DNA of 64,000 nucleotides, taken from Octadecabacter ascidiaceicola. Lineage in GTDB: Bacteria > Pseudomonadota > Alphaproteobacteria > Rhodobacterales > Rhodobacteraceae. Every line of letters starts with the position of its first letter. Position 1 is the stretch's first letter. A program made the translations under genes and the position numbers. The notes under the pieces are model-generated. The model ran no database searches. It was not told the DNA's origin and saw nothing but the letters and a program-made list of their open reading frames with translations. Positions 1 to 64,000 of the stretch are shown here, one piece after another. The stretch spans positions 434,001 through 498,000 of the forward strand of contig NZ_FXYD01000001.1 in assembly GCF_900185015.1 (NCBI RefSeq). Reading direction: 5' to 3'.

Positions 1-2244
1 CATACCAGCGGCCTTGCCATCCACATGCGCCGCCATTGCCAGCACCGCGCCAATGGTGACCACGCCCGTGCCACCGACGCCTGTGATGACTACATTGTGC
101 GTGCCATCAATCGCTGGCAATGCAGGGTCAGGCATGTCGGGCAACGTCACCGTCGCTGTCGCGGCCTTCTTCAACTGTGCCCCTTCGACCGTTACGAATG
201 ATGGGCAGAAACCATTTACGCAGGAGAAATCCTTATTGCAGCTCGATTGATCAATCGCGCGTTTGCGCCCAAGTTCAGTCTCGACGGGAACGATGGACAC
301 GCAATTGGATTGAACCCCACAGTCACCGCAACCTTCGCAGACGTCCGTGTTAATGAACACGCGTTTGTCTGGGTCAGGAAACAGCCCACGCTTGCGGCGA
401 CGGCGCTTCTCGGCGGCGCAGGTTTGTACATAAACAAGAACCGATACACCTTTGACTTCGCTCAACTCTTTTTGAACTTCCTCTAGGCGGTCACGCGTCG
501 AAATCTTAACCGCTGATGGCACATTCGAAAGATCAGCACCCTCCGCAGGATCATGGACCATGTGCACAGTCTCAACACCCATCGCCAATACTTCACGGCA
601 AATCTGGTCGTGGGTTAGGCCACCATCATTTCCCTGCCCGCCTGTCATCGCGACGGCGTCATTATACAGGATCTTGTAGGTCATCGTTGTGCCAGCCATC
701 AACGCAAAGCGGATCGCCTGAACGCCTGAATGGTTGTACGTCCCATCACCGAGGTTCTGAAATACGTGACCACGGTTTGAAAACGGCGCTTCACCCACCC
801 AGTTCGCGCCTTCGCCCCCCATCTGCGTAAACCCAACCGTGTCGCGGTCCATCCATTGAACCATATAGTGACACCCGATCCCCGCATAGGCGCGCGCGCC
901 TTCAGGAACTTTGGTGGACGAGTTATGCGGACAACCGGAACAGAAATACGGCAAACGCGCTGCGATTTCTTCAGCATTATCAGCACGTTTTGCTTCGGCC
1001 AGCTTTGCTAAGCCGCCCTCCACCTTTTCAGAGGCACAGCCTTCCTCAATCAACACTCCGCCGAGCTTCTCGGCGATAAAGATCGGATCAAGCGCAAATC
1101 GGGTTGGGAAAAACTCCTCGCGGCGGCCGTTCTCACGGTTTTCGCCCTTATGCCAGCCGTAAACACGACGTCCGTCACGATCATCAAAAATCGCTTCTTT
1201 GATCTGCACTTCGATTAGCTTGCGTTTTTCCTCAACTGAAATGATCAACTCCAGCCCCTCGGCCCATTCATGGAAGCTGTCCATATCAAGCGGCCACACC
1301 TGCCCTACCTTATAGGTAGTGATACCAAGACGCTCGGCCTCTGCCTCATCAATGCCAAGCAATGACATGGCATGCTGCAAGTCCAACCAGTTCTTGCCCG
1401 CTGCAACTAAGCCAATTTTCGCGCCTTTGTTGGGCCACACGACCTTGTCGATCTTATTGGCACGCGCAAACGCTTCTGCCGCAAAACGTTTGTGGTCAAT
1501 CATACGGGCTTCTTGATCGACAGGCGTATCGACAAGCCGGATATTCAAACCACCTTCGGGCATGGGAAATTCAGGAGTAACAAACTCTTGAGCAAACGGG
1601 TCACCATCCACAACACTGGTGACCTCAATCGTGTCTTTCATCGTCTTGAGGCCGACCCAAACACCTGCAAAGCGGCTTAACGCCCAGGCATATTGCCCCA
1701 TATCAAGGATTTCTTGCACCCCAGCTGGCGAAACGATGGGCATATAGGCATCCACCATCGCCCAATCAGATTGGTGCAAAGTCGTTGAACTTTCGCCTGT
1801 GTGGTCATCGCCCATCGCCATGATGACACCGCCTGCGGGCGAGGTTCCAGCCATGTTCGCATGGCGCATTACATCGCCCGATCGATCCACCCCCGGTCCC
1901 TTGCCGTACCACAAGCCAAAGACCCCATCATATGATCCCTCGCCGCGCAGTTCCGCCTGCTGGCTTCCCCAAAGGGCAGTCGCAGCCAAATCTTCGTTCA
2001 ACCCGCGTTGGAACGTTACATCTACCTCGGTGAGCTGCTTTTCCGCACGCTCCATCTGCATATCAACTGCGCCAAGCGGTGAACCTCGATACCCGGTTAC
2101 ATACCCAGCCGTATTCAGCCCCGCTGCCTCATCTCGTGCCTTTTGCATAAGCATCAGACGCACCAGCGCCTGTGTGCCATTCAGCAAGACCTGTCGTTTG
2201 CTCAGGTCGTAACGGTCATTCAGTGTAATATCTTGACGGGTCAT
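1..2244 (-). CDS. Indolepyruvate ferredoxin oxidoreductase, fused alpha/gamma type (3' end outside window)
   Basis: Reading the minus strand from the ATG at 2244 gives an uninterrupted 748-codon frame that runs off the left edge, so the C-terminus is missing. The start follows the purine-rich GGGAGGTG. The N-terminal part matches the thiamine-diphosphate half of fused indolepyruvate:ferredoxin oxidoreductases. Around residues 636-675 there is a cysteine-rich iron-sulfur motif (CEGCGDC followed by CNKDFSC). The last visible residues enter the gamma domain (ITGVGGTGVVTIG). Family members are about 1150 residues long and convert aryl pyruvates from aromatic amino acid breakdown to aryl-acetyl-CoA. 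The gene diverges from a LysR regulator at 2407, its probable regulator by position only. Identity is firm; the in vivo substrate is inferred. Confidence 0.9.
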   Translation of the reverse strand, partial: MTRQDITLNDRYDLSKRQVLLNGTQALVRLMLMQKARDEAAGLNTAGYVTGYRGSPLGAVDMQMERAEKQLTEVDVTFQRGLNEDLAATALWGSQQAELRGEGSYDGVFGLWYGKGPGVDRSGDVMRHANMAGTSPAGGVIMAMGDDHTGESSTTLHQSDWAMVDAYMPIVSPAGVQEILDMGQYAWALSRFAGVWVGLKTMKDTIEVTSVVDGDPFAQEFVTPEFPMPEGGLNIRLVDTPVDQEARMIDHKRFAAEAFARANKIDKVVWPNKGAKIGLVAAGKNWLDLQHAMSLLGIDEAEAERLGITTYKVGQVWPLDMDSFHEWAEGLELIISVEEKRKLIEVQIKEAIFDDRDGRRVYGWHKGENRENGRREEFFPTRFALDPIFIAEKLGGVLIEEGCASEKVEGGLAKLAEAKRADNAEEIAARLPYFCSGCPHNSSTKVPEGARAYAGIGCHYMVQWMDRDTVGFTQMGGEGANWVGEAPFSNRGHVFQNLGDGTYNHSGVQAIRFALMAGTTMTYKILYNDAVAMTGGQGNDGGLTHDQICREVLAMGVETVHMVHDPAEGADLSNVPSAVKISTRDRLEEVQKELSEVKGVSVLVYVQTCAAEKRRRRKRGLFPDPDKRVFINTDVCEGCGDCGVQSNCVSIVPVETELGRKRAIDQSSCNKDFSCVNGFCPSFVTVEGAQLKKAATATVTLPDMPDPALPAIDGTHNVVITGVGGTGVVTIGAVLAMAAHVDGKAAGM

Positions 2245-2285
2245 ACAGCACCTCCCTGCTAGATTTCGCGTCTCTGCAATCATCT

Positions 2286-2306
2286 TAGGTCATAATTGCT
2301 GACCTA
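2286..2306. promoter_or_regulatory. Inverted repeat in divergent oxidoreductase/LysR promoter
   Basis: TAGGTCA at 2286-2292 is mirrored perfectly by TGACCTA at 2300-2306 with a 7-base spacer. It lies between the two divergent starts (2244 minus, 2407 plus). LysR-type regulators usually bind such imperfect dyads in the shared intergenic region, so this is a plausible operator for the adjacent regulator. Function is inferred from position and symmetry. Confidence 0.45.
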
Positions 2307-2406
2307 CCAACAGTATTTGTGCCTGACATCACGAACTGAAACAGTCATAAAGCTCGGGTAACAAGTGGAATGGTGTGAGCGTTAACAGATGCAGCAAGGA
2401 TACCGG

Positions 2407-3318
2407 ATGGACTGGGACAAGCTAAGAATATTTCACGCAGTCGCTGACGCGGGTTCGCTGACTCACGCTGGTGATACACTGCATTTGTCCCAATCTGCCG
2501 TGTCGCGCCAAATTCGCGCGCTTGAGGAATCACTTTCAACGATTCTGTTTCACCGTCACGCCCGCGGTTTGATTCTGACAGAACAGGGTGAGCTGTTGTT
2601 TGACGCCACCAAATCCATGTCACGGCGCTTGGATGCCGCCAGCGCGCGCATCAAAGACAGCGCTGAAGAAGTGTTCGGTGAACTTAAGGTCACAACAACG
2701 ACCGGATTTGGCACACTTTGGCTCGCCCCCCGCTTGCCCGCGCTTTATGAAAAGTATCCTGACTTGAATATCGATTTGATGCTGGAGGAACGCGTGCTGG
2801 ACTTGCCAATGCGCGAAGCAGATGTCGCCATTCGTATGAAAGAACCGTCACAGGCCGACCTGATCCGCAAGAAACTGATGACCGTGCGCATGCGCCTTTA
2901 TGCATCCCAAACATACCTCGATCGCGTTGGAAACTTGGAGAGTATGAAGGATATCGGCAAGCATCGCCTTATTTGCCAAAGCCCGAATGCATTTCAGGTA
3001 GCTGCAGGGGCGACACTGGTTGAACAGCTTTTGTCCCACGACAAACCCAACCTTTTGAACGTGAATAACTACTTTGGCGTACTTCAGGCGGTCCTCTCGG
3101 ACCTCGGTATTGGCGTTTTGCCCGACTATGTTACCGAAGATTTCCCCAATCTTGTTCGCGTTCTTCCCGAGGTTGAAAGCGGCGAAGTCCCTGTTTTCCT
3201 TGCCTATCCTGAAGAACTGCGCCAATCCAAGCGCATCATGGCCTTCCGCGACTTCGTTCAAGATGAAATTATCTCCCACCGCAGAAGCATCCGCGACGGC
3301 GCATCGATTTTAAAATAA
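2407..3318 (+). CDS. LysR-family transcriptional regulator
   Basis: A 303-residue protein with a winged helix-turn-helix at residues 1-60 (MDWDKLRIF, then a LSQSAVSRQIRALE recognition helix) and a LysR substrate-binding domain from about residue 90. I chose the ATG at 2407 rather than the in-frame ATG at 2389. AAGGA lies 6 bases before 2407, and family members start with this M-x-W-DKLR motif. It is divergent from the indolepyruvate oxidoreductase, with a symmetric site between them, so it may regulate that gene. The ligand cannot be read from the sequence. Confidence 0.9.
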   Translation: MDWDKLRIFHAVADAGSLTHAGDTLHLSQSAVSRQIRALEESLSTILFHRHARGLILTEQGELLFDATKSMSRRLDAASARIKDSAEEVFGELKVTTTTGFGTLWLAPRLPALYEKYPDLNIDLMLEERVLDLPMREADVAIRMKEPSQADLIRKKLMTVRMRLYASQTYLDRVGNLESMKDIGKHRLICQSPNAFQVAAGATLVEQLLSHDKPNLLNVNNYFGVLQAVLSDLGIGVLPDYVTEDFPNLVRVLPEVESGEVPVFLAYPEELRQSKRIMAFRDFVQDEIISHRRSIRDGASILK

Positions 3319-3399
3319 TCTGCCATTTTCCGTAGCGAATGCGTCGTGACCCATGCGCCACACGCATAGCGGGATTGCACGGATGGCGGCCATTTGATC

Positions 3400-3428
3400 T
3401 TGATCGACTCAAACCTGCCTACTAATTG
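3400..3428 (+). promoter_or_regulatory. Putative sigma70-type promoter of the small RNA
   Basis: TTGATC at 3400-3405 and TAATTG at 3423-3428 are separated by 17 bases. This would start transcription close to 3432-3436, exactly where the first hairpin of the candidate small RNA begins. The -10 hexamer is only a moderate match to consensus. Confidence 0.45.
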
Positions 3429-3430
3429 TT

Positions 3431-3504
3431 CGGTATAGGGCAGCAATGCTGCTTTATACCTCCCTGTTGGACTTTGCCGGGCCTTGTGCCCGGCGTTTCT
3501 TTTT
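3431..3504 (+). ncRNA. Candidate trans-acting small RNA with anti-Shine-Dalgarno loop
   Basis: A compact, roughly 70-base unit lies between the lysR stop and purL. Hairpin 1 pairs GGTATA (3432-3437) with TATACC (3455-3460) and, across a 2x2 internal loop, GCAGC (3440-3444) with GCTGC (3448-3452). A single-stranded stretch CCTCCCTGTTGGACTTT follows and contains an anti-Shine-Dalgarno CCTCCC. The end is a strong intrinsic terminator, GCCGGGC (3476-3482) with GCCCGGC (3488-3494), then a T-rich run to 3504. This order (hairpin, exposed CUCCC, terminator) resembles alphaproteobacterial sRNAs of the suhB/MmgR (alpha-r8) kind; the family assignment is from memory of the architecture and unverified. 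Confidence 0.6.
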
Positions 3505-3657
3505 CTAAGGCCCCTCAAAGACATTGCGAAGTTCTATTGAATGACTGAGCTAACGTTCTTTTCCAAAATTTCGGACGCATCAGTACACGCTCGCCTTCCC
3601 CGTTGAACCCAGCCCTACCTTGGCTTAAAGGAGCCTCAAGCTTCTGAGGGGATCCAC

Positions 3658-5817
3658 ATGCAAGAGCCAGCCATCACAACCGATCTGATTTCAGCCCACG
3701 GGTTGTCCCCTTCCGAATACGACCGGATATTAGAAATCATTGGGCGTGAGCCGACATTCACTGAACTCGGCATTTTCAGCGCCATGTGGAACGAGCACTG
3801 CTCTTATAAGTCCTCCAAGAAATGGCTGCGCACCCTGCCAACGGAAGGCCCACAGGTCATCTGCGGCCCAGGTGAAAACGCAGGTATCGTCGACATCGGC
3901 GACGGCCAATGCGTCGTCTTCAAAATGGAAAGCCACAACCATCCGTCCTACATCGAACCATACCAAGGCGCGGCCACAGGTGTAGGCGGCATTCTGCGTG
4001 ACGTGTTCACAATGGGCGCGCGTCCGATTGCAGCCATGAACAGCCTCAGCTTCGGTGAGCCAGCGCACCACAAGACCCGCCAGCTGGTGCATGGAGTGGT
4101 TGAAGGTGTCGGCGGCTACGGCAACTGTTTTGGCGTTCCAACTGTTGGCGGCGAAGTGCGATTCCACCCTGCCTATAACGGCAACTGCTTGGTCAACGCC
4201 TTCGCTGCGGGACTCGCAGATACGGACAAGATTTTCTACTCTGCGGCTTCCGGCATCGGCATGCCCGTCGTTTACCTTGGTGCGAAAACAGGCCGCGACG
4301 GCGTTGGCGGTGCAACAATGGCCTCCGCCGAATTCGACGACACGATTGAGGACAAACGCCCAACCGTTCAGGTTGGCGACCCTTTCACCGAAAAACGCCT
4401 GATGGAAGCGACACTTGAACTCATGGCCACGGGCGCTGTGATTTCCATCCAAGACATGGGCGCGGCTGGCCTCACCTGTTCTGCCGTTGAAATGGGCGAC
4501 AAAGGTGGCCTCGGTGTAAAACTGAACCTCGAAGATGTGCCACAGCGCGAAACCAACATGACAGCCTATGAAATGATGCTGTCAGAATCCCAAGAACGCA
4601 TGTTGATGGTTTTGAAGCCGGAACTTGAGGCCGAAGCCCGCGCCGTGTTCACCAAATGGGACCTCGACTTTGCAATCGTTGGCGAAACCATCGCCGAAGA
4701 CCGCTTCTTGGTGCTGCACAACGGCGAAGTTAAGGCCGACCTGCCACTGGCAACCCTGTCCGGCTCTGCCCCAGAATATGACCGCCCATGGGTGGAAACG
4801 CCTGCGGCTGAACCACTTGCCGACGCCCCAAACATCGACCCGATCGACGGCCTTAAAGCCCTCCTCGCCGCGCCAAACTACGCCGGCAAACAGTGGGTTT
4901 ATGAGCAATACGACAGCCAAGTCATGGCCGACACGGTCCGCGCACCGGGACTTGGTGCTGGCATCGTACGCGTGCACGGCACCGACAAATCCATCGCCTT
5001 CACCTCCGACGTGACCCCTCGTTATGTCAAAGCGAACCCAGAAATGGGCGGTGCACAGGCCGTGGCTGAAGCCTACCGCAACCTCACATCTGTTGGCGCG
5101 ACCCCACTGGCGACAACCGACAACATGAACTTCGGCAACCCCGAAAAGCCTGAAATCATGGGACAATTCGTTGGCGCGATCAAAGGTATCGGCAAAGCTG
5201 TTGAAGCTTTGGACATGCCAATCGTGTCCGGCAACGTGTCCCTTTACAATGAAACAGACGGCACTGGCATCTTGCCGACCCCGACGATTGGCGCTGTTGG
5301 CCTGCTGAAATCAACCGACGACCTAATCGCTGGAACGGCCCGTGAGGGCCACGTTCTGCTGATGGTTGGCGAAACAGGCACGCACCTCGGCCAATCCGCC
5401 CTCCTCGCTGAAGTCTTCAACCGCGAAGACGGTGACGCACCAAACGTCGACCTCGCAGCGGAAAAGCTGAACGGCGACTTCATCCGCGCCAACGCCGAAT
5501 GGATCGACGCTTGTACGGACCTCGCCGATGGTGGTCTCGCTTTGGCGGCCTTTGAGATGGCGGAAGCCGCCGAAACTGGCGTCCAACTCGCCAGCGAAGA
5601 CACAGCGGAACTGTTTGGCGAAGACCAAGCCCGTTACCTCATCGCGTGCAGCTTTGACAAAGCCGAACACCTGATGATCGCGGCAGGCAACGCTGGTGTA
5701 ACGATCCAAACCGTCGGTAAATTTGGCGGTGATCAGGTTACGATGGGCGATTCCGGTGCGCCGCTTGCGGACCTCGCAGCGACATTCCGGTCTACCTTCG
5801 CGGATACGTTCGCGTAA
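3658..5817 (+). CDS. purL: Phosphoribosylformylglycinamidine synthase subunit PurL
   Basis: A 719-residue protein of the small PurL type, which works with separate PurQ and PurS to convert FGAR to FGAM with ATP and glutamine in purine synthesis. Visible signatures are [10 protein letters not shown] near residue 45, the [11 protein letters not shown] substrate/metal motif near 95, and two AIRS-type halves. The length is normal for this class. The start has GAGGGG 7 bases upstream. It is probably transcribed separately from the lysR gene because the sRNA terminator at 3476-3504 lies between them. A 100-base gap separates it from bolA. Confidence 0.97.
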
Positions 5818-5917
5818 ACCGTTTCATCTTGGCCAGAAGGGGCGCGTCTTAACGGGCACCGCCCTTGAACGCAGCGCACCTGCGCCCTAGGTTCTATACA
5901 AACCAAAGGAATTCCAT

Positions 5918-6154
5918 ATGCCCATCTCCGCCCCTGAAATTGAAATACTCCTACGCGACGCCTTTCCTGACGCGCAAATCACCGTGCAAGGCGACGACGG
6001 CGCACATTTCGCCGCAGAGGTAATCGACGCCAGTTTCGCAGGTAAGAACCGCGTGCAACAGCAACGCTCAGTTTATTCTGCGTTGAAAGGCAAAATGGAC
6101 GGATCAAACGGAGACCTGCACGCCCTCGCGTTGACAACCAAGGCGCCTGAGTAA
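5918..6154 (+). CDS. BolA-family protein
   Basis: A 78-residue BolA-like protein. The conserved histidine in DLHALALTTK (His68) is the residue that joins monothiol glutaredoxin in ligating a bridging [2Fe-2S] cluster in this family. A good AAAGGA precedes the ATG. It begins a run with two small membrane-protein genes and grxD (6670), whose starts overlap the preceding stops. The BolA/monothiol-Grx pairing is well known, and the operon puts both partners together, implying Fe-S trafficking or iron sensing. It could be called IbaG/BolA2-like; the subtype is unclear. Confidence 0.9.
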   Translation: MPISAPEIEILLRDAFPDAQITVQGDDGAHFAAEVIDASFAGKNRVQQQRSVYSALKGKMDGSNGDLHALALTTKAPE

Positions 6155-6357
6155 TGCTCGGCTGGTTAACAATCGGCGGCCTCGTCCTCGTGCTCGGGAT
6201 TTTAGCTGACGATTGGTACGCCAACCGCCACGTGCGACCACTTAGCCATATGAAGCCCGACCCAAAAACGATTAAGGGCTATACGGGAATGGAAGAACTC
6301 GACATCACCCACGCCAATCAAAAGATTGTGCGTAAGGGAAGTAAAAATGGACCCTGA
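6154..6357 (+). CDS. Small single-pass membrane protein of unknown function
   Basis: A 67-residue protein whose start overlaps the bolA stop by one base (TAATG). Residues 3-18 form a hydrophobic segment (WLTIGGLVLVLGIL). A charged cytoplasmic-like tail follows, with a YTGMEELD stretch. I do not recognise a family. Position between bolA and grxD, and the overlap at both ends, indicate translational coupling and suggest a role near the Grx/BolA pair. No cysteines or other metal-binding residues are apparent. Confidence 0.7.
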   Translation: MLGWLTIGGLVLVLGILADDWYANRHVRPLSHMKPDPKTIKGYTGMEELDITHANQKIVRKGSKNGP

Positions 6358-6673
6358 AGAACGATGTGACCCAGAACTATTCAGTTGTATCACGACGGAT
6401 GAAATACAGTTCGCCCTGCCCTTTATTTTCGTAGCATTGGGTGCTTTTCTAGTTTGGCGGTTGATCCGAAGCGAGGTTCGTAAGATTAATGGCCACCAGA
6501 AACGCCGTGGAACCGCCCACGGTCACGGCGATACAGTGAAATCAGTTTTTATTCCCAGTGATAGTTCACGTGGCTTTGGTAAAATCATTACTGTACGCCA
6601 CACCAAAGACCCGCAAAAACATGCGCAGGCTATGATGCCCGCAAAAGCCCGCAATAAGGACGAAACCAAATGA
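6347..6673 (+). CDS. Small membrane protein of unknown function
   Basis: A 109-residue protein. The ATG at 6347 is preferred over the upstream in-frame ATG at 6326 because AAGGGA lies just before it and the overlap with the previous gene falls to 11 bases. The N-terminus has two cysteines (Cys7 and Cys14). One membrane segment ([15 protein letters not shown]) lies near residues 23-38, followed by a basic, histidine-containing soluble tail. The stop overlaps the grxD start (ATGA). Function is unknown; the operon suggests a link to Fe-S/redox handling. Confidence 0.7.
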
Positions 6674-7029
6674 CCGCTGAAACACAAATCAAAGACACCG
6701 TCACCGCCAACGATGTTGTGCTGTTCATGAAAGGCACGAAATCCATGCCGCAGTGTGGGTTTTCGTCCCGCGTGGCTGGTGTTTTGAACTTCATGGGCGT
6801 TGAATTTGAAGACGTGAACGTTCTAGCTGACGAAGACATCCGCCAAGGCATCAAGGATTATTCCGACTGGCCAACAATCCCTCAGCTTTACGTCAAAGGT
6901 GAATTCGTGGGCGGGTGTGACATTATCACAGAAATGACCCTGTCTGGTGAACTCGACACATTGTTCACAGAAAACGGCGTGACCTACGACAAAGAAGCCG
7001 CAGACAAAATTCGCGAAGCCAACGCCTAA
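6670..7029 (+). CDS. grxD: Monothiol glutaredoxin, Grx4/GrxD type
   Basis: A 119-residue protein with the CGFS active site at residues 29-32, a cis-proline segment ([16 protein letters not shown]) and the GGCD glutathione-binding motif. CGFS glutaredoxins carry labile [2Fe-2S] clusters and deliver them to apo-proteins or BolA partners. It is the last gene of the bolA run and starts inside the preceding stop. A strong hairpin at 7039-7065 follows it. Length and motifs are complete. Confidence 0.95.
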
Positions 7030-7038
7030 ACGAAAAGC

Positions 7039-7065
7039 GGGCAAATCCTATCTTAGGATTTGCCC
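7039..7065. terminator. Hairpin between convergent grxD and zapA
   Basis: GGGCAAATCCTA (7039-7050) pairs perfectly with TAGGATTTGCCC (7054-7065) around a 3-base loop. A second small hairpin based on AAATCTTT lies at about 7069-7086. There is no long T run, so it may act as a bidirectional 3' stabiliser or terminator for the two convergent genes. Confidence 0.6.
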
Positions 7066-7089
7066 ACAAATCTTTCAAAAGATTTGGCC

Positions 7090-7479
7090 CTAGCCCGCAG
7101 CGCGGCTTTCCACATCATCCGCGATTGCTTCAGCACGTTTCGCAATTTCTGACATTGTATCCACGAAACCCTCGGGAATCACCGGAACCTCGACGCGTTC
7201 CACACTGCTTTGCGAGCTTGCGGTTTCTAGCTGTGCTTGAACTTGCGCCAGTTTACCTTCGGCCTCGCGTACTTTGTCCTCCAGCCCTGCCGTACGATCC
7301 GCCAACAACAGACCCGCCATCAACAACATGCGGCTTTCCGGCATGCGTCCGACTTGGGTCGACAAGGATGATGCTTCAACATCCAGCATCGCGGCCGCTG
7401 TCATCAGGAACTGCTCTTCACCGTCTTGACATGCGACCTCAAAATTGCGGCCTCCGATTGTGATCTCAACCTGTGGCAT
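7090..7479 (-). CDS. zapA: Cell division protein ZapA
   Basis: A 129-residue protein beginning MPQVEITIGGRNFEVAC, the typical ZapA opening, with a C-terminal coiled coil. The start at 7479 is favoured over an in-frame ATG at 7497 because GGGAGG lies 7 bases upstream and homologues begin at this point. ZapA cross-links FtsZ filaments at mid-cell. The start lies inside the 3' end of the upstream coiled-coil gene, so the two are probably translationally coupled. Confidence 0.88.
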   Translation of the reverse strand: MPQVEITIGGRNFEVACQDGEEQFLMTAAAMLDVEASSLSTQVGRMPESRMLLMAGLLLADRTAGLEDKVREAEGKLAQVQAQLETASSQSSVERVEVPVIPEGFVDTMSEIAKRAEAIADDVESRAAG

Positions 7480-7981
7480 CTGCGGCCTCCCGTTCAATGA
7501 TCGGCGTCAGTTCTTCCAAAATCGCGTCCATCTCTGCGGCGTCAGCAGCACGTGTGGCACGCAGCGCCTCGAGTTCGGCAAGCATGGCTTTGTTCACCAA
7601 ATGCGGCTCGCTCACCCCTTCGGACAGGGCCCCGCGCAGTTGGCCATTAATGTCGCGCAGTTCAGCGTTCACTTGGCGCAGTCGCTGTAACTCGCGGTCC
7701 ATGCGCGAAGATCTTGCGCGGCCTGCATCAACGTTGCTTTCAAGTTCGGCAAGTTTGCCGTCTTGACGTTCTTTCAGCAGCTTCACGCGTTCTTCAAGCT
7801 GGGCATTGGCTGTTTGCTCTTCGTCGAGCTTGGCTGTCAGGGCACTGACTTGCACTGCAAGTGCGTCCGCATCTACGTCGCTCGCCGGTGCTGGTGCAGG
7901 CGAAGTTTGCGCGGCAACCCCCGCTTTGATCCGCGCCAACGCGGCCATTATCCGGGTTTCAAGTTCGGGAAGTTCGCTCAT
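7466..7981 (-). CDS. Coiled-coil protein, ZauP-like ZapA partner
   Basis: A 171-residue protein that is mostly charged heptad sequence (residues 42-125), with an alanine/proline linker at 25-40 and an acidic end. It has no signal peptide or membrane segment. It sits directly upstream of zapA and overlaps it. In Caulobacter the ZapA partner ZauP is a coiled-coil protein encoded with zapA, and this gene has the same position and composition. Coiled coils resemble each other by chance, so the assignment rests mainly on synteny. Confidence 0.7.
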   Translation of the reverse strand: MSELPELETRIMAALARIKAGVAAQTSPAPAPASDVDADALAVQVSALTAKLDEEQTANAQLEERVKLLKERQDGKLAELESNVDAGRARSSRMDRELQRLRQVNAELRDINGQLRGALSEGVSEPHLVNKAMLAELEALRATRAADAAEMDAILEELTPIIEREAADATG

Positions 7982-8236
7982 CTGCCTGTCCTTTCCAGCC
8001 TTGAAAGCGACACCAGATCACTCTCAACAGCCGCCACCTATGGGCTTTGCATTTCGAATCGCGCCCAGTTCATCAAAGCCTAAGCCATGCGGCCCTAGGC
8101 AGCAAACGCCGAAAAATGCGCAAATTCAGAACGCTACGTTGCAGCTTTCATGCAGATGCAGTGTCGCCTTGATCTTGGGGGCCGCCCTGTTATGACCTGC
8201 CTAACGCCAAACATTGCAGCCTAAAGGACCGCGCTC

Positions 8237-10258
8237 ATGGACATCCAAGCCCTACGTAAAGCCCACCCCGAGCACTGGATGCGCGCCGCCGCGATCCGCA
8301 CCCTCGCGCTTGACGGTGTTGCCGCCGCCAATTCCGGCCACTCTGGCATGCCAATGGGCATGGCCGACGTCGCGACGGTTCTTTACGAGAAGCACCTGCG
8401 TTTTGACCCGAAGGCCCCAAACTGGCCGGACCGCGACCGTTTCATTCTGTCCGCGGGCCACGGTTCCATGCTGCTTTACGCGCTGCTGCACCTCACGGGG
8501 TATGAGCAAGCGAGCCTTCAACAGCTCAAGGACTTCCGCCAATGGGGCGCACGCACTGCGGGCCACCCTGAATACGGCCACATGGAAGGCATTGAGACAA
8601 CAACCGGCCCACTTGGTCAGGGCATCGCCAATTCTGTGGGTTTCGCCATCGCCGAAGAAATCCTGCGCGCGCGTTATGGTAAGGGTGTTGTGAACCACCA
8701 CACTTACGTCATCGCGGGTGATGGTTGCCTGATGGAAGGTATTTCACAAGAAGCAATCGGCCTTGCAGGTATGCAAAAGCTCGGCTCGTTGATCGTGTTC
8801 TTTGACAACAACAACATCACCATCGATGGCACCGTTGATCTGGCCGACATCACCGACCAAACCGCACGTTTCGAAGCTTCCGGTTGGCACGTGATTGAAA
8901 TTGATGGCCACGACCCTGTCGCAATCGACAAAGCGATTGTCCAAGCCAAGGCCGACCCGCGCCCATCCATGATTTCTTGCAAAACCCACATCGCACTGGG
9001 CCACGCAGCGCAAGACACATCCAAAGGCCACGGTGCGCTGACAGATGCGGACCAAATGGCGGCCGCCAAGGCTGCCTACGGCTGGGACTACGCCCCGTTC
9101 GAGATCCCTGCAGATGTGAAATCCCAATGGGAAGCCTTTGGCGCACGCGGTGCAACTGCACATGCTGAGTGGCAGACACGTTTTGACAAGCTGTCAAAAG
9201 GCAAACAGGACGAATTCAACCGTGCCCTGAACCTTGATGCGCCAAAGAAACTGTCGGCGACCATCAAAGCCTTCAAAAAGCAGGCAACGGAAGCTGGCGC
9301 CAAGATGGCGACACGCTCTTCCTCGGAAAAAGTCCTCGAAGTGATCAACCCGATCATGGCTGAAACCGTTGGTGGCTCTGCTGACCTGACAGGATCAAAC
9401 AACACCAAGACCGCTGACCTGGGTGTTTTCAACCCTGACAACCGCGCTGGCCGCTTTATCCACTACGGTATCCGTGAGCACGGCATGGCCGCTGCGATGA
9501 ACGGCATGGCCCTGCACGGCGGCATCCGTCCCTACTCCGGCACGTTCATGTGCTTCACCGATTACGCACGTGGCGCGATGCGCCTGTCCGCCTTGATGGA
9601 AGTGCCTGCCGTTTACGTCATGACGCACGACTCCATCGGCCTTGGCGAAGATGGCCCGACACACCAGCCTGTTGAACACCTCGCTATGCTGCGTGCCACG
9701 CCAAACACCCATGTATTCCGCCCTGCGGATAGTGTTGAGGTTGCCGAGGCGTGGGAACTTGCGCTGACAGCAAAGAAAACACCGTCCGTTTTGGCCCTGT
9801 CCCGTCAGGGGCTTCCGCTGGTTCGCAAAGACCACAAGAACAAGAACATGTCCGCACAGGGTGCTTACGTTCTGGCCGACGCCGAAGCTGGCAAACGTCA
9901 GGCGATCCTGATGGCGACAGGTTCTGAAGTCTCCGTCGCCATGGCTGCCCGCGACATTCTTGAGGCCGACGGCATCGGTACACGCGTTGTCTCCATGCCA
10001 TGTTGGGAGCTGTTCGAAGCGCAGGAAGAGAAAATCCGCAAGCGCGTGCTTCCGGGTGGTCCTGTTCGCGTCGCTATCGAAGCTGGCGTGCGTCTTGGTT
10101 GGGACAAATGGCTGCTGGGCGAGCGTGGCAAAGAAGCGAAAGCTGGCTTCATTGGCATGAACAGCTTTGGTGCATCCGCACCAGCGCCGGAACTGTTTGA
10201 AAAGTTCGGCATCACTGCGGAAGCAACAGCACAAAAAGTGCGTGATCTGCTGGCATAA
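8237..10258 (+). CDS. tkt: Transketolase
   Basis: A 673-residue protein of normal length, catalysing two-carbon ketol transfer in the pentose phosphate pathway. Visible features are HSGMPMGMA near residue 35, the thiamine-diphosphate motif GDGCLMEG...FFDNNN near residues 155-190, and the pyrimidine-domain [12 protein letters not shown] near 410. The 255-base region shared with the divergent zapA operon should hold its promoter. A long hairpin follows at 10278-10324. In this window it is followed by two gap genes, so triose-phosphate and pentose-phosphate enzymes are clustered. Confidence 0.97.
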
Positions 10259-10277
10259 TGCCAACACATCGGCGAAA

Positions 10278-10324
10278 AATTAGGGCCACAGTTTCGTGTT
10301 TTACACGGGATTGTGGCCCTAATT
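10278..10324 (+). terminator. Large hairpin downstream of tkt
   Basis: AATTAGGGCCACA (10278-10290) pairs with TGTGGCCCTAATT (10312-10324). An inner stem pairs CGTGT with ACACG (10295-10307), and a short T-rich stretch follows. It fits an intrinsic terminator for tkt. Confidence 0.75.
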
Positions 10325-10365
10325 GTTTCTGCTAGGCTCTCAGATCAACCGCGTGGAGCCGACAC

Positions 10366-10980
10366 ATGATGAGACTAACCGCCCTTTTGACCATCGCCAC
10401 CGTCGCGCTTAGCGCTTGTGGTGTGCCGCAAGTTCAGGTGTCGCCGAAAGGTGAATCCTCTCTTCCGCAACAATACAACACAGGGTATTCCATTGCTCCG
10501 CCGAATGCACCCAGTGGTCCAGTCGTCGACAATTTCGCGCGCAGCTTTCTGGATAGCATCCAAGCACGATCCATCGCGGAACGCCGAGAATACTGTGGCT
10601 ATTTTTACATCGATCCGAATGGCAATCTAAGAGGCACGCCGCCGCGTCCCGGCACGTTTGCGGGTTGTGAAATGCCTGCCCCCGCGCCTGGTCTCGGGAT
10701 CGTGGCCAGCTATCACACCCACGGTGCCTATGGGCGCGTCTATGACAATGAGGTCCCGTCTGTCATTGACCTCGCGTCTGACTTTCAGTTTGGTATTGAT
10801 GGCTATGTCTCGACGCCCGGCGGGCGCGTCTGGTTGGTTGATTTCCAGACACAATCAGCTAGCCAGCTTTGCGGCTTACGTTGCGTGACATCTGATCCGG
10901 GCTTTGCCCCACAGGACGAAGCCGGCGTTCGCCAGTCTTACACGATCCCGACTTTGCAAAGACGATTTGCACGTAACTAG
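10366..10980 (+). CDS. DUF4329-domain lipoprotein
   Basis: A 204-residue protein with a lipoprotein signal (VALSAC, predicted lipidated Cys18). A DUF4329-type domain follows, recognised from EYCGYFYIDPNG, SYHTHG and the DGYVSTPGGRVW stretch. The SYHTHG motif resembles JAB/MPN-like metal sites, but the family has no proven activity that I know of. Four later cysteines (Cys77, Cys102 and the CGLRC pair) suggest periplasmic disulfides. It ends one base before the convergent DUF808 gene. Confidence 0.75.
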   Translation: MMRLTALLTIATVALSACGVPQVQVSPKGESSLPQQYNTGYSIAPPNAPSGPVVDNFARSFLDSIQARSIAERREYCGYFYIDPNGNLRGTPPRPGTFAGCEMPAPAPGLGIVASYHTHGAYGRVYDNEVPSVIDLASDFQFGIDGYVSTPGGRVWLVDFQTQSASQLCGLRCVTSDPGFAPQDEAGVRQSYTIPTLQRRFARN

Positions 10981-10981
10981 A

Positions 10982-11959
10982 TCAGTGATGTGCCTTTGAA
11001 CCGGTTACAGCCCCAATCATCGGCGCAAGAACGCGGGTCACAACTGGGATCAACAGTAAGCCAACGGCCAATCCAAGAACGCCGTCACTGAACGCTGTCA
11101 CAGCCCAGTTCCCAAAACCGTTCTCCCCCGCGATGCTATGCGCGAGGTCTTTGATAAAGCCATAGGGTTGCGCCCAACCAAGGAAGTTCGGGTCGTGCAA
11201 CCCGTGAACAAGGATAGACCCACCGACCCAAAGCATTGCAGCCGTGCCGACAACAGACAGAACCGTCAGCAGATGCGGCATCCCACGCACAAGACCTTTG
11301 CCCATGCCCCGGCCGATACCCGTTTTCGCATTCAGCGCCATCCAAGCCCCGACATCATCCATTTTCACGATCAGCGCGACCGTTCCATAGACCGCGATGG
11401 TAATCGCCACGGCAATCGCCGCCAGCGTCATTCCTTGCATCCATATGGAGGCATCCGGAAATTCAGCAACGATGCTGTTTAGTGAAATCGTCATGATTTC
11501 AGCTGACAGGATGAAATCCGTCTTGATCGCGCCCTTAACGCGGCTTTCTTCCAGATGCGCCGGATCGCCTGCATCCATGTCAGCATCGACGTAAGCATCG
11601 TGTTGGGGGCGCAAGACGTGATAGATTTTCTCGGCACCCTCAAAACACAAGTACAGCCCCCCCAGCATCAACAGCGGGATCAACAGCCAAGGCGCAAAAT
11701 AGTTAAGCAGCATCGCCACCGGCAGCAGGATTACCAGCTTACTAAAGAACGACGCCCGTGCGATTTTCCAGATGATCGGCAGCTCGCGCTTGGGGTTCAG
11801 ACCTGTGACATACTTCGGCGTCACAGCCGCATCATCAATGATAACGCCTGCGGCCTTGGTTCCAGCCTTGGCCGCCATCCCGGCCACATCGTCAATACTG
11901 GTCGCCGCAATCCGCGTTAGGGCAGCTACGTCATCCAACAGGGCAATCAATCCACTCAT
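10982..11959 (-). CDS. DUF808 family inner-membrane protein (YedI-like)
   Basis: A 325-residue protein starting MSGLIALLDDVAALTRIAA, the characteristic DUF808 opening. GGAG lies 6 bases before the chosen ATG at 11959; an upstream in-frame ATG at 12001 would add 14 unconserved residues. Several hydrophobic segments are visible (about residues 72-100, 175-205, 235-265 and 295-320). The family (E. coli YedI) is of unknown function. Its upstream region is shared with the divergent gap gene and its three operator-like sites. Confidence 0.85.
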   Translation of the reverse strand: MSGLIALLDDVAALTRIAATSIDDVAGMAAKAGTKAAGVIIDDAAVTPKYVTGLNPKRELPIIWKIARASFFSKLVILLPVAMLLNYFAPWLLIPLLMLGGLYLCFEGAEKIYHVLRPQHDAYVDADMDAGDPAHLEESRVKGAIKTDFILSAEIMTISLNSIVAEFPDASIWMQGMTLAAIAVAITIAVYGTVALIVKMDDVGAWMALNAKTGIGRGMGKGLVRGMPHLLTVLSVVGTAAMLWVGGSILVHGLHDPNFLGWAQPYGFIKDLAHSIAGENGFGNWAVTAFSDGVLGLAVGLLLIPVVTRVLAPMIGAVTGSKAHH

Positions 11960-12091
11960 CGTCGTCTCCAAGTCTGCGTTGGTGCAGAAACTAGCGTTCA
12001 ATCACGTGGCTGCAAGTCCCCAAGACATATCTATGCGCCCTCCCGTGAACTGATTCTACGATTCGAGCGACCAGTTCCGCCATTCAGGAAG

Positions 12092-12178
12092 GTTAGCGCA
12101 AACGTCACGACCGTTAACCCTTCGGAAGGCTTTAGTGTTAGCGCAAACCTGCGGCGGCCATACACAGTTACCGCTAAC
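12092..12178. promoter_or_regulatory. Three CceR/PckR-like operator sites upstream of the first gap gene
   Basis: Three copies of a palindrome related to GTTAGCGCTAAC occur here: GTTAGCGCAAAC at 12092-12103 and 12137-12148, and GTTACCGCTAAC at 12167-12178. A GTTAAC half-like element lies at about 12113. The AGCGCT core is typical of LacI-family operators. In alphaproteobacteria the LacI regulator CceR/PckR controls central carbon genes including gap. A fourth copy precedes the second gap gene at 13602. The regulator itself is not in this window. Confidence 0.6.
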
Positions 12179-12265
12179 ATATTGATAAAAAACCAGTTTA
12201 GACTTGGTCCACACAGGCCACCCCCCTAAGAGAGGGGCAACCAATTTGCCGAAAGGAACTGCGCT

Positions 12266-13267
12266 ATGACCGTCACAGTAGGTATCAATGGATTTGGCCG
12301 CATTGGCCGCTGCACCCTCTCCCATATCGCAGAAAGCGCACGCAACGACATTCAGGTCGTTAAGATCAATGCCACTGGGCCGGTTGAAACTAATGCGCAC
12401 TTGCTACGCTATGACTCTGTTCATGGTCGCTTCCCGGGCGAGATTACAATCAACGACGGCAAACTCGATCTTGGGCGCGGGCCAATCGACGTAATGTCGA
12501 CCTATGACCCGACCGAACTGGATTGGGACGGTTGTGATGTTGTCCTCGAATGCACTGGCAAATTTAACGACGGCAACAAATCATCGATTCACCTAGAACG
12601 CGGCGCAGGCAAAGTCTTGATCTCTGCCCCAGCCAGCAACGTTGATAAGACAATCGTCTACGGTGTGAACCACCGCGAACTCGAAGCAGATCACCGCATG
12701 GTGTCCAACGGCTCTTGCACTACGAACTGCCTCGCTCCGCTTGCAAAAGTTCTGAATGACGCCATCGGCATCGAGCGCGGCATCATGACGACAATCCACA
12801 GCTACACAGGCGACCAGCCAACACTGGACCGCCGCCACGCCGACCTTTACCGCGCCCGCGCTGCGGCCATGGCGATGATCCCGACCTCCACAGGCGCGGC
12901 CAAAGCTTTGTCGCTGGTGCTGCCGGAAATGGAAGGCAAACTGGACGGAACCGCCCTGCGCGTTCCAACACCGAATGTTTCCGCCGTTGATCTGACGTTT
13001 GAAGCCGCCAAGGACGTGACAGTTGCAGACGTGAACGCCGTTGTCGCAGAAGCCTGCGCTGGGCACATGGGCATGGTGATGGCGTACGATCCGGAACCAA
13101 AGGTTTCGATCGACTTCAACCACACGCCGGAAAGCTCAATCTTCGCACCGGACCAAACCAAAGTCATCGGCGGCCGCACCGTGCGCGTTTTGGCATGGTA
13201 CGACAACGAATGGGGTTTCTCGGTCCGGATGGCAGATGTTGCCGCACATATGGGACGATTGAACTAA
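12266..13267 (+). CDS. gap: Glyceraldehyde-3-phosphate dehydrogenase, paralogue 1 (altered cofactor site)
   Basis: A 333-residue type I GAPDH with the catalytic cysteine in SCTTNCL (near residue 153), the HSYTGDQ histidine and a complete C-terminus. The cofactor pocket differs from NAD-specific enzymes. The conserved Asp after the second beta strand (NDL) is Ala here (INATG, residue 36). The LDLPHKDL loop reads LDRRHADL, with Arg replacing both the Leu and the Pro. Changes at these sites in the Bacillus enzyme are known to permit NADP use, so this copy is probably NADP-preferring or dual, suited to gluconeogenic flux. GAAAGGA precedes the start. Confidence 0.95.
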   Translation: MTVTVGINGFGRIGRCTLSHIAESARNDIQVVKINATGPVETNAHLLRYDSVHGRFPGEITINDGKLDLGRGPIDVMSTYDPTELDWDGCDVVLECTGKFNDGNKSSIHLERGAGKVLISAPASNVDKTIVYGVNHRELEADHRMVSNGSCTTNCLAPLAKVLNDAIGIERGIMTTIHSYTGDQPTLDRRHADLYRARAAAMAMIPTSTGAAKALSLVLPEMEGKLDGTALRVPTPNVSAVDLTFEAAKDVTVADVNAVVAEACAGHMGMVMAYDPEPKVSIDFNHTPESSIFAPDQTKVIGGRTVRVLAWYDNEWGFSVRMADVAAHMGRLN

Positions 13268-13416
13268 AGCCGGCGCACGCAAGATTGCTTTCGCTCAACG
13301 TTTCGAAGTCCCCTTTTACTACCATCTTAGTGCTAGCGGAACTTATGTACCAACCAAATCAACCGCGGTCTAATCTTTGAATTCCCCCGTGCGGCCTGAC
13401 CTGTTATCCCTGCCTC

Positions 13417-13560
13417 ATGACAACACGCCTCGCCTTTATCCTGTTCCTCTGTATCATCGCTTTTTTCGTGTTGGACCATTACGTCCTGCACCTGAACGCG
13501 GGCGTGTTCCTCAGTAAAAAAATCATCATTGTAATGAACTGGATGGCAATCTGGCGCTAG
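13417..13560 (+). CDS. 47-residue membrane protein between the gap genes
   Basis: An ATG-started frame of 48 codons including TAG. The N-terminal helix (RLAFILFLCIIAFFVLDHYVL) is a clear membrane segment, and a second hydrophobic stretch (KKIIIVMNWMAIW) is amphipathic. The first residues MTTRLAF are typical of membrane-inserted small proteins. Its position between the two gap genes and the aromatic C-terminus recall a small protein I believe is conserved at this spot in Rhodobacterales. No obvious Shine-Dalgarno precedes it, which lowers confidence. Function is unknown. Confidence 0.6.
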   Translation: MTTRLAFILFLCIIAFFVLDHYVLHLNAGVFLSKKIIIVMNWMAIWR

Positions 13561-13601
13561 ATCCGTAGCAAACGGGTTGACCTTTCGGTTTTTTTGGGGA
13601 T

Positions 13602-13613
13602 GTTAGCGCCAAC
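13602..13613. promoter_or_regulatory. CceR/PckR-like operator upstream of the second gap gene
   Basis: GTTAGCGCCAAC, extended to the near-perfect dyad TGTTAGCGCCAACA (13601-13614), lies 50 bases before the second gap start. It is the same palindrome found three times before the first gap gene, so both genes probably share a LacI-family regulator. Confidence 0.6.
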
Positions 13614-13662
13614 AGTGACCGCAAATGCTGCCACACCCGCTGATCCAAGACTGGAGGCTCCC

Positions 13663-14667
13663 ATGACCGTAAAAGTAGCAATCAATGGCTTTGGCCGTAT
13701 CGGGCGCAATATTTTGCGTGCAATTATCGAATCCGGTCGCACAGACATTGAAGTCATCGCGATCAACGATCTCGGCCCGGTTGAGACAAACGCGCACCTT
13801 TTGCAGTACGACTCAGTTCACGGACGCTTCCCACATCCGGTGACAACAACCGCTGATACCATCGACGTTGGCCGCGGCCCCATTAAGGTGACTGCACTGC
13901 GCAACCCAGCTGATCTACCTTGGGCGGACGTTGATATCGTGTTGGAATGTACCGGCATCTTCACATCCAAAGAAGCGTGCCAAGCGCACCTTGAAAACGG
14001 ATCTTCGCGCGTTTTGATTTCCGCACCTGGTAAGAACGCCGACAAAACAATCGTATTCGGTGTGAACGACGGCACGCTGACATCGGGCGACATGGTTGTG
14101 TCCAACGCGTCTTGCACAACCAACTGCTTGGCCCCTGTGGCCAAGGTTCTGAACGACAACATCGGCATCAAGCGTGGCTTCATGACGACGGTTCACAGCT
14201 ACACTGGCGATCAGCCGACGCTCGACACCATGCACAAAGACCTTTACCGCGCACGTGCTGCGGCAATGTCCATGATCCCGACGTCCACTGGCGCGGCGAA
14301 GGCTGTTGGCCTCGTTCTGCCAGAGCTTGACGGTATTCTTGACGGTGTTGCGATCCGCGTTCCGACGCCGAATGTGTCTTGCGTTGACCTGACATTCGAA
14401 ACCAAGCGCGACACAACCATTGAGGAAATAAACGAGCTGATCCACGCCGCAACATCTGCCGGCCCACTCAAAGGTATTTTGGGTGTGACAGACAGCAAAC
14501 TGGTGTCCATGGACTTCAACCATGACCCGCATTCATCTATCTTCGCGACAGATCAGACCAAAGTTATGGACGGCAACCTGTGCCGCATCCTAACGTGGTA
14601 CGACAACGAATGGGGCTTCTCCAACCGCATGGGCGACACAGCCGTTGCGATGGGTAAACTCATCTAA
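13663..14667 (+). CDS. gap: Glyceraldehyde-3-phosphate dehydrogenase, paralogue 2 (NAD-type)
   Basis: A 334-residue type I GAPDH. The ATG at 13663 has GGAGG 5 bases upstream; an in-frame ATG at 13594 would add 23 unconserved residues and include the operator. The catalytic SCTTNCL and HSYTGDQ motifs are present. Unlike the first paralogue it keeps the Asp (INDLG, residue 36) that binds the NAD ribose, so it should be the glycolytic NAD-dependent enzyme. The LDTMHKDL loop is near the canonical form. A strong terminator follows at 14689-14719. Confidence 0.96.
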
Positions 14668-14688
14668 GTTTGATCGAATAGATTTAAG

Positions 14689-14719
14689 AAAGGCCGCTCT
14701 AACTTAGAGCGGCCTTTTT
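14689..14719. terminator. Bidirectional terminator between gap and coaD
   Basis: AAAGGCCGCTCTAA (14689-14702) is the exact complement of TTAGAGCGGCCTTT (14704-14717). T runs lie on the plus side, and a weaker T-rich stretch lies on the minus side. It serves gap and possibly the convergent coaD. Confidence 0.85.
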
Positions 14720-14731
14720 CGTTGAAGCCGG

Positions 14732-15223
14732 TTACTTCAAGCGTTCTTTCAAAGAACTTTCCACGGCTGGCGTGACGAACTTACTCACGTCACCACCCAA
14801 ACGCGCGATCTCTTTCACAAGTTTTGACGCAATTGCCTGATGTTGGGCTTCGGCCATCAAGAACACCGTCTCAATGGAATTGTCCAACTGGCGATTCATA
14901 CCAACCATCTGATATTCATACTCAAAATCGGCAACGGCCCGAAGGCCTCGGATAATGATCCCTGCCCCGACATCTTTCGCGCAATCAATCAGCAAGTTAT
15001 CAAACGGATGCGCAATGATCTCGCATCCGGTTTCCGCGGAAAGCACGGCACACTCGGCCTCGACCATCGCGACGCGTTCTTCAAGGTCAAACAATGGCCC
15101 CTTGTCGCGGTTGATCGCAACGCCGATGACGAGCTTGTCGACCAATGTACAAGCACGCCGAATAATATCGACATGCCCCAATGTGACGGGATCAAACGTC
15201 CCCGGATAGAGCCCAATGCGCAT
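14732..15223 (-). CDS. coaD: Phosphopantetheine adenylyltransferase
   Basis: A 163-residue protein, normal for CoaD, which adenylates 4'-phosphopantetheine in the fourth step of CoA synthesis. The nucleotidyl-transferase motif GTFDPVTLGH is at residues 7-16, and the family stretch EYQMVGMNRQL follows. I chose the ATG at 15223 because GAGGA lies 5 bases upstream and homologues begin MRIGLYPGTFDP. An ATG four codons earlier (15235) is also possible. Confidence 0.95.
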   Translation of the reverse strand: MRIGLYPGTFDPVTLGHVDIIRRACTLVDKLVIGVAINRDKGPLFDLEERVAMVEAECAVLSAETGCEIIAHPFDNLLIDCAKDVGAGIIIRGLRAVADFEYEYQMVGMNRQLDNSIETVFLMAEAQHQAIASKLVKEIARLGGDVSKFVTPAVESSLKERLK

Positions 15224-15283
15224 GGCAGTCCTCATCTAGAATTTGGGGCAAAACACCCTAACACGCGTAAGAATGCAAGCGTG

Positions 15284-15721
15284 CTAGTGACCCATAACCA
15301 TACCCGTCAGCGCATCACGCTCCGCTGCCAGTTCTGCAAGGCGCGCTTTAACCGCATCGCCAATGGAAATCAGGCCAACCATTGTGTCGCCGTCCATCAC
15401 TGGCATGTGGCGAAACCGTCCTTCTGTCATCTTGCTCAGCACGGAGTCTGAGGTGTCAGATGGGCTACAGGTAATAAGCTTGCTGGTCATGAGGTCTTTG
15501 ACAAGCCGTGTCAGGCAGCTCGGCCCTTGTCGACCCAACTCACGCACAATGTCGCGTTCAGAAAGAATACCTGCGGGCGTTGCGCCACCGTCATCGCTGA
15601 CAACGATCGTACCAATCCGTTTGTCCGACATAATGCCGACAGCATCAGAAACAGATGCATCAGATGTCAGCGTGATAACGCCGCCAGTGTCTTTGGACTT
15701 GAGGATTTGGGATACGATCAT
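15284..15721 (-). CDS. Two-CBS-domain protein
   Basis: A 145-residue soluble protein made almost entirely of a CBS pair (ILKSKDTGGVITLTSD... then VKDLMTSKLITCSPSD...), with GRFRHMPVMDG in the second repeat. Such stand-alone pairs bind adenine nucleotides and act as energy or redox sensors for partner enzymes. AGGAG precedes the ATG. It lies between coaD and a LysR gene on the same strand; no partner is evident from context. Confidence 0.85.
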   Translation of the reverse strand: MIVSQILKSKDTGGVITLTSDASVSDAVGIMSDKRIGTIVVSDDGGATPAGILSERDIVRELGRQGPSCLTRLVKDLMTSKLITCSPSDTSDSVLSKMTEGRFRHMPVMDGDTMVGLISIGDAVKARLAELAAERDALTGMVMGH

Positions 15722-15773
15722 GGCAATCTCCTATTGTTAATCATTCAAGTGTCGCGTCCCGCCTGCGTTGGAG

Positions 15774-16655
15774 TCAAGCGACCAGACGCTCCAGACGCGA
15801 AATCTCGGCCTTCAATCCGTGATTTAATGCCGCAGCAAAGCGGTTAAGGCGGTCAGAAGACCGGTCACTAACGTGCCGCACAAGGTAAAATGACCGCGTC
15901 AAAGATAGCTCATTTACCAAAACACGTTTCAATTCTGGCGCGAACGGCAGCGCGAAATCATGCATAATGCCGACCCCTGCCCCGCTACGCAGCGCCATGA
16001 CCTGCACGGCAACCGAATTAGACGCGACCTGAACACCGTCTGCGCCAAAATCGCCGAGGTAGTCCAGTTCTTTGTCAAAAATCATGTCGGGGATATAGCC
16101 GACAATACGGTGCCCTTTAAGGTCATCCATGTTTTCAATCGTTTCACTTTTAGAAGCAGCCAGATGAAGGCGATAATCGCTGACCTTCTGCACCGTCAGT
16201 CGCCCCGCTTGCGGAGGCGACACCGTGATCGCCATGTCGGCCTCGCGTTTGGACAGGTTCACCACCCGAGGTAAAGCAAGTACTTGAATTTCCAGGCCTG
16301 GGTTTTCGGCGGCAATGGCTGCGCACACTTGCGGCAATAGGTAATTCGCGGCCCCGTCGGGCGCCCCGATACGGATTTGTCCCGTTAAACCGGCCTGATC
16401 CCCGCGTGCTTCTTCGACAGCTTGGGTCAGCGACGCCTCAGCATCGGCAGCATGATCCCGCATGCGCACCCCAAGATCCGTGAGCGCGTATCCTTGAGGG
16501 GATTTCACGAACAAAGCGGCCCCAAGGCCCGCCTCAAGCCGCGCGATCCGCCGCCCGACAGTGGCCGCATCCATCCGTAGCGTTGGCGCAGCACGACTTA
16601 GGCTTTCCGCCCGCGCCACCGCCAAAAACACCCGCATATCGTCCCAACTCGCCAT
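15774..16655 (-). CDS. LysR-family regulator divergent from mmsA
   Basis: A 293-residue protein with an N-terminal helix-turn-helix (MASWDDMRVFLAVARAESLS, then MDAATVGRRIARLEAGLG) and a LysR ligand domain. The ATG at 16655 gives the expected LysR N-terminus; a longer in-frame start at 16718 would read through the operator region. Its promoter region is shared with mmsA and contains a dyad at 16666-16680. By position it is the likely regulator of mmsA. Confidence 0.88.
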   Translation of the reverse strand: MASWDDMRVFLAVARAESLSRAAPTLRMDAATVGRRIARLEAGLGAALFVKSPQGYALTDLGVRMRDHAADAEASLTQAVEEARGDQAGLTGQIRIGAPDGAANYLLPQVCAAIAAENPGLEIQVLALPRVVNLSKREADMAITVSPPQAGRLTVQKVSDYRLHLAASKSETIENMDDLKGHRIVGYIPDMIFDKELDYLGDFGADGVQVASNSVAVQVMALRSGAGVGIMHDFALPFAPELKRVLVNELSLTRSFYLVRHVSDRSSDRLNRFAAALNHGLKAEISRLERLVA

Positions 16656-16665
16656 TGCTGTCCTG

Positions 16666-16680
16666 CATTTTTGCAAAATG
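16666..16680. promoter_or_regulatory. Dyad in the lysR/mmsA promoter
   Basis: CATTTT (16666-16671) and AAAATG (16675-16680) form a 6-base inverted repeat around TGC, only 11 bases upstream of the lysR start. This placement suits an autoregulatory LysR site. The assignment is by position only. Confidence 0.35.
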
Positions 16681-16759
16681 AATTTGCCATACTGGCGCTT
16701 TAACGGGCGAAAACGCAAGCCTATGATACGGGCAACTCATACAACGCTGGGAGGCGATC

Positions 16760-18262
16760 ATGACCACAGAACTTACCCACTACATCAACGGCGCGCACGT
16801 TAAAGGCACATCAGGCCGTTTTGCGGATGTCTACAACCCAGCTACAGGCGAAGTGCAGGCCAAGGTGCCGCTCGCCTCAACTGCGGAACTGGATCAAGCC
16901 GTTGAAATCGCTGCAAAAGCACAGCCAGCATGGGCCGCAACCAATCCACAGCGCCGTGCGCGCGTGATGATGGCCTTTGTCGGCTTGCTGAACCGCGACA
17001 TGGACAAACTGGCCGAGGCCCTGTCACGCGAGCACGGCAAAACACTGCCGGACGCGAAAGGCGACGTTCAGCGTGGCCTCGAAGTTGTTGAGTACTGCAT
17101 CGGCGCGCCTGAGCTTCTGAAAGGCGAATACACTGACGGTGCTGGCCCGGGCATTGATATCTACTCCATGCGCCAAGCCCTTGGTGTTACAGCAGGAATT
17201 ACCCCGTTTAACTTCCCCGCCATGATCCCGATGTGGATGTTCGCCCCTGCCATCGCATGTGGCAACGCGTTTATCCTTAAGCCATCCGAACGTGACCCAT
17301 CCGTTCCACTAATGCTTGCAGAGCTTCTTGAGGAAGCGGGCCTTCCGGCTGGTATTATTCAGGTCGTGAACGGCGACAAGGAAAGTGTCGATGCGATCCT
17401 TGATAACGAAGTGATCCAATCTGTCGGCTTCGTTGGCTCCACTCCGATTGCGGAATACATCTACGGTCGTGGTTGTTCCAACGGCAAGCGCGTTCAATGT
17501 TTCGGCGGTGCAAAGAACCACATGATCATCATGCCCGATGCGGACATGGGCTTGGCTGCCGATGCGCTCGTTGGTGCGGGTTACGGCGCTGCTGGCGAGC
17601 GTTGCATGGCGATTTCGGTTGCGGTTCCAGTTGGCGAAGAAACTGCTGATCGTTTGATCGAAGAACTAATCCCACGCATCGATAAATTGCGCGTTGGCCC
17701 CTACACAGCTGAAGGCGATGTGGACTACGGCCCAGTCGTTACTGCTGCAGCAAAAGAAAACATTCTCAGAATGGTAGAGGGCGGCGTTGAAGCAGGTGCC
17801 GAGCTTGTGGTTGATGGTCGTAACTTCAACTTGCAGGGTTATGAAGACGGCTTTTTCGTTGGACCACACCTGTTTGACCGCGTGACGCCAGACATGGAAA
17901 TCTACCAGAAAGAGATCTTCGGACCGGTTCTGTCTTGCGTTCGGGCCGGATCCTACGAAGAAGCCCTCGGCCTCGCGATGGATCATGAGATGGGCAACGG
18001 CACCGCGATCTTTACGCGCGACGGTGACGCCGCACGTAACTTTGCCAGCCGTGTTAACGTCGGCATGATCGGTGTAAACGTGCCGATCCCAGTGCCCCTC
18101 GCCTACCACACGTTTGGCGGCTGGAAGAAATCCGCCTTCGGTGATTTGAACCAGCACGGCCCAGACGCGTTTAAGTTCTACACACGCACCAAAACGGTCA
18201 CATCCCGTTGGCCATCAGGCATAAAAGAAGGTGGTGAGTTCAACTTTAAGGCGATGGACTAG
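16760..18262 (+). CDS. mmsA: CoA-acylating methylmalonate-semialdehyde dehydrogenase
   Basis: A 500-residue aldehyde dehydrogenase of the MmsA class, converting methylmalonate semialdehyde to propionyl-CoA in valine and pyrimidine breakdown. Family marks are GVTAGITPFNFPAMIPMW near residue 140 and the catalytic Cys in GERCMAISVAV near residue 280. The terminal part (YTRTKTVTSRWP) is also typical. GGGAGG precedes the start. A strong hairpin lies about 30 bases after the stop. No other valine pathway gene is adjacent. Confidence 0.95.
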   Translation: MTTELTHYINGAHVKGTSGRFADVYNPATGEVQAKVPLASTAELDQAVEIAAKAQPAWAATNPQRRARVMMAFVGLLNRDMDKLAEALSREHGKTLPDAKGDVQRGLEVVEYCIGAPELLKGEYTDGAGPGIDIYSMRQALGVTAGITPFNFPAMIPMWMFAPAIACGNAFILKPSERDPSVPLMLAELLEEAGLPAGIIQVVNGDKESVDAILDNEVIQSVGFVGSTPIAEYIYGRGCSNGKRVQCFGGAKNHMIIMPDADMGLAADALVGAGYGAAGERCMAISVAVPVGEETADRLIEELIPRIDKLRVGPYTAEGDVDYGPVVTAAAKENILRMVEGGVEAGAELVVDGRNFNLQGYEDGFFVGPHLFDRVTPDMEIYQKEIFGPVLSCVRAGSYEEALGLAMDHEMGNGTAIFTRDGDAARNFASRVNVGMIGVNVPIPVPLAYHTFGGWKKSAFGDLNQHGPDAFKFYTRTKTVTSRWPSGIKEGGEFNFKAMD

Positions 18263-18292
18263 CCCTAAAACCTTGACCTTTTGATAAAAAAT

Positions 18293-18326
18293 GTGCCCCA
18301 TTCAAGCGTACTCTTGGATGGGGCAC
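18293..18326 (+). terminator. Hairpin after mmsA
   Basis: GTGCCCCAT (18293-18301) pairs perfectly with ATGGGGCAC (18318-18326), with an inner CAAG/CTTG extension and a 6-base loop. It is followed by GCTATTTTG, only a weak T run. It covers the ATG at 18318 that could start the next gene, so it may terminate mmsA or sequester that start. Confidence 0.6.
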
Positions 18327-18752
18327 GCTATTTTGCCAGTTGATTATGAAATTTTTGCGGACCCGACACTGGTTTACATCCGGTACTATGGGCATGTGAA
18401 AACAGCAGAAATTATGGATGCTTTGACCCGTTTCGCATCCTCCTACGCGCATCTTGCTGGGCAAACACACTTCTTTGATTTCAGTAAGATCACAAGCTAC
18501 GAAGTTGATTACCCTCTGTTTTTCAAGTTCATGGCGAAGTTGACTGACATCTACCCCGCGGAAGTTGGCCAGCAACTTAACGTGTTCTTTGCCCCTCCTG
18601 GCCCGCCTGCCGAAATGGCCGAAATGGCGCGGAACCCTTGGGAAGGCTCCGACAAAATCTTGATACGGACAGCCCAAACGCAAGAACAAGCTTTTGAAAT
18701 ACTCGGTTGGCCAAGGCCAGACGTTGTCGCACATATGGAAGCACACGCGTAA
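18318..18752 (+). CDS. Conserved hypothetical soluble protein
   Basis: About 144 residues from the ATG at 18318. An in-frame ATG at 18291 and a TTG at 18333 are alternatives, none with a good ribosome site, so the start is uncertain. The alternation of strands and helices (VYIRYYGHVKTAEIMDALTRF, then FFDFSKITSYEVDY) resembles small STAS/SpoIIAA-like folds, but I cannot name a family. It has no signal peptide and no metal motif. It stands alone between mmsA and the cupredoxin. Confidence 0.6.
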   Translation: MGHAILPVDYEIFADPTLVYIRYYGHVKTAEIMDALTRFASSYAHLAGQTHFFDFSKITSYEVDYPLFFKFMAKLTDIYPAEVGQQLNVFFAPPGPPAEMAEMARNPWEGSDKILIRTAQTQEQAFEILGWPRPDVVAHMEAHA

Positions 18753-18875
18753 CCGCACGACAGCGGCCCGAGGTTTGTTGAAAGTTTTCTAGCGCACGTG
18801 AAACTATTCATATGCGCTTTGCGTGTCTTAAAGGCTGCCCAATTTTGGCAGGTACCAACTTTGAAAGGATCTATT

Positions 18876-19211
18876 ATGACAACCCGTCGCGATTTTCTCC
18901 GCCGTAGCGCTGCAGCACTTGCAACCCTACCTGTTCTAGCAACCGCCGCACGTGCCCAGACAACGCATACGGTTACGATCAAAAGCATGGCTTTCACACC
19001 AGAGAACCTGACAATTTCCGCCGGCGATACAGTGACTTGGGTGAACGAGGATCGCCCACGCCATAGCGCTTGGGAAGACAGTGGTGATGCGTTTGATACC
19101 GGTCTTTTGGCGCAAGGCGACTCTGCAAGCGTGACGTTTAATTCCGCCGGCTCATTCAGCTACCGGTGTCGCCCGCACGGCAATATGCGCGGTTCGATCA
19201 CAGTTTCCTAA
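18876..19211 (+). CDS. Tat-exported cupredoxin (plastocyanin/amicyanin-like)
   Basis: A 111-residue protein. The ATG at 18876 has AAAGGA upstream and gives a twin-arginine signal (TTRRDFLRRSAAALA) ending near ARAQ. The mature domain carries type I copper ligands: His in PRHSAWED, then Cys, His and Met in YRCRPHGNM. It is therefore a small periplasmic blue-copper electron carrier. The partner is not evident; no oxidase or amine dehydrogenase is adjacent. The next gene is also exported. Confidence 0.85.
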   Translation: MTTRRDFLRRSAAALATLPVLATAARAQTTHTVTIKSMAFTPENLTISAGDTVTWVNEDRPRHSAWEDSGDAFDTGLLAQGDSASVTFNSAGSFSYRCRPHGNMRGSITVS

Positions 19212-19301
19212 GTGCGCGATTTCACGCAGGTGTGAGTCCGTGTGGCTTGATCCCAGTGCCTATCCGTGTGATTTAAAGTCCAAACAACGGATGGGCACAC
19301 C

Positions 19302-19868
19302 ATGCAAACCAAACGTACATTCATTCTCGGCGCTGCGGCGACACTGGCAACACCTATGATTGTGCGCGCGCAAGGAGCGCCTGATCGCGCTTCGTCGGGT
19401 GAAGCACCTGATCGCAACGCATCGTCCTTTGTCACGCAAAAATGGCAGGATCATTTCCAGTCGCTTGGGAATGGTGCAATTCTTGCCGATATCACATCTC
19501 GTGCGCTGCACTACTGGGGCCCCGATGGTAGCTACCGTTTGTACCCATCTTCTGTTCCAATGACCGAAGCCTTAACGCGTCGTGGCTATAGCCAAATCGT
19601 ACGCAAGCGTGTTGGTCCGACGTGGACACCAACAGCCGCCATGCGTCAGCGTGATCCGTCCCTGCCCCAAATGATGGACGCAGGCCCAGGTAACCCACTT
19701 GGCACCCATGCGATGTACCTTGATTGGCCCGCCTATTTGATCCACGGCACGCACGACACGCGCAAGATCGGTCGCCAAAGCTCATCCGGTTGTATTGGAT
19801 TGTACAACGATCACATCGCTGAGTTGTTCTCAGTTGTGCAGGTCGGCACCCAAGTACGTCTTCTCTAA
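19302..19868 (+). CDS. L,D-transpeptidase (YkuD domain)
   Basis: A 188-residue secreted protein with a signal peptide (AAATLATPMIVRAQ) and a YkuD domain. The HGTH motif and the catalytic cysteine in SSGCIGLYN are both present near residues 150-170. Such enzymes form 3-3 peptidoglycan cross-links or attach proteins to the wall. There is no LysM or other binding domain. It ends 13 bases from the convergent uvrA stop. Confidence 0.9.
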   Translation: MQTKRTFILGAAATLATPMIVRAQGAPDRASSGEAPDRNASSFVTQKWQDHFQSLGNGAILADITSRALHYWGPDGSYRLYPSSVPMTEALTRRGYSQIVRKRVGPTWTPTAAMRQRDPSLPQMMDAGPGNPLGTHAMYLDWPAYLIHGTHDTRKIGRQSSSGCIGLYNDHIAELFSVVQVGTQVRLL

Positions 19869-19881
19869 AAGTTCAGTCGCG

Positions 19882-22743
19882 CTATTCTGCTGCGACTGAC
19901 TTCTTCGGCTTCAGCATCTCTTTGAGGTACTGACCCGTGTAGGATTCCGCGACGTCTGCAATCTGTTCAGGTGTACCCGTGGCCACGACTTTACCACCTT
20001 TGTCGCCCCCTTCAGGGCCGATATCGATTACGTGATCGGCTGTTTTGACGACGTCCAGATTATGTTCAATCACGATGACAGAGTTGCCAAGCTCAACCAG
20101 CTCGTGCAGCACCTCTAGTAATTTTCGAACATCTTCGAAGTGCAAACCGGTGGTTGGCTCGTCCAAAATATACAATGTGCGACCTGTGGACCGTTTGGCG
20201 AGCTCTTTAGAAAGCTTCACGCGCTGCGCTTCACCCCCCGACAAAGTGGTCGCCTGTTGCCCGACTTTGATGTAGCCGAGGCCCACACGCATCAGCGCAT
20301 CCATCTTGTCACGGATGCTTGGAACCGCCTTAAAGAACTCCTGCGCCTCTTCGACGTTCATGTCCAAGACATCGGCAATCGACTTGCCCTTGAACCGAAT
20401 TTCCAGCGTTTCGCGGTTGTAGCGCTTGCCCTTACAAGTTTCACATTCCACATAAACGTCAGGCAGGAAGTGCATCTCAATTTTGATGACGCCATCCCCT
20501 TGGCACGCCTCGCAGCGCCCGCCCTTCACGTTGAAACTAAACCGCCCGGGTTTGTAGCCCCGCGCCTTGGCTTCGGGCAGGCCAGCGAACCAATCACGGA
20601 TTGGGGTGAACGCGCCGGTATAGGTCGCAGGGTTGGATCGCGGCGTGCGCCCGATGGGGCGCTGGTCAATGTCGATAACCTTATCAAGATGCTCCAGCCC
20701 CTTGATCGTTTCACACGGTGCTGGCGTTTGACGCGCGCCATTCAGGTTCATCGAGGCAGTCTTAAACAAGGTTTCGATCGTCAGCGTTGATTTCCCACCA
20801 CCAGACACGCCCGTGACGCAGACGAATTTACCCAGCGGGTAATCAACGTCGATATCTTGGAGATTATTGCCACTGGCCTTCTTTACGCTAACCTTTTTCT
20901 TATTCCCCTTACGACGCACTTTTGGAACAGCGATCTCGCGACGTCCGGCCAGATAATCACCGGTGATGCTGTCTGGGTTCGCTATGATTTCCTCAGGGGA
21001 CCCTTTGGCCACCACCTGCCCACCATGAACACCAGCCCCCGGTCCGATGTCGAACACATAATCGGCTTCGCGTACGGCTTCTTCGTCGTGCTCCACCACG
21101 ATCACGGTATTCCCTTGATCTCGCAGGTTTTTCAGCGTGGTCAGCAGGCGGTCATTATCGCGCTGGTGCAACCCAATAGACGGTTCATCCAGCACATAAA
21201 GCACGCCTTGCAAGCCTGACCCAATCTGGCTGGCCAATCGAATACGCTGGCTTTCCCCACCAGACAAAGTGCCCGAATTACGCGATAACGTCAGGTATTC
21301 AAGGCCAACATTGTTCAAGAACCCAAGGCGTTCGCGGATTTCTTTCAGGATCGCCACAGCGATTTCGTTTTTCTGCTTCGTCAACGCATCAGGCACCGTC
21401 AAACACCATTCAAACGCCTCTTTGATCGACATCTGAACAACCTGACCAACATGCAGACCGCCAATCTTAACCGCCAGCGCCTCTTCGCGCAGACGATAAC
21501 CGCCACATGTCCCGCAAGAACGGTTATTCTGATAGCGTTCGAATTCTTCGCGGATCCAGTTGGAATCCGTCTCGCGGTAGCGGCGTTCCATGTTCGGGAT
21601 CACGCCCTCAAACGCGCGGCTGACCTCATAGACACGACCACCTTCATCATAGCGGAACTTGATCTCTTCATCGCCAGATCCGTGCAAAAACACCTGCTGC
21701 ACAAAGGCGGGAAGGTCTTTCCAACGTTCGTTCTTGTCAAAATCGTAATGCTTTGCGATGGCTTCGATCGTCTGCAGGAAATACGGGCTTTTGCCCTTGC
21801 GCCACGGCGCCAGCGCCCCGTCATAAACCTTTAGCGTTTTGTCGGGCACGACGAGAGATTCATCAAAAAACAGCTCAACCCCCAAGCCATCACATTCAGG
21901 GCAGGCCCCAAATGGCGCGTTAAACGAAAACAGGCGCGGTTCAATCTCGGGGATTGTGAAACCAGACACTGGGCAGGAAAAGTTCTCGGAAAACGTAACA
22001 CGCTCTGGCTCGCCCTCCTTCGGGGCGGTTTCCAGAACGGTGATGCCATCGGCCAAATCCAGAGCCGTGCGGAAACTATCCGCCAGCCGCGTTTCCAACC
22101 CTTCGCGCACGACGATACGGTCGACGACAACGTCGATGTCGTGGCGGAATTTTTTGTCCAGCGTCGGTGGCTCATCCAGCTCATAGAATTCACCGTCGAC
22201 TTTAACGCGCTGAAAGCCCTGCTTGCGTAATTCTAGGAATTCCTTGCGATATTCGCCTTTACGGTCTCGCACAATGGGGGCCAAAAGAAACCCGCGTGTC
22301 CCGTCTTCCATCGCCATCACGCGATCTACCATATCCTGCACTTGCTGCGCCTCGATCGGCAGGCCCGTCGTCGGAGAAAATGGCGTGCCGACGCGCGCAA
22401 AAAGCAGGCGCAAATAGTCGTAAATTTCCGTCACCGTACCAACCGTTGAACGCGGGTTCTTGCTGGTGGTTTTCTGTTCAATCGAAATCGCAGGGCTAAG
22501 ACCCGAGATATGGTCAACGTCCGGCTTGCCCATCATATCGAGAAATTGACGCGCATAGGCTGACAGCGATTCCACGTATCTTCGCTGGCCCTCGGCATAG
22601 ATCGTATCAAACGCCAGCGAAGACTTCCCCGAGCCAGAAAGCCCCGTAATAACAACAAGTTTGTCACGCGGAATATCAACGTCGATGTTCTTGAGGTTAT
22701 GTTCACGCGCACCGCGCACTTCGATATTTTTCAGCTCAGCCAT
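19882..22743 (-). CDS. uvrA: Excinuclease ABC subunit A
   Basis: A 953-residue protein of full length. It has two ATPase halves: Walker [15 protein letters not shown] near residue 30 and [15 protein letters not shown] near residue 650. ABC signatures LSGGE are at about 495 and 835, and zinc modules CPECDG and CEACQG...CETCKG are present. It recognises DNA lesions in nucleotide excision repair. A LexA box lies 65-79 bases upstream (22808-22822), so it should be SOS-inducible. Confidence 0.98.
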
Positions 22744-22807
22744 GACGTGACCCCCTATTTCAAATCACCACATAATGACGTTACGCGTGGTGACCAGACC
22801 TTATCTA

Positions 22808-22822
22808 GAACATTCAGCGAAC
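22808..22822 (-). promoter_or_regulatory. LexA (SOS) box upstream of uvrA
   Basis: GAAC-ATTCAGC-GAAC reads as GTTC-N7-GTTC on the uvrA strand. This matches the direct-repeat SOS box of alphaproteobacterial LexA exactly. It lies upstream of the uvrA start, and uvrA is a classic LexA target in this group. Confidence 0.8.
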
Positions 22823-22839
22823 ATAGGAAAGAATTAACC

Positions 22840-23970
22840 TTACACTGCTGACATTCGCGCTGCACGGTAGGCAAGCCCTGCAATTACGGCGCCCGCCACG
22901 CAAATCACGACACTCACTCCAGCAATGCCCCACACACTCCCGGCGACCAGCGCAAAGATAGGTGTGCCAGAGAATGTCCCGATATTGCCGAGCTGCGCCA
23001 TCGCACCATTTGCCCGCGCTTGATCCTGCGGTTCGCTGTTTAACTCAGGTACGGCCGCAAAATTTGCGCCCGCGGTCAGCCCTGTGGAAATCAACGCCAA
23101 TAGCGCCACCGTGACCGAACCCGTAAGGCCCAATAGTGCGAACAGCACGATCCCGGCTGCGAACCCATAGATCGACAGCTTAGATGCCGGCACCCTTTTG
23201 GCGATGAACCCAGACGCAAACGTACCTGACAAGTTGGCCAGCGGAAGAACCGGCATCAGCCAGACTGCATCAAGAGCGTTCGGCAAGAACGCAACCAGTG
23301 CGACAAAAATCGATGTGTAGATGCCATGCCCTAACGCTGGAGCGAAGTAGCGTGGATTGGCGTAAATTGAGCGGTGCAACGCAATAAAATTGGGCATCTT
23401 GGCCCCAGCAGTCATAACCTTGGGCACTGCAAACCAAACCAAAGGAAAAATGAGCGCGAGCAAAACCCCATGTGCTTGGTAAACGGCGCTGATCCCTCCC
23501 CAAGCTTCGATCTCGGGAACCACAAGTGCGAGCAGCGCATAGCCCACACCGAAAAACGTCCCCCAAATCCCCATAACGACAGCTTTGTCGCTTGGTTTGG
23601 CCAGCGCAACCATCATCGTAGGCAGCGCTACGACAAGCAGCAGATGCCCGAGCCCTTCAACAACGCGGGTGAGCATGAACCACTCAAACGGCATCTTTTG
23701 CCCTTGGATCAATGATACCACAGCCGACATTGCAACGGCCCAAAGCACTGCTCGACGCGCACCGATTTTGCCAACGAAGAAGCCTGCAACAGCACCGCCT
23801 AAAATACCCACGATCGAAACCGCCGACACAGCCAATGGCGCAGGCTGGTTTTGGTAAGCCGCCTGAAACCCATCGAGCGTAAAGGTCAGCTTCGCAAATT
23901 GCGCTGCCGCCAAAAGGCCCGTGGTCCATAGCAGAGCGATAAGCGTCCAGTTGGTGCGTTGAGTATCCAT
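22840..23970 (-). CDS. MFS transporter
   Basis: A 376-residue membrane protein with about 11-12 hydrophobic segments. It has the MFS loop GKIGARRAVLWA between helices 2 and 3, and a repeat of the fold in the second half (GFIAKRVPASKLSIYG). The substrate cannot be inferred. It is upstream of uvrA on the same strand, but the LexA box and spacing suggest a separate uvrA promoter. Confidence 0.85.
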   Translation of the reverse strand: MDTQRTNWTLIALLWTTGLLAAAQFAKLTFTLDGFQAAYQNQPAPLAVSAVSIVGILGGAVAGFFVGKIGARRAVLWAVAMSAVVSLIQGQKMPFEWFMLTRVVEGLGHLLLVVALPTMMVALAKPSDKAVVMGIWGTFFGVGYALLALVVPEIEAWGGISAVYQAHGVLLALIFPLVWFAVPKVMTAGAKMPNFIALHRSIYANPRYFAPALGHGIYTSIFVALVAFLPNALDAVWLMPVLPLANLSGTFASGFIAKRVPASKLSIYGFAAGIVLFALLGLTGSVTVALLALISTGLTAGANFAAVPELNSEPQDQARANGAMAQLGNIGTFSGTPIFALVAGSVWGIAGVSVVICVAGAVIAGLAYRAARMSAV

Positions 23971-24015
23971 CCCAGATGGCTACGCCCCTCACCCATCAGG
24001 GGCAACCACGAAAAA

Positions 24016-24037
24016 GGGCGCCTAGATCAGGCGCCCT
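24016..24037 (-). terminator. Terminator of lpdA
   Basis: AGGGCGCC and GGCGCCCT flank a short loop, and TTTTTCG follows on the minus strand, 26 bases after the lpdA stop. Weak T runs on both sides could also serve the other strand. Confidence 0.8.
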
Positions 24038-24062
24038 CTTCGTTTTTCGTTAAGCTTACCGA

Positions 24063-25454
24063 TTACATGTGAATGACGCGGTCGTAAGCGTCCAAAACGC
24101 TTTCATGCATCATCTCAGACAGGGTCGGATGCGGGAAGACGGTTTCCATCAGATCTTCTTCCGTGGTCTCCAATTTGCGCCCGATTACATAGCCTTGGAT
24201 CATCTCGGTGACTTCCGCGCCAACCATATGTGCGCCCAACAACTCGCCAGTTTTCGCGTCAAAGATGGTTTTGACCATGCCTTCAGCTTCACCCAAAGCA
24301 ATCGCTTTGCCGTTGCCGATGAACGGGAAACGACCAACTTTGATATCGTAACCCAGCTCTTTGGCTTTGGCTTCGGTGTACCCAACCGAGGCAACCTGAG
24401 GATGGCAATATGTGCAGCCCGCGATGCTTTCGGGTTTAACGGGATGCGCGGGCTTACCAGCGATCAGGTCGGCGACCATGACGCCTTCATGGGATGCTTT
24501 ATGCGCCAGCCAAGGAGCGCCCGCGATGTCGCCAATAGCGTAAATGCCATCCACACCTGTGCGGCAGAATTCATCCGTTACGACATGGGTGCGGTCCAGC
24601 TTGACGCCAACCTCTTCAAGGCCAAGCCCCTCAACATTACCAACGATACCTACAGCAGAGATCACGGTGTCGAACTCTTGCTTTTCAACTTTGCCGCCCA
24701 CTTCGATATGCGCGGTGACTTTGCCTTTTCCACGGTCAAGCTGCTTGACCATCGCCTTTTCCATGATCTTCATGCCTTGCTTCACAAACTGTTTTTTCGC
24801 GAATGCTGAAATTTCGGCGTCCTCGACAGGCAGCACGCGGTCCATGACTTCGACCACGGTCGTATCAGCGCCTAAAGTGTTGTAAAAACTTGCAAATTCA
24901 ATACCGATGGCGCCAGAACCGATCACCAAAAGTTTCTTTGGCATCCGCACAGGGTCAAGCGCGGCCTTATATGTCCATACCAGATCGCCATCCGCCTCAA
25001 GGCCTGGCAACTCACGTGCGCGCGCGCCCGTGGCCACAACGATATTCTTCGCCGTTACCTCTTCGGTTCCTTTTTCGGTCTTCACCGAGACCTTACCCTT
25101 TGCAGTGATCGTCGCGTCGCCCATGATGACTGTGCACTTGTTCTTTTTCAGAAGATGGCCAATTCCGCCAGACAACTGGCCAGCTACGCCGCGTGAACGT
25201 TTCACCACCGCAGGCAAATCATAGTTAATACCGTCAGCGGACAGGCCGAATTCTTTAGCACGATGCATCAGGTGGAACACCTCAGCAGAACGCAACATTG
25301 CTTTGGTCGGAATACAGCCCCAGTTCAGACAAATGCCACCCAGATGTTCACGTTCTATCACGCAAACCTTCAAACCCAACTGAGCGCCACGAATAGCCGC
25401 CACATAGCCACCTGGCCCCGCACCGATTACGATCATATCAAAGTTTTGAGCCAC
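24063..25454 (-). CDS. lpdA: Dihydrolipoamide dehydrogenase
   Basis: A 463-residue flavoprotein with the FAD motif GAGPGGYVAAIRGAQLG at residues 12-28 and the redox disulfide GGICLNWGCIPTK near residue 40. The NAD-binding GSGAIGIEFASFY and the C-terminal HPTLSE histidine are also present. It is the E3 component of 2-oxoacid dehydrogenase or glycine-cleavage complexes. The start codon is GTG at 25454, preceded by GAGGA. No E1/E2 genes adjoin it, so its complex is not decided by context. Confidence 0.96.
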   Translation of the reverse strand: MAQNFDMIVIGAGPGGYVAAIRGAQLGLKVCVIEREHLGGICLNWGCIPTKAMLRSAEVFHLMHRAKEFGLSADGINYDLPAVVKRSRGVAGQLSGGIGHLLKKNKCTVIMGDATITAKGKVSVKTEKGTEEVTAKNIVVATGARARELPGLEADGDLVWTYKAALDPVRMPKKLLVIGSGAIGIEFASFYNTLGADTTVVEVMDRVLPVEDAEISAFAKKQFVKQGMKIMEKAMVKQLDRGKGKVTAHIEVGGKVEKQEFDTVISAVGIVGNVEGLGLEEVGVKLDRTHVVTDEFCRTGVDGIYAIGDIAGAPWLAHKASHEGVMVADLIAGKPAHPVKPESIAGCTYCHPQVASVGYTEAKAKELGYDIKVGRFPFIGNGKAIALGEAEGMVKTIFDAKTGELLGAHMVGAEVTEMIQGYVIGRKLETTEEDLMETVFPHPTLSEMMHESVLDAYDRVIHM

Positions 25455-25530
25455 GCCGGGATCCTCCTCATCCGAATATAGTTTAGCATTAAACTAATTT
25501 TCAAATCAGAACCAGTGATCGAACGTCAAT

Positions 25531-27075
25531 TCAGCTATGCATCGGCGTCACAGCTTCGCGAGTGTCTATTTTAGCGAGCCGAACACAATCACGTCCATCG
25601 GATTTCGCGTCATAAAGCGCCACATCAGCCCGTTTCATCAACACACTTGGCGCGGTAGAATCGCCACAATACGCAGCAACGCCCGAGGAAATCGTAACAC
25701 GCGGCAGTATCCCATACGCGGTGCGTACTTCCATTTGTGACACGCTTGCCCGCAGCGTTTCTGCAAGCTTCATTGACTCGTCTTCGTCTGTCTGTGGTAA
25801 GAGAACTGCGAATTCTTCCCCGCCAACACGTGCACACACTGCACTGTTTGGCAAAACGGCCAGCATCCGTTCGGCAAGCGCACGCAATACAACGTCCCCT
25901 GCTTCGTGACCGTGATTGTCGTTAAACGTCTTGAACTTGTCCGCATCCAGCGAAATCAGGCCAAAACCCTTCCCACCACGATCGGCAATAGATGTTTCTC
26001 GTCGCATAGCGTCCATGAAGTAGCGGCGATTATACAACCCCGTCAGCGGGTCGCGGATTGACTGGTCGTGAAGCTCATCCCGCAACTTCACATTCGCGAT
26101 CGCCATCGAGATATGTTCGCCACACCGCGCTGCGAACCGACCCGAGGATTTGATGTCCGCCCGTGACATTCCCTTCTTAAAATTAATGTGTAAAAGCCCA
26201 ACTGTATCCCCGTGCGCAATGACCGGAATACAGATGTAATCGCCTGGCGTTTCTTTCGAACTGGAAGAAAGGTGGTCACAGGGAAAACACAACGCATCCG
26301 GATTGTGCTCATAGGCACGACCGCGCCTTAGTGACCAACAGGAATCCGGCGTGATGTGAGAATTTATTTCATCTTGCTGTCCCCATTCACATGCGCCGTC
26401 CAGAACGTCGCGAGAGTTGGAATAAAGGTAAAGTTCTCCGAAGCTGTCAGGCAGAAGATAGCCCATAAATCGCGCGACAATTTTAAACAGTTCATCTAGT
26501 GATTTGCAGGACTGCAACCATTCATCCAAATCCGAGAGCGTGCGGGCCTCAGCTCGGCGTGCGCGCTCTTCCTGAAGGATCATACTCGACTTACTTTCGG
26601 CAGCCTCCGCTGCCTTCTTCGCTTCAGCAAGTTCCTCCGCAGCTTTGCGCGCTTCCGTGACATTCGTGCAGGTGACGACATACCCGCCTTCGCGGGTCGG
26701 GCGGGCGTGACATTCAACGACACCACCAGATGGGAGCATTCGGTCATATTGATACGAGATGCGCGTCTTCGCGAACGCGCGCAGTTCCGACAGTTTCTCT
26801 TCGGTATACTCCCCACGCGTTACAGCAGCGGCCAAAAAGTCATCCCGTATCGTACCAATTCCAAGGGCATTTCGCTCTAACTCGAGCACCTCGTAGATGC
26901 GCGTATTATGCAATTCACACGTACCATCCGCTGACCAAACGATAATCCCCTGTTCCATAACGTTCATGATCTGGGTGGCGAGCAGGACACCGGCATCGTT
27001 GCTGTTTTCGGTGTCTCTCCATGAGACACGCTTAGAGACCGGAACGCCCCCGTCGATCGGTTCAGATTTCGTCAT
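25531..27075 (-). CDS. PAS-GAF-GGDEF diguanylate cyclase
   Basis: A 514-residue protein with a PAS domain near residues 33-145 (MEQGIIVWSADG), a short coiled coil (AEELAEAKKAAEAAESK), a GAF-like domain near 180-330 with two cysteines in DALCFPCDHL, and a C-terminal GGDEF domain. The active site is intact (GGEEF, preceded by SLDADKFKTFND), so it should make cyclic di-GMP. The allosteric RxxD inhibitory site is absent: PNSA stands in its place. No signal peptide or membrane segment is seen. Confidence 0.92.
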   Translation of the reverse strand: MTKSEPIDGGVPVSKRVSWRDTENSNDAGVLLATQIMNVMEQGIIVWSADGTCELHNTRIYEVLELERNALGIGTIRDDFLAAAVTRGEYTEEKLSELRAFAKTRISYQYDRMLPSGGVVECHARPTREGGYVVTCTNVTEARKAAEELAEAKKAAEAAESKSSMILQEERARRAEARTLSDLDEWLQSCKSLDELFKIVARFMGYLLPDSFGELYLYSNSRDVLDGACEWGQQDEINSHITPDSCWSLRRGRAYEHNPDALCFPCDHLSSSSKETPGDYICIPVIAHGDTVGLLHINFKKGMSRADIKSSGRFAARCGEHISMAIANVKLRDELHDQSIRDPLTGLYNRRYFMDAMRRETSIADRGGKGFGLISLDADKFKTFNDNHGHEAGDVVLRALAERMLAVLPNSAVCARVGGEEFAVLLPQTDEDESMKLAETLRASVSQMEVRTAYGILPRVTISSGVAAYCGDSTAPSVLMKRADVALYDAKSDGRDCVRLAKIDTREAVTPMHS

Positions 27076-27139
27076 ATGGATGCCTCGCTGATGCCCGTCA
27101 ACGATACCCTTCCATACATTACGATATGGTTAAGTGGAC

Positions 27140-27727
27140 TTAGCTAGCAGCAGCCTTTTCATCGACAGCACGCAATGCCGCCGCATAGCCTCCTTCGGCA
27201 ATCCATGACGTCTCAGCAGCGGTTGGCGTCCGCCCTAACGCCGCGTTGCGAAATGGGAAACGGCCGAACTGGCGGATGATCAAACGGTGCGCACAAGCAT
27301 GGCGCAAGTTGTCCACGCCGGTTTCCGGCAAGCGTGTTTTCATCAAACGCACGCAGCGATCCTGATCGATCAGGTTTTCAGAATGCATGAGCGGCATGTA
27401 AAAAAACTGACGGACGGGTTCAGGAATACGCATATCCCAATCGCGTTCGATGGCGACTTTCGTGGCCGCACGCGCACTTTTGTCAGTCGCGAATGAGTCT
27501 GCATGCCCGCGAAACATATTGCGAGGGAATTGATCCGTAAGAACGATATACCCTAGCGTGCCAACCGGAGACGTCAGCCAAAGACCGCACGAACCGGTTT
27601 GTGCTTCGTGCCAAGTTTCTTCAAACTTCTCACGCACTTGCGCGTCGAGCTCTTCTGAACCGACGTACCAGCCTTTCGGTCCGACTTCATCAACCCAGTA
27701 CGATAATACCTGCTCAGGCGTGACCAT
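27140..27727 (-). CDS. DUF924 family protein
   Basis: A 195-residue soluble helical protein with DUF924 marks (VLSYWVDEVGPKGWY, DQFPRNMFRG, FFYMPLMHSE, RFPFRNAALGR). The ATG at 27727 with GAAAGGG upstream is preferred over one five codons earlier (27742). The family has a tetratricopeptide-like fold and no established role. It stands alone between the GGDEF gene and an MFS gene. Confidence 0.88.
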   Translation of the reverse strand: MVTPEQVLSYWVDEVGPKGWYVGSEELDAQVREKFEETWHEAQTGSCGLWLTSPVGTLGYIVLTDQFPRNMFRGHADSFATDKSARAATKVAIERDWDMRIPEPVRQFFYMPLMHSENLIDQDRCVRLMKTRLPETGVDNLRHACAHRLIIRQFGRFPFRNAALGRTPTAAETSWIAEGGYAAALRAVDEKAAAS

Positions 27728-27809
27728 CGCCAACCCTTTCAATCGTTATCCGAGCCTTTAACTGGCTCTTTAATTGGAAAGTTGCAGAAACGGTTTGATC
27801 TGGCAACCG

Positions 27810-29084
27810 TTAGGATGGATCTTCTTCATTGTCTGCCTGTTCATCGAGTTCCGCATCGATATAGATTTCTTGCGCCAACTCCATCGCAACTGGTGACGCA
27901 TTGGCCATAACGGGCGAGTATGGAACCTGATCTTCGACCGATGTTTCGCTTGGTCGTTGCAGTACTCGAACGACCCCGTAAAGCGCCATTGCCGACATCA
28001 GCAATGCAACAACAACCCAGAATGCCGCTTCCCCGAACACTCCCATTACGTAACCAATTAAGATTGGGCCCGTGATCGCGCCGACCCCGTTGATAAAGAT
28101 AAAGCCTGCCGATGCAGCCGCCATATCTTCGTGCTCAAGGAAGTCATTCGCATAGGCAATGTAGAGCGCATAGAGCGGGTTGGACGTACCGCCCACAAGT
28201 GCGGCGCCAACCAGAATAACGTAGAAATTCCCCCCCGACATCGCAGCCAACATAGCGCCTGCCCCGCCTAACGCGGCGGTTCCAATAATCAAAACACGGC
28301 GATCCATCCGATCCGACGCCCAACCAATCGGATATTGCGCGACAAGCGCTGCGATGTAGATTACCGAAACCAACAGTGAAATCTGCGCCACGCTCAGTCC
28401 GGCTTGGGTGCCGTAAACAGCCGTCATCCCGAATTGTGCCGCGAACACACCGCCAAGCAGGAACATCCCGATTGACGCCAGTGGCGAAGTTTGGACAAGG
28501 TCTTTGATCTTCATAGGGCGTGTCGTGTCAAACGACGGTGTCGGCACGACTGAAAGCAAGATCGGCGCAAACGCCAAAGACACCAGAACCGATGGAATAA
28601 TGAACAAAATGTAACCGCTCACGTCCCCGAGGCTCAGAATACCTTGGGCTAAAACGATGCCCGCCATTTGCGCCAGCATATAGATGCTAAGGGACTGGCC
28701 GCGCGTTTCATTGGTGGCCGAATTGTTTAGCCAGCTTTCAGCCGTCACATAAACGCCCGAGAAACAGAACCCGATCACGACACGTCCCATGGTCCACGCC
28801 CAGACTTCGGGCAACACCGGATATAGGATTAATACAGCTGAAATCGTTGACCCAAGAGCCGCAAACACCCGCACATGGCCAACCCGTCGGATCATTTCAG
28901 GCGCAAGACGCGACCCGCCAAGAAAGCCTACAAAATAGGCCGACATCACGATCGACATCTCGAACGTCGAAAAGTTCTCAATGCCGCCACGAATACCCAG
29001 CAACGTCCCCTGCAAGCCGTTACCGACCATCAACATGAACATGCCGAGGAACAACGCCCAAGAAGAGATAAAAACCTTAAACAT
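27810..29084 (-). CDS. MFS transporter (YcaD/quinolone-like subgroup)
   Basis: A 424-residue transporter with 12 hydrophobic segments. Its MFS loops include SRLAPEMIRRVGHVRVFA after helix 2 and SDRMDRRVLIIG in the second half. The C-terminal 40 residues are acidic and cytoplasmic (ELDEQADNEEDPS). The substrate is not evident. It is unrelated in detail to the MFS protein at 22840. Confidence 0.85.
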   Translation of the reverse strand: MFKVFISSWALFLGMFMLMVGNGLQGTLLGIRGGIENFSTFEMSIVMSAYFVGFLGGSRLAPEMIRRVGHVRVFAALGSTISAVLILYPVLPEVWAWTMGRVVIGFCFSGVYVTAESWLNNSATNETRGQSLSIYMLAQMAGIVLAQGILSLGDVSGYILFIIPSVLVSLAFAPILLSVVPTPSFDTTRPMKIKDLVQTSPLASIGMFLLGGVFAAQFGMTAVYGTQAGLSVAQISLLVSVIYIAALVAQYPIGWASDRMDRRVLIIGTAALGGAGAMLAAMSGGNFYVILVGAALVGGTSNPLYALYIAYANDFLEHEDMAAASAGFIFINGVGAITGPILIGYVMGVFGEAAFWVVVALLMSAMALYGVVRVLQRPSETSVEDQVPYSPVMANASPVAMELAQEIYIDAELDEQADNEEDPS

Positions 29085-29286
29085 AGCACGCCCTTTGGAA
29101 AACGATTCCGCCTGATACCCTAGTCATGGGGCCCACGATCAATGACATCGCACTTAAGAGCGACATGTTAATGGCGAAATCGGCCAATGCGCCACCTTCC
29201 CGCATACTTATAAATAATCGAACAGACAATTACTGTCGAAGATCATCGCATTGGTTAAGTAACGGAATGGAGGTTGGAAAAGCCGG

Positions 29287-29616
29287 CTAGGAATCATCGT
29301 TCGGAATATACTTTTCTAGTCGAGACACACGTCGCTGTGCCTGACGGTAACCAGATACAGCTAAAACGCCGCCACAAATAACAAACGCTATGCATGCAAG
29401 GAAAAGTGCGTCATCTTTACCCACGGTTAGAAGCCTCTCCAAACCAAGCCAAAATGCCCCTGAAAACAGAAATCCACCAACCGAAAACTGCCATATTTCC
29501 TCTAGCGCTGAGGATGAATTCTCTAGTATTGCGCTTTTGGGGACCGGACATACTTCTTCGTTCAATGAATGGTATGTGTTCTCGATTATCGCGCCAGTCT
29601 TATTTACAGTTGCCAT
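29287..29616 (-). CDS. Unknown two-helix membrane protein (cassette gene 2)
   Basis: A 109-residue protein with two membrane segments (FSVGGFLFSGAFWLGLERLL and ALFLACIAFVICGGVLAVSGY) and a basic C-terminal tail ending near KYIPNDDS. Its start overlaps the stop of the zinc-ribbon gene by one base (TAATG), so the two are coupled. The stretch is richer in A and T than its surroundings, with rarer codons, suggesting acquired DNA. I recognise no family. Confidence 0.6.
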   Translation of the reverse strand: MATVNKTGAIIENTYHSLNEEVCPVPKSAILENSSSALEEIWQFSVGGFLFSGAFWLGLERLLTVGKDDALFLACIAFVICGGVLAVSGYRQAQRRVSRLEKYIPNDDS

Positions 29617-29963
29617 TAGTCAACCACCTTTGAGTCGTCGGACTTTTTGGAGTCCGCCAGCAATTTATCAAGCATGTTTTTACTAAAAAACCGCATGTAA
29701 CCACAATTAACGCAAGCCGTTGCGTATGCCGGTGCATAGCCTCCCAACCCTATCAAAGGTTCTGTTTGGCCGATTGGAATCGCGTATTCGGTATCAAGCA
29801 CTACATTCCTGGAATCGTTGCAGACAGGACAAGTGTCATTCTCCTGCCCCCCAGCACGTTCGTTTAAGAAATTAGATAACTCTACTCCACGTTCAAGAGG
29901 AACTCGTTTGGAATAGTCCTTCGAATGCCCATCTTGCTCGTCTTTGTTTTCTGACATCTTCAA
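29616..29963 (-). CDS. Unknown zinc-ribbon protein (cassette gene 1)
   Basis: A 115-residue protein. A charged N-terminus is followed by a treble-clef-like or zinc-ribbon arrangement: CPVC at residues 45-48 and CVNC near residue 87, with about 40 residues between. LIGLGGYAPAYATACVNCGYMRFF resembles the domains that bind nucleic acid or act as structural zinc sites. It is translationally coupled to the downstream membrane protein. Function is unknown. Confidence 0.6.
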   Translation of the reverse strand: MKMSENKDEQDGHSKDYSKRVPLERGVELSNFLNERAGGQENDTCPVCNDSRNVVLDTEYAIPIGQTEPLIGLGGYAPAYATACVNCGYMRFFSKNMLDKLLADSKKSDDSKVVD

Positions 29964-30047
29964 TCCCTTTTAATCTCTTCAGAACATACCTGTTGGCATT
30001 TCATCAAAGTTTGTACGGAACTAGATGGGCTACGCAAGTGGCTACCC

Positions 30048-31094
30048 CTAAGGCAGCAAAATCGACGCATCACCATAGCTGAAAAACCGGTAGTCGTTCG
30101 CAATCGCATGGGCATAAATCTCGCGAATGCAGTCTTGGCCCATCAGCGCGCTCACCAGCATCATCAACGTAGACTTTGGCAAATGGAAATTCGTCATCAA
30201 ACCATCGGCAATTTGAAATTCAAACCCTGGGGTGATGAAGATATCCGTATCCCCTTCCCATGCCTCAAGCACACCTGAACGCCCTGCGGTTTCAATCAAC
30301 CGACACGCGGTGGTGCCCACGGGGATCACGCGCCCGCCAGCGGCTTTGGTTACCATCACAGCCGCCGCCGTTTGCGCGCTGACCTGTCCCCATTCGGAAT
30401 GCATGACGTGTTCGGACACATCATCCACCTTCACAGGCAGGAACGTGCCAGCGCCCACATGCAGTGTCACATAGCTGAACTTCACCCCCATCGCGGCAAG
30501 GTCATCCAGCAACCATTGTTCAAAGTGCAACGAAGCAGTAGGTGCGGCGACCGCCCCCGTTTTGGCGGCCCAGACGGTTTGATAATCGTCTTTGTCTTGC
30601 TCATCCGCCGCCCGTTTGGCAGCAATGTAGGGCGGTAAAGGCATCGCGCCGGCCTCGTTCAAGGCGGCATCAAAATCGTCTCCGCTAAGGTTGAATTCAA
30701 GAAAGCCCATCCCGTCATCACGCGCCTTAACGGTCGCAGACAAACTGGGTGAGAACACAATCGTCTCACCATCGCGCACTTTGCGCAACGGCTTGATCAA
30801 CGCGGCCCATGTCCCATCCGCTTGCGGTTCCAGCAAAGTCACTTCGATCTTCGCAACACCGCTTCCATGTTCGCTGTCACGGGTCCGCTCGCCGAACAGC
30901 CGCGCGGGAATAACCTTCGTGTCATTCAGCACCAAATGGTCGCCTGACCGCAGCACCGACACCAGATCGGTTACAATCATATCACGAGTTCGCGCACCTT
31001 GTGCGACCAGCATCTTGGCGGAACTGCGCGGCACGGCTGGACGCACGGCGATCAAGCGTTCCGGCAGATCAAAGTCAAATTCGCTTAGCTTCAT
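30048..31094 (-). CDS. queA: tRNA S-adenosylmethionine ribosyltransferase-isomerase
   Basis: A 348-residue protein that transfers the ribosyl part of SAM to preQ1 at tRNA position 34, forming epoxyqueuosine. Family segments are [20 protein letters not shown] at the N-terminus, [17 protein letters not shown] near 215 and [16 protein letters not shown] near 300. The length is normal. The upstream AsmA-like gene ends 8 bases before its start, so they form one transcript. Confidence 0.96.
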
Positions 31095-31102
31095 GTCACG
31101 TC

Positions 31103-34100
31103 CTATTGGTCCACAGTCGGCGGCGCGCGGCGGAATATTTCACGGAACATTCCCGGCGTCAGTGCAGACAGCGGATTGACCAGAACCTGCGGGTTGTCAA
31201 CGGGACCACGCAGATTGAAATTAAACCCGATCAGCCCCTCGCCCGGCCGCGTTAAAATCGACCCGATGCCGTTGAGCAGGTAAAAGGGTGACACCACGCC
31301 CTGGAAATCCATCGTCTGTCCTGCTGTTGAATAAATGCCATCCAACGAAATCCCCAAACCCGGCCCTGTGGCGCTGGACTGCGTAACGATCACTTGGTTA
31401 GGCGTCAGCCTGAACTTCGCATCGACGTCAGTGAACAACAGCCCCTGCCCATCCAACTGGGTCAGTAACCCAACCACCGAAATCGCATCCAACAAAGACG
31501 CCAATGCTGGTGCGTCCATTACCCGCAAATTGTTCCCAACCAATGTTCCGTCATAGCTGCCCTCAGCGCCCGCGGGAATAAGCGTCAGTTGCAGGTCGCC
31601 TCCGTTGGCATTTCGCAAAAGACGTGTCGCGCGCAACAACGCACCTGCGTCATCCGTAACGATACGGACCGCTGAACGCCCATCAATTGGCACCATTGTT
31701 CCGCGAATGGGTGCTGTTCCGTTCACATCCCCCTGAAATTCCCCCTGTAAGCCAGCAGGCGATGTGAATGTGCCACGAAAATTGTCGAGCTGTATGCTGT
31801 CGGTAACCACCAGACGATCCAAGGTGATTTCCATTGGCGCTCCTTCGCCACCACCACCGGTCCCAAAATTGGCAGACCTTAGATCAAGCGAGCCGCCCGC
31901 GATCTGAACTTGAACAGGGCGCCCTGCACCACGCCCCAAAAGCACGACAGGCGCGTCTAGCCAACCGCCCAGCCGCACGCGCTCAAACGCTGCGCGTTCT
32001 AAACCGCCACCAGAGGCCAGACGGATCGTGCCGGTTGTTTGCAAACCAGGTGCGGAAATCGACAGCTGATCTACACGGGGTGCCGAGCCAAGCTGTCCAA
32101 CAACCGTCAACGCACCTACAGCGCTTCGCGCCTTGGACCACCCCGCCCCAGCCAGCGACAACCCCAAACCGCGCAAATCTGACGTCAGCCGGAAAGACGC
32201 GGCTCCGGGGTTACTTAGATCTATCGCGATCTGGGCCGGTGATTGCCCACTGACCATTCCATCTGGCAAATTAACGTTGAACGCCTCTAGGAACGCAGGA
32301 CCAATCGTGACGTTCGCTTCAACCCGCGCAGTTCCTTCTGATCCGGCCCCAAGCGCACGTGAAAACGTCCCTGTACCGCCGACATCGCCCAACTGAATAG
32401 GGCCGCTCACTACCAAACTGGTCGGGTTCGCCCGCACTTGCAGCTCAGACGCGGTTAATGTTTGGTTTGGAACCAGAGCATCCGAACGCACATTTCGAAC
32501 ACGAGCAGAGGCGGACCAAACCCTCTGATCTGCGCTAATTCCACGTCCCAAGGGCGTTTCAACCAACGCATTAATATCAGCGCGACCTTGCGCAAAGCTA
32601 ACAGGCAGATCGGAATTGCGAAGAACGTTAAACGGTTCAAGGTTTAGAATTGCCATAACTGCTGTGACAGCCCCTGCCAATTCAAGATCAAACCGCGCAG
32701 GCGGATTTGGAATGCCTGTGCGCGGGATAACCATACTACTTCCCGCCATATCAATGCGCCCGCCTTCTGGCGCGGAGACATATCCGTCATCAAGTGTTAA
32801 CGCCATGCGACGGTCAACAATCGACAGAACACCACGGGCGTTTTCAACCGGTGGAACGTTGCGAATATAGCCGACGGTGGCGTCGCGAAACCCGGTCGTC
32901 ATTGCAAACGTCGCCTCGGTGTCAGGGCGGGCTCGAAACGCAATGGACGTGTCATGCAGAACACCGGCGCTAACGTTCGCCGCTAGCCAGTCGCGCGTCT
33001 TAGTTCCAAGATTGGAAGGCCAAAGCGCGATCACTCGCTCCGTGGCAATCTCAGCCATGCTGCCATCCAGTGACACCACCCACCCGTCAGCAATCGCCGT
33101 GATCCTGCCGCGTAGCGAAACGGGAGTATCGCCGCTCTCAAGCACCGCCTGCCCGATATCTAGGGTGAACGGATCAAGCCGAAGGCGGAAATCCAAGTTC
33201 GCCTGTGTAACATCAACCGGATCATCAAAGATAACTTCCGGCGCAATTGTCATCTCTGACAGTTGGATTTGCCCAAGCAACGCCAAAGGCCGGCCATCTT
33301 CAAACTCGCGCAAATAGGTTTGCGCAGTACCCTTTACGTTTCCAAGCGCGCTATTTACTTCAAGTACATCAAACGAAAGCCGCTCATCAGTTGGATCGTA
33401 ATTTAGATAGGTCCGCGCGGACTCAAATGGGATGGGGCGCGTTTGCGAGTTCGGCTGAAGCTCCCCCGCACCAATTTGCAATGATGCAGAAACATCGGAT
33501 AGCTCACCATCTTCCCCCAAATGCCCCCGCACCGCGCCTGAAATAGGCGCATCCAACACGCCCAGCCACGCCAGCAATGGCGATTGGCTTGCGATGTCAG
33601 GCGCTGCCGCGTCCGTAATGTTCAACCCAATTTCAGCCGATCGACTGCCACGCAAAGACTCGTAGCTCAACGCCGCCGTGGTCACATAGGCCCGCCCCGA
33701 TAACAGGGCCACGTCAGCCCGCAGCTGAAGGTCACCGTCATTCACGTCAAGCTCAATGCGGCCGTCATCAACGACCCAAGATCTGCGTGCACGCGCATCA
33801 ACGTAATTGATGATCAACCCATCAGCACGCACCTCTTCAAGCGCTTCCAGTGCGCCTTCTTCGAAAACCCGGTCAATCTGGTCCAGCAGACCCACAAAAC
33901 CATCCGCGGCGCCAATCGCAGTGGCACCTTGATCAAATGCAAGCGCGACGGTGCCATCCCTTGCGCGTCGCAACGATATCTGTGCGCCGTGTAATTTTAT
34001 CTCTTGTGCAAGAACCCGCCCTTGCAAAACGCCGCGTGGGGAAATCAAACCTTCGATACGGGGAACGCGCGCAAGAACACCCCCTTCAGCATCCCAAAGC

Positions 34101-34405
34101 GTTGCGTCCTGCAAAACAAGACGTGGATGCAAGTCCTGCCCGACTGTGAACTTCATCGATCCGAACCCGAGCGAGCCCCCAGCGAGGACTTCGGTAGCAC
34201 GCTTTTCAACATCGCGCACGATCCAGGATGGAGCCGTAACTTCGTGCCCGATAAGCATCACGGCCGCGATCAGCGCCATGATCAACGGCGTCCCGATAAT
34301 CAACACGACCGCACGCAGCCACCACCAAATAGACAAGCGGCGCGGACGGCGGGGTTTCGCCTCCACGTCTACTTCATCTTCTTTTGGTGCGCTGCTCTCA
34401 CTCAT
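31103..34405 (-). CDS. Large AsmA/YhdP-like envelope protein (DUF3971)
   Basis: An 1100-residue protein with an N-terminal proline/arginine-rich cytoplasmic segment, one membrane helix ([21 protein letters not shown], near residues 33-53), and a very long periplasmic beta-rich region. The C-terminal part ends with the [19 protein letters not shown] motif of AsmA_2/DUF3971 proteins. YhdP/TamB-type members are thought to bridge inner and outer membranes for phospholipid transport. The ATG at 34405 is favoured over an in-frame ATG at 34507, which would run into the divergent peroxiredoxin gene. The Shine-Dalgarno is weak. Confidence 0.85.
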
Positions 34406-34470
34406 TGGGGTGCATAATCGCCTTTCACGCGGTAGAAGGCAAAGGGAATGAAACGCAAATTGGATCACAT

Positions 34471-34932
34471 ATGTCAAAACTTCAGATTGGCGACGCGGCC
34501 CCCGCAATCACCCTGCCCCGAGATGGCGGTGAAACTGTAACGCTAGCGGACATAACAGGCCCATTGGTGCTGTATTTCTACCCCCGCGATGACACGCCTG
34601 GTTGCACCACTGAGGCGATTGGGTTCACGGCAGAGCTCGAGGCATTTGCACAAAGCGGCGCGACGATTTGGGGCGTCAGCAAAGATACAGTCTCAAAACA
34701 TGAAAAGTTCATCACCAAACACGACCTCAAGATCGCACTTCTGTCGGACGCTGATGGAGATCTGTGCGAGCGCTACGGAGTCTGGGGTGAGAAAAAGATG
34801 TACGGCAAAGTCTTCATGGGAATCGAGCGCGCAACCTTTCTTATTGCGGACGGCAAGATCGTCCGCGTCTGGCGCAAGGTAAAAGTCCCTGGCCATGTAG
34901 AAGATGTATTAGAAGCCGTTCGCGGGCTTTAA
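34471..34932 (+). CDS. bcp: Thioredoxin-dependent peroxiredoxin, Bcp/PrxQ type
   Basis: A 153-residue peroxiredoxin with the peroxidatic cysteine at residue 45 (DDTPGCTTEA) and the trailing Arg in WRKVKVPGHV. The usual resolving cysteine five residues later is replaced by Ile50. The only other cysteine is Cys99 in DLCERYGVW, so it is either a 1-Cys enzyme or uses Cys99. GGGAATG lies far upstream; the ATG at 34471 matches homologue starts. It is divergent from the AsmA-like gene. Confidence 0.93.
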   Translation: MSKLQIGDAAPAITLPRDGGETVTLADITGPLVLYFYPRDDTPGCTTEAIGFTAELEAFAQSGATIWGVSKDTVSKHEKFITKHDLKIALLSDADGDLCERYGVWGEKKMYGKVFMGIERATFLIADGKIVRVWRKVKVPGHVEDVLEAVRGL

Positions 34933-34961
34933 CCCGCGAGGCCATTAGTGAGGGACGCTAT

Positions 34962-35408
34962 TTAAACTACTGATAACGTTGCACATTTTGCAATGTGATT
35001 AACACGCACCGACGTGCTGCCTTGGACAATTGCCCCCAAGGCGCCTAGACCGCGCCGCCCGAGAACAATCAAATCCGCGCCGCAACTTTCTGCGTAACCC
35101 ACCAGCACATCTCCCGGATCACCGGTTTTGATGTGTGTTTCGCTCAACGTCTGACCGCAGTTTTCAACAATAGATTTGCCTTGCGCCATCACCTTTTTGT
35201 TGGCTTCCCTCACTTCTTCGGCTGCCGGCATAATCGCAGCCGTTTGATATCCCGGTATCGCCCCCATCGCATAAGCGACAGTTGGCGGCTGCGGAGTGTA
35301 AACAAGGTGGATTTCTGATCCGTATTTGCCCGCCAAATCACACGCGAGCGTCAACGCACGTTCAGAGGGTTCAGATCCATCGAAACCGACGGCAATTTTC
35401 TCAAACAT
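34962..35408 (-). CDS. Universal stress protein UspA family
   Basis: A 148-residue single-domain Usp. The ATP-binding G-xx-G-x9-G-S motif is present (GRRGLGALGAIVQGS near residues 117-131), and the N-terminus starts KIAVGFDGSEPSERAL. AAGGAG precedes the ATG. A perfect FNR/FnrL palindrome lies 58-71 bases upstream (35466-35479), so the gene is probably induced at low oxygen. Confidence 0.92.
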   Translation of the reverse strand: MFEKIAVGFDGSEPSERALTLACDLAGKYGSEIHLVYTPQPPTVAYAMGAIPGYQTAAIMPAAEEVREANKKVMAQGKSIVENCGQTLSETHIKTGDPGDVLVGYAESCGADLIVLGRRGLGALGAIVQGSTSVRVNHIAKCATLSVV

Positions 35409-35465
35409 TTCGTGCTCCTTTGGTTTTAAGCCAAAGCAAACCTAACAGAACCAGCGCAGCGCACC

Positions 35466-35479
35466 TTGATGTGCATCAA
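35466..35479. promoter_or_regulatory. FNR/FnrL-type box upstream of uspA
   Basis: TTGATGTGCATCAA is an exact match to the FNR consensus TTGAT-N4-ATCAA. It sits between the divergent uspA (start 35408) and the DUF455 gene (start 35537), and could control either. FnrL is the oxygen-sensing FNR homologue of Rhodobacterales. Confidence 0.75.
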
Positions 35480-35536
35480 TCATTTGTTCGACGTGAAGTG
35501 TTGTGCATCCAGATAGGTGTCGGTAATTCCCACGCC

Positions 35537-36352
35537 ATGAAACCACTCGCACAAATGGCAGACGACGTTCTGCGCACGCCCGATGGCCGCTCCAAGACCG
35601 CGATCTCACGCGAATACGCCGCCGCTTGGAAAGCCGCGCGCGATGCAGGTGAAGCGCCCGAAATTGGAACAGCGTCCCCGCCCGATATGCCCGCACGCCC
35701 TGCCCAGCCAGAACTGTTGGACCCGCGCGATGTCCCGCGCCGCAAACCCGGCACGCCTGAAGGTCGCATCGCAATTCTACACGCTGTGGCCCACATCGAA
35801 TTGAACGCGGTTGATCTTCACTGGGACATCATCGCGCGGTTTTCAGACACCCCGATGCCCATTGGCTACTATGACGATTGGGTCAAAGCCGCTGACGAAG
35901 AATCCAAACATTTCAACCTGATGTGCGACTGTCTTGAAGCTAATGGGTCCCATTACGGCGCCCTTCCGGCCCATGCTGGCATGTGGCGCGCAGCCGAAGA
36001 CACGGCCAACGATCTTATGGGCCGCCTCGCCGTTGTTCCCATGGTCCTTGAGGCACGCGGCCTCGACGTGACACCCGGCATGATCAAGATTTTCCAGCAA
36101 GCCAAAGACAAGCAAGCGGTTGAAGCGCTGGATGTCATCTACGCCGAAGAAGTCCACCACGTGTCTTACGGTTCAAAATGGTTCCATTTCCTATGTGGCC
36201 GCGACAACCTTGATCCGACACCCGTTTTTCACAACCTCGTCCGCAAATATTTCCACACAACGCTAAAGCCCCCCTTCAACGAGGAAAAGCGAGCCGAAGC
36301 AGGCATTCCGCCCGACTTTTACTGGCCCCTCGCCGAGCAATCTTCCGGCTAG
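35537..36352 (+). CDS. DUF455 ferritin-like protein
   Basis: A 271-residue protein. I use the ATG at 35537; the frame is open far upstream but that part overlaps uspA. The helical domain carries ligands expected for a di-iron ferritin-like bundle: HIELNAVDLHWD near residue 85, DEESKHFN near 120, and EEVHHVSYG near 210. The family (also called MiaE-like in part) has no agreed function. It shares a promoter region, with the FNR-type box, with uspA. No clear Shine-Dalgarno is present. Confidence 0.85.
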   Translation: MKPLAQMADDVLRTPDGRSKTAISREYAAAWKAARDAGEAPEIGTASPPDMPARPAQPELLDPRDVPRRKPGTPEGRIAILHAVAHIELNAVDLHWDIIARFSDTPMPIGYYDDWVKAADEESKHFNLMCDCLEANGSHYGALPAHAGMWRAAEDTANDLMGRLAVVPMVLEARGLDVTPGMIKIFQQAKDKQAVEALDVIYAEEVHHVSYGSKWFHFLCGRDNLDPTPVFHNLVRKYFHTTLKPPFNEEKRAEAGIPPDFYWPLAEQSSG

Positions 36353-36535
36353 CTACAACTTGGGGCTGCTTACCTTTAGATAAATGGGCGAATTGCTGCC
36401 GGAATGCTGCCTATCTTGCTGAATATTCAATATTTTGGGCAAAAACCTTGCCAGAGATTCAGCCACCCGCTAACACAGTCGAGACGTGATGTTGGGGGTT
36501 GCGTTAATGGACAGGGATGGGATCAGGAAACCTAC

Positions 36536-37855
36536 GTGAAAGCTCGGCTTATACATAAACTGCATGTGGCTTTGGAAAAGCGCTTTCCCGAGAAGCGCCT
36601 GTTTCTGCGGTCTGACACTGAAACTCGGTTTATCCGCCTCAAACCGGAAACGCAGCTGGTTGCATGGGCTGGTAGTGCGCTTATCGTCAGCTGGACGATC
36701 ATCGCGACCGCTGTTCTTCTAATGGACAGCATCGGCGCCGGTAACTTCCGCGCCCAAGCACAACGGGATCAAGCTACTTACGAAGATCGCCTGAACGCCC
36801 TATCCACAGAACGCGACGTGCGTGCCAACGAAGCCGTCGCCGCCCAAGCCCGTTTTTCCTCCGCCCTCGAACAGATTTCCCTGATGCAGTCCGAATTGCT
36901 GCGTTCAGAAGACCGCCGCCGTGAACTGGAAACCGGCCTCGAAGTGGTTCAGGTCACGCTGCGCCGCACCATGGGTGAGCGTGAAGCGGCACAAGATCAG
37001 GTTGCCGCACTAGAAGCCGCGATGAGTGGTGATGGCGAAACCCCACTTGGATATGCCCAAGCTGGACAGGCTGATGGCACGGTTGATTTGTTGGCCACTG
37101 CCCTTGCAGACACCGCCGCAGAACGCGATCAAATCGCAAGCGACGCTGAGTTCGCCCTAAGCCGCGCTTCTGAGATGGAGCTTGAACTGCGCCTCTTGCA
37201 AGAACGCAACGACCAGATTTTCCGTCAGCTTGAGGATGCGTTTACAGTTTCTGTTGAACCTCTCGACAACATGTTCCGCGCCGCTGGCATGAACCCTGAC
37301 GACGTGCTTGCACAGGTCCGTCGCGGCTATTCCGGTTCCGGTGGCCCGCTGACCCCGCTTCAATTTTCGACACGTGGCGGCGGTGAAGACCCCGACGCAG
37401 CACGTGCCAACGGGATTCTCGGGTCTATGGACCGATTGAACCTCTATCGCATCGCGGCTGAACGGATTCCGTTCGACATGCCCGTGCGCTCTGGTTTCCG
37501 GTTTACGTCCGGTTTCGGCATGCGCTGGGGCCGAATGCACAACGGAACTGACTTTGCCGCCCCAATTGGAACGCCAATCTACGCTCCGGCGGACGGTGTG
37601 GTAACTTTTGTGGGTTGGTCCTCAGGATATGGGCGCCTCGTCAAGGTACAGCATGCCTTCGGCATCGAGACACGATATGCGCACCAAAGCAGAATGCGCG
37701 TAGAAGTTGGACAAAGACTCTCGCGTGGGGACCGCATTGGTGATATTGGTAACTCTGGTCGTTCAACCGGACCGCACCTGCACTATGAAATCCGCGTAGG
37801 CGGACGCCCCGTTAACCCAATGATTTACATAAGAGCTGGACAAGATGTTTTCTAA
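36536..37855 (+). CDS. M23 peptidase with coiled coil (LmdC-like)
   Basis: A 439-residue protein. The GTG at 36536 is preferred: AGGAAA lies 6 bases upstream and conserved sequence begins there. A membrane helix (LVAWAGSALIVSWTIIATAVLLM, near residues 39-61) is followed by a long periplasmic coiled coil with gaps (80-250). The C-terminal LytM domain has intact zinc motifs (HNGTDFAAPIG and GPHLHYEIRVGG). Such enzymes cut peptidoglycan peptide bridges. Its stop overlaps the bactofilin start, as in the bactofilin-LmdC pairs that control cell shape. Confidence 0.92.
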   Translation: MKARLIHKLHVALEKRFPEKRLFLRSDTETRFIRLKPETQLVAWAGSALIVSWTIIATAVLLMDSIGAGNFRAQAQRDQATYEDRLNALSTERDVRANEAVAAQARFSSALEQISLMQSELLRSEDRRRELETGLEVVQVTLRRTMGEREAAQDQVAALEAAMSGDGETPLGYAQAGQADGTVDLLATALADTAAERDQIASDAEFALSRASEMELELRLLQERNDQIFRQLEDAFTVSVEPLDNMFRAAGMNPDDVLAQVRRGYSGSGGPLTPLQFSTRGGGEDPDAARANGILGSMDRLNLYRIAAERIPFDMPVRSGFRFTSGFGMRWGRMHNGTDFAAPIGTPIYAPADGVVTFVGWSSGYGRLVKVQHAFGIETRYAHQSRMRVEVGQRLSRGDRIGDIGNSGRSTGPHLHYEIRVGGRPVNPMIYIRAGQDVF

Positions 37856-38342
37856 AAGCAAAATCAATGAGCCTGGCAACACTGCCACACCCGCAACGCC
37901 AGACACGGCTGCCAAGCCTGCAAGCCCGGCCCCTGCCCCTTCTGCGAGCGATTTCAAATCCTCCGCACCAAAGGCAAAGCCACCGGCAAGCCAGCTGTCC
38001 ACGGACCTGCACATCACGGGTAACCTGAAGACATCCGGCGACATCCAGATCGAAGGCACAGTTGACGGCGACATCCGCGCGCACCTGCTGACTATCGGTG
38101 AAAGCGCCACAGTAAACGGCGAATGCATGGCAGACGACGTTGTCGTCAACGGCCGCATAGTGGGCACCGTGCGCGGCCTAAAGGTGCGCCTGACATCCAC
38201 TGCACGTGTTGAGGGTGACATCATCCACAAGACCATCGCGATTGAATCCGGCGCCCACTTTGAAGGCTCCGTTCAGCGTCAGGATGACCCACTGGGTTCT
38301 GGCGGCGCGAAAGCAACCAAGGCTGCTCCGCCAAAGGCGTAA
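37845..38342 (+). CDS. Bactofilin (polymer-forming cytoskeletal protein)
   Basis: A 165-residue protein with a flexible alanine/proline-rich N-terminus (residues 1-48) and a beta-helical bactofilin core (DLHITGNLKTSGDIQIEGTV..., near 50-145). It overlaps the M23 peptidase gene by 11 bases, implying coupled expression. Bactofilins assemble into membrane-linked filaments that recruit cell-wall hydrolases. No membrane segment is seen, so the N-terminal peptide probably binds the membrane. A terminator follows. Confidence 0.93.
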   Translation: MFSKSKINEPGNTATPATPDTAAKPASPAPAPSASDFKSSAPKAKPPASQLSTDLHITGNLKTSGDIQIEGTVDGDIRAHLLTIGESATVNGECMADDVVVNGRIVGTVRGLKVRLTSTARVEGDIIHKTIAIESGAHFEGSVQRQDDPLGSGGAKATKAAPPKA

Positions 38343-38366
38343 TGTAACCTACATAATTTCGAAACG

Positions 38367-38396
38367 GGGGCCGCGTGCAAACGCTGGCCCCTTTTT
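38367..38396 (+). terminator. Terminator after bactofilin
   Basis: GGGGCCGCGT pairs with ACGC-T-GGCCCC around a GCAA loop (38367-38391), and a TTTTT run follows to 38396. It ends the M23/bactofilin operon. Confidence 0.9.
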
Positions 38397-38405
38397 CAAG
38401 GCAAA

Positions 38406-39185
38406 CTACACAGGGCTGTAAAGCGCACGCCGATACATATGCCACGTTGCATGCCCCAACATGGGCAACACAACGACAAGCCCCAAAAACCACGGCAGTA
38501 ACGCCAAGAACGTCAACACCGCAATAATCGCGGCCCAGACCAGCATCGTGCGAAAATTCGCCTTCACGCAGGACAGACTCAACAACATCGCCGTGACGAA
38601 ATCGATCTCTTTGTCCAAAACCAACGGTAGGCTCACAACGGTCAGCGAGAACAACAGAAATGCCAATACCCCACCGACGCCCAATTCAACCGCGATCATC
38701 GTCAACCCGTTTGACGTGAAAAACACGTCCCAAGACGTCGACACATTCGTCATCGCGCTCAGCCCCATGAACAACGCAAAAATCATATGCGCCAGAAAGG
38801 TCCAGAACAAAAAGTAGAACAGGATAATCGCGCCAATCCACGGCACCTGCTTGGTCCGTTCCTTCCAAACCACCCCGAGAATTTCGCGCCAGTCCAAGGA
38901 GTCCCCGCTCTCTAGGCGGCGTGACACTTCATAAAGGCCCACAGCCGCGAACGGCGCCGCCAACGGAAACCCCAGCGACGTAGCCAAGGTCCACGACACG
39001 TGCCCAGCCCCAAGCCACAGCAACACAAATCCACCAACAACATAAACCGCCGAAAAGAAGAGCCCAAACTGCGGTGCGGCCCGAAAATCCGCAAGCCCGG
39101 CCTTTAAACAAACCCAAACTTCAGCAAGGGTTACGGTCCCGATTTTCGGTATAGGAGATGCGGCTGGTAGTTCTGCTTGTGACAT
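38406..39185 (-). CDS. DUF2189 multi-pass membrane protein
   Basis: A 259-residue protein with about six membrane segments and the DUF2189 opening (LAEVWVCLKAGLADFRAAPQFGLFF). Mid-protein segments SWDVFFTSNG and VSLPLVLDKEIDFVTAM are family-typical. No catalytic motif is visible. It lies 21 bases from the M23/bactofilin terminator on the opposite strand and is probably a separate transcript. Confidence 0.85.
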   Translation of the reverse strand: MSQAELPAASPIPKIGTVTLAEVWVCLKAGLADFRAAPQFGLFFSAVYVVGGFVLLWLGAGHVSWTLATSLGFPLAAPFAAVGLYEVSRRLESGDSLDWREILGVVWKERTKQVPWIGAIILFYFLFWTFLAHMIFALFMGLSAMTNVSTSWDVFFTSNGLTMIAVELGVGGVLAFLLFSLTVVSLPLVLDKEIDFVTAMLLSLSCVKANFRTMLVWAAIIAVLTFLALLPWFLGLVVVLPMLGHATWHMYRRALYSPV

Positions 39186-39281
39186 AGTGATCCTCCGCCA
39201 CTAGAATTGAGCGGCAAACACCTCAGGTCAAGCACCCCATATCTTTCTTTGGCTCGAAAATACTCGCCCGCTGCAAGCGCT

Positions 39282-39304
39282 GCAAAATTTTTCAAAAATT
39301 TTGC
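39282..39304. repeat. AT-rich palindrome between DUF2189 and prfB genes
   Basis: GCAAAATTTTT and AAAAATTTTGC are complementary around a single C, a perfect 11-base inverted repeat. It is flanked by GC-rich runs (CCCCCCGCCCGCC). The 165-base gap holds no open frame. It may be a prfB transcript end or a member of a repeated intergenic family (compare 48831-48875). Confidence 0.5.
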
Positions 39305-39350
39305 CCCCCGCCCGCCGCAGGCGAAATGCATCTATAATCCCAGGACCGGA

Positions 39351-40478
39351 TCAGTCTTCAGCGTTTGCATCCGCACGGCTTTTGCCGCTTACGTCCATCG
39401 CCAAAGTCGCGCCCATGAACGCATCGAGGTCACCATCAAGTACACCCTTGGTATCAGACGTCTCATGGGCGGTGCGCAGGTCTTTCACCATTTGATACGG
39501 CTGCAACACGTAAGACCGGATCTGGTTGCCCCAGCCCGCATCCCCCGCGTTCTCATGCACTTCGTTCACAAGTGCAGAGCGCTTGTCCAGTTCCATTTGG
39601 TACAGACGAGACTTCAACGCCTTCATCGCGATATCGCGGTTCTGGTGTTGGGATTTCTCGGAACTCGTCACAACAATACCAGTCGGCGCGTGCGTGATCC
39701 GCACCGCAGAGTCGGTCGTGTTGACGTGCTGTCCACCCGCGCCTGACGAGCGATATGTATCGATACGAATGTCCGCAGGATTGACCTCAATCTCGATGTT
39801 ATCATCCACGACCGGATAGACTTTTACCGAAGTAAACGACGTATGCCGTTTGGCGGCGCTATCAAAGGGTGAAATCCGCACAAGACGATGCACGCCACTT
39901 TCAGACTTCAACCAACCATAGGCGTTGTGACCGGAAATTTTGTACGACGCCGACTTAATGCCAACTTCTTCGCCCGCACTTTCAGACTGCAGTTCAACCT
40001 TGTAACCCTTGCGCTCCGCCCAGCGGATATACATCCGCGCCAGCATCGCCGCCCAGTCACAGGCCTCTGTGCCACCAGCACCTGAGTTAATCTCAAGGAA
40101 CGTGTCGTTGGCATCCGCCTCGCCGTTCAGCAACGCTTCCAGCTCTTTCGCGGCAGCGGTCACCTTCAAGGCTTTCAGCGCCTCTTCCGCTTCGGTGACG
40201 ACGTCTGCATCATCTTCCATCTCGCCCATCTCGATCATCTCTTGTTGATCGGACAGCTCTTGCTTGATGCTTTCATAGCTCGCGATCGCGTCCACCAAGG
40301 CTTGACGATCTTTCATCAGCTTTTGTGCTGCGTCGGGATCATCCCAAAGGTTGGGGTCTTCAACACGGGCGTCAAATTCTTCTAGACGATGGGGCGCAGT
40401 TTCCCAGTCCATGCGCTGCTCTAGCAGCGTCAGGCTTTTTTCGATTTCAGTAACGATCGTTTGGATTTCAGCGCGCAT
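39351..40478 (-). CDS. prfB: Peptide chain release factor 2
   Basis: A 375-residue class-I release factor, recognising UAA/UGA. The SPF anticodon-mimic motif (ISPFDSAAKRH) and the GGQ motif (SGAGGQHVNTTDS) are both present. The frame is continuous from the ATG at 40478. The programmed +1 frameshift near codon 26 that controls E. coli prfB is not present. It sits after mrcA, in the order seen across Rhodobacterales. Confidence 0.97.
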   Translation of the reverse strand: MRAEIQTIVTEIEKSLTLLEQRMDWETAPHRLEEFDARVEDPNLWDDPDAAQKLMKDRQALVDAIASYESIKQELSDQQEMIEMGEMEDDADVVTEAEEALKALKVTAAAKELEALLNGEADANDTFLEINSGAGGTEACDWAAMLARMYIRWAERKGYKVELQSESAGEEVGIKSASYKISGHNAYGWLKSESGVHRLVRISPFDSAAKRHTSFTSVKVYPVVDDNIEIEVNPADIRIDTYRSSGAGGQHVNTTDSAVRITHAPTGIVVTSSEKSQHQNRDIAMKALKSRLYQMELDKRSALVNEVHENAGDAGWGNQIRSYVLQPYQMVKDLRTAHETSDTKGVLDGDLDAFMGATLAMDVSGKSRADANAED

Positions 40479-40550
40479 ATCAGACTTCTATGTCAAAGGG
40501 TTGTGCAGGGTCTAACCTATCCCAGTTGGCTGGGCAATCGGCCCAAGACC

Positions 40551-43082
40551 CTAATACAAACCGCCAGATGACAACGACCCGAAGGACGCATTGGAGTTGA
40601 TGGTCGCAGTTTCACCTGTTGACGTTGTCACGCTTACGGCTGCTGGTGGGCTCACTTCGTCAAATAGCGGTAAATCAGCTGCCATCGCGAAACCACCGTC
40701 AAACGTGATACCGAAAACTGGCTCTTCGTCTTGGCGGAAACATTCGCGAACAACGTTGTCGCCACTTGCGCTATCGGGCAAGCGTGCCCCTGTGAAGCGG
40801 TCGATTTTGATAAACAGGCATTCTTCTGGTGCGCGGAATGCACCGCCACCGTATTCGTTGATCGCTGTGCGCATAAAGCTGTTAAATACCGGGCCGCAAA
40901 GACCGCCACCCGATGCACCACGACCAAGGGAACGTGGCGTGTCAAAACCAATGTAGCACCCGGCCACAATGTTAGAGCTAAACCCAACGAACCAAACATC
41001 TTTGGCATCGTTCGTTGTACCCGTCTTACCAGCGATCGGCACGGACAGGTTGATGGAAGAACGCGCCGTCCCGCGCTGCACAACGCCTTCCATCATGGAC
41101 GTGAGTTGATAGGCCGTGACAGCATTCATCACGCGCTCACGGTTGGATGCGATGCGTGGGCCACGGCCCTGCTCGAGCGTAGCATCCAAACATTCCGCGC
41201 AAACGCGTTGGTCATGGCGATAGATCGTGTTGCCATTTCGGTCTTGCACGCGGTCAACCAAAGTTGGCTCAACACGTTCACCACCATTGGCAAACATCGC
41301 ATAGGCCGCGACAAGTTTATAAAGGGAGGTTTCCTCGGACCCGAGAGAGGCTGACAAATACGCGTTCATCCGGTCATAGACGCCAAAGCGTTCGGCATAT
41401 TCCGCAATAGTGCGCATGCCGACCTCTTGTGCCAAACGCACGGTCATAACGTTTCGCGATTGCTCAATCCCTGTGCGTAATGGCGTCGGGCCATAGAACC
41501 GGTCAGACGCGTTCATCGGGCGCCAGATCTCGCCTCCAGCGACAACCTCGATCGGGGCGTCAACGACGATGGTCGCGGGAGTATAGCCTGAATCCAAGGC
41601 AGCCGCGAAGACGAAAGGTTTGAATGCGGAACCCGGCTGGCGGTTGGCATAGGCACGGTTAAGTTCCGAAATCGCGATCTGATAGCCAAAGCCACCCTGC
41701 ATCGCCAAAACGCGACCGGTGTTCACATCCATCGCCATGAAAGCGCCCTGTACTTCTGGCACTTGGCGCAGCGTCCAGCGAATGAAGTCACCCGCGCCAT
41801 TGTCGCCCGTCATCATACGGCGCACGTAAACGATATCGCCCGGTGCAAAGTTGTCAGCAAACCCGCCGCGCATCCATTCGATATCACGACGTGGAATGAT
41901 CGGCTCTTCGTCGCCGATCTCCCAGCCCTCAATCCCCATGCGCATCTGGTCTTCACCAACCTCAAGCACAACAGCAGGATACCACGTATTTTCCAGCGTG
42001 ATCGTACGCATGACAGGTGCAATACGCAGGTTCGCGCGCCATGTGTCTTCGTCGGTTAGCATTTCAACAGGCAACGTCAGCCCCGTGCCACGCCAACGAC
42101 CAATCCCGCGGTCATAGCTTTCCAACTGACGTTGTAACGCTTCGCGCGCCGCAGCCTGCAATGATTCATCCACCGTCGCACGGATCGCAAGACCGGCAGA
42201 ATTCATTTCATAATCCGGAAACAAGCCTTCGACTTCTTGCACAATGGCTGCAGTGAAGTAGTCGCGCGGCGGGCGTTCTGAACGAGCACTCGGGAAGTCG
42301 CCGTTTTGTACCGTACGAATGGGGTCGGCCAAGGCGATAGCCAGTTCTTGTTCGTTGATGTAGCCGTTCTCGAACATCTCTTCGAGAATGAAATCACGGC
42401 GTTCAAGCGCCGCTTCGCGGTTGCGTACTGGATGGTAGCTGTAGGGCGCTTTGGGATGCACCGCGAGGAAAGCCGCCTCAGCCGGAGACAATTCTGACAA
42501 TGGTTTATTGAAGTACGAACGCGCCGCTGCTGTTACCCCAAAGGAGCGCACACCAAGGTCGATCTCGTTCAAATAAAGCTCAAGAATGCCCTCTTTGCCC
42601 AGAGTTTCCTCGATACGAGGCGCTAGAATGATCTCTTGGATTTTGCGTTCAACACGACGCGAACCATCCAAAAGGAAGTTCTTGGCAACCTGCTGTGTGA
42701 TCGTTGACGCACCACGCAGGTTTTCACCGCGGCTTACGACAGCTTCAACCAAGGCGGCGCCGATTCCGCGAAGGTCATACCCATCGTGGGTGTAAAAGTT
42801 CTTATCTTCAGCGGAAATGAACGCCTGCTTCACGATGTCCGGAATTTCTTCCGCTGGCGTGAACAAACGGCGTTCCTCAGCGAATTCATCAATCACTTGC
42901 CCTTCGCCAGAATAGACACGGCTGATCGTCTTGGGCTGATAATTCGCCAAGGTTTCATAGGTCGGCAAGTTGCGACCATACATGTAAAAAATCGCACCTA
43001 GCGTCAGGGCCGCCATGCCCGCACCAAGCGTAAGCATCGAAAAGATGCCGCCAAAGAACGAGAAGATGAATCGCAAGATCAT
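40551..43082 (-). CDS. mrcA: Penicillin-binding protein 1A
   Basis: An 843-residue bifunctional enzyme with an N-terminal anchor (near residues 3-35) and a transglycosylase domain with the catalytic Glu in ISAEDKNFYTHDGYD. The transpeptidase domain has SxxK (GSAFKPF), SxN (SRN) and KTG (GKTGTTNDAKD) boxes. It polymerises and cross-links peptidoglycan. It precedes prfB by 72 bases. The AmiC-type amidase is next upstream except for a methyltransferase on the other strand. Confidence 0.96.
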   Translation of the reverse strand: MILRFIFSFFGGIFSMLTLGAGMAALTLGAIFYMYGRNLPTYETLANYQPKTISRVYSGEGQVIDEFAEERRLFTPAEEIPDIVKQAFISAEDKNFYTHDGYDLRGIGAALVEAVVSRGENLRGASTITQQVAKNFLLDGSRRVERKIQEIILAPRIEETLGKEGILELYLNEIDLGVRSFGVTAAARSYFNKPLSELSPAEAAFLAVHPKAPYSYHPVRNREAALERRDFILEEMFENGYINEQELAIALADPIRTVQNGDFPSARSERPPRDYFTAAIVQEVEGLFPDYEMNSAGLAIRATVDESLQAAAREALQRQLESYDRGIGRWRGTGLTLPVEMLTDEDTWRANLRIAPVMRTITLENTWYPAVVLEVGEDQMRMGIEGWEIGDEEPIIPRRDIEWMRGGFADNFAPGDIVYVRRMMTGDNGAGDFIRWTLRQVPEVQGAFMAMDVNTGRVLAMQGGFGYQIAISELNRAYANRQPGSAFKPFVFAAALDSGYTPATIVVDAPIEVVAGGEIWRPMNASDRFYGPTPLRTGIEQSRNVMTVRLAQEVGMRTIAEYAERFGVYDRMNAYLSASLGSEETSLYKLVAAYAMFANGGERVEPTLVDRVQDRNGNTIYRHDQRVCAECLDATLEQGRGPRIASNRERVMNAVTAYQLTSMMEGVVQRGTARSSINLSVPIAGKTGTTNDAKDVWFVGFSSNIVAGCYIGFDTPRSLGRGASGGGLCGPVFNSFMRTAINEYGGGAFRAPEECLFIKIDRFTGARLPDSASGDNVVRECFRQDEEPVFGITFDGGFAMAADLPLFDEVSPPAAVSVTTSTGETATINSNASFGSLSSGGLY

Positions 43083-43239
43083 GTGGCAGACCGCCCTTTG
43101 GTAGAATTGCCCTGCTTATAGGCAGAATGCAGCTTGGCGTCAAAAGGCCAAACACCGTTTCTGGCCAATTCCCGCCTGTTACATTGGGGTAACCTGTAAC
43201 CGGCTTGTGCGCCCCGCATTCACAGCCCAAACCAGCACT

Positions 43240-43863
43240 ATGGAAACCCAATCTACACCCGCAGACATCCTCCCGACATATGATCGCGTGGCGGCCGACT
43301 TTCAGGCGCTGCGTAACAAGTCGCTTTTCGAAAAACCTTGGTTGGACAGAATGTTAGGCATAACACCACGCAATATTTCTCAACGTAGGGTCCTTGATTT
43401 GGGTTGCGGTCCCGGTGCGCCGATTGCAACATATCTGACTGATCGCGGACTTGCCGTAACGGGTGTTGATGGGGCGCCCACAATGGTCGATCTGTTTTCG
43501 GCGACCTTGCCGAACGCCCGCGCCATTCACGCGGATATGAGAACCCTTGATCTGGGCGAGCGTTTCGACGCCATTCTTGCGTGGAATAGCTTCTTCCACC
43601 TCGACCAAGATGCACAGCGCGCCATGTTCCCGATCTTTGCCGCGCACGCGGCACCAAACGCTGCGCTGATGTTCACATCGGGTACCTCTGACGGCGAAGT
43701 TTGGGGCCATGCCGTGAACGAACAGGTCTACCATTCCAGCTTGGCGCCCGATGAATACCGCGCACTTCTGATCGCCAATAATTTCAAAGTCATCAGCTTT
43801 CGCGCCGAAGACCCGAACTGTCATGGCCACAGTATCTGGTTGGCGCGTTTTACTGGCGGATAA
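43240..43863 (+). CDS. Class I SAM-dependent methyltransferase
   Basis: A 207-residue protein with motif I VLDLGCGPGAPIATYL near residue 47, motif II VTGVDGAPTMVDLF, and AWNSFFHLD at the later loop. The ATG at 43240 is chosen because homologous sequence starts there; the Shine-Dalgarno is weak. It is divergent from mrcA and its last 14 bases overlap the convergent amidase gene. It interrupts the otherwise conserved amidase-mrcA order. The substrate is unknown. Confidence 0.85.
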   Translation: METQSTPADILPTYDRVAADFQALRNKSLFEKPWLDRMLGITPRNISQRRVLDLGCGPGAPIATYLTDRGLAVTGVDGAPTMVDLFSATLPNARAIHADMRTLDLGERFDAILAWNSFFHLDQDAQRAMFPIFAAHAAPNAALMFTSGTSDGEVWGHAVNEQVYHSSLAPDEYRALLIANNFKVISFRAEDPNCHGHSIWLARFTGG

Positions 43864-45079
43864 GCGGCTCTAGCGCGGCTTCTTCAATCGCCCAACGTCC
43901 GACGGCCAATGTCACAGCCGCAACAATCGGCGCGCGGCCCTGCGCAGTTGTCAGACGAGCCCGATCGTCAGGATTGGATAAAAAGCCAACTTCTAGCAAA
44001 ACAGACGGGAAATCAGCAGCGTTTAAAACAGCCAAAGGCGCGCGTCGACGTGGGCGCGTGTTCAGAACCGTACCCGTATCTTCCATTGCCGTGACCAACT
44101 GGCTGGCAAATCGCTCTCCGGCGGCGGCTGTGTCGATACGCACAAGGTCTTGCAAAATCAGCGCGACCTCGTCGCCCTGCCCCGTAAGGTCAACGCCCGC
44201 AAGCAAGTCACCCTTTTCGTGGCGCTCTGCCATGCGCAATGATGCATCTGCCGCAGCTTGGCTGGTGAGCGTATAGACCGACGCACCTGTCGCCTGATCG
44301 CCCTCCAATGCATCGGCGTGAAGCGAAATGAACAAATCCGCCCCTGCACCACGGGCCAGCGTCAGGCGTTCTTGCAACGGCACGAACATATCTTCGGCGC
44401 GTGTGATCGCGGGTTGAACCCCTTCAATCCGGCCCAATGCTGCGGCAAGCTCTAACCCCAAAGCCAACATCACGTCTGCTTCGTGCACACCGCCAACATC
44501 CGCACCGGGATCGATCCCACCGTGGCCAGGGTCGATAACAATCACGAGAGGCCCATCATCGGCCTGAGGTGCTGGCGTCGCAGGGTCGGCTGCCATAAAA
44601 AACGCCCAATTTGGGTCATTGGGTGCGCCAGATGCTGCTACAAATTCCTCAGCCGATGTGGATTTCAAGACCACACCAATACGCGCAGTCCCATCGACCT
44701 CGTTCACGCGCATCCCAGCTTCGTCGACCCGCACCGGATAACTAAGATCAAAGATCATACGCGACCAACCAGGGCGTAAACCACCGAACCGCGCACCTGA
44801 GATCCAATCACTTTGAGTGAATGCGCCCGCATCAGCGCCGCGAAAATCTACTTCGCGAAAATCCATCACCAAGCGCATAGGCTCATCCAAGGTGAACACG
44901 CGATAGGGAACAGGTTGGGACAAAAACAGCTCAACCTCAGTGTGGCGAAACCCGTCGTCCGCACCCGATTGGGTCACGTCCAACCGTGCGAGCGCGGAAA
45001 ACTCCTGCGCACCAACAGCTCCGCCCAACAGGACCAAGGTCGCGCAAAACACGCGTCTTAGTTTGGCAAATACCTTCAA
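43850..45079 (-). CDS. N-acetylmuramoyl-L-alanine amidase, AmiC type
   Basis: A 409-residue periplasmic protein with a signal peptide (VFCATLVLLGGAVGAQ), an AMIN domain (residues 30-140) and an Amidase_3 domain (175-400). Zinc ligands are visible in DPGHGGIDPG, VHEADV and SLHADAL, and the catalytic Glu is in LLEVGFLSN. It cleaves the stem peptide from murein during division. The start is TTG at 45079, overlapping the aminotransferase stop (TTGA), with GAGGGG upstream. AMIN usually directs it to the septum. Confidence 0.94.
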   Translation of the reverse strand: MKVFAKLRRVFCATLVLLGGAVGAQEFSALARLDVTQSGADDGFRHTEVELFLSQPVPYRVFTLDEPMRLVMDFREVDFRGADAGAFTQSDWISGARFGGLRPGWSRMIFDLSYPVRVDEAGMRVNEVDGTARIGVVLKSTSAEEFVAASGAPNDPNWAFFMAADPATPAPQADDGPLVIVIDPGHGGIDPGADVGGVHEADVMLALGLELAAALGRIEGVQPAITRAEDMFVPLQERLTLARGAGADLFISLHADALEGDQATGASVYTLTSQAAADASLRMAERHEKGDLLAGVDLTGQGDEVALILQDLVRIDTAAAGERFASQLVTAMEDTGTVLNTRPRRRAPLAVLNAADFPSVLLEVGFLSNPDDRARLTTAQGRAPIVAAVTLAVGRWAIEEAALEPLIRQ

Positions 45080-46230
45080 CTCTTGCCCCTCAGCTGATCC
45101 ATGAAAGTCTTCAATCGTTCGAGCCCTTCACGAATATCTTCCGTTGAGCGCGCATAAGACAATCGCACCCATTTGTGCCCGCCAATAAGGTCAAAATCGA
45201 GACCCGGAGTAATCGCAACACCTGCCTTATCAAGGACTTCCCGACAGAAGTTAAGGCTGTTGTCGGTATAATCAGACACATCCACATAGACGTAAAACGC
45301 GCCGTCTGGCGGCGCAAACTTGTCCAAGCCGGCCTTGGGGAGTTCCTCTAGCATCAACGCACGATTGGCGCGATACACATCAACGTTCAAATCCAAATCC
45401 GGCGCGCAGTCCATTGCATGCAGCGCCAGCCGTTGGGACGCATGGGACGGGCAAATGAACATATTCTGCGCGAGGCGTTCGACTTTGCGGACGTGGTCTT
45501 GTGGCACAACCATCCAGCCAACCCGCCAACCCGTCATCGAGAAATACTTGGAGAACGAGTTGATGACATAGACCTCGTCCGTCACCTCAAGTGCGCTTAC
45601 GTCGCGGCCCTCATAGCCCAACCCATGATAAATCTCATCGCTTATCAGCGCGGCACCTGTTGCCTCGCATGCCTCTGCCAGCGCGCGCATCGCGTCAATA
45701 TCCAACATTGTTCCCGTCGGATTTGCTGGCGACGCAACGATCAACCCAGCCAAGTCATGCGCGACCACATCACCAGCAACAGGCTGCATCCGCGCTTCCA
45801 ATGTTGTCGGCATATCAACCGGAACCAAGTCCAGTGCTTTCAGGATCTGACGATAGGACGGATAACACGGCGCCCCGAGGCCAACCCGTTCGCCCGTGTC
45901 AAACAGCGCCGAAAACGCCAACAAAAATGCACCCGACGCGCCAGCCGTGATAACCACGCGTTCAGGGTCCAATTCCAGATCATACCAATCGTGGTAATGC
46001 TGCGCGATCCGTGCACGTAGCTCCGGCAACCCTAACCCAACCGTATATCCCAGCGGGTCCCCCGCCATGTCAGCGGACAATCGCTCAATCGCCGTTTTAG
46101 GCGCACCCGTCCCCGGCTGGCCCACTTCCATATGGATAATATGGCGCCCTGCCGCTTCCGCTGCACGCGCTTGTTCCATCACATCCATCACGATGAAGGG
46201 ATCAACGTCGCCCCGCCTTGAGTTTCGCAT
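45076..46230 (-). CDS. Pyridoxal-phosphate aminotransferase class I/II
   Basis: A 384-residue fold-type I aminotransferase. The PLP lysine is in NSFSKYFSMTGWRVGW near residue 230, the aspartate/tyrosine pair is in ISDEIYHGL, and the Arg carboxylate site is in WVRLSYARS near the end. Substrate cannot be settled from sequence; it resembles aspartate/alanine-type enzymes. It is translationally coupled to the downstream amidase by a TTGA overlap and is divergent from the M48 gene. Confidence 0.9.
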   Translation of the reverse strand: MRNSRRGDVDPFIVMDVMEQARAAEAAGRHIIHMEVGQPGTGAPKTAIERLSADMAGDPLGYTVGLGLPELRARIAQHYHDWYDLELDPERVVITAGASGAFLLAFSALFDTGERVGLGAPCYPSYRQILKALDLVPVDMPTTLEARMQPVAGDVVAHDLAGLIVASPANPTGTMLDIDAMRALAEACEATGAALISDEIYHGLGYEGRDVSALEVTDEVYVINSFSKYFSMTGWRVGWMVVPQDHVRKVERLAQNMFICPSHASQRLALHAMDCAPDLDLNVDVYRANRALMLEELPKAGLDKFAPPDGAFYVYVDVSDYTDNSLNFCREVLDKAGVAITPGLDFDLIGGHKWVRLSYARSTEDIREGLERLKTFMDQLRGKS

Positions 46231-46287
46231 ACTGCCCGCCCTATTCTTCTTTGAACCCTGTTTGCCCTGTCCAGCCGGAGCCCGTCA

Positions 46288-47607
46288 ATGCGCCTCTCGA
46301 TCTTGTCACTTTGTCTGAGCGCATGTTTGGCGTTTACCAGCCTCGCGATGCCTGCAAATGCTGTAAACCTGATCCGCGATGCCGATATCGAACACAGTCT
46401 CGATCAATTGGCCGCGCCAATCTTGCGGGCCGCGGGGCTGAACCCCAACAACGTGCGCATTCTGATTGTGAATGACAGCGGGTTGAACGCCTTTGTCATC
46501 AATGGCCGCGCGATCTTCATTCATTCAGGCCTAATTCAGCGCGTAACTTCAGCCGCGCAGTTGCAATCCATTATTGCACATGAAGCGGCGCATATATCCA
46601 ATGGCCATATCTCACGTCGCCTCACCAATCTTCGTGGTGCGAATACGGCTGCTGGGTTTGGCATTGCTCTCGCCCTCGCAGTTGCTTTGGCATCTGACAA
46701 TGCAGGTGCTGCCGGTGGTATCGCTGCTGGGGCTGCCAGCTCAGCGCGACGTCAGTTCTTTTCCCATACTCGTGCCGAAGAATCCGCTGCTGATCAATCC
46801 AGCATCCGCTTTATGCTTCGCGCAGGCGTTGACCCCGCCGCCGCAATCGAAGTGCTAGAGATATTCCGAGGCCAAGAGGCCCTGTCCGTTTCGCGCCAAG
46901 ACCCCTATGCCCGCACGCACCCCCTAACCAATGATCGCATCCGCGCGCTACGTGGTTTGGCCGCTGCCAACCCACGCGCTGCTGAAGTAAATGCAAACGC
47001 CGATTTCTGGTTCGCCCGCGCGCAAGGCAAACTCAGCGCGTTCGTTCAAAACCCCGGTTGGACCATACGCCGCACGCGCAATGACAACAGCCCCATTGGC
47101 GTAATGCGCCGTGCTGTGGCCTATCACCGCCAAGCCGACGCGAACCGTGCCATTGGCGAAATGCAGTCCCTTCTCGCGCAATATCCAAATGATGCCTATT
47201 GGTATGAACTGTACGGTCAAATCCTCCTCGAAAGCCGCCAACCCGGCCCTGCTGTTCAGGCCTATCAAAATGCTGTGTCCCTCAATGGAAACGAACCTTT
47301 GATCCTTGCGGGTTATGGTCGTGCGCTTTTGGCCTTGGACACTGCGGATGGAAATTCGCGCGCAGTGCGCGCACTGGAGCGGTCCCGCGCGCTCGACGGG
47401 CAGTCATCAAGCACCCTGCGTGACTTGGGCCAAGCCTATGCCCGCACAGGCCAACCCGGCCTAGCGTCATTGGCCACCGCAGAACGTTACGCCCTTCAAG
47501 GGCGCCTAGATGACGCGATTGTGCACGCCAGACGGGCCGCAGACCGCCTGCCGCGCGGATCCGCCCCTTGGCAGCGCGCGCAAGACGTGCTTTCTGCTGC
47601 TCAATAG
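46288..47607 (+). CDS. M48 family metalloprotease (BepA/LoiP-like)
   Basis: A 439-residue exported protein with a signal peptide (LSACLAFTSLAMPANA). The zinc motif HEAAH is near residue 93 (IIAHEAAHISNGH), with the third ligand in EESAADQSS near residue 155. A C-terminal half of tetratricopeptide-like helices starts near 265. BepA-type proteases degrade or assist misassembled outer-membrane proteins. The DsbA-like gene follows by 19 bases, so they are probably one transcript. Confidence 0.93.
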   Translation: MRLSILSLCLSACLAFTSLAMPANAVNLIRDADIEHSLDQLAAPILRAAGLNPNNVRILIVNDSGLNAFVINGRAIFIHSGLIQRVTSAAQLQSIIAHEAAHISNGHISRRLTNLRGANTAAGFGIALALAVALASDNAGAAGGIAAGAASSARRQFFSHTRAEESAADQSSIRFMLRAGVDPAAAIEVLEIFRGQEALSVSRQDPYARTHPLTNDRIRALRGLAAANPRAAEVNANADFWFARAQGKLSAFVQNPGWTIRRTRNDNSPIGVMRRAVAYHRQADANRAIGEMQSLLAQYPNDAYWYELYGQILLESRQPGPAVQAYQNAVSLNGNEPLILAGYGRALLALDTADGNSRAVRALERSRALDGQSSSTLRDLGQAYARTGQPGLASLATAERYALQGRLDDAIVHARRAADRLPRGSAPWQRAQDVLSAAQ

Positions 47608-47626
47608 TTCTTAATCGGAGTTTCCA

Positions 47627-48367
47627 ATGCGCCTGACGTCCACTTTTTCTGCACTGATGATGACAGTGTCCAGCGTGTTCGCCCAAGACGCGATGACCGA
47701 CGCAGAGCGCACAGAATTTCGCGCCGAAGTCCGCGCCTATTTGCTGGAAAATCCGGAAGTCTTGATGGAAGCCATCGCAGTCCTAGAGGAACGCCAAGCG
47801 CAAGCCGAACTGCTGCGCGACGATCAGCTGGTCGCGACAAATATGAACGCATTGGTGGATGACGGGTTCTCATACGTCGGTGGCAACCCTGACGGCGATA
47901 TCACAATCATTGAATTCACCGACTACCGCTGCGGCTTCTGCCGCCGCGCACATCCAGAAGTCGCCGAGCTGATCGAAACGGACGGCAACATCCGCATCAT
48001 CACCAAAGAATTCCCCATTCTGGGGGAACAGTCGGTTATCGCATCCCAATTTGCCGTCGCCACCAAGATCGTTGCTGGGGATGTAGCCTACAAGCAGGTT
48101 TCTGACGCACTGATCAACATGCGCTCTGATGTGACACCTGCCAGCCTCTCGGCCCTCGCCTCGGCGTTCGATCTGGACGGAGACGCGATCATGGCCGAAA
48201 TGGACAGCCCTGCGGTGCGCGAAGTACTAGCCACCAATCGTGCTCTTGGCGACCGCATGCAGATCACAGGAACCCCGACATTCGTATTTGGTGACCAACT
48301 GGTGCGCGGCTATGTCGACCTCGCGCAAATGCGCAAGATCGTCGCCGAAGAACGCGAAGACGGCTAA
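47627..48367 (+). CDS. DsbA-family thiol:disulfide protein
   Basis: A 246-residue secreted protein with a signal peptide (TFSALMMTVSSVFAQ), a helical ScsC-like N-terminal segment (residues 22-75) and a thioredoxin fold. The active site CGFC is near residues 104-107 (TDYRCGFCRRAHPEV) and the cis-proline is in TGTPTFVFG. It probably oxidises or isomerises periplasmic disulfides. The M48 protease upstream suggests a shared envelope-quality role. Confidence 0.93.
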   Translation: MRLTSTFSALMMTVSSVFAQDAMTDAERTEFRAEVRAYLLENPEVLMEAIAVLEERQAQAELLRDDQLVATNMNALVDDGFSYVGGNPDGDITIIEFTDYRCGFCRRAHPEVAELIETDGNIRIITKEFPILGEQSVIASQFAVATKIVAGDVAYKQVSDALINMRSDVTPASLSALASAFDLDGDAIMAEMDSPAVREVLATNRALGDRMQITGTPTFVFGDQLVRGYVDLAQMRKIVAEEREDG

Positions 48368-48368
48368 A

Positions 48369-48749
48369 CTATAGGCACCTTTGGTGCATATACCCTTCCA
48401 TCTCAAAGACTTGCCCGTCGCGCTGTTCCCACCTCAAAGAAACTCGCGTGGAACAGCCGATAAGGAACCTTACAACACCGCAGCTCGCATAGCGTAAACC
48501 GTCCCCAGTCGGCGTTGATTGACCACGATCGTCTGAAACTAGTGAGAACCACTCACGCTCGAGCATCTCATTCAGAACCCCAACCGGCGTCCCGTCAAGA
48601 AAACGTTCGGCCAAGTGCTGTTACAAAACCGCCTCAGCCGCTTGATTGTCCCAAGGCACCTCGCTCGAAATCTCGCGCCCTTGCGCCTTCAAATAAGACC
48701 CACCCACGATTGCAACCAAAGCAATCCCTATGACCAACAGTTTCTTCAT
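48369..48749 (-). pseudogene. Small exported protein gene interrupted by one in-frame TAA
   Basis: From the ATG at 48749, 42 codons give a signal-anchor protein (KKLLVIGIALVAIVGGSYLKAQ) that ends at a TAA at 48621-48623. The same frame then continues for a further 83 codons to TAG, with sensible protein composition (HLAERFLDGTPVGVLNEMLE..., a Cys in YASCGVV). Without the TAA the product would be about 125 residues. The frame and composition imply one gene broken by a point nonsense mutation, or a genuine short product with a remnant. Function is unknown. Confidence 0.65.
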
Positions 48750-48855
48750 CTTCACGCCTCAATTCTTGAACGACGTTCACCAAATAGGGAAGCTCACAAA
48801 TCCAAAGGCAGGAAATCCCACCCTTTGCCTTTGTTTCAAAAATATCCCGGGTGGT

Positions 48856-48875
48856 CTGGAGGGCCGGCCCTCCAG
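48856..48875. repeat. 20-base perfect palindrome downstream of ispG
   Basis: CTGGAGGGCCGGCCCTCCAG is a perfect palindrome with no loop. It follows TTTCAAAAATATCCCGGG (48834-48851), which resembles the AT-rich/GC-rich arrangement near 39282. It is 31 bases after the ispG stop on the minus strand and could be its transcript end or a repeated intergenic element. Confidence 0.5.
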
Positions 48876-48905
48876 CGGATCGGATTGGCGCAGCCAATTC
48901 GATCT

Positions 48906-50027
48906 TTAGCTTTCAGCCTTCGCCACGGCTTCCAGTTCAGCGGCCTTAGCCTCAACCTGCTCGACAATATGCTCAACCATATCGTCATTGCTCAACTTAT
49001 GGGATTGTTTGCCTGCAAGGTATACCATACCCGCGCCATTGCCGCCGCCGGTAAAACCAACGTCCGTCATCAGCGCTTCACCTGGTCCGTTCACCACACA
49101 TCCAATGATGCTCAGGCTCATCGGCGTTTTAATATGCTCAAGCCGCTTTTCCAGCTTCTCAACAGTCTTAATCACATCAAACCCCTGCCGCGCGCAGCTG
49201 GGACAAGAAATGATGTTCACACCGCGATGCCGCAGCCCGAGGGATTTCAAGATTTCATACCCTACCTTAACCTCTTCAGCGGGGTCTGCGGACAACGATA
49301 CGCGGATCGTGTCGCCAATCCCCGCCCACAGCAGGCTCCCCATACCGATGGATGATTTGATCGTACCGCTCATCAACCCGCCAGCTTCGGTGATGCCAAG
49401 GTGAATGGGGGCGTCGGTGGCTTCAGCAAGTTGTTGGTATGCCGCGGCCGCCATAAACACGTCAGACGCTTTACAGCTGATCTTAAACTCGTGGAAATCG
49501 TTGTCTTGCAGGATCTTGATATGGTCGAGGCCACTTTCCACCATCGCGTCTGGGCAAGGTTCACCATACTTATCAAGCAGATGCTTCTCCAACGATCCCG
49601 CGTTCACGCCGATACGGATCGAACAGTTGTTGTCCTTGGCGGCCTTGATAACCTCACGCACGCGTTCGGGAGAGCCAATATTACCGGGGTTGATGCGCAA
49701 ACACGCGGCCCCTGCTTCAGCCGCTTCAATCCCGCGTTTGTAGTGAAAATGAATGTCCGCCACGATCGGCACAGGGCTGCGCGCGCAAATCTCTTTCATC
49801 GCCGCGCTGCTGTCTTCATCTGGGACAGACACACGCACAATATCAACGCCAGCATCTGCACAGCGGTTGATTTGAGCCAACGTGCCTTCAACATCCGGCG
49901 TCAGCGTGTTGGTCATCGTCTGCACCGTAATCGGCGCGCCGCCCCCGACTGGGACGTTCCCCACCATAATCTGGCGGCTTTCACGGCGGTAAATATTGCG
50001 CCACGGGCGGATTTGGTTCAGCGACAT
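48906..50027 (-). CDS. ispG: 4-hydroxy-3-methylbut-2-enyl diphosphate synthase
   Basis: A 373-residue protein of the MEP isoprenoid pathway, converting MEcPP to HMBPP with a [4Fe-4S] cluster. The cysteine ligands are in [11 protein letters not shown] near residue 270 and CVVNGPGE near 312. The substrate-binding N-terminal TIM barrel ([15 protein letters not shown]) is intact. The length matches bacterial IspG. A RodZ-like gene lies immediately upstream on the same strand, 83 bases away. Confidence 0.97.
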
Positions 50028-50110
50028 CAGATCACCTGTCAGGACGTGTTACGCAGTACTTATCCCTCGCAGGGCGTGCGAACAACGGGTTGCGACAGTT
50101 TGTTTCGGGA

Positions 50111-51325
50111 TTATTGGTCGGCGTCTTGTGCAGGTGTCTGCACTTGCACTTCCGCGACGCGCACGACTTCAGCCAAATCGCTATCTGCAGTCAGATCAGC
50201 AACCGCGTAGCTTGTTGTAAGGTTATCAACCGACAGCGCGAGGTTTGATGTCACCTGACCACGTGGCCCAACCGGACCATAATGTGCGCCATTCACAGCA
50301 AAATAGACCGCGCCGGATTCACCGATACGCAATGTCGCTGGCTCTTCGGTTTGTGGCACGTTGTAGGTGTCACCCGCCGTCATAACTGATTCATACAGAA
50401 CCGTGCCATCCGCCGCACGCACACGAACCCAAGCATCCCGAACCGCAACAAGCTGCACGCCCGGAATTGGGTTTTCTGTGACTTGGACATTCGGGCCAAC
50501 ACCGGCAAGCGAAGTGTTTTCGTCTTCAAGCAGACCTGGACGTTCAGCCGAAGTTGGCGCCAAGGCACCATTCGCCGCTGGGTTCAGGGTTACGATCGGG
50601 CCGTCGCGCGGCACCAAAACAGGCGCATCAAGCGCTTGTGGGCGGTACAGGCGGTCAAGAATTTCTGATGTCGGCGCGTCAAATCCAGCGACAACATCCA
50701 CACCCGCATCTGCGGCTGGCAAACCACCACCGGCCAGCGGGTCAATGTCAGCGACAACTGTCGGCGTGTTCTCAACGGGCGCAAGTTGCACTTTCTGCAC
50801 TTCTTGCAAAACCGTGTACCCGCCAAACCCAAGGCCGCCAATCAGTGCGATCAAAACCGCAAATGACCCGATGGCCCTCGGTTCCACGGAGGCGAACATT
50901 GCATCCCCTGCTGGGATAAACGGCGTGGCGGGTGTCGCGAAAATATCTTTCTCAAGCGAGGAAGCCGCAGCTTTCACAGGCTTAGCGCCAGAGGCTTGCT
51001 CGGACATGCCGTGCGCCGTTGCAAAACCGGATTCAGTACAGAACGTATCAAACGCCCAATCTGGGTCCATATTCAGGTAGCGCGCATAAGACCGCACATA
51101 GCCGGCAATAAAGCCCGGAGTATCGAACGCTGTTGGGTCGGAATTTTCGATGGCAGCGATGTAGGCCGCTTTGATTTTCAGCTCGCGCTGAACGTCCAAA
51201 AGGCTTTTACCGATGGTTGCGCGTTCCCCGCGCATCAGATCACCAAGTCGTAATTCGAACGCGTCAAAGCCGACTGTCTCAACAGCTTGCTCTTCCTTTG
51301 CGCGTCTGAACCCTTTCCGGATCAT
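50111..51325 (-). CDS. RodZ-like helix-turn-helix and DUF4115 protein
   Basis: A 404-residue protein with a cytoplasmic HTH (RDLMRGERATIGKSLLDVQRELKIKAAYIAAIE, near residues 30-65), a membrane helix (IGSFAVLIALIGGLGFGGYTVL, near 150-172), and a periplasmic DUF4115 domain at 290-385 (AWVRVRAADGTVLYE). RodZ links the MreB cytoskeleton to the membrane and cell-wall machinery. The order of rodZ-like then ispG is common. It is 139 bases from hemA, with no obvious site between. Confidence 0.9.
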   Translation of the reverse strand: MIRKGFRRAKEEQAVETVGFDAFELRLGDLMRGERATIGKSLLDVQRELKIKAAYIAAIENSDPTAFDTPGFIAGYVRSYARYLNMDPDWAFDTFCTESGFATAHGMSEQASGAKPVKAAASSLEKDIFATPATPFIPAGDAMFASVEPRAIGSFAVLIALIGGLGFGGYTVLQEVQKVQLAPVENTPTVVADIDPLAGGGLPAADAGVDVVAGFDAPTSEILDRLYRPQALDAPVLVPRDGPIVTLNPAANGALAPTSAERPGLLEDENTSLAGVGPNVQVTENPIPGVQLVAVRDAWVRVRAADGTVLYESVMTAGDTYNVPQTEEPATLRIGESGAVYFAVNGAHYGPVGPRGQVTSNLALSVDNLTTSYAVADLTADSDLAEVVRVAEVQVQTPAQDADQ

Positions 51326-51464
51326 CCGTTACCCTCGTGTTGCTGCCCCAGTTGAAACGCGTCGATTCGTCCCATACGCGTTCCTTACCCTCTTATTACC
51401 ACAAGAAAAACTATTTTGCACGTGCGGCAAACCAGAAGCGCCTTTTCCCGCCGATACGGCGATC

Positions 51465-52688
51465 TTAACCTGCGAGTTCCGCACGGTTCAGCGCGCAATG
51501 GGACCACAACGCGTCCAGTGCACCAACCAGCGCGTCCATCTCTTTCGCCCCATGAACCGGTGACGGCGTAAAGCGCAGACGTTCTGTGCCGCGCGGCACA
51601 GTTGGGAAGTTGATGGGCTGAACGTAAATGCCGTGATCTTGCAGCAGCATATCAGACAGTTTTTGCGTGTGCACAGGGTCACCCACGATCAGCGGCACAA
51701 TGTGGCTACCGTGATCAATGATCGGTAAACCAAGCCCGCGAAGGCGTGTTTTTAGGATTTTTGCCTGTGTTTGATGCTGATCGCGCAGATCTTGGTCGAC
51801 CTTCAGATGCGCAACAGACGCCGCCGCCCCTGCCGCAACAGCAGGTGGAATGGACGTCGTAAAGATAAAGCCGGGCGCGTAGGATCGCACAGCATCACAC
51901 ATCTTGGTGCTCGCCGCGATGTAGCCGCCCATGACGCCAAACGCCTTGGCCAGCGTGCCGTTGATGATGTCGATACGCCCCATCAACCCGTCACGTTCCG
52001 CTATGCCGCCACCGCGTGGGCCGTACATGCCAACGGCGTGCACTTCGTCCAAATAGGTCAATGCGCTAAATTCATCTGCAATATCGCAGATTTCTTTGAT
52101 CGGAGCGAAATCACCATCCATCGAATAGACAGATTCGAAAGCGATCAATTTCGGCGCGGACGGATCGTCAGCGGCCATCATGCGGCGCAGATCGTCCAGA
52201 TCGTTGTGCTTGAAGATACGTTTCTCACCACCGTTGCGGCGAATCCCCTCGATCATTGACGCGTGGTTCAACGCGTCAGAATAGATGATCAAACCGGGGA
52301 ACAAGCGCGGCAATGTGGACAGCGTCGCATCATTAGCGATGTAGGCGGACGTGAACAAAAGCGCGTCTTCCTTGGCGTGCAAATCCGCCAACTCGGCCTC
52401 AAGCCGTTTGTGATAAACGGTCGTGCCGGAAATGTTGCGTGTGCCGCCGGAACCCGCGCCCGTTGCGTTGATTGCTTCATGCATTGCGTCAAGCACAACA
52501 GGGTGTTGGCCCATGCCAAGGTAGTCGTTGCCACACCAGACAGTGATGTCCTTTAGCGCGCCCTCAGGTGTTGTCCAGACCGCATGCGGGTACTGCCCCT
52601 GCTTGCGTTCAATATCGATAAACGTGCGGTAACGGCCTTCAGTGTGAAGACGTTCCAAGGCAGCGTCGAGTTTTGCGTTAAAATCCAA
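51465..52688 (-). CDS. hemA: 5-aminolevulinate synthase
   Basis: A 407-residue fold-type I PLP enzyme that condenses glycine and succinyl-CoA, the first step of the C4 haem pathway used by alphaproteobacteria. The lysine is in [14 protein letters not shown] near residue 245, and the opening ([23 protein letters not shown]) is typical. The start is TTG at 52688, with AGGGA 7 bases upstream. Two palindromes occur upstream (52714-52727 and 52745-52796). Confidence 0.97.
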
Positions 52689-52713
52689 AACGAATTCCCT
52701 AGTCGAGCAGCGA

Positions 52714-52727
52714 TGGGACGCGTCCCA
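52714..52727. promoter_or_regulatory. 14-base perfect palindrome in the hemA leader
   Basis: TGGGACGCGTCCCA lies 26-39 bases before the hemA TTG start. It could be an operator or a leader hairpin on the minus strand. I found no clear FNR, PpsR or IrrA-like match in it. Confidence 0.4.
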
Positions 52728-52744
52728 CCAGTTAGGTTTAATGC

Positions 52745-52796
52745 CTGATATATCCGAGTCCCTTTTCAGGCAACACTTTGCCTATGGATATATCAG
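52745..52796. promoter_or_regulatory. Nested inverted repeats between hemA and the M20 peptidase gene
   Basis: CTGATATATCC (52745-52755) is matched by GGATATATCAG (52786-52796), 41 bases apart, or four helix turns. Each arm contains the self-palindromic GATATATC. Between them AGGCAA (52768-52773) pairs with TTGCCT (52778-52783). It lies in the divergent promoter of hemA and the peptidase gene and may bind a dimeric regulator as two sites. Confidence 0.4.
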
Positions 52797-52927
52797 CCCT
52801 GATACGGTTCGTCGCACTCTAGGTTTTGGGCTGTTTGGTAACTTAGATCAGGATCAGCCTTGCGAGCGCTTGACCCTGCCCTCCACTGTGACACTCTCTG
52901 CTGAAACCAATATACCGGAGTCTCCCC

Positions 52928-54301
52928 ATGTCGCTCGACGCTGTACTTTCCAAAATTGATGAAGATCTCGATGCCGCCCTTGACCGCCTTATGGGGCTGC
53001 TGAAACTACAGTCCGTGTCCACCGACCCCGCCTATAAGGACGAGGTCAACAAGGCCGCAGACTGGTTGGTTAATGACCTGAAATCGCTGGGTGTTGACGC
53101 AACAAAACGCGACACGCCGATGCATCCGATGGTCGTCGGGCATGTTGGCAACACCGGCCCGCATCTGCTGTTTTACGGTCATTATGACGTGCAACCCGTT
53201 GATCCTATTGAACTATGGGACCACGATCCATTCGCGCCGTTCATCGAAGACCGCGACGGTAAAAAAGTCATCCGTGGTCGCGGCACGTCTGATGACAAGG
53301 GCCAATTGATGACCTTCATGGAGGCCTGTCGCGCGTGGATCACCATTCATGGCGAACTCCCCTGCCGCATTACGTTTCTGTTTGAAGGTGAAGAAGAAAC
53401 CGGATCACCTAGCTTGGTGCCGTTTATGGAGGCCAACGCGGATGAGCTGAAGGCCGACCTAGCCCTGATTTGCGACACAGGCATGGTTGCCCAAGGCGTG
53501 CCATCCATCGCCAGCCAGCTGCGCGGGATGTTGAAGGATGAATTCACCCTGCACGGCCCCGCGATGGATTTGCATTCTGGTCACTACGGCGGGCCTGCTG
53601 TGAACCCGCTTAAGGAAATCAGCCGCATCATTGCGTCCTTTCATGACGACAATGGCCGCGTCACGATTGATGGATTCTACGACGACGTGATCGAGATCGG
53701 CGACAACCTGAAAGCGCAGTGGGAAACCTGTGGCTTTGACGAAGCGGACTACATGCAAAACGCAGGGCTGACCGAAACGGCAGGTGAGAAGAACTATTCG
53801 ATACTGGAACAGCAATGGTCCCGTCCGACGTTAGAGATCAATGGCTTATGGGGCGGATATCAAGGTGCCGGGTCCAAAACCGTTATCCCCGCCGACGCCC
53901 ACTGCAAGATCACTTGCCGCCTTGTTGGCGATATGGACCCCGACAAAATCCGCGACGCCCTGCGTAAACACGTGGAAAGCCAGCTGCGCCTTGGCACATC
54001 CGTCACATGGGACAACGACCTTGAAGGCGCGCCCGCCTCGGTGATGAACACAGACCGCCCCGAATTTGAACAGGCCCGCCAAGCGCTGTCCAATGAGTGG
54101 GACCGCGAGGCCGTGTTCGTCGGCATGGGCGGATCGATCCCTATCGCAGGCCATTTCAAAACCGTGCTGGACATGGACGCGATGCTAATCGGCTTTGCCT
54201 CCGAGGACGACCGCATCCACTCGCCAAATGAAAAGTACGACGTTGAAGCCTTCCACAAAGGTATGCGCTCATGGGCGCGGGTTCTGGCGGCGCTGACGTG
54301 A
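52928..54301 (+). CDS. M20 family metallopeptidase (dipeptidase-like)
   Basis: A 457-residue protein with the zinc ligands of M20/M25/M40 enzymes: His in YGHYDVQP near residue 80, Asp in GTSDDKGQL near 115, and Glu in EGEEETGSPSL near 148. The dimerisation domain follows (DLHSGHYGGPAVNPL). It is soluble, so an intracellular dipeptidase or acetyl-amino-acid hydrolase is likely. The next gene starts inside its stop codon. Confidence 0.93.
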   Translation: MSLDAVLSKIDEDLDAALDRLMGLLKLQSVSTDPAYKDEVNKAADWLVNDLKSLGVDATKRDTPMHPMVVGHVGNTGPHLLFYGHYDVQPVDPIELWDHDPFAPFIEDRDGKKVIRGRGTSDDKGQLMTFMEACRAWITIHGELPCRITFLFEGEEETGSPSLVPFMEANADELKADLALICDTGMVAQGVPSIASQLRGMLKDEFTLHGPAMDLHSGHYGGPAVNPLKEISRIIASFHDDNGRVTIDGFYDDVIEIGDNLKAQWETCGFDEADYMQNAGLTETAGEKNYSILEQQWSRPTLEINGLWGGYQGAGSKTVIPADAHCKITCRLVGDMDPDKIRDALRKHVESQLRLGTSVTWDNDLEGAPASVMNTDRPEFEQARQALSNEWDREAVFVGMGGSIPIAGHFKTVLDMDAMLIGFASEDDRIHSPNEKYDVEAFHKGMRSWARVLAALT

Positions 54302-55635
54302 AACGTCTGCTCAACCAGCTTTGGGTCGTGATCGGCGCGGTTGTTGCGGCCTTTATCGCGTCTTGGGTGATCTACATGCCAGACGCCGAACAACGCGGCG
54401 TTTGGCGCGCGCAATCGGGTGGGTCGATCATCACGCTGAACAGGCTTCAGGCTAAGTTATATAGTGAAAGCAGTCATTCTTGCGTCGAACAGTTGACGTT
54501 TCCAGCGCACCTAAAACTTGTCGAGTTTGCCGAAGGCGCGACCGTTTCGGTTGAAGACGACACCCTGATGTTGCGTGTTGATGGTGCGTTGGACCCGACG
54601 CCCTACACCCGCATCGACACCCTGCCCGCCGCCTGCGCCCCAGCAGGTAACGCCACACCGCGCGAAGTTTTTGACGCTATGTGGACGGCGATGGGCGAAC
54701 ACTATGCATTCTTTGACCTGCACAGTGTCAATTGGGACACCCGCCGCGCCTTGGCCCCTGCCCCAGATGCAGTCCTAACCGACGCGGAGCTATTTGACCT
54801 TCTTGGCCAAGCGTTAGACGGCTTGGACGACGGCCATGTGCAGCTAGGGTCACCAATTGGGTATTTTTCCCCGTCCAAAACTCCGGAGTGGTTCACCCAA
54901 AACCCGTATTTCACCCGCGATGGCTATCTTATCCGCGCCGACCTGGACCGCACGGCCCATGAAACTGTAGGCATTCCGCTGACCTCTGTTGAATTGACTG
55001 GCATCGAATACGCCCTGCTGCCTGACGGCGTTGGCTATATTTCCATCCGCCACATGGGGTTTGATACGCCGTTCGGTGCGCGCAGCGAACCGGCAATGGC
55101 GCAGGCGTTTATAGAGGTCGCGGACACCATGGCCGAAGCAAATTCCATCATCATAGATCTGCGCTACAACCCCGGTGGATCGGACTCCGTGTCTTTTGGA
55201 ATCGCCAGCCACTTCACCGATCAACCCCTTGATGTGTTTACCAAAACAACCCGTGACGGGGATACGCAAACCGCCCCTTTCACGGCCATCCTACAACCCT
55301 TTGACGCAACACCGCTTAGCCAACCCGTAATCGTACTCACCAGCAAGCTGACCGGTTCGGCGGCTGAAATCCTGACCATGGCCTTGCGTGAATTGCCGCA
55401 AGTTACAGTCATGGGCGAAGCTACGTCAGGCGGTTTGTCCGACATTTTAGGGTTCAAGCTACCCAACGGTTGGGACCTTGGCCTATCCCATCAAACCTAC
55501 CGCACAATGGACGGGTCACTTTACGAGGCTATTGGCATCCCACCCGATGTCCCCTTTACGATCGAAGCCACCCCACTCATCAACGGCGAAGACCCCCTTC
55601 TACGCGCAGCATTTGAACGGGCACGCGGCGGTTAA
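54298..55635 (+). CDS. S41 family peptidase (C-terminal processing type)
   Basis: A 445-residue protein from the GTG at 54298, which overlaps the upstream TGA. A membrane anchor follows (LWVVIGAVVAAFIASWVIYM, near residues 8-27). The catalytic domain carries DLRYNPGGSDS near residue 295 and the active serine in TGSAAEIL near 360. No PDZ domain is obvious before it. Its substrate is unknown. Coupling to the M20 gene suggests combined peptide processing. Confidence 0.85.
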   Translation: MKRLLNQLWVVIGAVVAAFIASWVIYMPDAEQRGVWRAQSGGSIITLNRLQAKLYSESSHSCVEQLTFPAHLKLVEFAEGATVSVEDDTLMLRVDGALDPTPYTRIDTLPAACAPAGNATPREVFDAMWTAMGEHYAFFDLHSVNWDTRRALAPAPDAVLTDAELFDLLGQALDGLDDGHVQLGSPIGYFSPSKTPEWFTQNPYFTRDGYLIRADLDRTAHETVGIPLTSVELTGIEYALLPDGVGYISIRHMGFDTPFGARSEPAMAQAFIEVADTMAEANSIIIDLRYNPGGSDSVSFGIASHFTDQPLDVFTKTTRDGDTQTAPFTAILQPFDATPLSQPVIVLTSKLTGSAAEILTMALRELPQVTVMGEATSGGLSDILGFKLPNGWDLGLSHQTYRTMDGSLYEAIGIPPDVPFTIEATPLINGEDPLLRAAFERARGG

Positions 55636-55638
55636 CGC

Positions 55639-56384
55639 CTAAGGTATTGCGGCAAAATCTATGTCGTCAGGGTCTACCAAGGCAATGTTCAGCTCTTCTG
55701 GCGTGAAGAGTCCGTCAAAAACAAGGGACTCCGCGCCATCCAGTGAAACCGTTGTCGTGCTTGCCTCTTCATCTGTGGCGTAACTTAGGACCGGCGACGT
55801 TTCTGCGTCGTTCAACCCGTCGACATAGATCGTGACATCATCTTCGGCTGCATCAAAATCGGTGGTGCGCGCTGCGCCCTCTCCGGTCTCTATCAAGCCG
55901 AATGTATCCGCCCCAGTGCCACCCGTCGCAATGTCTTCGCTTGAAAAGAACAGCTTGTCGTCGCCTTCACCACCATCCAACTGCTCAACATCGCCGCGCG
56001 TCCAATCGGCGTCACTATCCGCACGATCGCTTGCCAGAACATCATTTCCATTACCACCGGAAACCATATCCGTACGCCCGCACCACCCGTGAGGATGTCG
56101 TCACCAGTAGTACCTTCAAGCGTGTCATCCCCTGCGCCACCATCGATTTCATCATCACCAGCCTGACCAAGTACGAAATCGCCTTCGTCCGTTCCAACAT
56201 AGGTATCATTGCCATCGCCTAGGCCGAGATTGTCCCCGAGCGGTGTAATTTCTTCTTCCTGTACGGCTTTCGCAGCATCGTCGCCCTTGAACAGATCATC
56301 AAACAGGCCACTGAACGTGTCAGACGCCAGCAAACCTGCCCCCACCATCAACCAATTCGTCAACATCGCCAACTCATAGCTCAT
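55639..56384 (-). pseudogene. RTX-repeat calcium-binding protein gene with a frameshift
   Basis: An ATG at 56384 starts a protein with RTX nonapeptides (GDGNDTYVGTD, GGAGDDTLEG, GDDILTGG). At about 56074-56082 the frame jumps. Repeats resume in another frame (VSGGNGNDVLASD) and continue to the stop at 55639. One missing base restores a single reading frame of about 248 residues ending SLVFDGLFTPEELNIAL. Cells may carry a truncated product, or the base could be a sequencing error in a GC run. RTX proteins usually bind calcium outside the cell. Confidence 0.7.
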
Positions 56385-56517
56385 CGTACCGCCCCCGTAT
56401 CACTCCTCATTGGTGGAGTTGTTGGCGGCCTGTTGGAGTTCGGTCCTGATGCGCTTGTCCATTACGCCACAGAGTTTTCCGACTTCATGGGAGGTTTGAA
56501 CCGTGGAGGGGGATAAG

Positions 56518-56594
56518 TGGCGCGGTTGACGGGACTCGAACCCGCGACCCCCGGCGTGACAGGCCGGTACTCTAACCAACTGAGCTACAACCGC
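56518..56594 (-). tRNA. tRNA-Asp (GUC), copy 1
   Basis: The minus strand folds as a 77-base cloverleaf with acceptor GCGGTTG/CAACCGC, the anticodon loop CTGTCAC (GTC) in a CCGGC/GCCGG context, a T arm with GGTTCGAGTCC, and an encoded CCA at 56518-56520. Confidence 0.95.
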
Positions 56595-56654
56595 GCACTT
56601 TTTGTACTTAACCTCGTACAGAGCAGTTCAATCCTTGAACCAAAGGGACAGCGG

Positions 56655-56731
56655 TGGCGCGGTTGACGGGACTCGAACCCGCGACCCCCGGCGTGACAGG
56701 CCGGTACTCTAACCAACTGAGCTACAACCGC
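56655..56731 (-). tRNA. tRNA-Asp (GUC), copy 2
   Basis: The sequence is identical to copy 1 across all 77 bases, including the anticodon GTC and the encoded CCA. The two copies are 60 bases apart and co-oriented, so they are probably one transcript. Confidence 0.95.
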
Positions 56732-57015
56732 CCACTGTCCATCAACGTTAGTCGATGTGAGGTGCTTCTAGGCAGCACACATCGCCCCGTCAAGCCACAA
56801 GCGAACTTGAATTTAAGTTTCTCTCAAAAGAGCGAAAATAAACGAATTTCATAGTGAATTGCCCAGCATATCCCTCGACGGCTCTTGAAGGAAACGCGCA
56901 TCTCCTGACTCGTCGCACAAACTGCATTCACACACCTGCATAGCAGCCCATCACCTGACGCCCTATACAAGTGCCCCGCAACACGTTAGAGCCGCGCAAA
57001 CATTGACGCGCGCCC

Positions 57016-59073
57016 ATGATGGCTGCGCCAAACCCAACTAAGAAAAGTGATACTGCTGTGAAACAGGCTCTTGCTGATGCCATCAAAGCGCGTGGCTACG
57101 AAACGCTGACCCCCGTCCAAGAGGCGTGTTCAGACCCAGCGCTGGAAGGCAAAGACCTGCTGGTCTCTGCGCAAACCGGTTCTGGTAAGACACTTGGCTT
57201 TGGCATCGCGATTGCGCCGAGCCTGCTAGGTGACGCTGAAAAGTTTGACCGTGCAGACGCACCGCTGGCGTTGGTTATTGCTCCAACTCGCGAACTGGCG
57301 TTGCAGGTTAAACGTGAGCTTGCATGGCTTTATGAAAAAACGGGTGCGGTGATTGCATCCACCGTTGGCGGCATGGATATGCGCGATGAACGCCGCGCAC
57401 TGGAACGTGGGGCCCATATCGTTGTGTCCACACCGGGCCGCTTGCGCGACCACATCATGCGCAAGTCTATTGATCTGTCTGACCTGAAGGCCGTTGTGCT
57501 AGACGAAGCCGACGAAATGCTCGACCTCGGGTTTCGCGAAGATCTTGAATTTATTCTCGATGAGTCCCCCACGGACCGCCAGACATTGTTGTTCTCTGCG
57601 ACCGTCCCAGCATCCATCGCCAAACTCGCACAGCGGTATCAAAAGGACGCACAGCGCGTTGCGACCACCACGGGTGAAAAGCAGCACGCCGACATCGACT
57701 ATAAGGCCTTCCGTGTCTCCCCCCGTGACACAGAAAACGCGATCATCAACGTTTTGCGCTTTTATGAAGCGCCGAACGCCATTGTGTTCTGCAACACTCG
57801 TGCCACCGTGAACCGCATGACAACCCGCCTGTCGAACCGTGGTTTTGCCGTTGTCGCCTTGTCGGGTGAGCTGTCACAGGCCGAACGCACCCACGCCCTA
57901 CAAGCAATGCGCGACGGCCGTGCGCGTGTTTGTGTGGCAACTGACGTGGCTGCCCGCGGCATTGACCTACCCAACCTTGATCTGGTGATCCACGCCGAAC
58001 TGCCAAGCAACCAAGACACCTTGTTGCACCGTTCTGGCCGCACAGGGCGCGCGGGTCGCAAAGGCACCTCCGCGATGATCGTCCCCCCTGCCGTGCGCAA
58101 AAAGGCGGAACGTCTTCTGGGCTGGGCAAAACTGACCGCAGACTGGACTGACGCGCCATCGGCGGAACAGGTCATCGCGCAAGACGAAGAACGCATGTTG
58201 GAACAAACCGATTGGTCCAACGAGGTCGACGGCACGTCCAAAACCGTCGTCGACGCCATGGTCGCCAAGCTGTCGATCGAACAAATCGCCGCCGCTTACC
58301 TGCGTCTTTATCGCGAAAAACACACCGCCCCTGAAGAGTTGTCCGAAGTGTCTGCACCTACAAAACCACGTGAGGCATTTGGCAAATCGGTCTGGTTCTC
58401 CCTTCCAGGTGGCCGCGAAGCCGGTGCCGAACCGCGCCGTTTGCTGCCGATGATCTGTAAGATGGGCAACATTTCCAAGGACGACATCGGCGCGATCCGC
58501 ATTCAGCCCAACGAATCCTACATCGAAGTCCGCGAGACTGCCCTGAAGACGCTCACAGACGCACTTGGTGGGGACATGACGTTGGAAAACGGCGCCCCCC
58601 TCACCCGCGTAGAAAAGCTGCCAACCTTTGAACGTGGCGCACCGCGCAAAGACTTCAAATCGCGCGACAAGGCTCCGCACCGCGGCAAAGACGGCCCCAA
58701 GCCGCATAAGTCCAAAGGCACCACAAAGCCCGTGGATTGGAACGACGAACGCGAACCAAAACCCAAAAAACCTAAGGGCGGCGCAAAGCCAAAGGGTGGC
58801 AAGCCAAAGTTCGACAAGAACAAATCATCCGATGACACTATCGAATCCTACAAGCCGCGCAAAACGCGTGACGGCAAACCCTACGCTGGCAAGTCTGATG
58901 GCAAACCATCCAGTAAGCCGAACGCAGGCAAGTCAGGCGGCAAACCCGCAAATAAGGTTGCCAAAGGCGCTGGCCTTGCGCCGAAGCAGGGCAAGCCGTC
59001 CAGCAAGAAGAACCGCGCTCGTGCACTGGCAGCCAAAGGCGGCAACGCCGCCCCGCGCAAGCCACGCAGCTAA
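57016..59073 (+). CDS. DEAD-box RNA helicase with DbpA-like domain and long basic tail
   Basis: A 685-residue protein. The helicase core has motif I QTGSGKT (near residue 55), PTRELALQ, DEADEMLD, SAT (SATVPASI) and the HRSGRTGRAG motif VI. A DbpA RNA-binding-like domain (KMGNISKDDIGAIRIQPNESYIEV) spans about residues 475-525. The last 150 residues are Lys/Gly/Pro/Asn-rich with repeated GKP and GGKP units, a likely disordered RNA-binding tail. The Shine-Dalgarno is weak at the MM start. A strong terminator follows. Confidence 0.95.
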   Translation: MMAAPNPTKKSDTAVKQALADAIKARGYETLTPVQEACSDPALEGKDLLVSAQTGSGKTLGFGIAIAPSLLGDAEKFDRADAPLALVIAPTRELALQVKRELAWLYEKTGAVIASTVGGMDMRDERRALERGAHIVVSTPGRLRDHIMRKSIDLSDLKAVVLDEADEMLDLGFREDLEFILDESPTDRQTLLFSATVPASIAKLAQRYQKDAQRVATTTGEKQHADIDYKAFRVSPRDTENAIINVLRFYEAPNAIVFCNTRATVNRMTTRLSNRGFAVVALSGELSQAERTHALQAMRDGRARVCVATDVAARGIDLPNLDLVIHAELPSNQDTLLHRSGRTGRAGRKGTSAMIVPPAVRKKAERLLGWAKLTADWTDAPSAEQVIAQDEERMLEQTDWSNEVDGTSKTVVDAMVAKLSIEQIAAAYLRLYREKHTAPEELSEVSAPTKPREAFGKSVWFSLPGGREAGAEPRRLLPMICKMGNISKDDIGAIRIQPNESYIEVRETALKTLTDALGGDMTLENGAPLTRVEKLPTFERGAPRKDFKSRDKAPHRGKDGPKPHKSKGTTKPVDWNDEREPKPKKPKGGAKPKGGKPKFDKNKSSDDTIESYKPRKTRDGKPYAGKSDGKPSSKPNAGKSGGKPANKVAKGAGLAPKQGKPSSKKNRARALAAKGGNAAPRKPRS

Positions 59074-59090
59074 GCGGTAACCCGGCACAC

Positions 59091-59124
59091 AAAGCCCCGG
59101 CGCAGTGATGCGCCGGGGCTTTTT
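59091..59124 (+). terminator. Terminator after the DEAD-box gene
   Basis: AAAGCCCCGGCGCA (59091-59104) pairs perfectly with TGCGCCGGGGCTTT (59109-59122) around GTGA, followed by TTTTTC. It is between the helicase and the convergent lipoprotein gene. Confidence 0.93.
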
Positions 59125-59149
59125 CGTTTGGATAGGTAGTCGTGACCGA

Positions 59150-59446
59150 TCAATTCGGACCAGCGTAGCCAGGGTTCTCATAGGTGACGCCCGGCTGGTA
59201 ATTGGCGCGCAGCCAAACCTTGCCCTCATTATACAAAGCACGGCAATCGTTGGCGTCATGCATCGCATCTTCTGGCAATAACAATGTGTGCGCCATTGGC
59301 CCATCAAAGCGCGGATCATCACAATCCCCATCATTGGCCCATTGGCTGGCATTGTCGCCCCAAGCGAAATCCGCGGGCACTGTCATGCAGCCCGCCACCC
59401 CTAAAAAGCAAGCACTCGCAATCATTTTTGACAAAACCGAATTCAT
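59150..59446 (-). CDS. Small lipoprotein with DGDCDDPRFDG motif
   Basis: About 98 residues from the ATG at 59446 (GGGGGA upstream); an earlier in-frame start at 59473 is less likely. The signal ends in a lipobox (FLGVAGC), with lipidation near residue 20. The mature part has GDNASQWANDGDCDDPRFDGP, a motif I have seen in other exported alphaproteobacterial proteins, plus a cysteine in NDCRALY. Its function is unknown. Confidence 0.75.
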   Translation of the reverse strand: MNSVLSKMIASACFLGVAGCMTVPADFAWGDNASQWANDGDCDDPRFDGPMAHTLLLPEDAMHDANDCRALYNEGKVWLRANYQPGVTYENPGYAGPN

Positions 59447-59609
59447 TGAATCCCCCATCCAAATTTTTAACAACTTATGGAAGAACTAAACGACGTTTGG
59501 AACGGCGGGTAAATGGGTATAGTAGGTGCGATCAGGTCAGGAGATTGTCGCTGATAATCGATACCGACGCGAGCGCGTTTCCAGTTCAGCATTGTAAAAT
59601 CGGGGGAAG

Positions 59610-59685
<76 letters not shown>

Positions 59686-59735
59686 GATGGGCAGCGTTTA
59701 GCGTCCCTTTTCACGACGCGCAAGCCCCCGATTGC

Positions 59736-60296
59736 CTATGTGAGCAACTTTTGCACGCCACCCTTCAAATGATACACGCAACCCTGCCCACCGTGGATGT
59801 CCGAGTTCTCCAAAGCCGCCGGACCGATCACGATTGAACGGATCACGCGGCTGGTAATTCCATGCGTTATCAGAACAGTAGGCCGCACCACTTCTGAAAG
59901 GAAAGCACGGCACCGTGTTTCTACTGCTGCAAGCCCCTCTCCGTTCGGGGCCATCTCATATTGCTCTAAATATGGGTCATCGCCCGTGCCCTGCGGAAGA
60001 TCAGCGCGCAAACGCCCTGCCCAATCGCCAACGCCAATCTCACGCAGGCGAATGTCAGTATGTACTGCTTCGGCCAAAGGGCCACAGGCGATCCCTGCCG
60101 TTTGAACGGCACGCCCCGATGGGCTGGACCAAAACTCAAACCCCTCCAAATCAATGCAGCGCAGGATTTCACCTTGGCGTGCTGCATCCATTTGCCCTTT
60201 GGGGGTCAGGGGGGAATTAAGCCAACCTTGCATGCGGTCTTCTGCGTTCCAAACGGTCTGACCGTGACGCAGGATATAGAGTTCTGGGTAAATCAT
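59736..60296 (-). CDS. Histidine phosphatase family protein
   Basis: A 186-residue protein of the phosphoglycerate mutase-like family with the RHG motif at the N-terminus (LRHGQTVWNAEDRMQGWLNSPL). The conserved Arg/Glu in DIRLREIGVGDWAG and a second histidine in ITHGITSRVI are present. All catalytic residues are there. It might act on a phosphosugar or in cobalamin-like pathways; the substrate is open. It is divergent from the glycine riboswitch. Confidence 0.9.
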   Translation of the reverse strand: MIYPELYILRHGQTVWNAEDRMQGWLNSPLTPKGQMDAARQGEILRCIDLEGFEFWSSPSGRAVQTAGIACGPLAEAVHTDIRLREIGVGDWAGRLRADLPQGTGDDPYLEQYEMAPNGEGLAAVETRCRAFLSEVVRPTVLITHGITSRVIRSIVIGPAALENSDIHGGQGCVYHLKGGVQKLLT

Positions 60297-60395
60297 TTCG
60301 CATGCCTACCCTGCCCCTGAACAAAGCAAAACCCCAAGAAATCCGTTGATCCGAATCGAATTCGAAGGCATAGCGCGAGTGCATCTCTCGCCCGC

Positions 60396-60572
60396 GGGAG
60401 AGTCCGGTGGAAACGCCGGCGCCGAAGGAGCAACAACCCGGAAACTCTCAGGCAAATGGACCGCGGTGCGTAAAGCAATCTGGAGAGTGGCAGTTAGGCC
60501 TGCCCACCGAAGGAGCCGTCGCAGACCATCGTGGCGAAACTCTCAGGTCCCCTGACAGATGGGTTCACCGCC
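60396..60572 (+). promoter_or_regulatory. Tandem glycine riboswitch
   Basis: Two glycine-aptamer units occur in series. Unit 1 (about 60396-60465) reads GGGAGAGTCC, then CGCCGAAGGAGCAAC and AACTCTCAGGCAAA. Unit 2 (about 60480-60572) reads TGGAGAGTGG, then CACCGAAGGAGC and AACTCTCAGG. The GGAGAG...CGAAGGAGC...ACTCTCAGG order is diagnostic. A small GCCGA/TCGGC hairpin (60571-60584) lies before the ribosome site at 60601. It should turn on the downstream oxidase when glycine is abundant. Confidence 0.95.
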
Positions 60573-60616
60573 GATACGTCGGCATGTTTGAACGCTGTCT
60601 AAAGGGGGGTATCCCA

Positions 60617-61852
60617 ATGAAAACAATCGCCGTAATCGGTGCTGGCATCACCGGAATCACAACAGCCTATGCCTTGATGAAACGTGGTTTTGACGTCACT
60701 GTCTTTGACCGCAACCGCTACGCCGCTATGGAAACATCTTTTGCCAATGGCGGCCAACTCTCTGCATCCAACGCCGAAGTCTGGACCCAATGGTCCACCA
60801 TTTTCAAAGGTCTCAAATGGATGACACAGCGCGGTGCGCCCCTGTTGGTGAACCCCAAACCGAGCTGGCACAAGTATTCGTGGATGGCGGAATTCATGTC
60901 CAACATCCCCAACTACCGCAAGAACACCGTTGAAACTGTGCGTTTGGCCATCGCCGCGCGTGAACATCTTGTTTCTCACGCTGCTGCAGAGGGCTTTGAT
61001 TTTTCGTTAGAGAAACGCGGTATCCTTCATGTTTACGACTGCAAGCCGGACTTCGACGCAGCCGCCAAGGTTAACGAACTGCTCAAAGAAGGCGGTCTCG
61101 AACGCCATGCCGTCACAGCTGATGAAATGAGGAAGCTTGAACCAGCTCTGAAAGGTGAGATTTACGGTGGCTACTATACCGAAAGCGACTTCACGGGTGA
61201 CATCCATAGTTATGCCAAGGGTCTCGGTTCGGCCTGCAAAAACCGTGGAACAACCTTCAACTACGGCTGCTATGTGGAAACCCTGACAGCCCGAGAACGT
61301 GGTGGCGTCGACGTTGTGTGGACGGATGGATCGGGCAATCAATCTGAACACTTCGATGGCATCGTCATCTGCGCGGGCGTGCGCAGCCGCGCCTTTGCTG
61401 CGATGGTTGGCGACCGCGTGAACGTCTACCCTGTCAAAGGCTATTCCATCACGGTCGCACTGGACGATGAGGAAAGCCAAGCGGCCGCGCCTTGGGTGTC
61501 CCTGCTGGACGACAAAGCAAAAATTGTGACCTCACGCCTTGGAGACAACCGTTTTCGCGTGGCGGGTACCGCTGAATTTAACGGCGAAAACCGCGACATT
61601 CGGGATGACCGAATCCAGCCGCTGGTGAAATGGGTGGAAAAACTGTTTCCAGATGTCAGCACGGAACACGCTATCCCCTGGGCAGGCCTGCGTCCAATGA
61701 TGCCAAACATGATGCCTCGCGTCGGCCCCGGCAAATCATCCGGTGTGTTCTACAACACCGGACACGGGCACCTTGGGTGGACGCTGTCGGCTGCAACGGC
61801 CGAGATCGTCGCCGAAAACGTGTTGGAAGCGTCACGTTCAAACGCGGCCTAA
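60617..61852 (+). CDS. FAD-dependent D-amino acid dehydrogenase (DadA-like)
   Basis: A 411-residue flavoprotein with the FAD motif AVIGAGITGITTAYALMKRGF at residues 5-25 and a C-terminal NTGHGHLGWTLS motif typical of DadA/glycine-oxidase-like enzymes. The ATG at 60617 has AAAGGGGGG upstream. The frame stays open into the riboswitch but that part is not coding. It lies directly under a glycine riboswitch, so it likely oxidises glycine or D-amino acids such as D-Ala. The exact substrate is not decided by sequence. Confidence 0.88.
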   Translation: MKTIAVIGAGITGITTAYALMKRGFDVTVFDRNRYAAMETSFANGGQLSASNAEVWTQWSTIFKGLKWMTQRGAPLLVNPKPSWHKYSWMAEFMSNIPNYRKNTVETVRLAIAAREHLVSHAAAEGFDFSLEKRGILHVYDCKPDFDAAAKVNELLKEGGLERHAVTADEMRKLEPALKGEIYGGYYTESDFTGDIHSYAKGLGSACKNRGTTFNYGCYVETLTARERGGVDVVWTDGSGNQSEHFDGIVICAGVRSRAFAAMVGDRVNVYPVKGYSITVALDDEESQAAAPWVSLLDDKAKIVTSRLGDNRFRVAGTAEFNGENRDIRDDRIQPLVKWVEKLFPDVSTEHAIPWAGLRPMMPNMMPRVGPGKSSGVFYNTGHGHLGWTLSAATAEIVAENVLEASRSNAA

Positions 61853-61858
61853 CGCAAA

Positions 61859-61894
61859 GCGGCACGCGAGGGCGTTCCCTCACGTGCCGCGTTT
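61859..61894 (+). terminator. Terminator after the DadA-like gene
   Basis: GCGGCACGCGAGGG (61859-61872) pairs with CCCTCACGTGCCGC (61877-61890) with one mismatch and a CGTT loop, then a short GTTTA. T content is modest. Confidence 0.75.
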
Positions 61895-61940
61895 AAGTCT
61901 TGGACTTGGATTAGCTTTGACGGCCATCGTACTGATTTAA

Positions 61941-62405
61941 CTAAATTGCTTCATCACCAATGACTGTCTTTGCGGGGCCGCCAGCATTGTTCGGATGCCG
62001 TAGTTTCACCGTAACTATCGTCGCATTCGCGGCTTCTTTTGTCCGCTTCACCATCAACTTTCCAAGCGGCGGAACTGTCAGGTCTTCGCCCTTCGTCAAC
62101 GCACGACCCAATACGGCGAGCATCGCTTCAACCACAGGTTTGACGTCTTTCTTTTTCATACCCGTTTCGGCCATCACACGTTCGATAAGCTCTGGCTTTT
62201 TGATAGGAGTGCAGGCAACCGTTGGCCTTACCGTTTCGACGATTGTCGCCTTTGTGGTCGCGGATGTTTTCGCTGGTGCCGCAACTGCCTTTGGTGTGGT
62301 GACGGTCTTTGTAGCTGCGTTGGGTGCAGTAGATACAGATTTCGCGGCGGGCTTCGCTGCCTTTTTCGTAGGTTTTGACGCTGCTTTTGTAGTGCTCGTG
62401 GCCAT
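61941..62405 (-). CDS. HU-family DNA-binding protein with histone-H1-like N-terminal tail
   Basis: A 154-residue protein. Residues 1-55 are rich in Lys, Ala, Pro and Thr, with repeated KKAAKPAAK-like units as in bacterial H1-like or PAKKA tails. Residues 70-154 form an HU/IHF fold (KKPELIERVMAETGMKKKDVKPVVEAML, then KLMVKRTKEAANATIV). The tail should be disordered and DNA-binding. It lies downstream of lon, as hupB does in many bacteria, but a gene on the other strand lies between them. Confidence 0.88.
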   Translation of the reverse strand: MATSTTKAASKPTKKAAKPAAKSVSTAPNAATKTVTTPKAVAAPAKTSATTKATIVETVRPTVACTPIKKPELIERVMAETGMKKKDVKPVVEAMLAVLGRALTKGEDLTVPPLGKLMVKRTKEAANATIVTVKLRHPNNAGGPAKTVIGDEAI

Positions 62406-62594
62406 TGCTCTCTCCGATCGGGTGCACGGTATTGTGCCTGTTTCGGAAACAATAGCTGGAAGTCAGTGCATATCCCATGGTGAAAATCCATAAAGTTAAT
62501 GACTGTGGCGTCCGAATTAAGCGCTTGCCGATGCATACCTTGACCGAAATCACAGCCTGTGGTGTAATTTTGGCTCATTTATTAGGAGATTATT

Positions 62595-63026
62595 TTGAAA
62601 AATTCTTTTTTTGCCTTGGCTTTGTCCGGGGCTATCGCATCGCCATCATTTGCGGGGGGCTTAGCTGACCCCATCATTGCAATGGCACCAACCGAGGTCG
62701 AAATTGAGTCACAAGCATCGTCCTCGAGCAATCTAATTATCCCGCTGGTACTGATTGCCCTGATCGTCGCCGCATCGAGCGGCAGCGACGCAGCTGTCTT
62801 CGGTCCGAGCGATGCACGCATTAAGACCGACATTCAGCCCGTTGGCATGTCTCCTAGTGGCCTTCCCATCTATCACTACAGTTACATTGGCAGCAGCGTT
62901 GTATTCGAAGGTGTCATGGCCCAAGATGTGTTGATGCACACTCCCGCAGCCGTCATTACCTATCCATCCGGTCTCATGGCTGTGAATTACGACATGCTTG
63001 GAATTGAGTTTAAGGTCGTCGATTAA
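62595..63026 (+). CDS. Secreted protein with S74-type chaperone-like domain
   Basis: A 143-residue protein starting at TTG (62595) with AGGAG 6 bases upstream. A signal peptide is followed by a short hydrophobic segment (NLIIPLVLIALIVAAS). The C-terminal half begins SDARIKTDIQPVGM and contains VMAQDVL, as in the peptidase S74 domain that caps phage tail fibres. Here the domain stands alone in a small exported protein, near 85 residues. The usual catalytic Ser/Lys pair is only partly recognisable. Function is unknown. Confidence 0.65.
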   Translation: MKNSFFALALSGAIASPSFAGGLADPIIAMAPTEVEIESQASSSSNLIIPLVLIALIVAASSGSDAAVFGPSDARIKTDIQPVGMSPSGLPIYHYSYIGSSVVFEGVMAQDVLMHTPAAVITYPSGLMAVNYDMLGIEFKVVD

Positions 63027-63049
63027 ACATACGATTATTAACAAAAAAA

Positions 63050-63075
63050 GGGCGCTTGAAATTCATCAAGCGCCC
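63050..63075 (-). terminator. Terminator of lon
   Basis: GGGCGCTTGA (63050-63059) pairs perfectly with TCAAGCGCCC (63066-63075). On the minus strand it is followed by TTTTTTT (complement of AAAAAAA at 63043-63049), 22 bases after the lon stop. Confidence 0.9.
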
Positions 63076-63097
63076 GTTTGACTCTGAGCCGGTTCAA

Positions 63098-64000
63098 TCA
63101 ATGCGCAGTGGCGCCTGCACCCGCGTCACGCGCTCGCAAGGCAGCCTCGGCGGCGGCTGCATCTTCCGCCTCTTGGTCCCACTCAACCGCTTGCGGTTCC
63201 GAAATTAGCGCATGCTTCAACACCTCAGACGCGTGAGTGACTGGGATGATTTGCAGCCCCTCTTTCACGTTGTCCGGAATATCCGCGAGGTCTTTTACGT
63301 TTTCCTCGGGGATCAGCACTGTCTTGATACCACCGCGAAGAGCTGCAAGCAGTTTTTCCTTCAAACCACCAATCGGCATCGCATTCCCGCGCAGAGAAAC
63401 CTCACCCGTCATCGCAATATCTTTGCGAACGGGGATCTTGGTCAACACGGACACGATAGACGTGACCATTGCAAGACCAGCACTCGGTCCATCCTTCGGC
63501 GTCGCGCCATCTGGGACGTGCACGTGAATGTCGAGCTTATCAAACTCCGGCGGCTTCACTCCGATTTGCGGGCTGATGGAACGCACGTAACTGCTTGCGG
63601 CGTCGATAGATTCCTTCATCACATCGCCAAGCTTACCTGTTGTCTTCATCCGGCCCTTACCTGGAAGGCGCAGCGCTTCGATGTTCAAAAGCTCACCCCC
63701 AACTGACGTATAGGCAAGACCTGTGACAACGCCGATTTGATCGCTTTCTTCCGCCAAACCAAAGCGATGCTTCTTCACGCCAAGGAAATCTTCGATGTTG
63801 TCTTCAGTTACGACAACGCTCTCGACCTCTTTCTTGACGATCTTGGTCACTGCTTTACGCGCCACTTTCGCGATCTCACGCTCAAGGTTCCGCACACCGG
63901 CTTCGCGGGTGTAATAGCGGATCATGGAAGTCAGCGCAGAATCCTCAAGTGTGAATTCGCTCTCCTTAAGGCCATGATTTTTCATCACTTTCCCAAGCAA
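63098..64000 (-). CDS. lon: ATP-dependent protease Lon (C-terminal part; 5' end outside window)
   Basis: The last 300 codons of lon run into the right window edge. They contain the end of the AAA module (REAGVRNLEREIAKVARKA) and the proteolytic domain with the Ser of PKDGPSAGLAM and the Lys of GGLKEKLLAALRGG, the Ser-Lys dyad. Full-length Lon is about 800 residues. It degrades misfolded and regulatory proteins. A strong terminator lies just past the stop. Confidence 0.97.
   Translation of the reverse strand: MLGKVMKNHGLKESEFTLEDSALTSMIRYYTREAGVRNLEREIAKVARKAVTKIVKKEVESVVVTEDNIEDFLGVKKHRFGLAEESDQIGVVTGLAYTSVGGELLNIEALRLPGKGRMKTTGKLGDVMKESIDAASSYVRSISPQIGVKPPEFDKLDIHVHVPDGATPKDGPSAGLAMVTSIVSVLTKIPVRKDIAMTGEVSLRGNAMPIGGLKEKLLAALRGGIKTVLIPEENVKDLADIPDNVKEGLQIIPVTHASEVLKHALISEPQAVEWDQEAEDAAAAEAALRARDAGAGATAH

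Follow-up and report, generated by a model that had tools for sequence, protein, structure and literature searches.

What is encoded between the lysR-type gene and purL in the window (the whole 64,000-nucleotide stretch of Octadecabacter ascidiaceicola DNA analysed here), and to which family does it belong? An earlier note, made from the letters alone, had proposed an alphaproteobacterial small RNA of about 70 nt, an independent gene that has its own promoter and a core able to cover Shine-Dalgarno sites, and had pointed to the suhB/alpha-r8 family. Here we report that the independent gene with its own promoter stands and that the family is not supported: judged from sequence, the element is a real, conserved small-RNA gene and, by position and synteny, the orthologue of SorY of Rhodobacter sphaeroides. 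All of the proposed parts (promoter pair, hairpin, exposed CCTCCC and terminator) were found at slightly shifted positions (Table 1), including the 17-nt spacer, which separates CTTGAT (3399-3404) from CTAATT (3422-3427); the interval originally given, 3400-3504, misses the putative operator upstream.

Table 1. Features of the sRNA locus and other annotated elements of the window
Feature	Position	Strand	Remarks
Indolepyruvate ferredoxin oxidoreductase gene	1-2244	-	divergent from lysR
LysR-type regulator, VtlR/LsrB orthologue	2407-3318	+	Pfam HTH_1, LysR_substrate
Putative VtlR operator	3353-3378		ATGC-N7-GCAT (3353-3367) overlapping GCAT-AGC-GG-GAT-T (3364-3376); just upstream of promoter
sRNA gene, complete	3399-3504		promoter to T run; between lysR and purL
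RpoH-type promoter	3399-3427	+	CTTGAT-N17-CTAATT; predicted start near 3434
5' hairpin of sRNA	3432-3460	+	-19.4 kcal/mol, z -5.35
Predicted RNA	3434-3502		~70 nt; strong 5' hairpin, exposed ACCUCCCUGUUGGACUU core, intrinsic terminator
Conserved 17-nt core ACCUCCCUGUUGGACUU	3458-3474	+	anti-Shine-Dalgarno seed
Intrinsic terminator	3475-3504	+	GCCGGGC-loop-GCCCGGC + T run; stem 3475-3495
purL	3658-5817	+	NCBIfam PurL, 965.6 bits; downstream neighbour, outside the unit
Two identical tandem tRNA genes	56521-56594, 56658-56731	-	
Glycine riboswitch aptamer	60385-60473	+	68.2 bits

The predicted RNA is unusually stable as a whole (-36.4 kcal/mol, z -5.22; 0 of 200 shuffles equally stable), and the terminator stem, followed by TTTCTTTTTC, has a z of -4.20 on its own. 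The CCTCCC motif lies in the linker, inside the core, where closure by the hairpin is possible for the core's first bases only, and the arrangement of a core following a 5' hairpin matches that of SorY (RF02651). The 5' hairpin and terminator would protect the RNA while keeping CCUCCCUGUUGGACUU largely unpaired.

A scan with the 17-nt core as key returned 118 stretches, nearly all from Rhodobacterales. Judged by their neighbours, 95 of the loci are linked to lysR, those of R. sphaeroides and the window among them, and 19 are linked to ompR. The core is identical in R. sphaeroides SorY and more than 110 loci, an invariance that holds by construction among the scanned loci, which were selected by the core itself; the features outside it were not selected in this way. 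In the lysR-linked group the hairpin always ends within 4 bases of the core, and its arms fold at -14.5 kcal/mol with their own partners and at -10.0 when swapped between species. Among 15 same-genus copies 94.5% of hairpin cells are paired, and there are 11 doubly changed cells, where shuffles give 3.1 and slid controls no more than 5. The earlier note held that arms mutating without compensation would speak against the sRNA; the arms do compensate, and covariation is seen. One terminator pair likewise shows an A-U/G-C exchange on both sides (16 of 44 sequences).

The promoter pair is RpoH-like in sequence rather than sigma-70-like, and a consensus scan of the region for sigma-70 promoters found none. 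CTTG is present in 92-94 of the 95 lysR-linked loci, the last T of the -10 element in all 95 and the spacing of 17 in 82, with a mean match to CTTGAA/CTAAAT of 9.8 out of 12 (7.2 in shuffles); CTTGA-N17-TA..T (CTTGA-N17-CTAAAT) is near-invariant across this group, and the 19 ompR-linked loci stand at background. For comparison, the RpoH1 consensus of S. meliloti is CTTGAA-N15-16-CCTATAT (PMC4843759). SorY in R. sphaeroides is RpoHI/RpoHII-dependent, Hfq-bound, stress-related and induced by singlet oxygen (PMC5036791), and its published start maps to the base equivalent to 3434, fitting the spacing from the -10 element (PMC6238624). At the level of sequence, the window copy thus appears to carry an own promoter of the RpoHI/RpoHII type, and we infer that in O. 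ascidiaceicola it is transcribed from here under RpoH control.

The gene order lysR-sRNA-purL-bolA-grx is common to the window and the R. sphaeroides SorY locus, where LysR and PurL are 77% and 80% identical to those of the window and are followed by the bolA and grx homologues. The SorY match in that genome (G051) starts at 1,632,645, next to the experimentally mapped 5' end at 1,632,642 (PMC6238624), and it is this coordinate that identifies the genome as R. sphaeroides 2.4.1. SorX has its published site in the 3' UTR of RSP_0847 (ompR) in R. sphaeroides (PMC8625941, PMC6238624), and we found R. sphaeroides SorX behind ompR. A second, weaker copy in the O. ascidiaceicola genome (G000:C7:225430-225504, or L002 1501-1575; 35.7 bits) directly follows an ompR-type response regulator, and it is this copy that is orthologous to SorX. 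Because the locus of the window element matches that of R. sphaeroides SorY, and SorX lies separately behind ompR, we assign the window element to SorY. It shares with R. sphaeroides SorY (RSs1543) the neighbourhood, the 17-nt core, the promoter class and the hairpin-core-terminator plan, the differences being a shorter 5' hairpin and the promoter CTTGAT/CTAATT in place of CTTGAA/CTAAAT.

The strongest competing identification comes from Rfam itself. Searched against the whole window, the SorX model (RF02784) scores 52.7 bits (threshold 46.6, E 6e-10), above the second-best SorY model at 42.5 bits, which falls short of its threshold of 111, and core, terminator and fold are closely alike in R. 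sphaeroides SorX (RSs2461) and the window element. The latter could then be SorX itself, a 3'-UTR-derived sRNA cut by RNase E from the upstream mRNA, here that of lysR. We consider this improbable. The SorY threshold is passed in only 1 of 295 family genomes and so marks near-identity to R. sphaeroides, not the family; the SorX model gives 43.6 bits on genuine R. sphaeroides SorY, so the Rfam label cannot tell the paralogues apart. SorX is moreover defined by processing from the 3' UTR of ompR, where this genome has its other copy, whereas the window element follows a LysR gene, not ompR, and has its own conserved promoter, a feature that SorX loci lack. The Rfam SorX label at this Rhodobacterales locus is therefore probably that of the wrong paralogue, the loci being SorY orthologues.

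Membership in the suhB/alpha-r8 (MmgR) family, the earlier suggestion, is suggested by a like architecture of hairpin, CCUCCC linker and terminator, and the suhB model weakly matches core relatives in other families (37.7 bits); yet the window reaches only 17.5 bits with that model (RF00519, gathering 41), and suhB RNAs have another core (UUUCCUCCCUAGACUU) and another genomic place. In other Alphaproteobacteria, 19 of 28 inspected SorX-like loci directly follow a LysR gene whose product is 40-53% identical to that of the window, against 0 of 30 suhB loci, so that position largely refutes a reading we regard as highly improbable. Equally hard to credit is a transcription attenuator in the purL 5' leader. 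The element does share its strand with purL, stands about 155 bases before the ATG and ends in a terminator, but several relatives (L063, L066, L078 and others) have their purL at a distance of 1-4 kb, no purL accompanies the second copy, SorX, and the conserved part is the core, not an antiterminator. The description 'upstream of purL' is accordingly true in the window and incidental elsewhere: among relatives purL may be as close to the sRNA as about 0.1 kb or more than 4 kb off, and the link to lysR persists.

With the element assigned to SorY, its likely mode of action can be considered. The one published SorY target is takP, whose regulation was shown in R. sphaeroides; in that species the takP leader (GUCCACAAGGGAGG / GUCCACAAGGGAGGAAUGCCAUG), assigned via PDB 2hzk, pairs near-completely with the core over the ribosome-binding site, as expected of a translation blocker and in agreement with the idea that the exposed CCTCCC occludes Shine-Dalgarno sites. 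By analogy with SorY and takP of R. sphaeroides, the core would bind transporter and metabolic mRNAs at ribosome-binding sites of the GGGAGG type and so keep them from being translated under heat or oxidative stress. We put at about 0.87 the probability that the window carries a sorY gene for a trans-acting, presumably Hfq-dependent sRNA of ~70 nt whose core blocks ribosome-binding sites under stress.

A search of the O. ascidiaceicola genome for a takP orthologue at E <= 1e-60 found none, so that the targets here must differ. Apart from the sRNA, the genome has complements of the core with at most one mismatch only within two coding regions. Among genes with CAGGGAG before the ATG, the best duplex (-28.3 kcal/mol) is with the divergent indolepyruvate ferredoxin oxidoreductase gene, in which the core of the sRNA finds a match at the ribosome-binding site CAGGGAGG; relatives do not retain the extended duplex (10 of 59 at or below -20), and with the small control set an enrichment of GGGAGG could not be shown. 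The targets found by pattern are weak candidates. The oxidoreductase gene itself stands beside lysR in 59 relatives.

The LysR neighbour points to a further layer of control. Reciprocal tblastn with the window LysR and S. meliloti LsrB recovered the same 25 plasmid or chromid records, with the same locus for both queries in nearly all, one of them annotated VtlR, and on this comparison the flanking LysR is a VtlR/LsrB orthologue. VtlR/LsrB activates the AbcR small RNAs in rhizobia and Brucella. Just ahead of the promoter, the dyad ATGC-N6..8-GCAT occurs at 65 of 95 SorY loci (shuffled mean 0.4), and it occurs at 0 of 19 SorX loci, single-base shuffles and SorX loci being the controls; S. meliloti and R. 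leguminosarum also carry this dyad ahead of abcR1. The published VtlR box is GCAT-N3-TG-N3-T (PMC7486931), from which the window's box differs by one base, G for T; a relaxed form, GCAT-N3-[TG]G-N3-T, is present at 62 of 95 SorY loci (shuffled 1.2) and the strict form at 9 of 95 (shuffled 0.5). Control of SorY by VtlR through this putative operator is a new prediction. LsrB has been reported to sense reactive oxygen (PMC8844928), and VtlR control would therefore give SorY a direct redox input besides RpoH.

Because the flanking LysR is a VtlR/LsrB orthologue and the dyad is the one at abcR1, SorY occupies the AbcR locus, as relatives of its core do in many other alphaproteobacterial families. 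The S. meliloti order is trxB-lsrB-AbcR1-AbcR2-arsR, where the two RNAs immediately after lsrB give ar15 scores of 110 and 106 bits. AbcR1 and AbcR2 (alpha-r15, RF02345; Rhizobiaceae, Brucella) follow vtlR/lsrB directly on the same strand and have a matching operator dyad, anti-Shine-Dalgarno seeds and transporter targets, and AbcR2 has an RpoH promoter; in the window, too, vtlR/lsrB is adjacent with the putative operator upstream. AbcR RNAs differ in their length of 112-121 nt, three stem-loops, two seeds and tandem arrangement. With a cutoff of E 5 the window gave no ar15 match, and the ar15 class scan was empty even though Rhizobiaceae loci clearly contain ar15, an emptiness with no bearing on absence. 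The case for kinship between SorY and AbcR is built on position, operator, architecture and function; sequence gives it no support.

Other alphaproteobacterial families extend the comparison. Sub-threshold SorX matches occur in 42 of 140 of their genomes and have in common ACGUCUCCCAGACGUGAAGCCUCCCUGUU and a terminator; loci with enough upstream sequence show the trxB active-site motif in most cases and the dyad in about half. A covariance model, R1, built solely from these other-family ACGUCUCCCAGACGUGAAGCCUCCCUGUU RNAs recovers the window element at 39.1 bits (E 2.9e-9), as well as R. sphaeroides SorX (45.6 bits) and SorY (31.7 bits); SorX and SorY are therefore kin to a vtlR-locus RNA. Against AbcR the model has no match, the best score (11.8 bits, E 0.24) coming from the terminator only.

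Based on these observations, we lean towards viewing vtlR/lsrB as one ancient alphaproteobacterial sRNA locus, in which a VtlR-bound dyad would drive an anti-Shine-Dalgarno sRNA directly downstream. AbcR in Rhizobiaceae and SorY in Rhodobacteraceae would occupy this locus, many other families would hold a SorX-like RNA (ACGUCUCCCAGACGUGAAGCCUCCCUGUU) that has no Rfam family of its own, and SorX would have arisen later, as a copy taken up into the 3' UTR of ompR. The SorY promoter would carry both VtlR and RpoH inputs, which S. meliloti would split between AbcR1 and AbcR2. Such a view joins two literatures, that of the Rhodobacter singlet-oxygen sRNAs and that of the VtlR/LsrB-AbcR circuit of rhizobia and Brucella; the literature searched, to which the original descriptions of SorX and SorY do not belong, holds no relevant link of SorX or SorY with AbcR, and earlier notice is possible.

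Several individual loci merit mention. On Octadecabacter antarcticus plasmid pOA307_63 (L319, 3001-4095) a lysR-sorY pair lies beside repC, away from purL, its LysR 92% identical to that of the window. The ompR-linked copy of O. ascidiaceicola has a degenerate core, ACTTTTTCCCTGTTGGACTT in place of ACCTCCCTGTTGGACTT, unlike the other same-genus ompR-linked copies fetched, whose core is intact. A third SorX match in this genome (C5:116041, 26.4 bits) is a terminator behind a dihydropyrimidine dehydrogenase-like gene and was judged to be chance. Two SorX copies ~80 bases apart, both above threshold, are found at L237 (G210:C3:381885-382107), on the ompR strand and about 280 bases behind ompR. 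The RNA of ACGUCUCCCAGACGUGAAGCCUCCCUGUU and terminator behind trxB-vtlR is widespread (L238-L245, L276-L294) and scores below every Rfam threshold, and several of these other-family loci carry a second CCTCCCTG copy just upstream.
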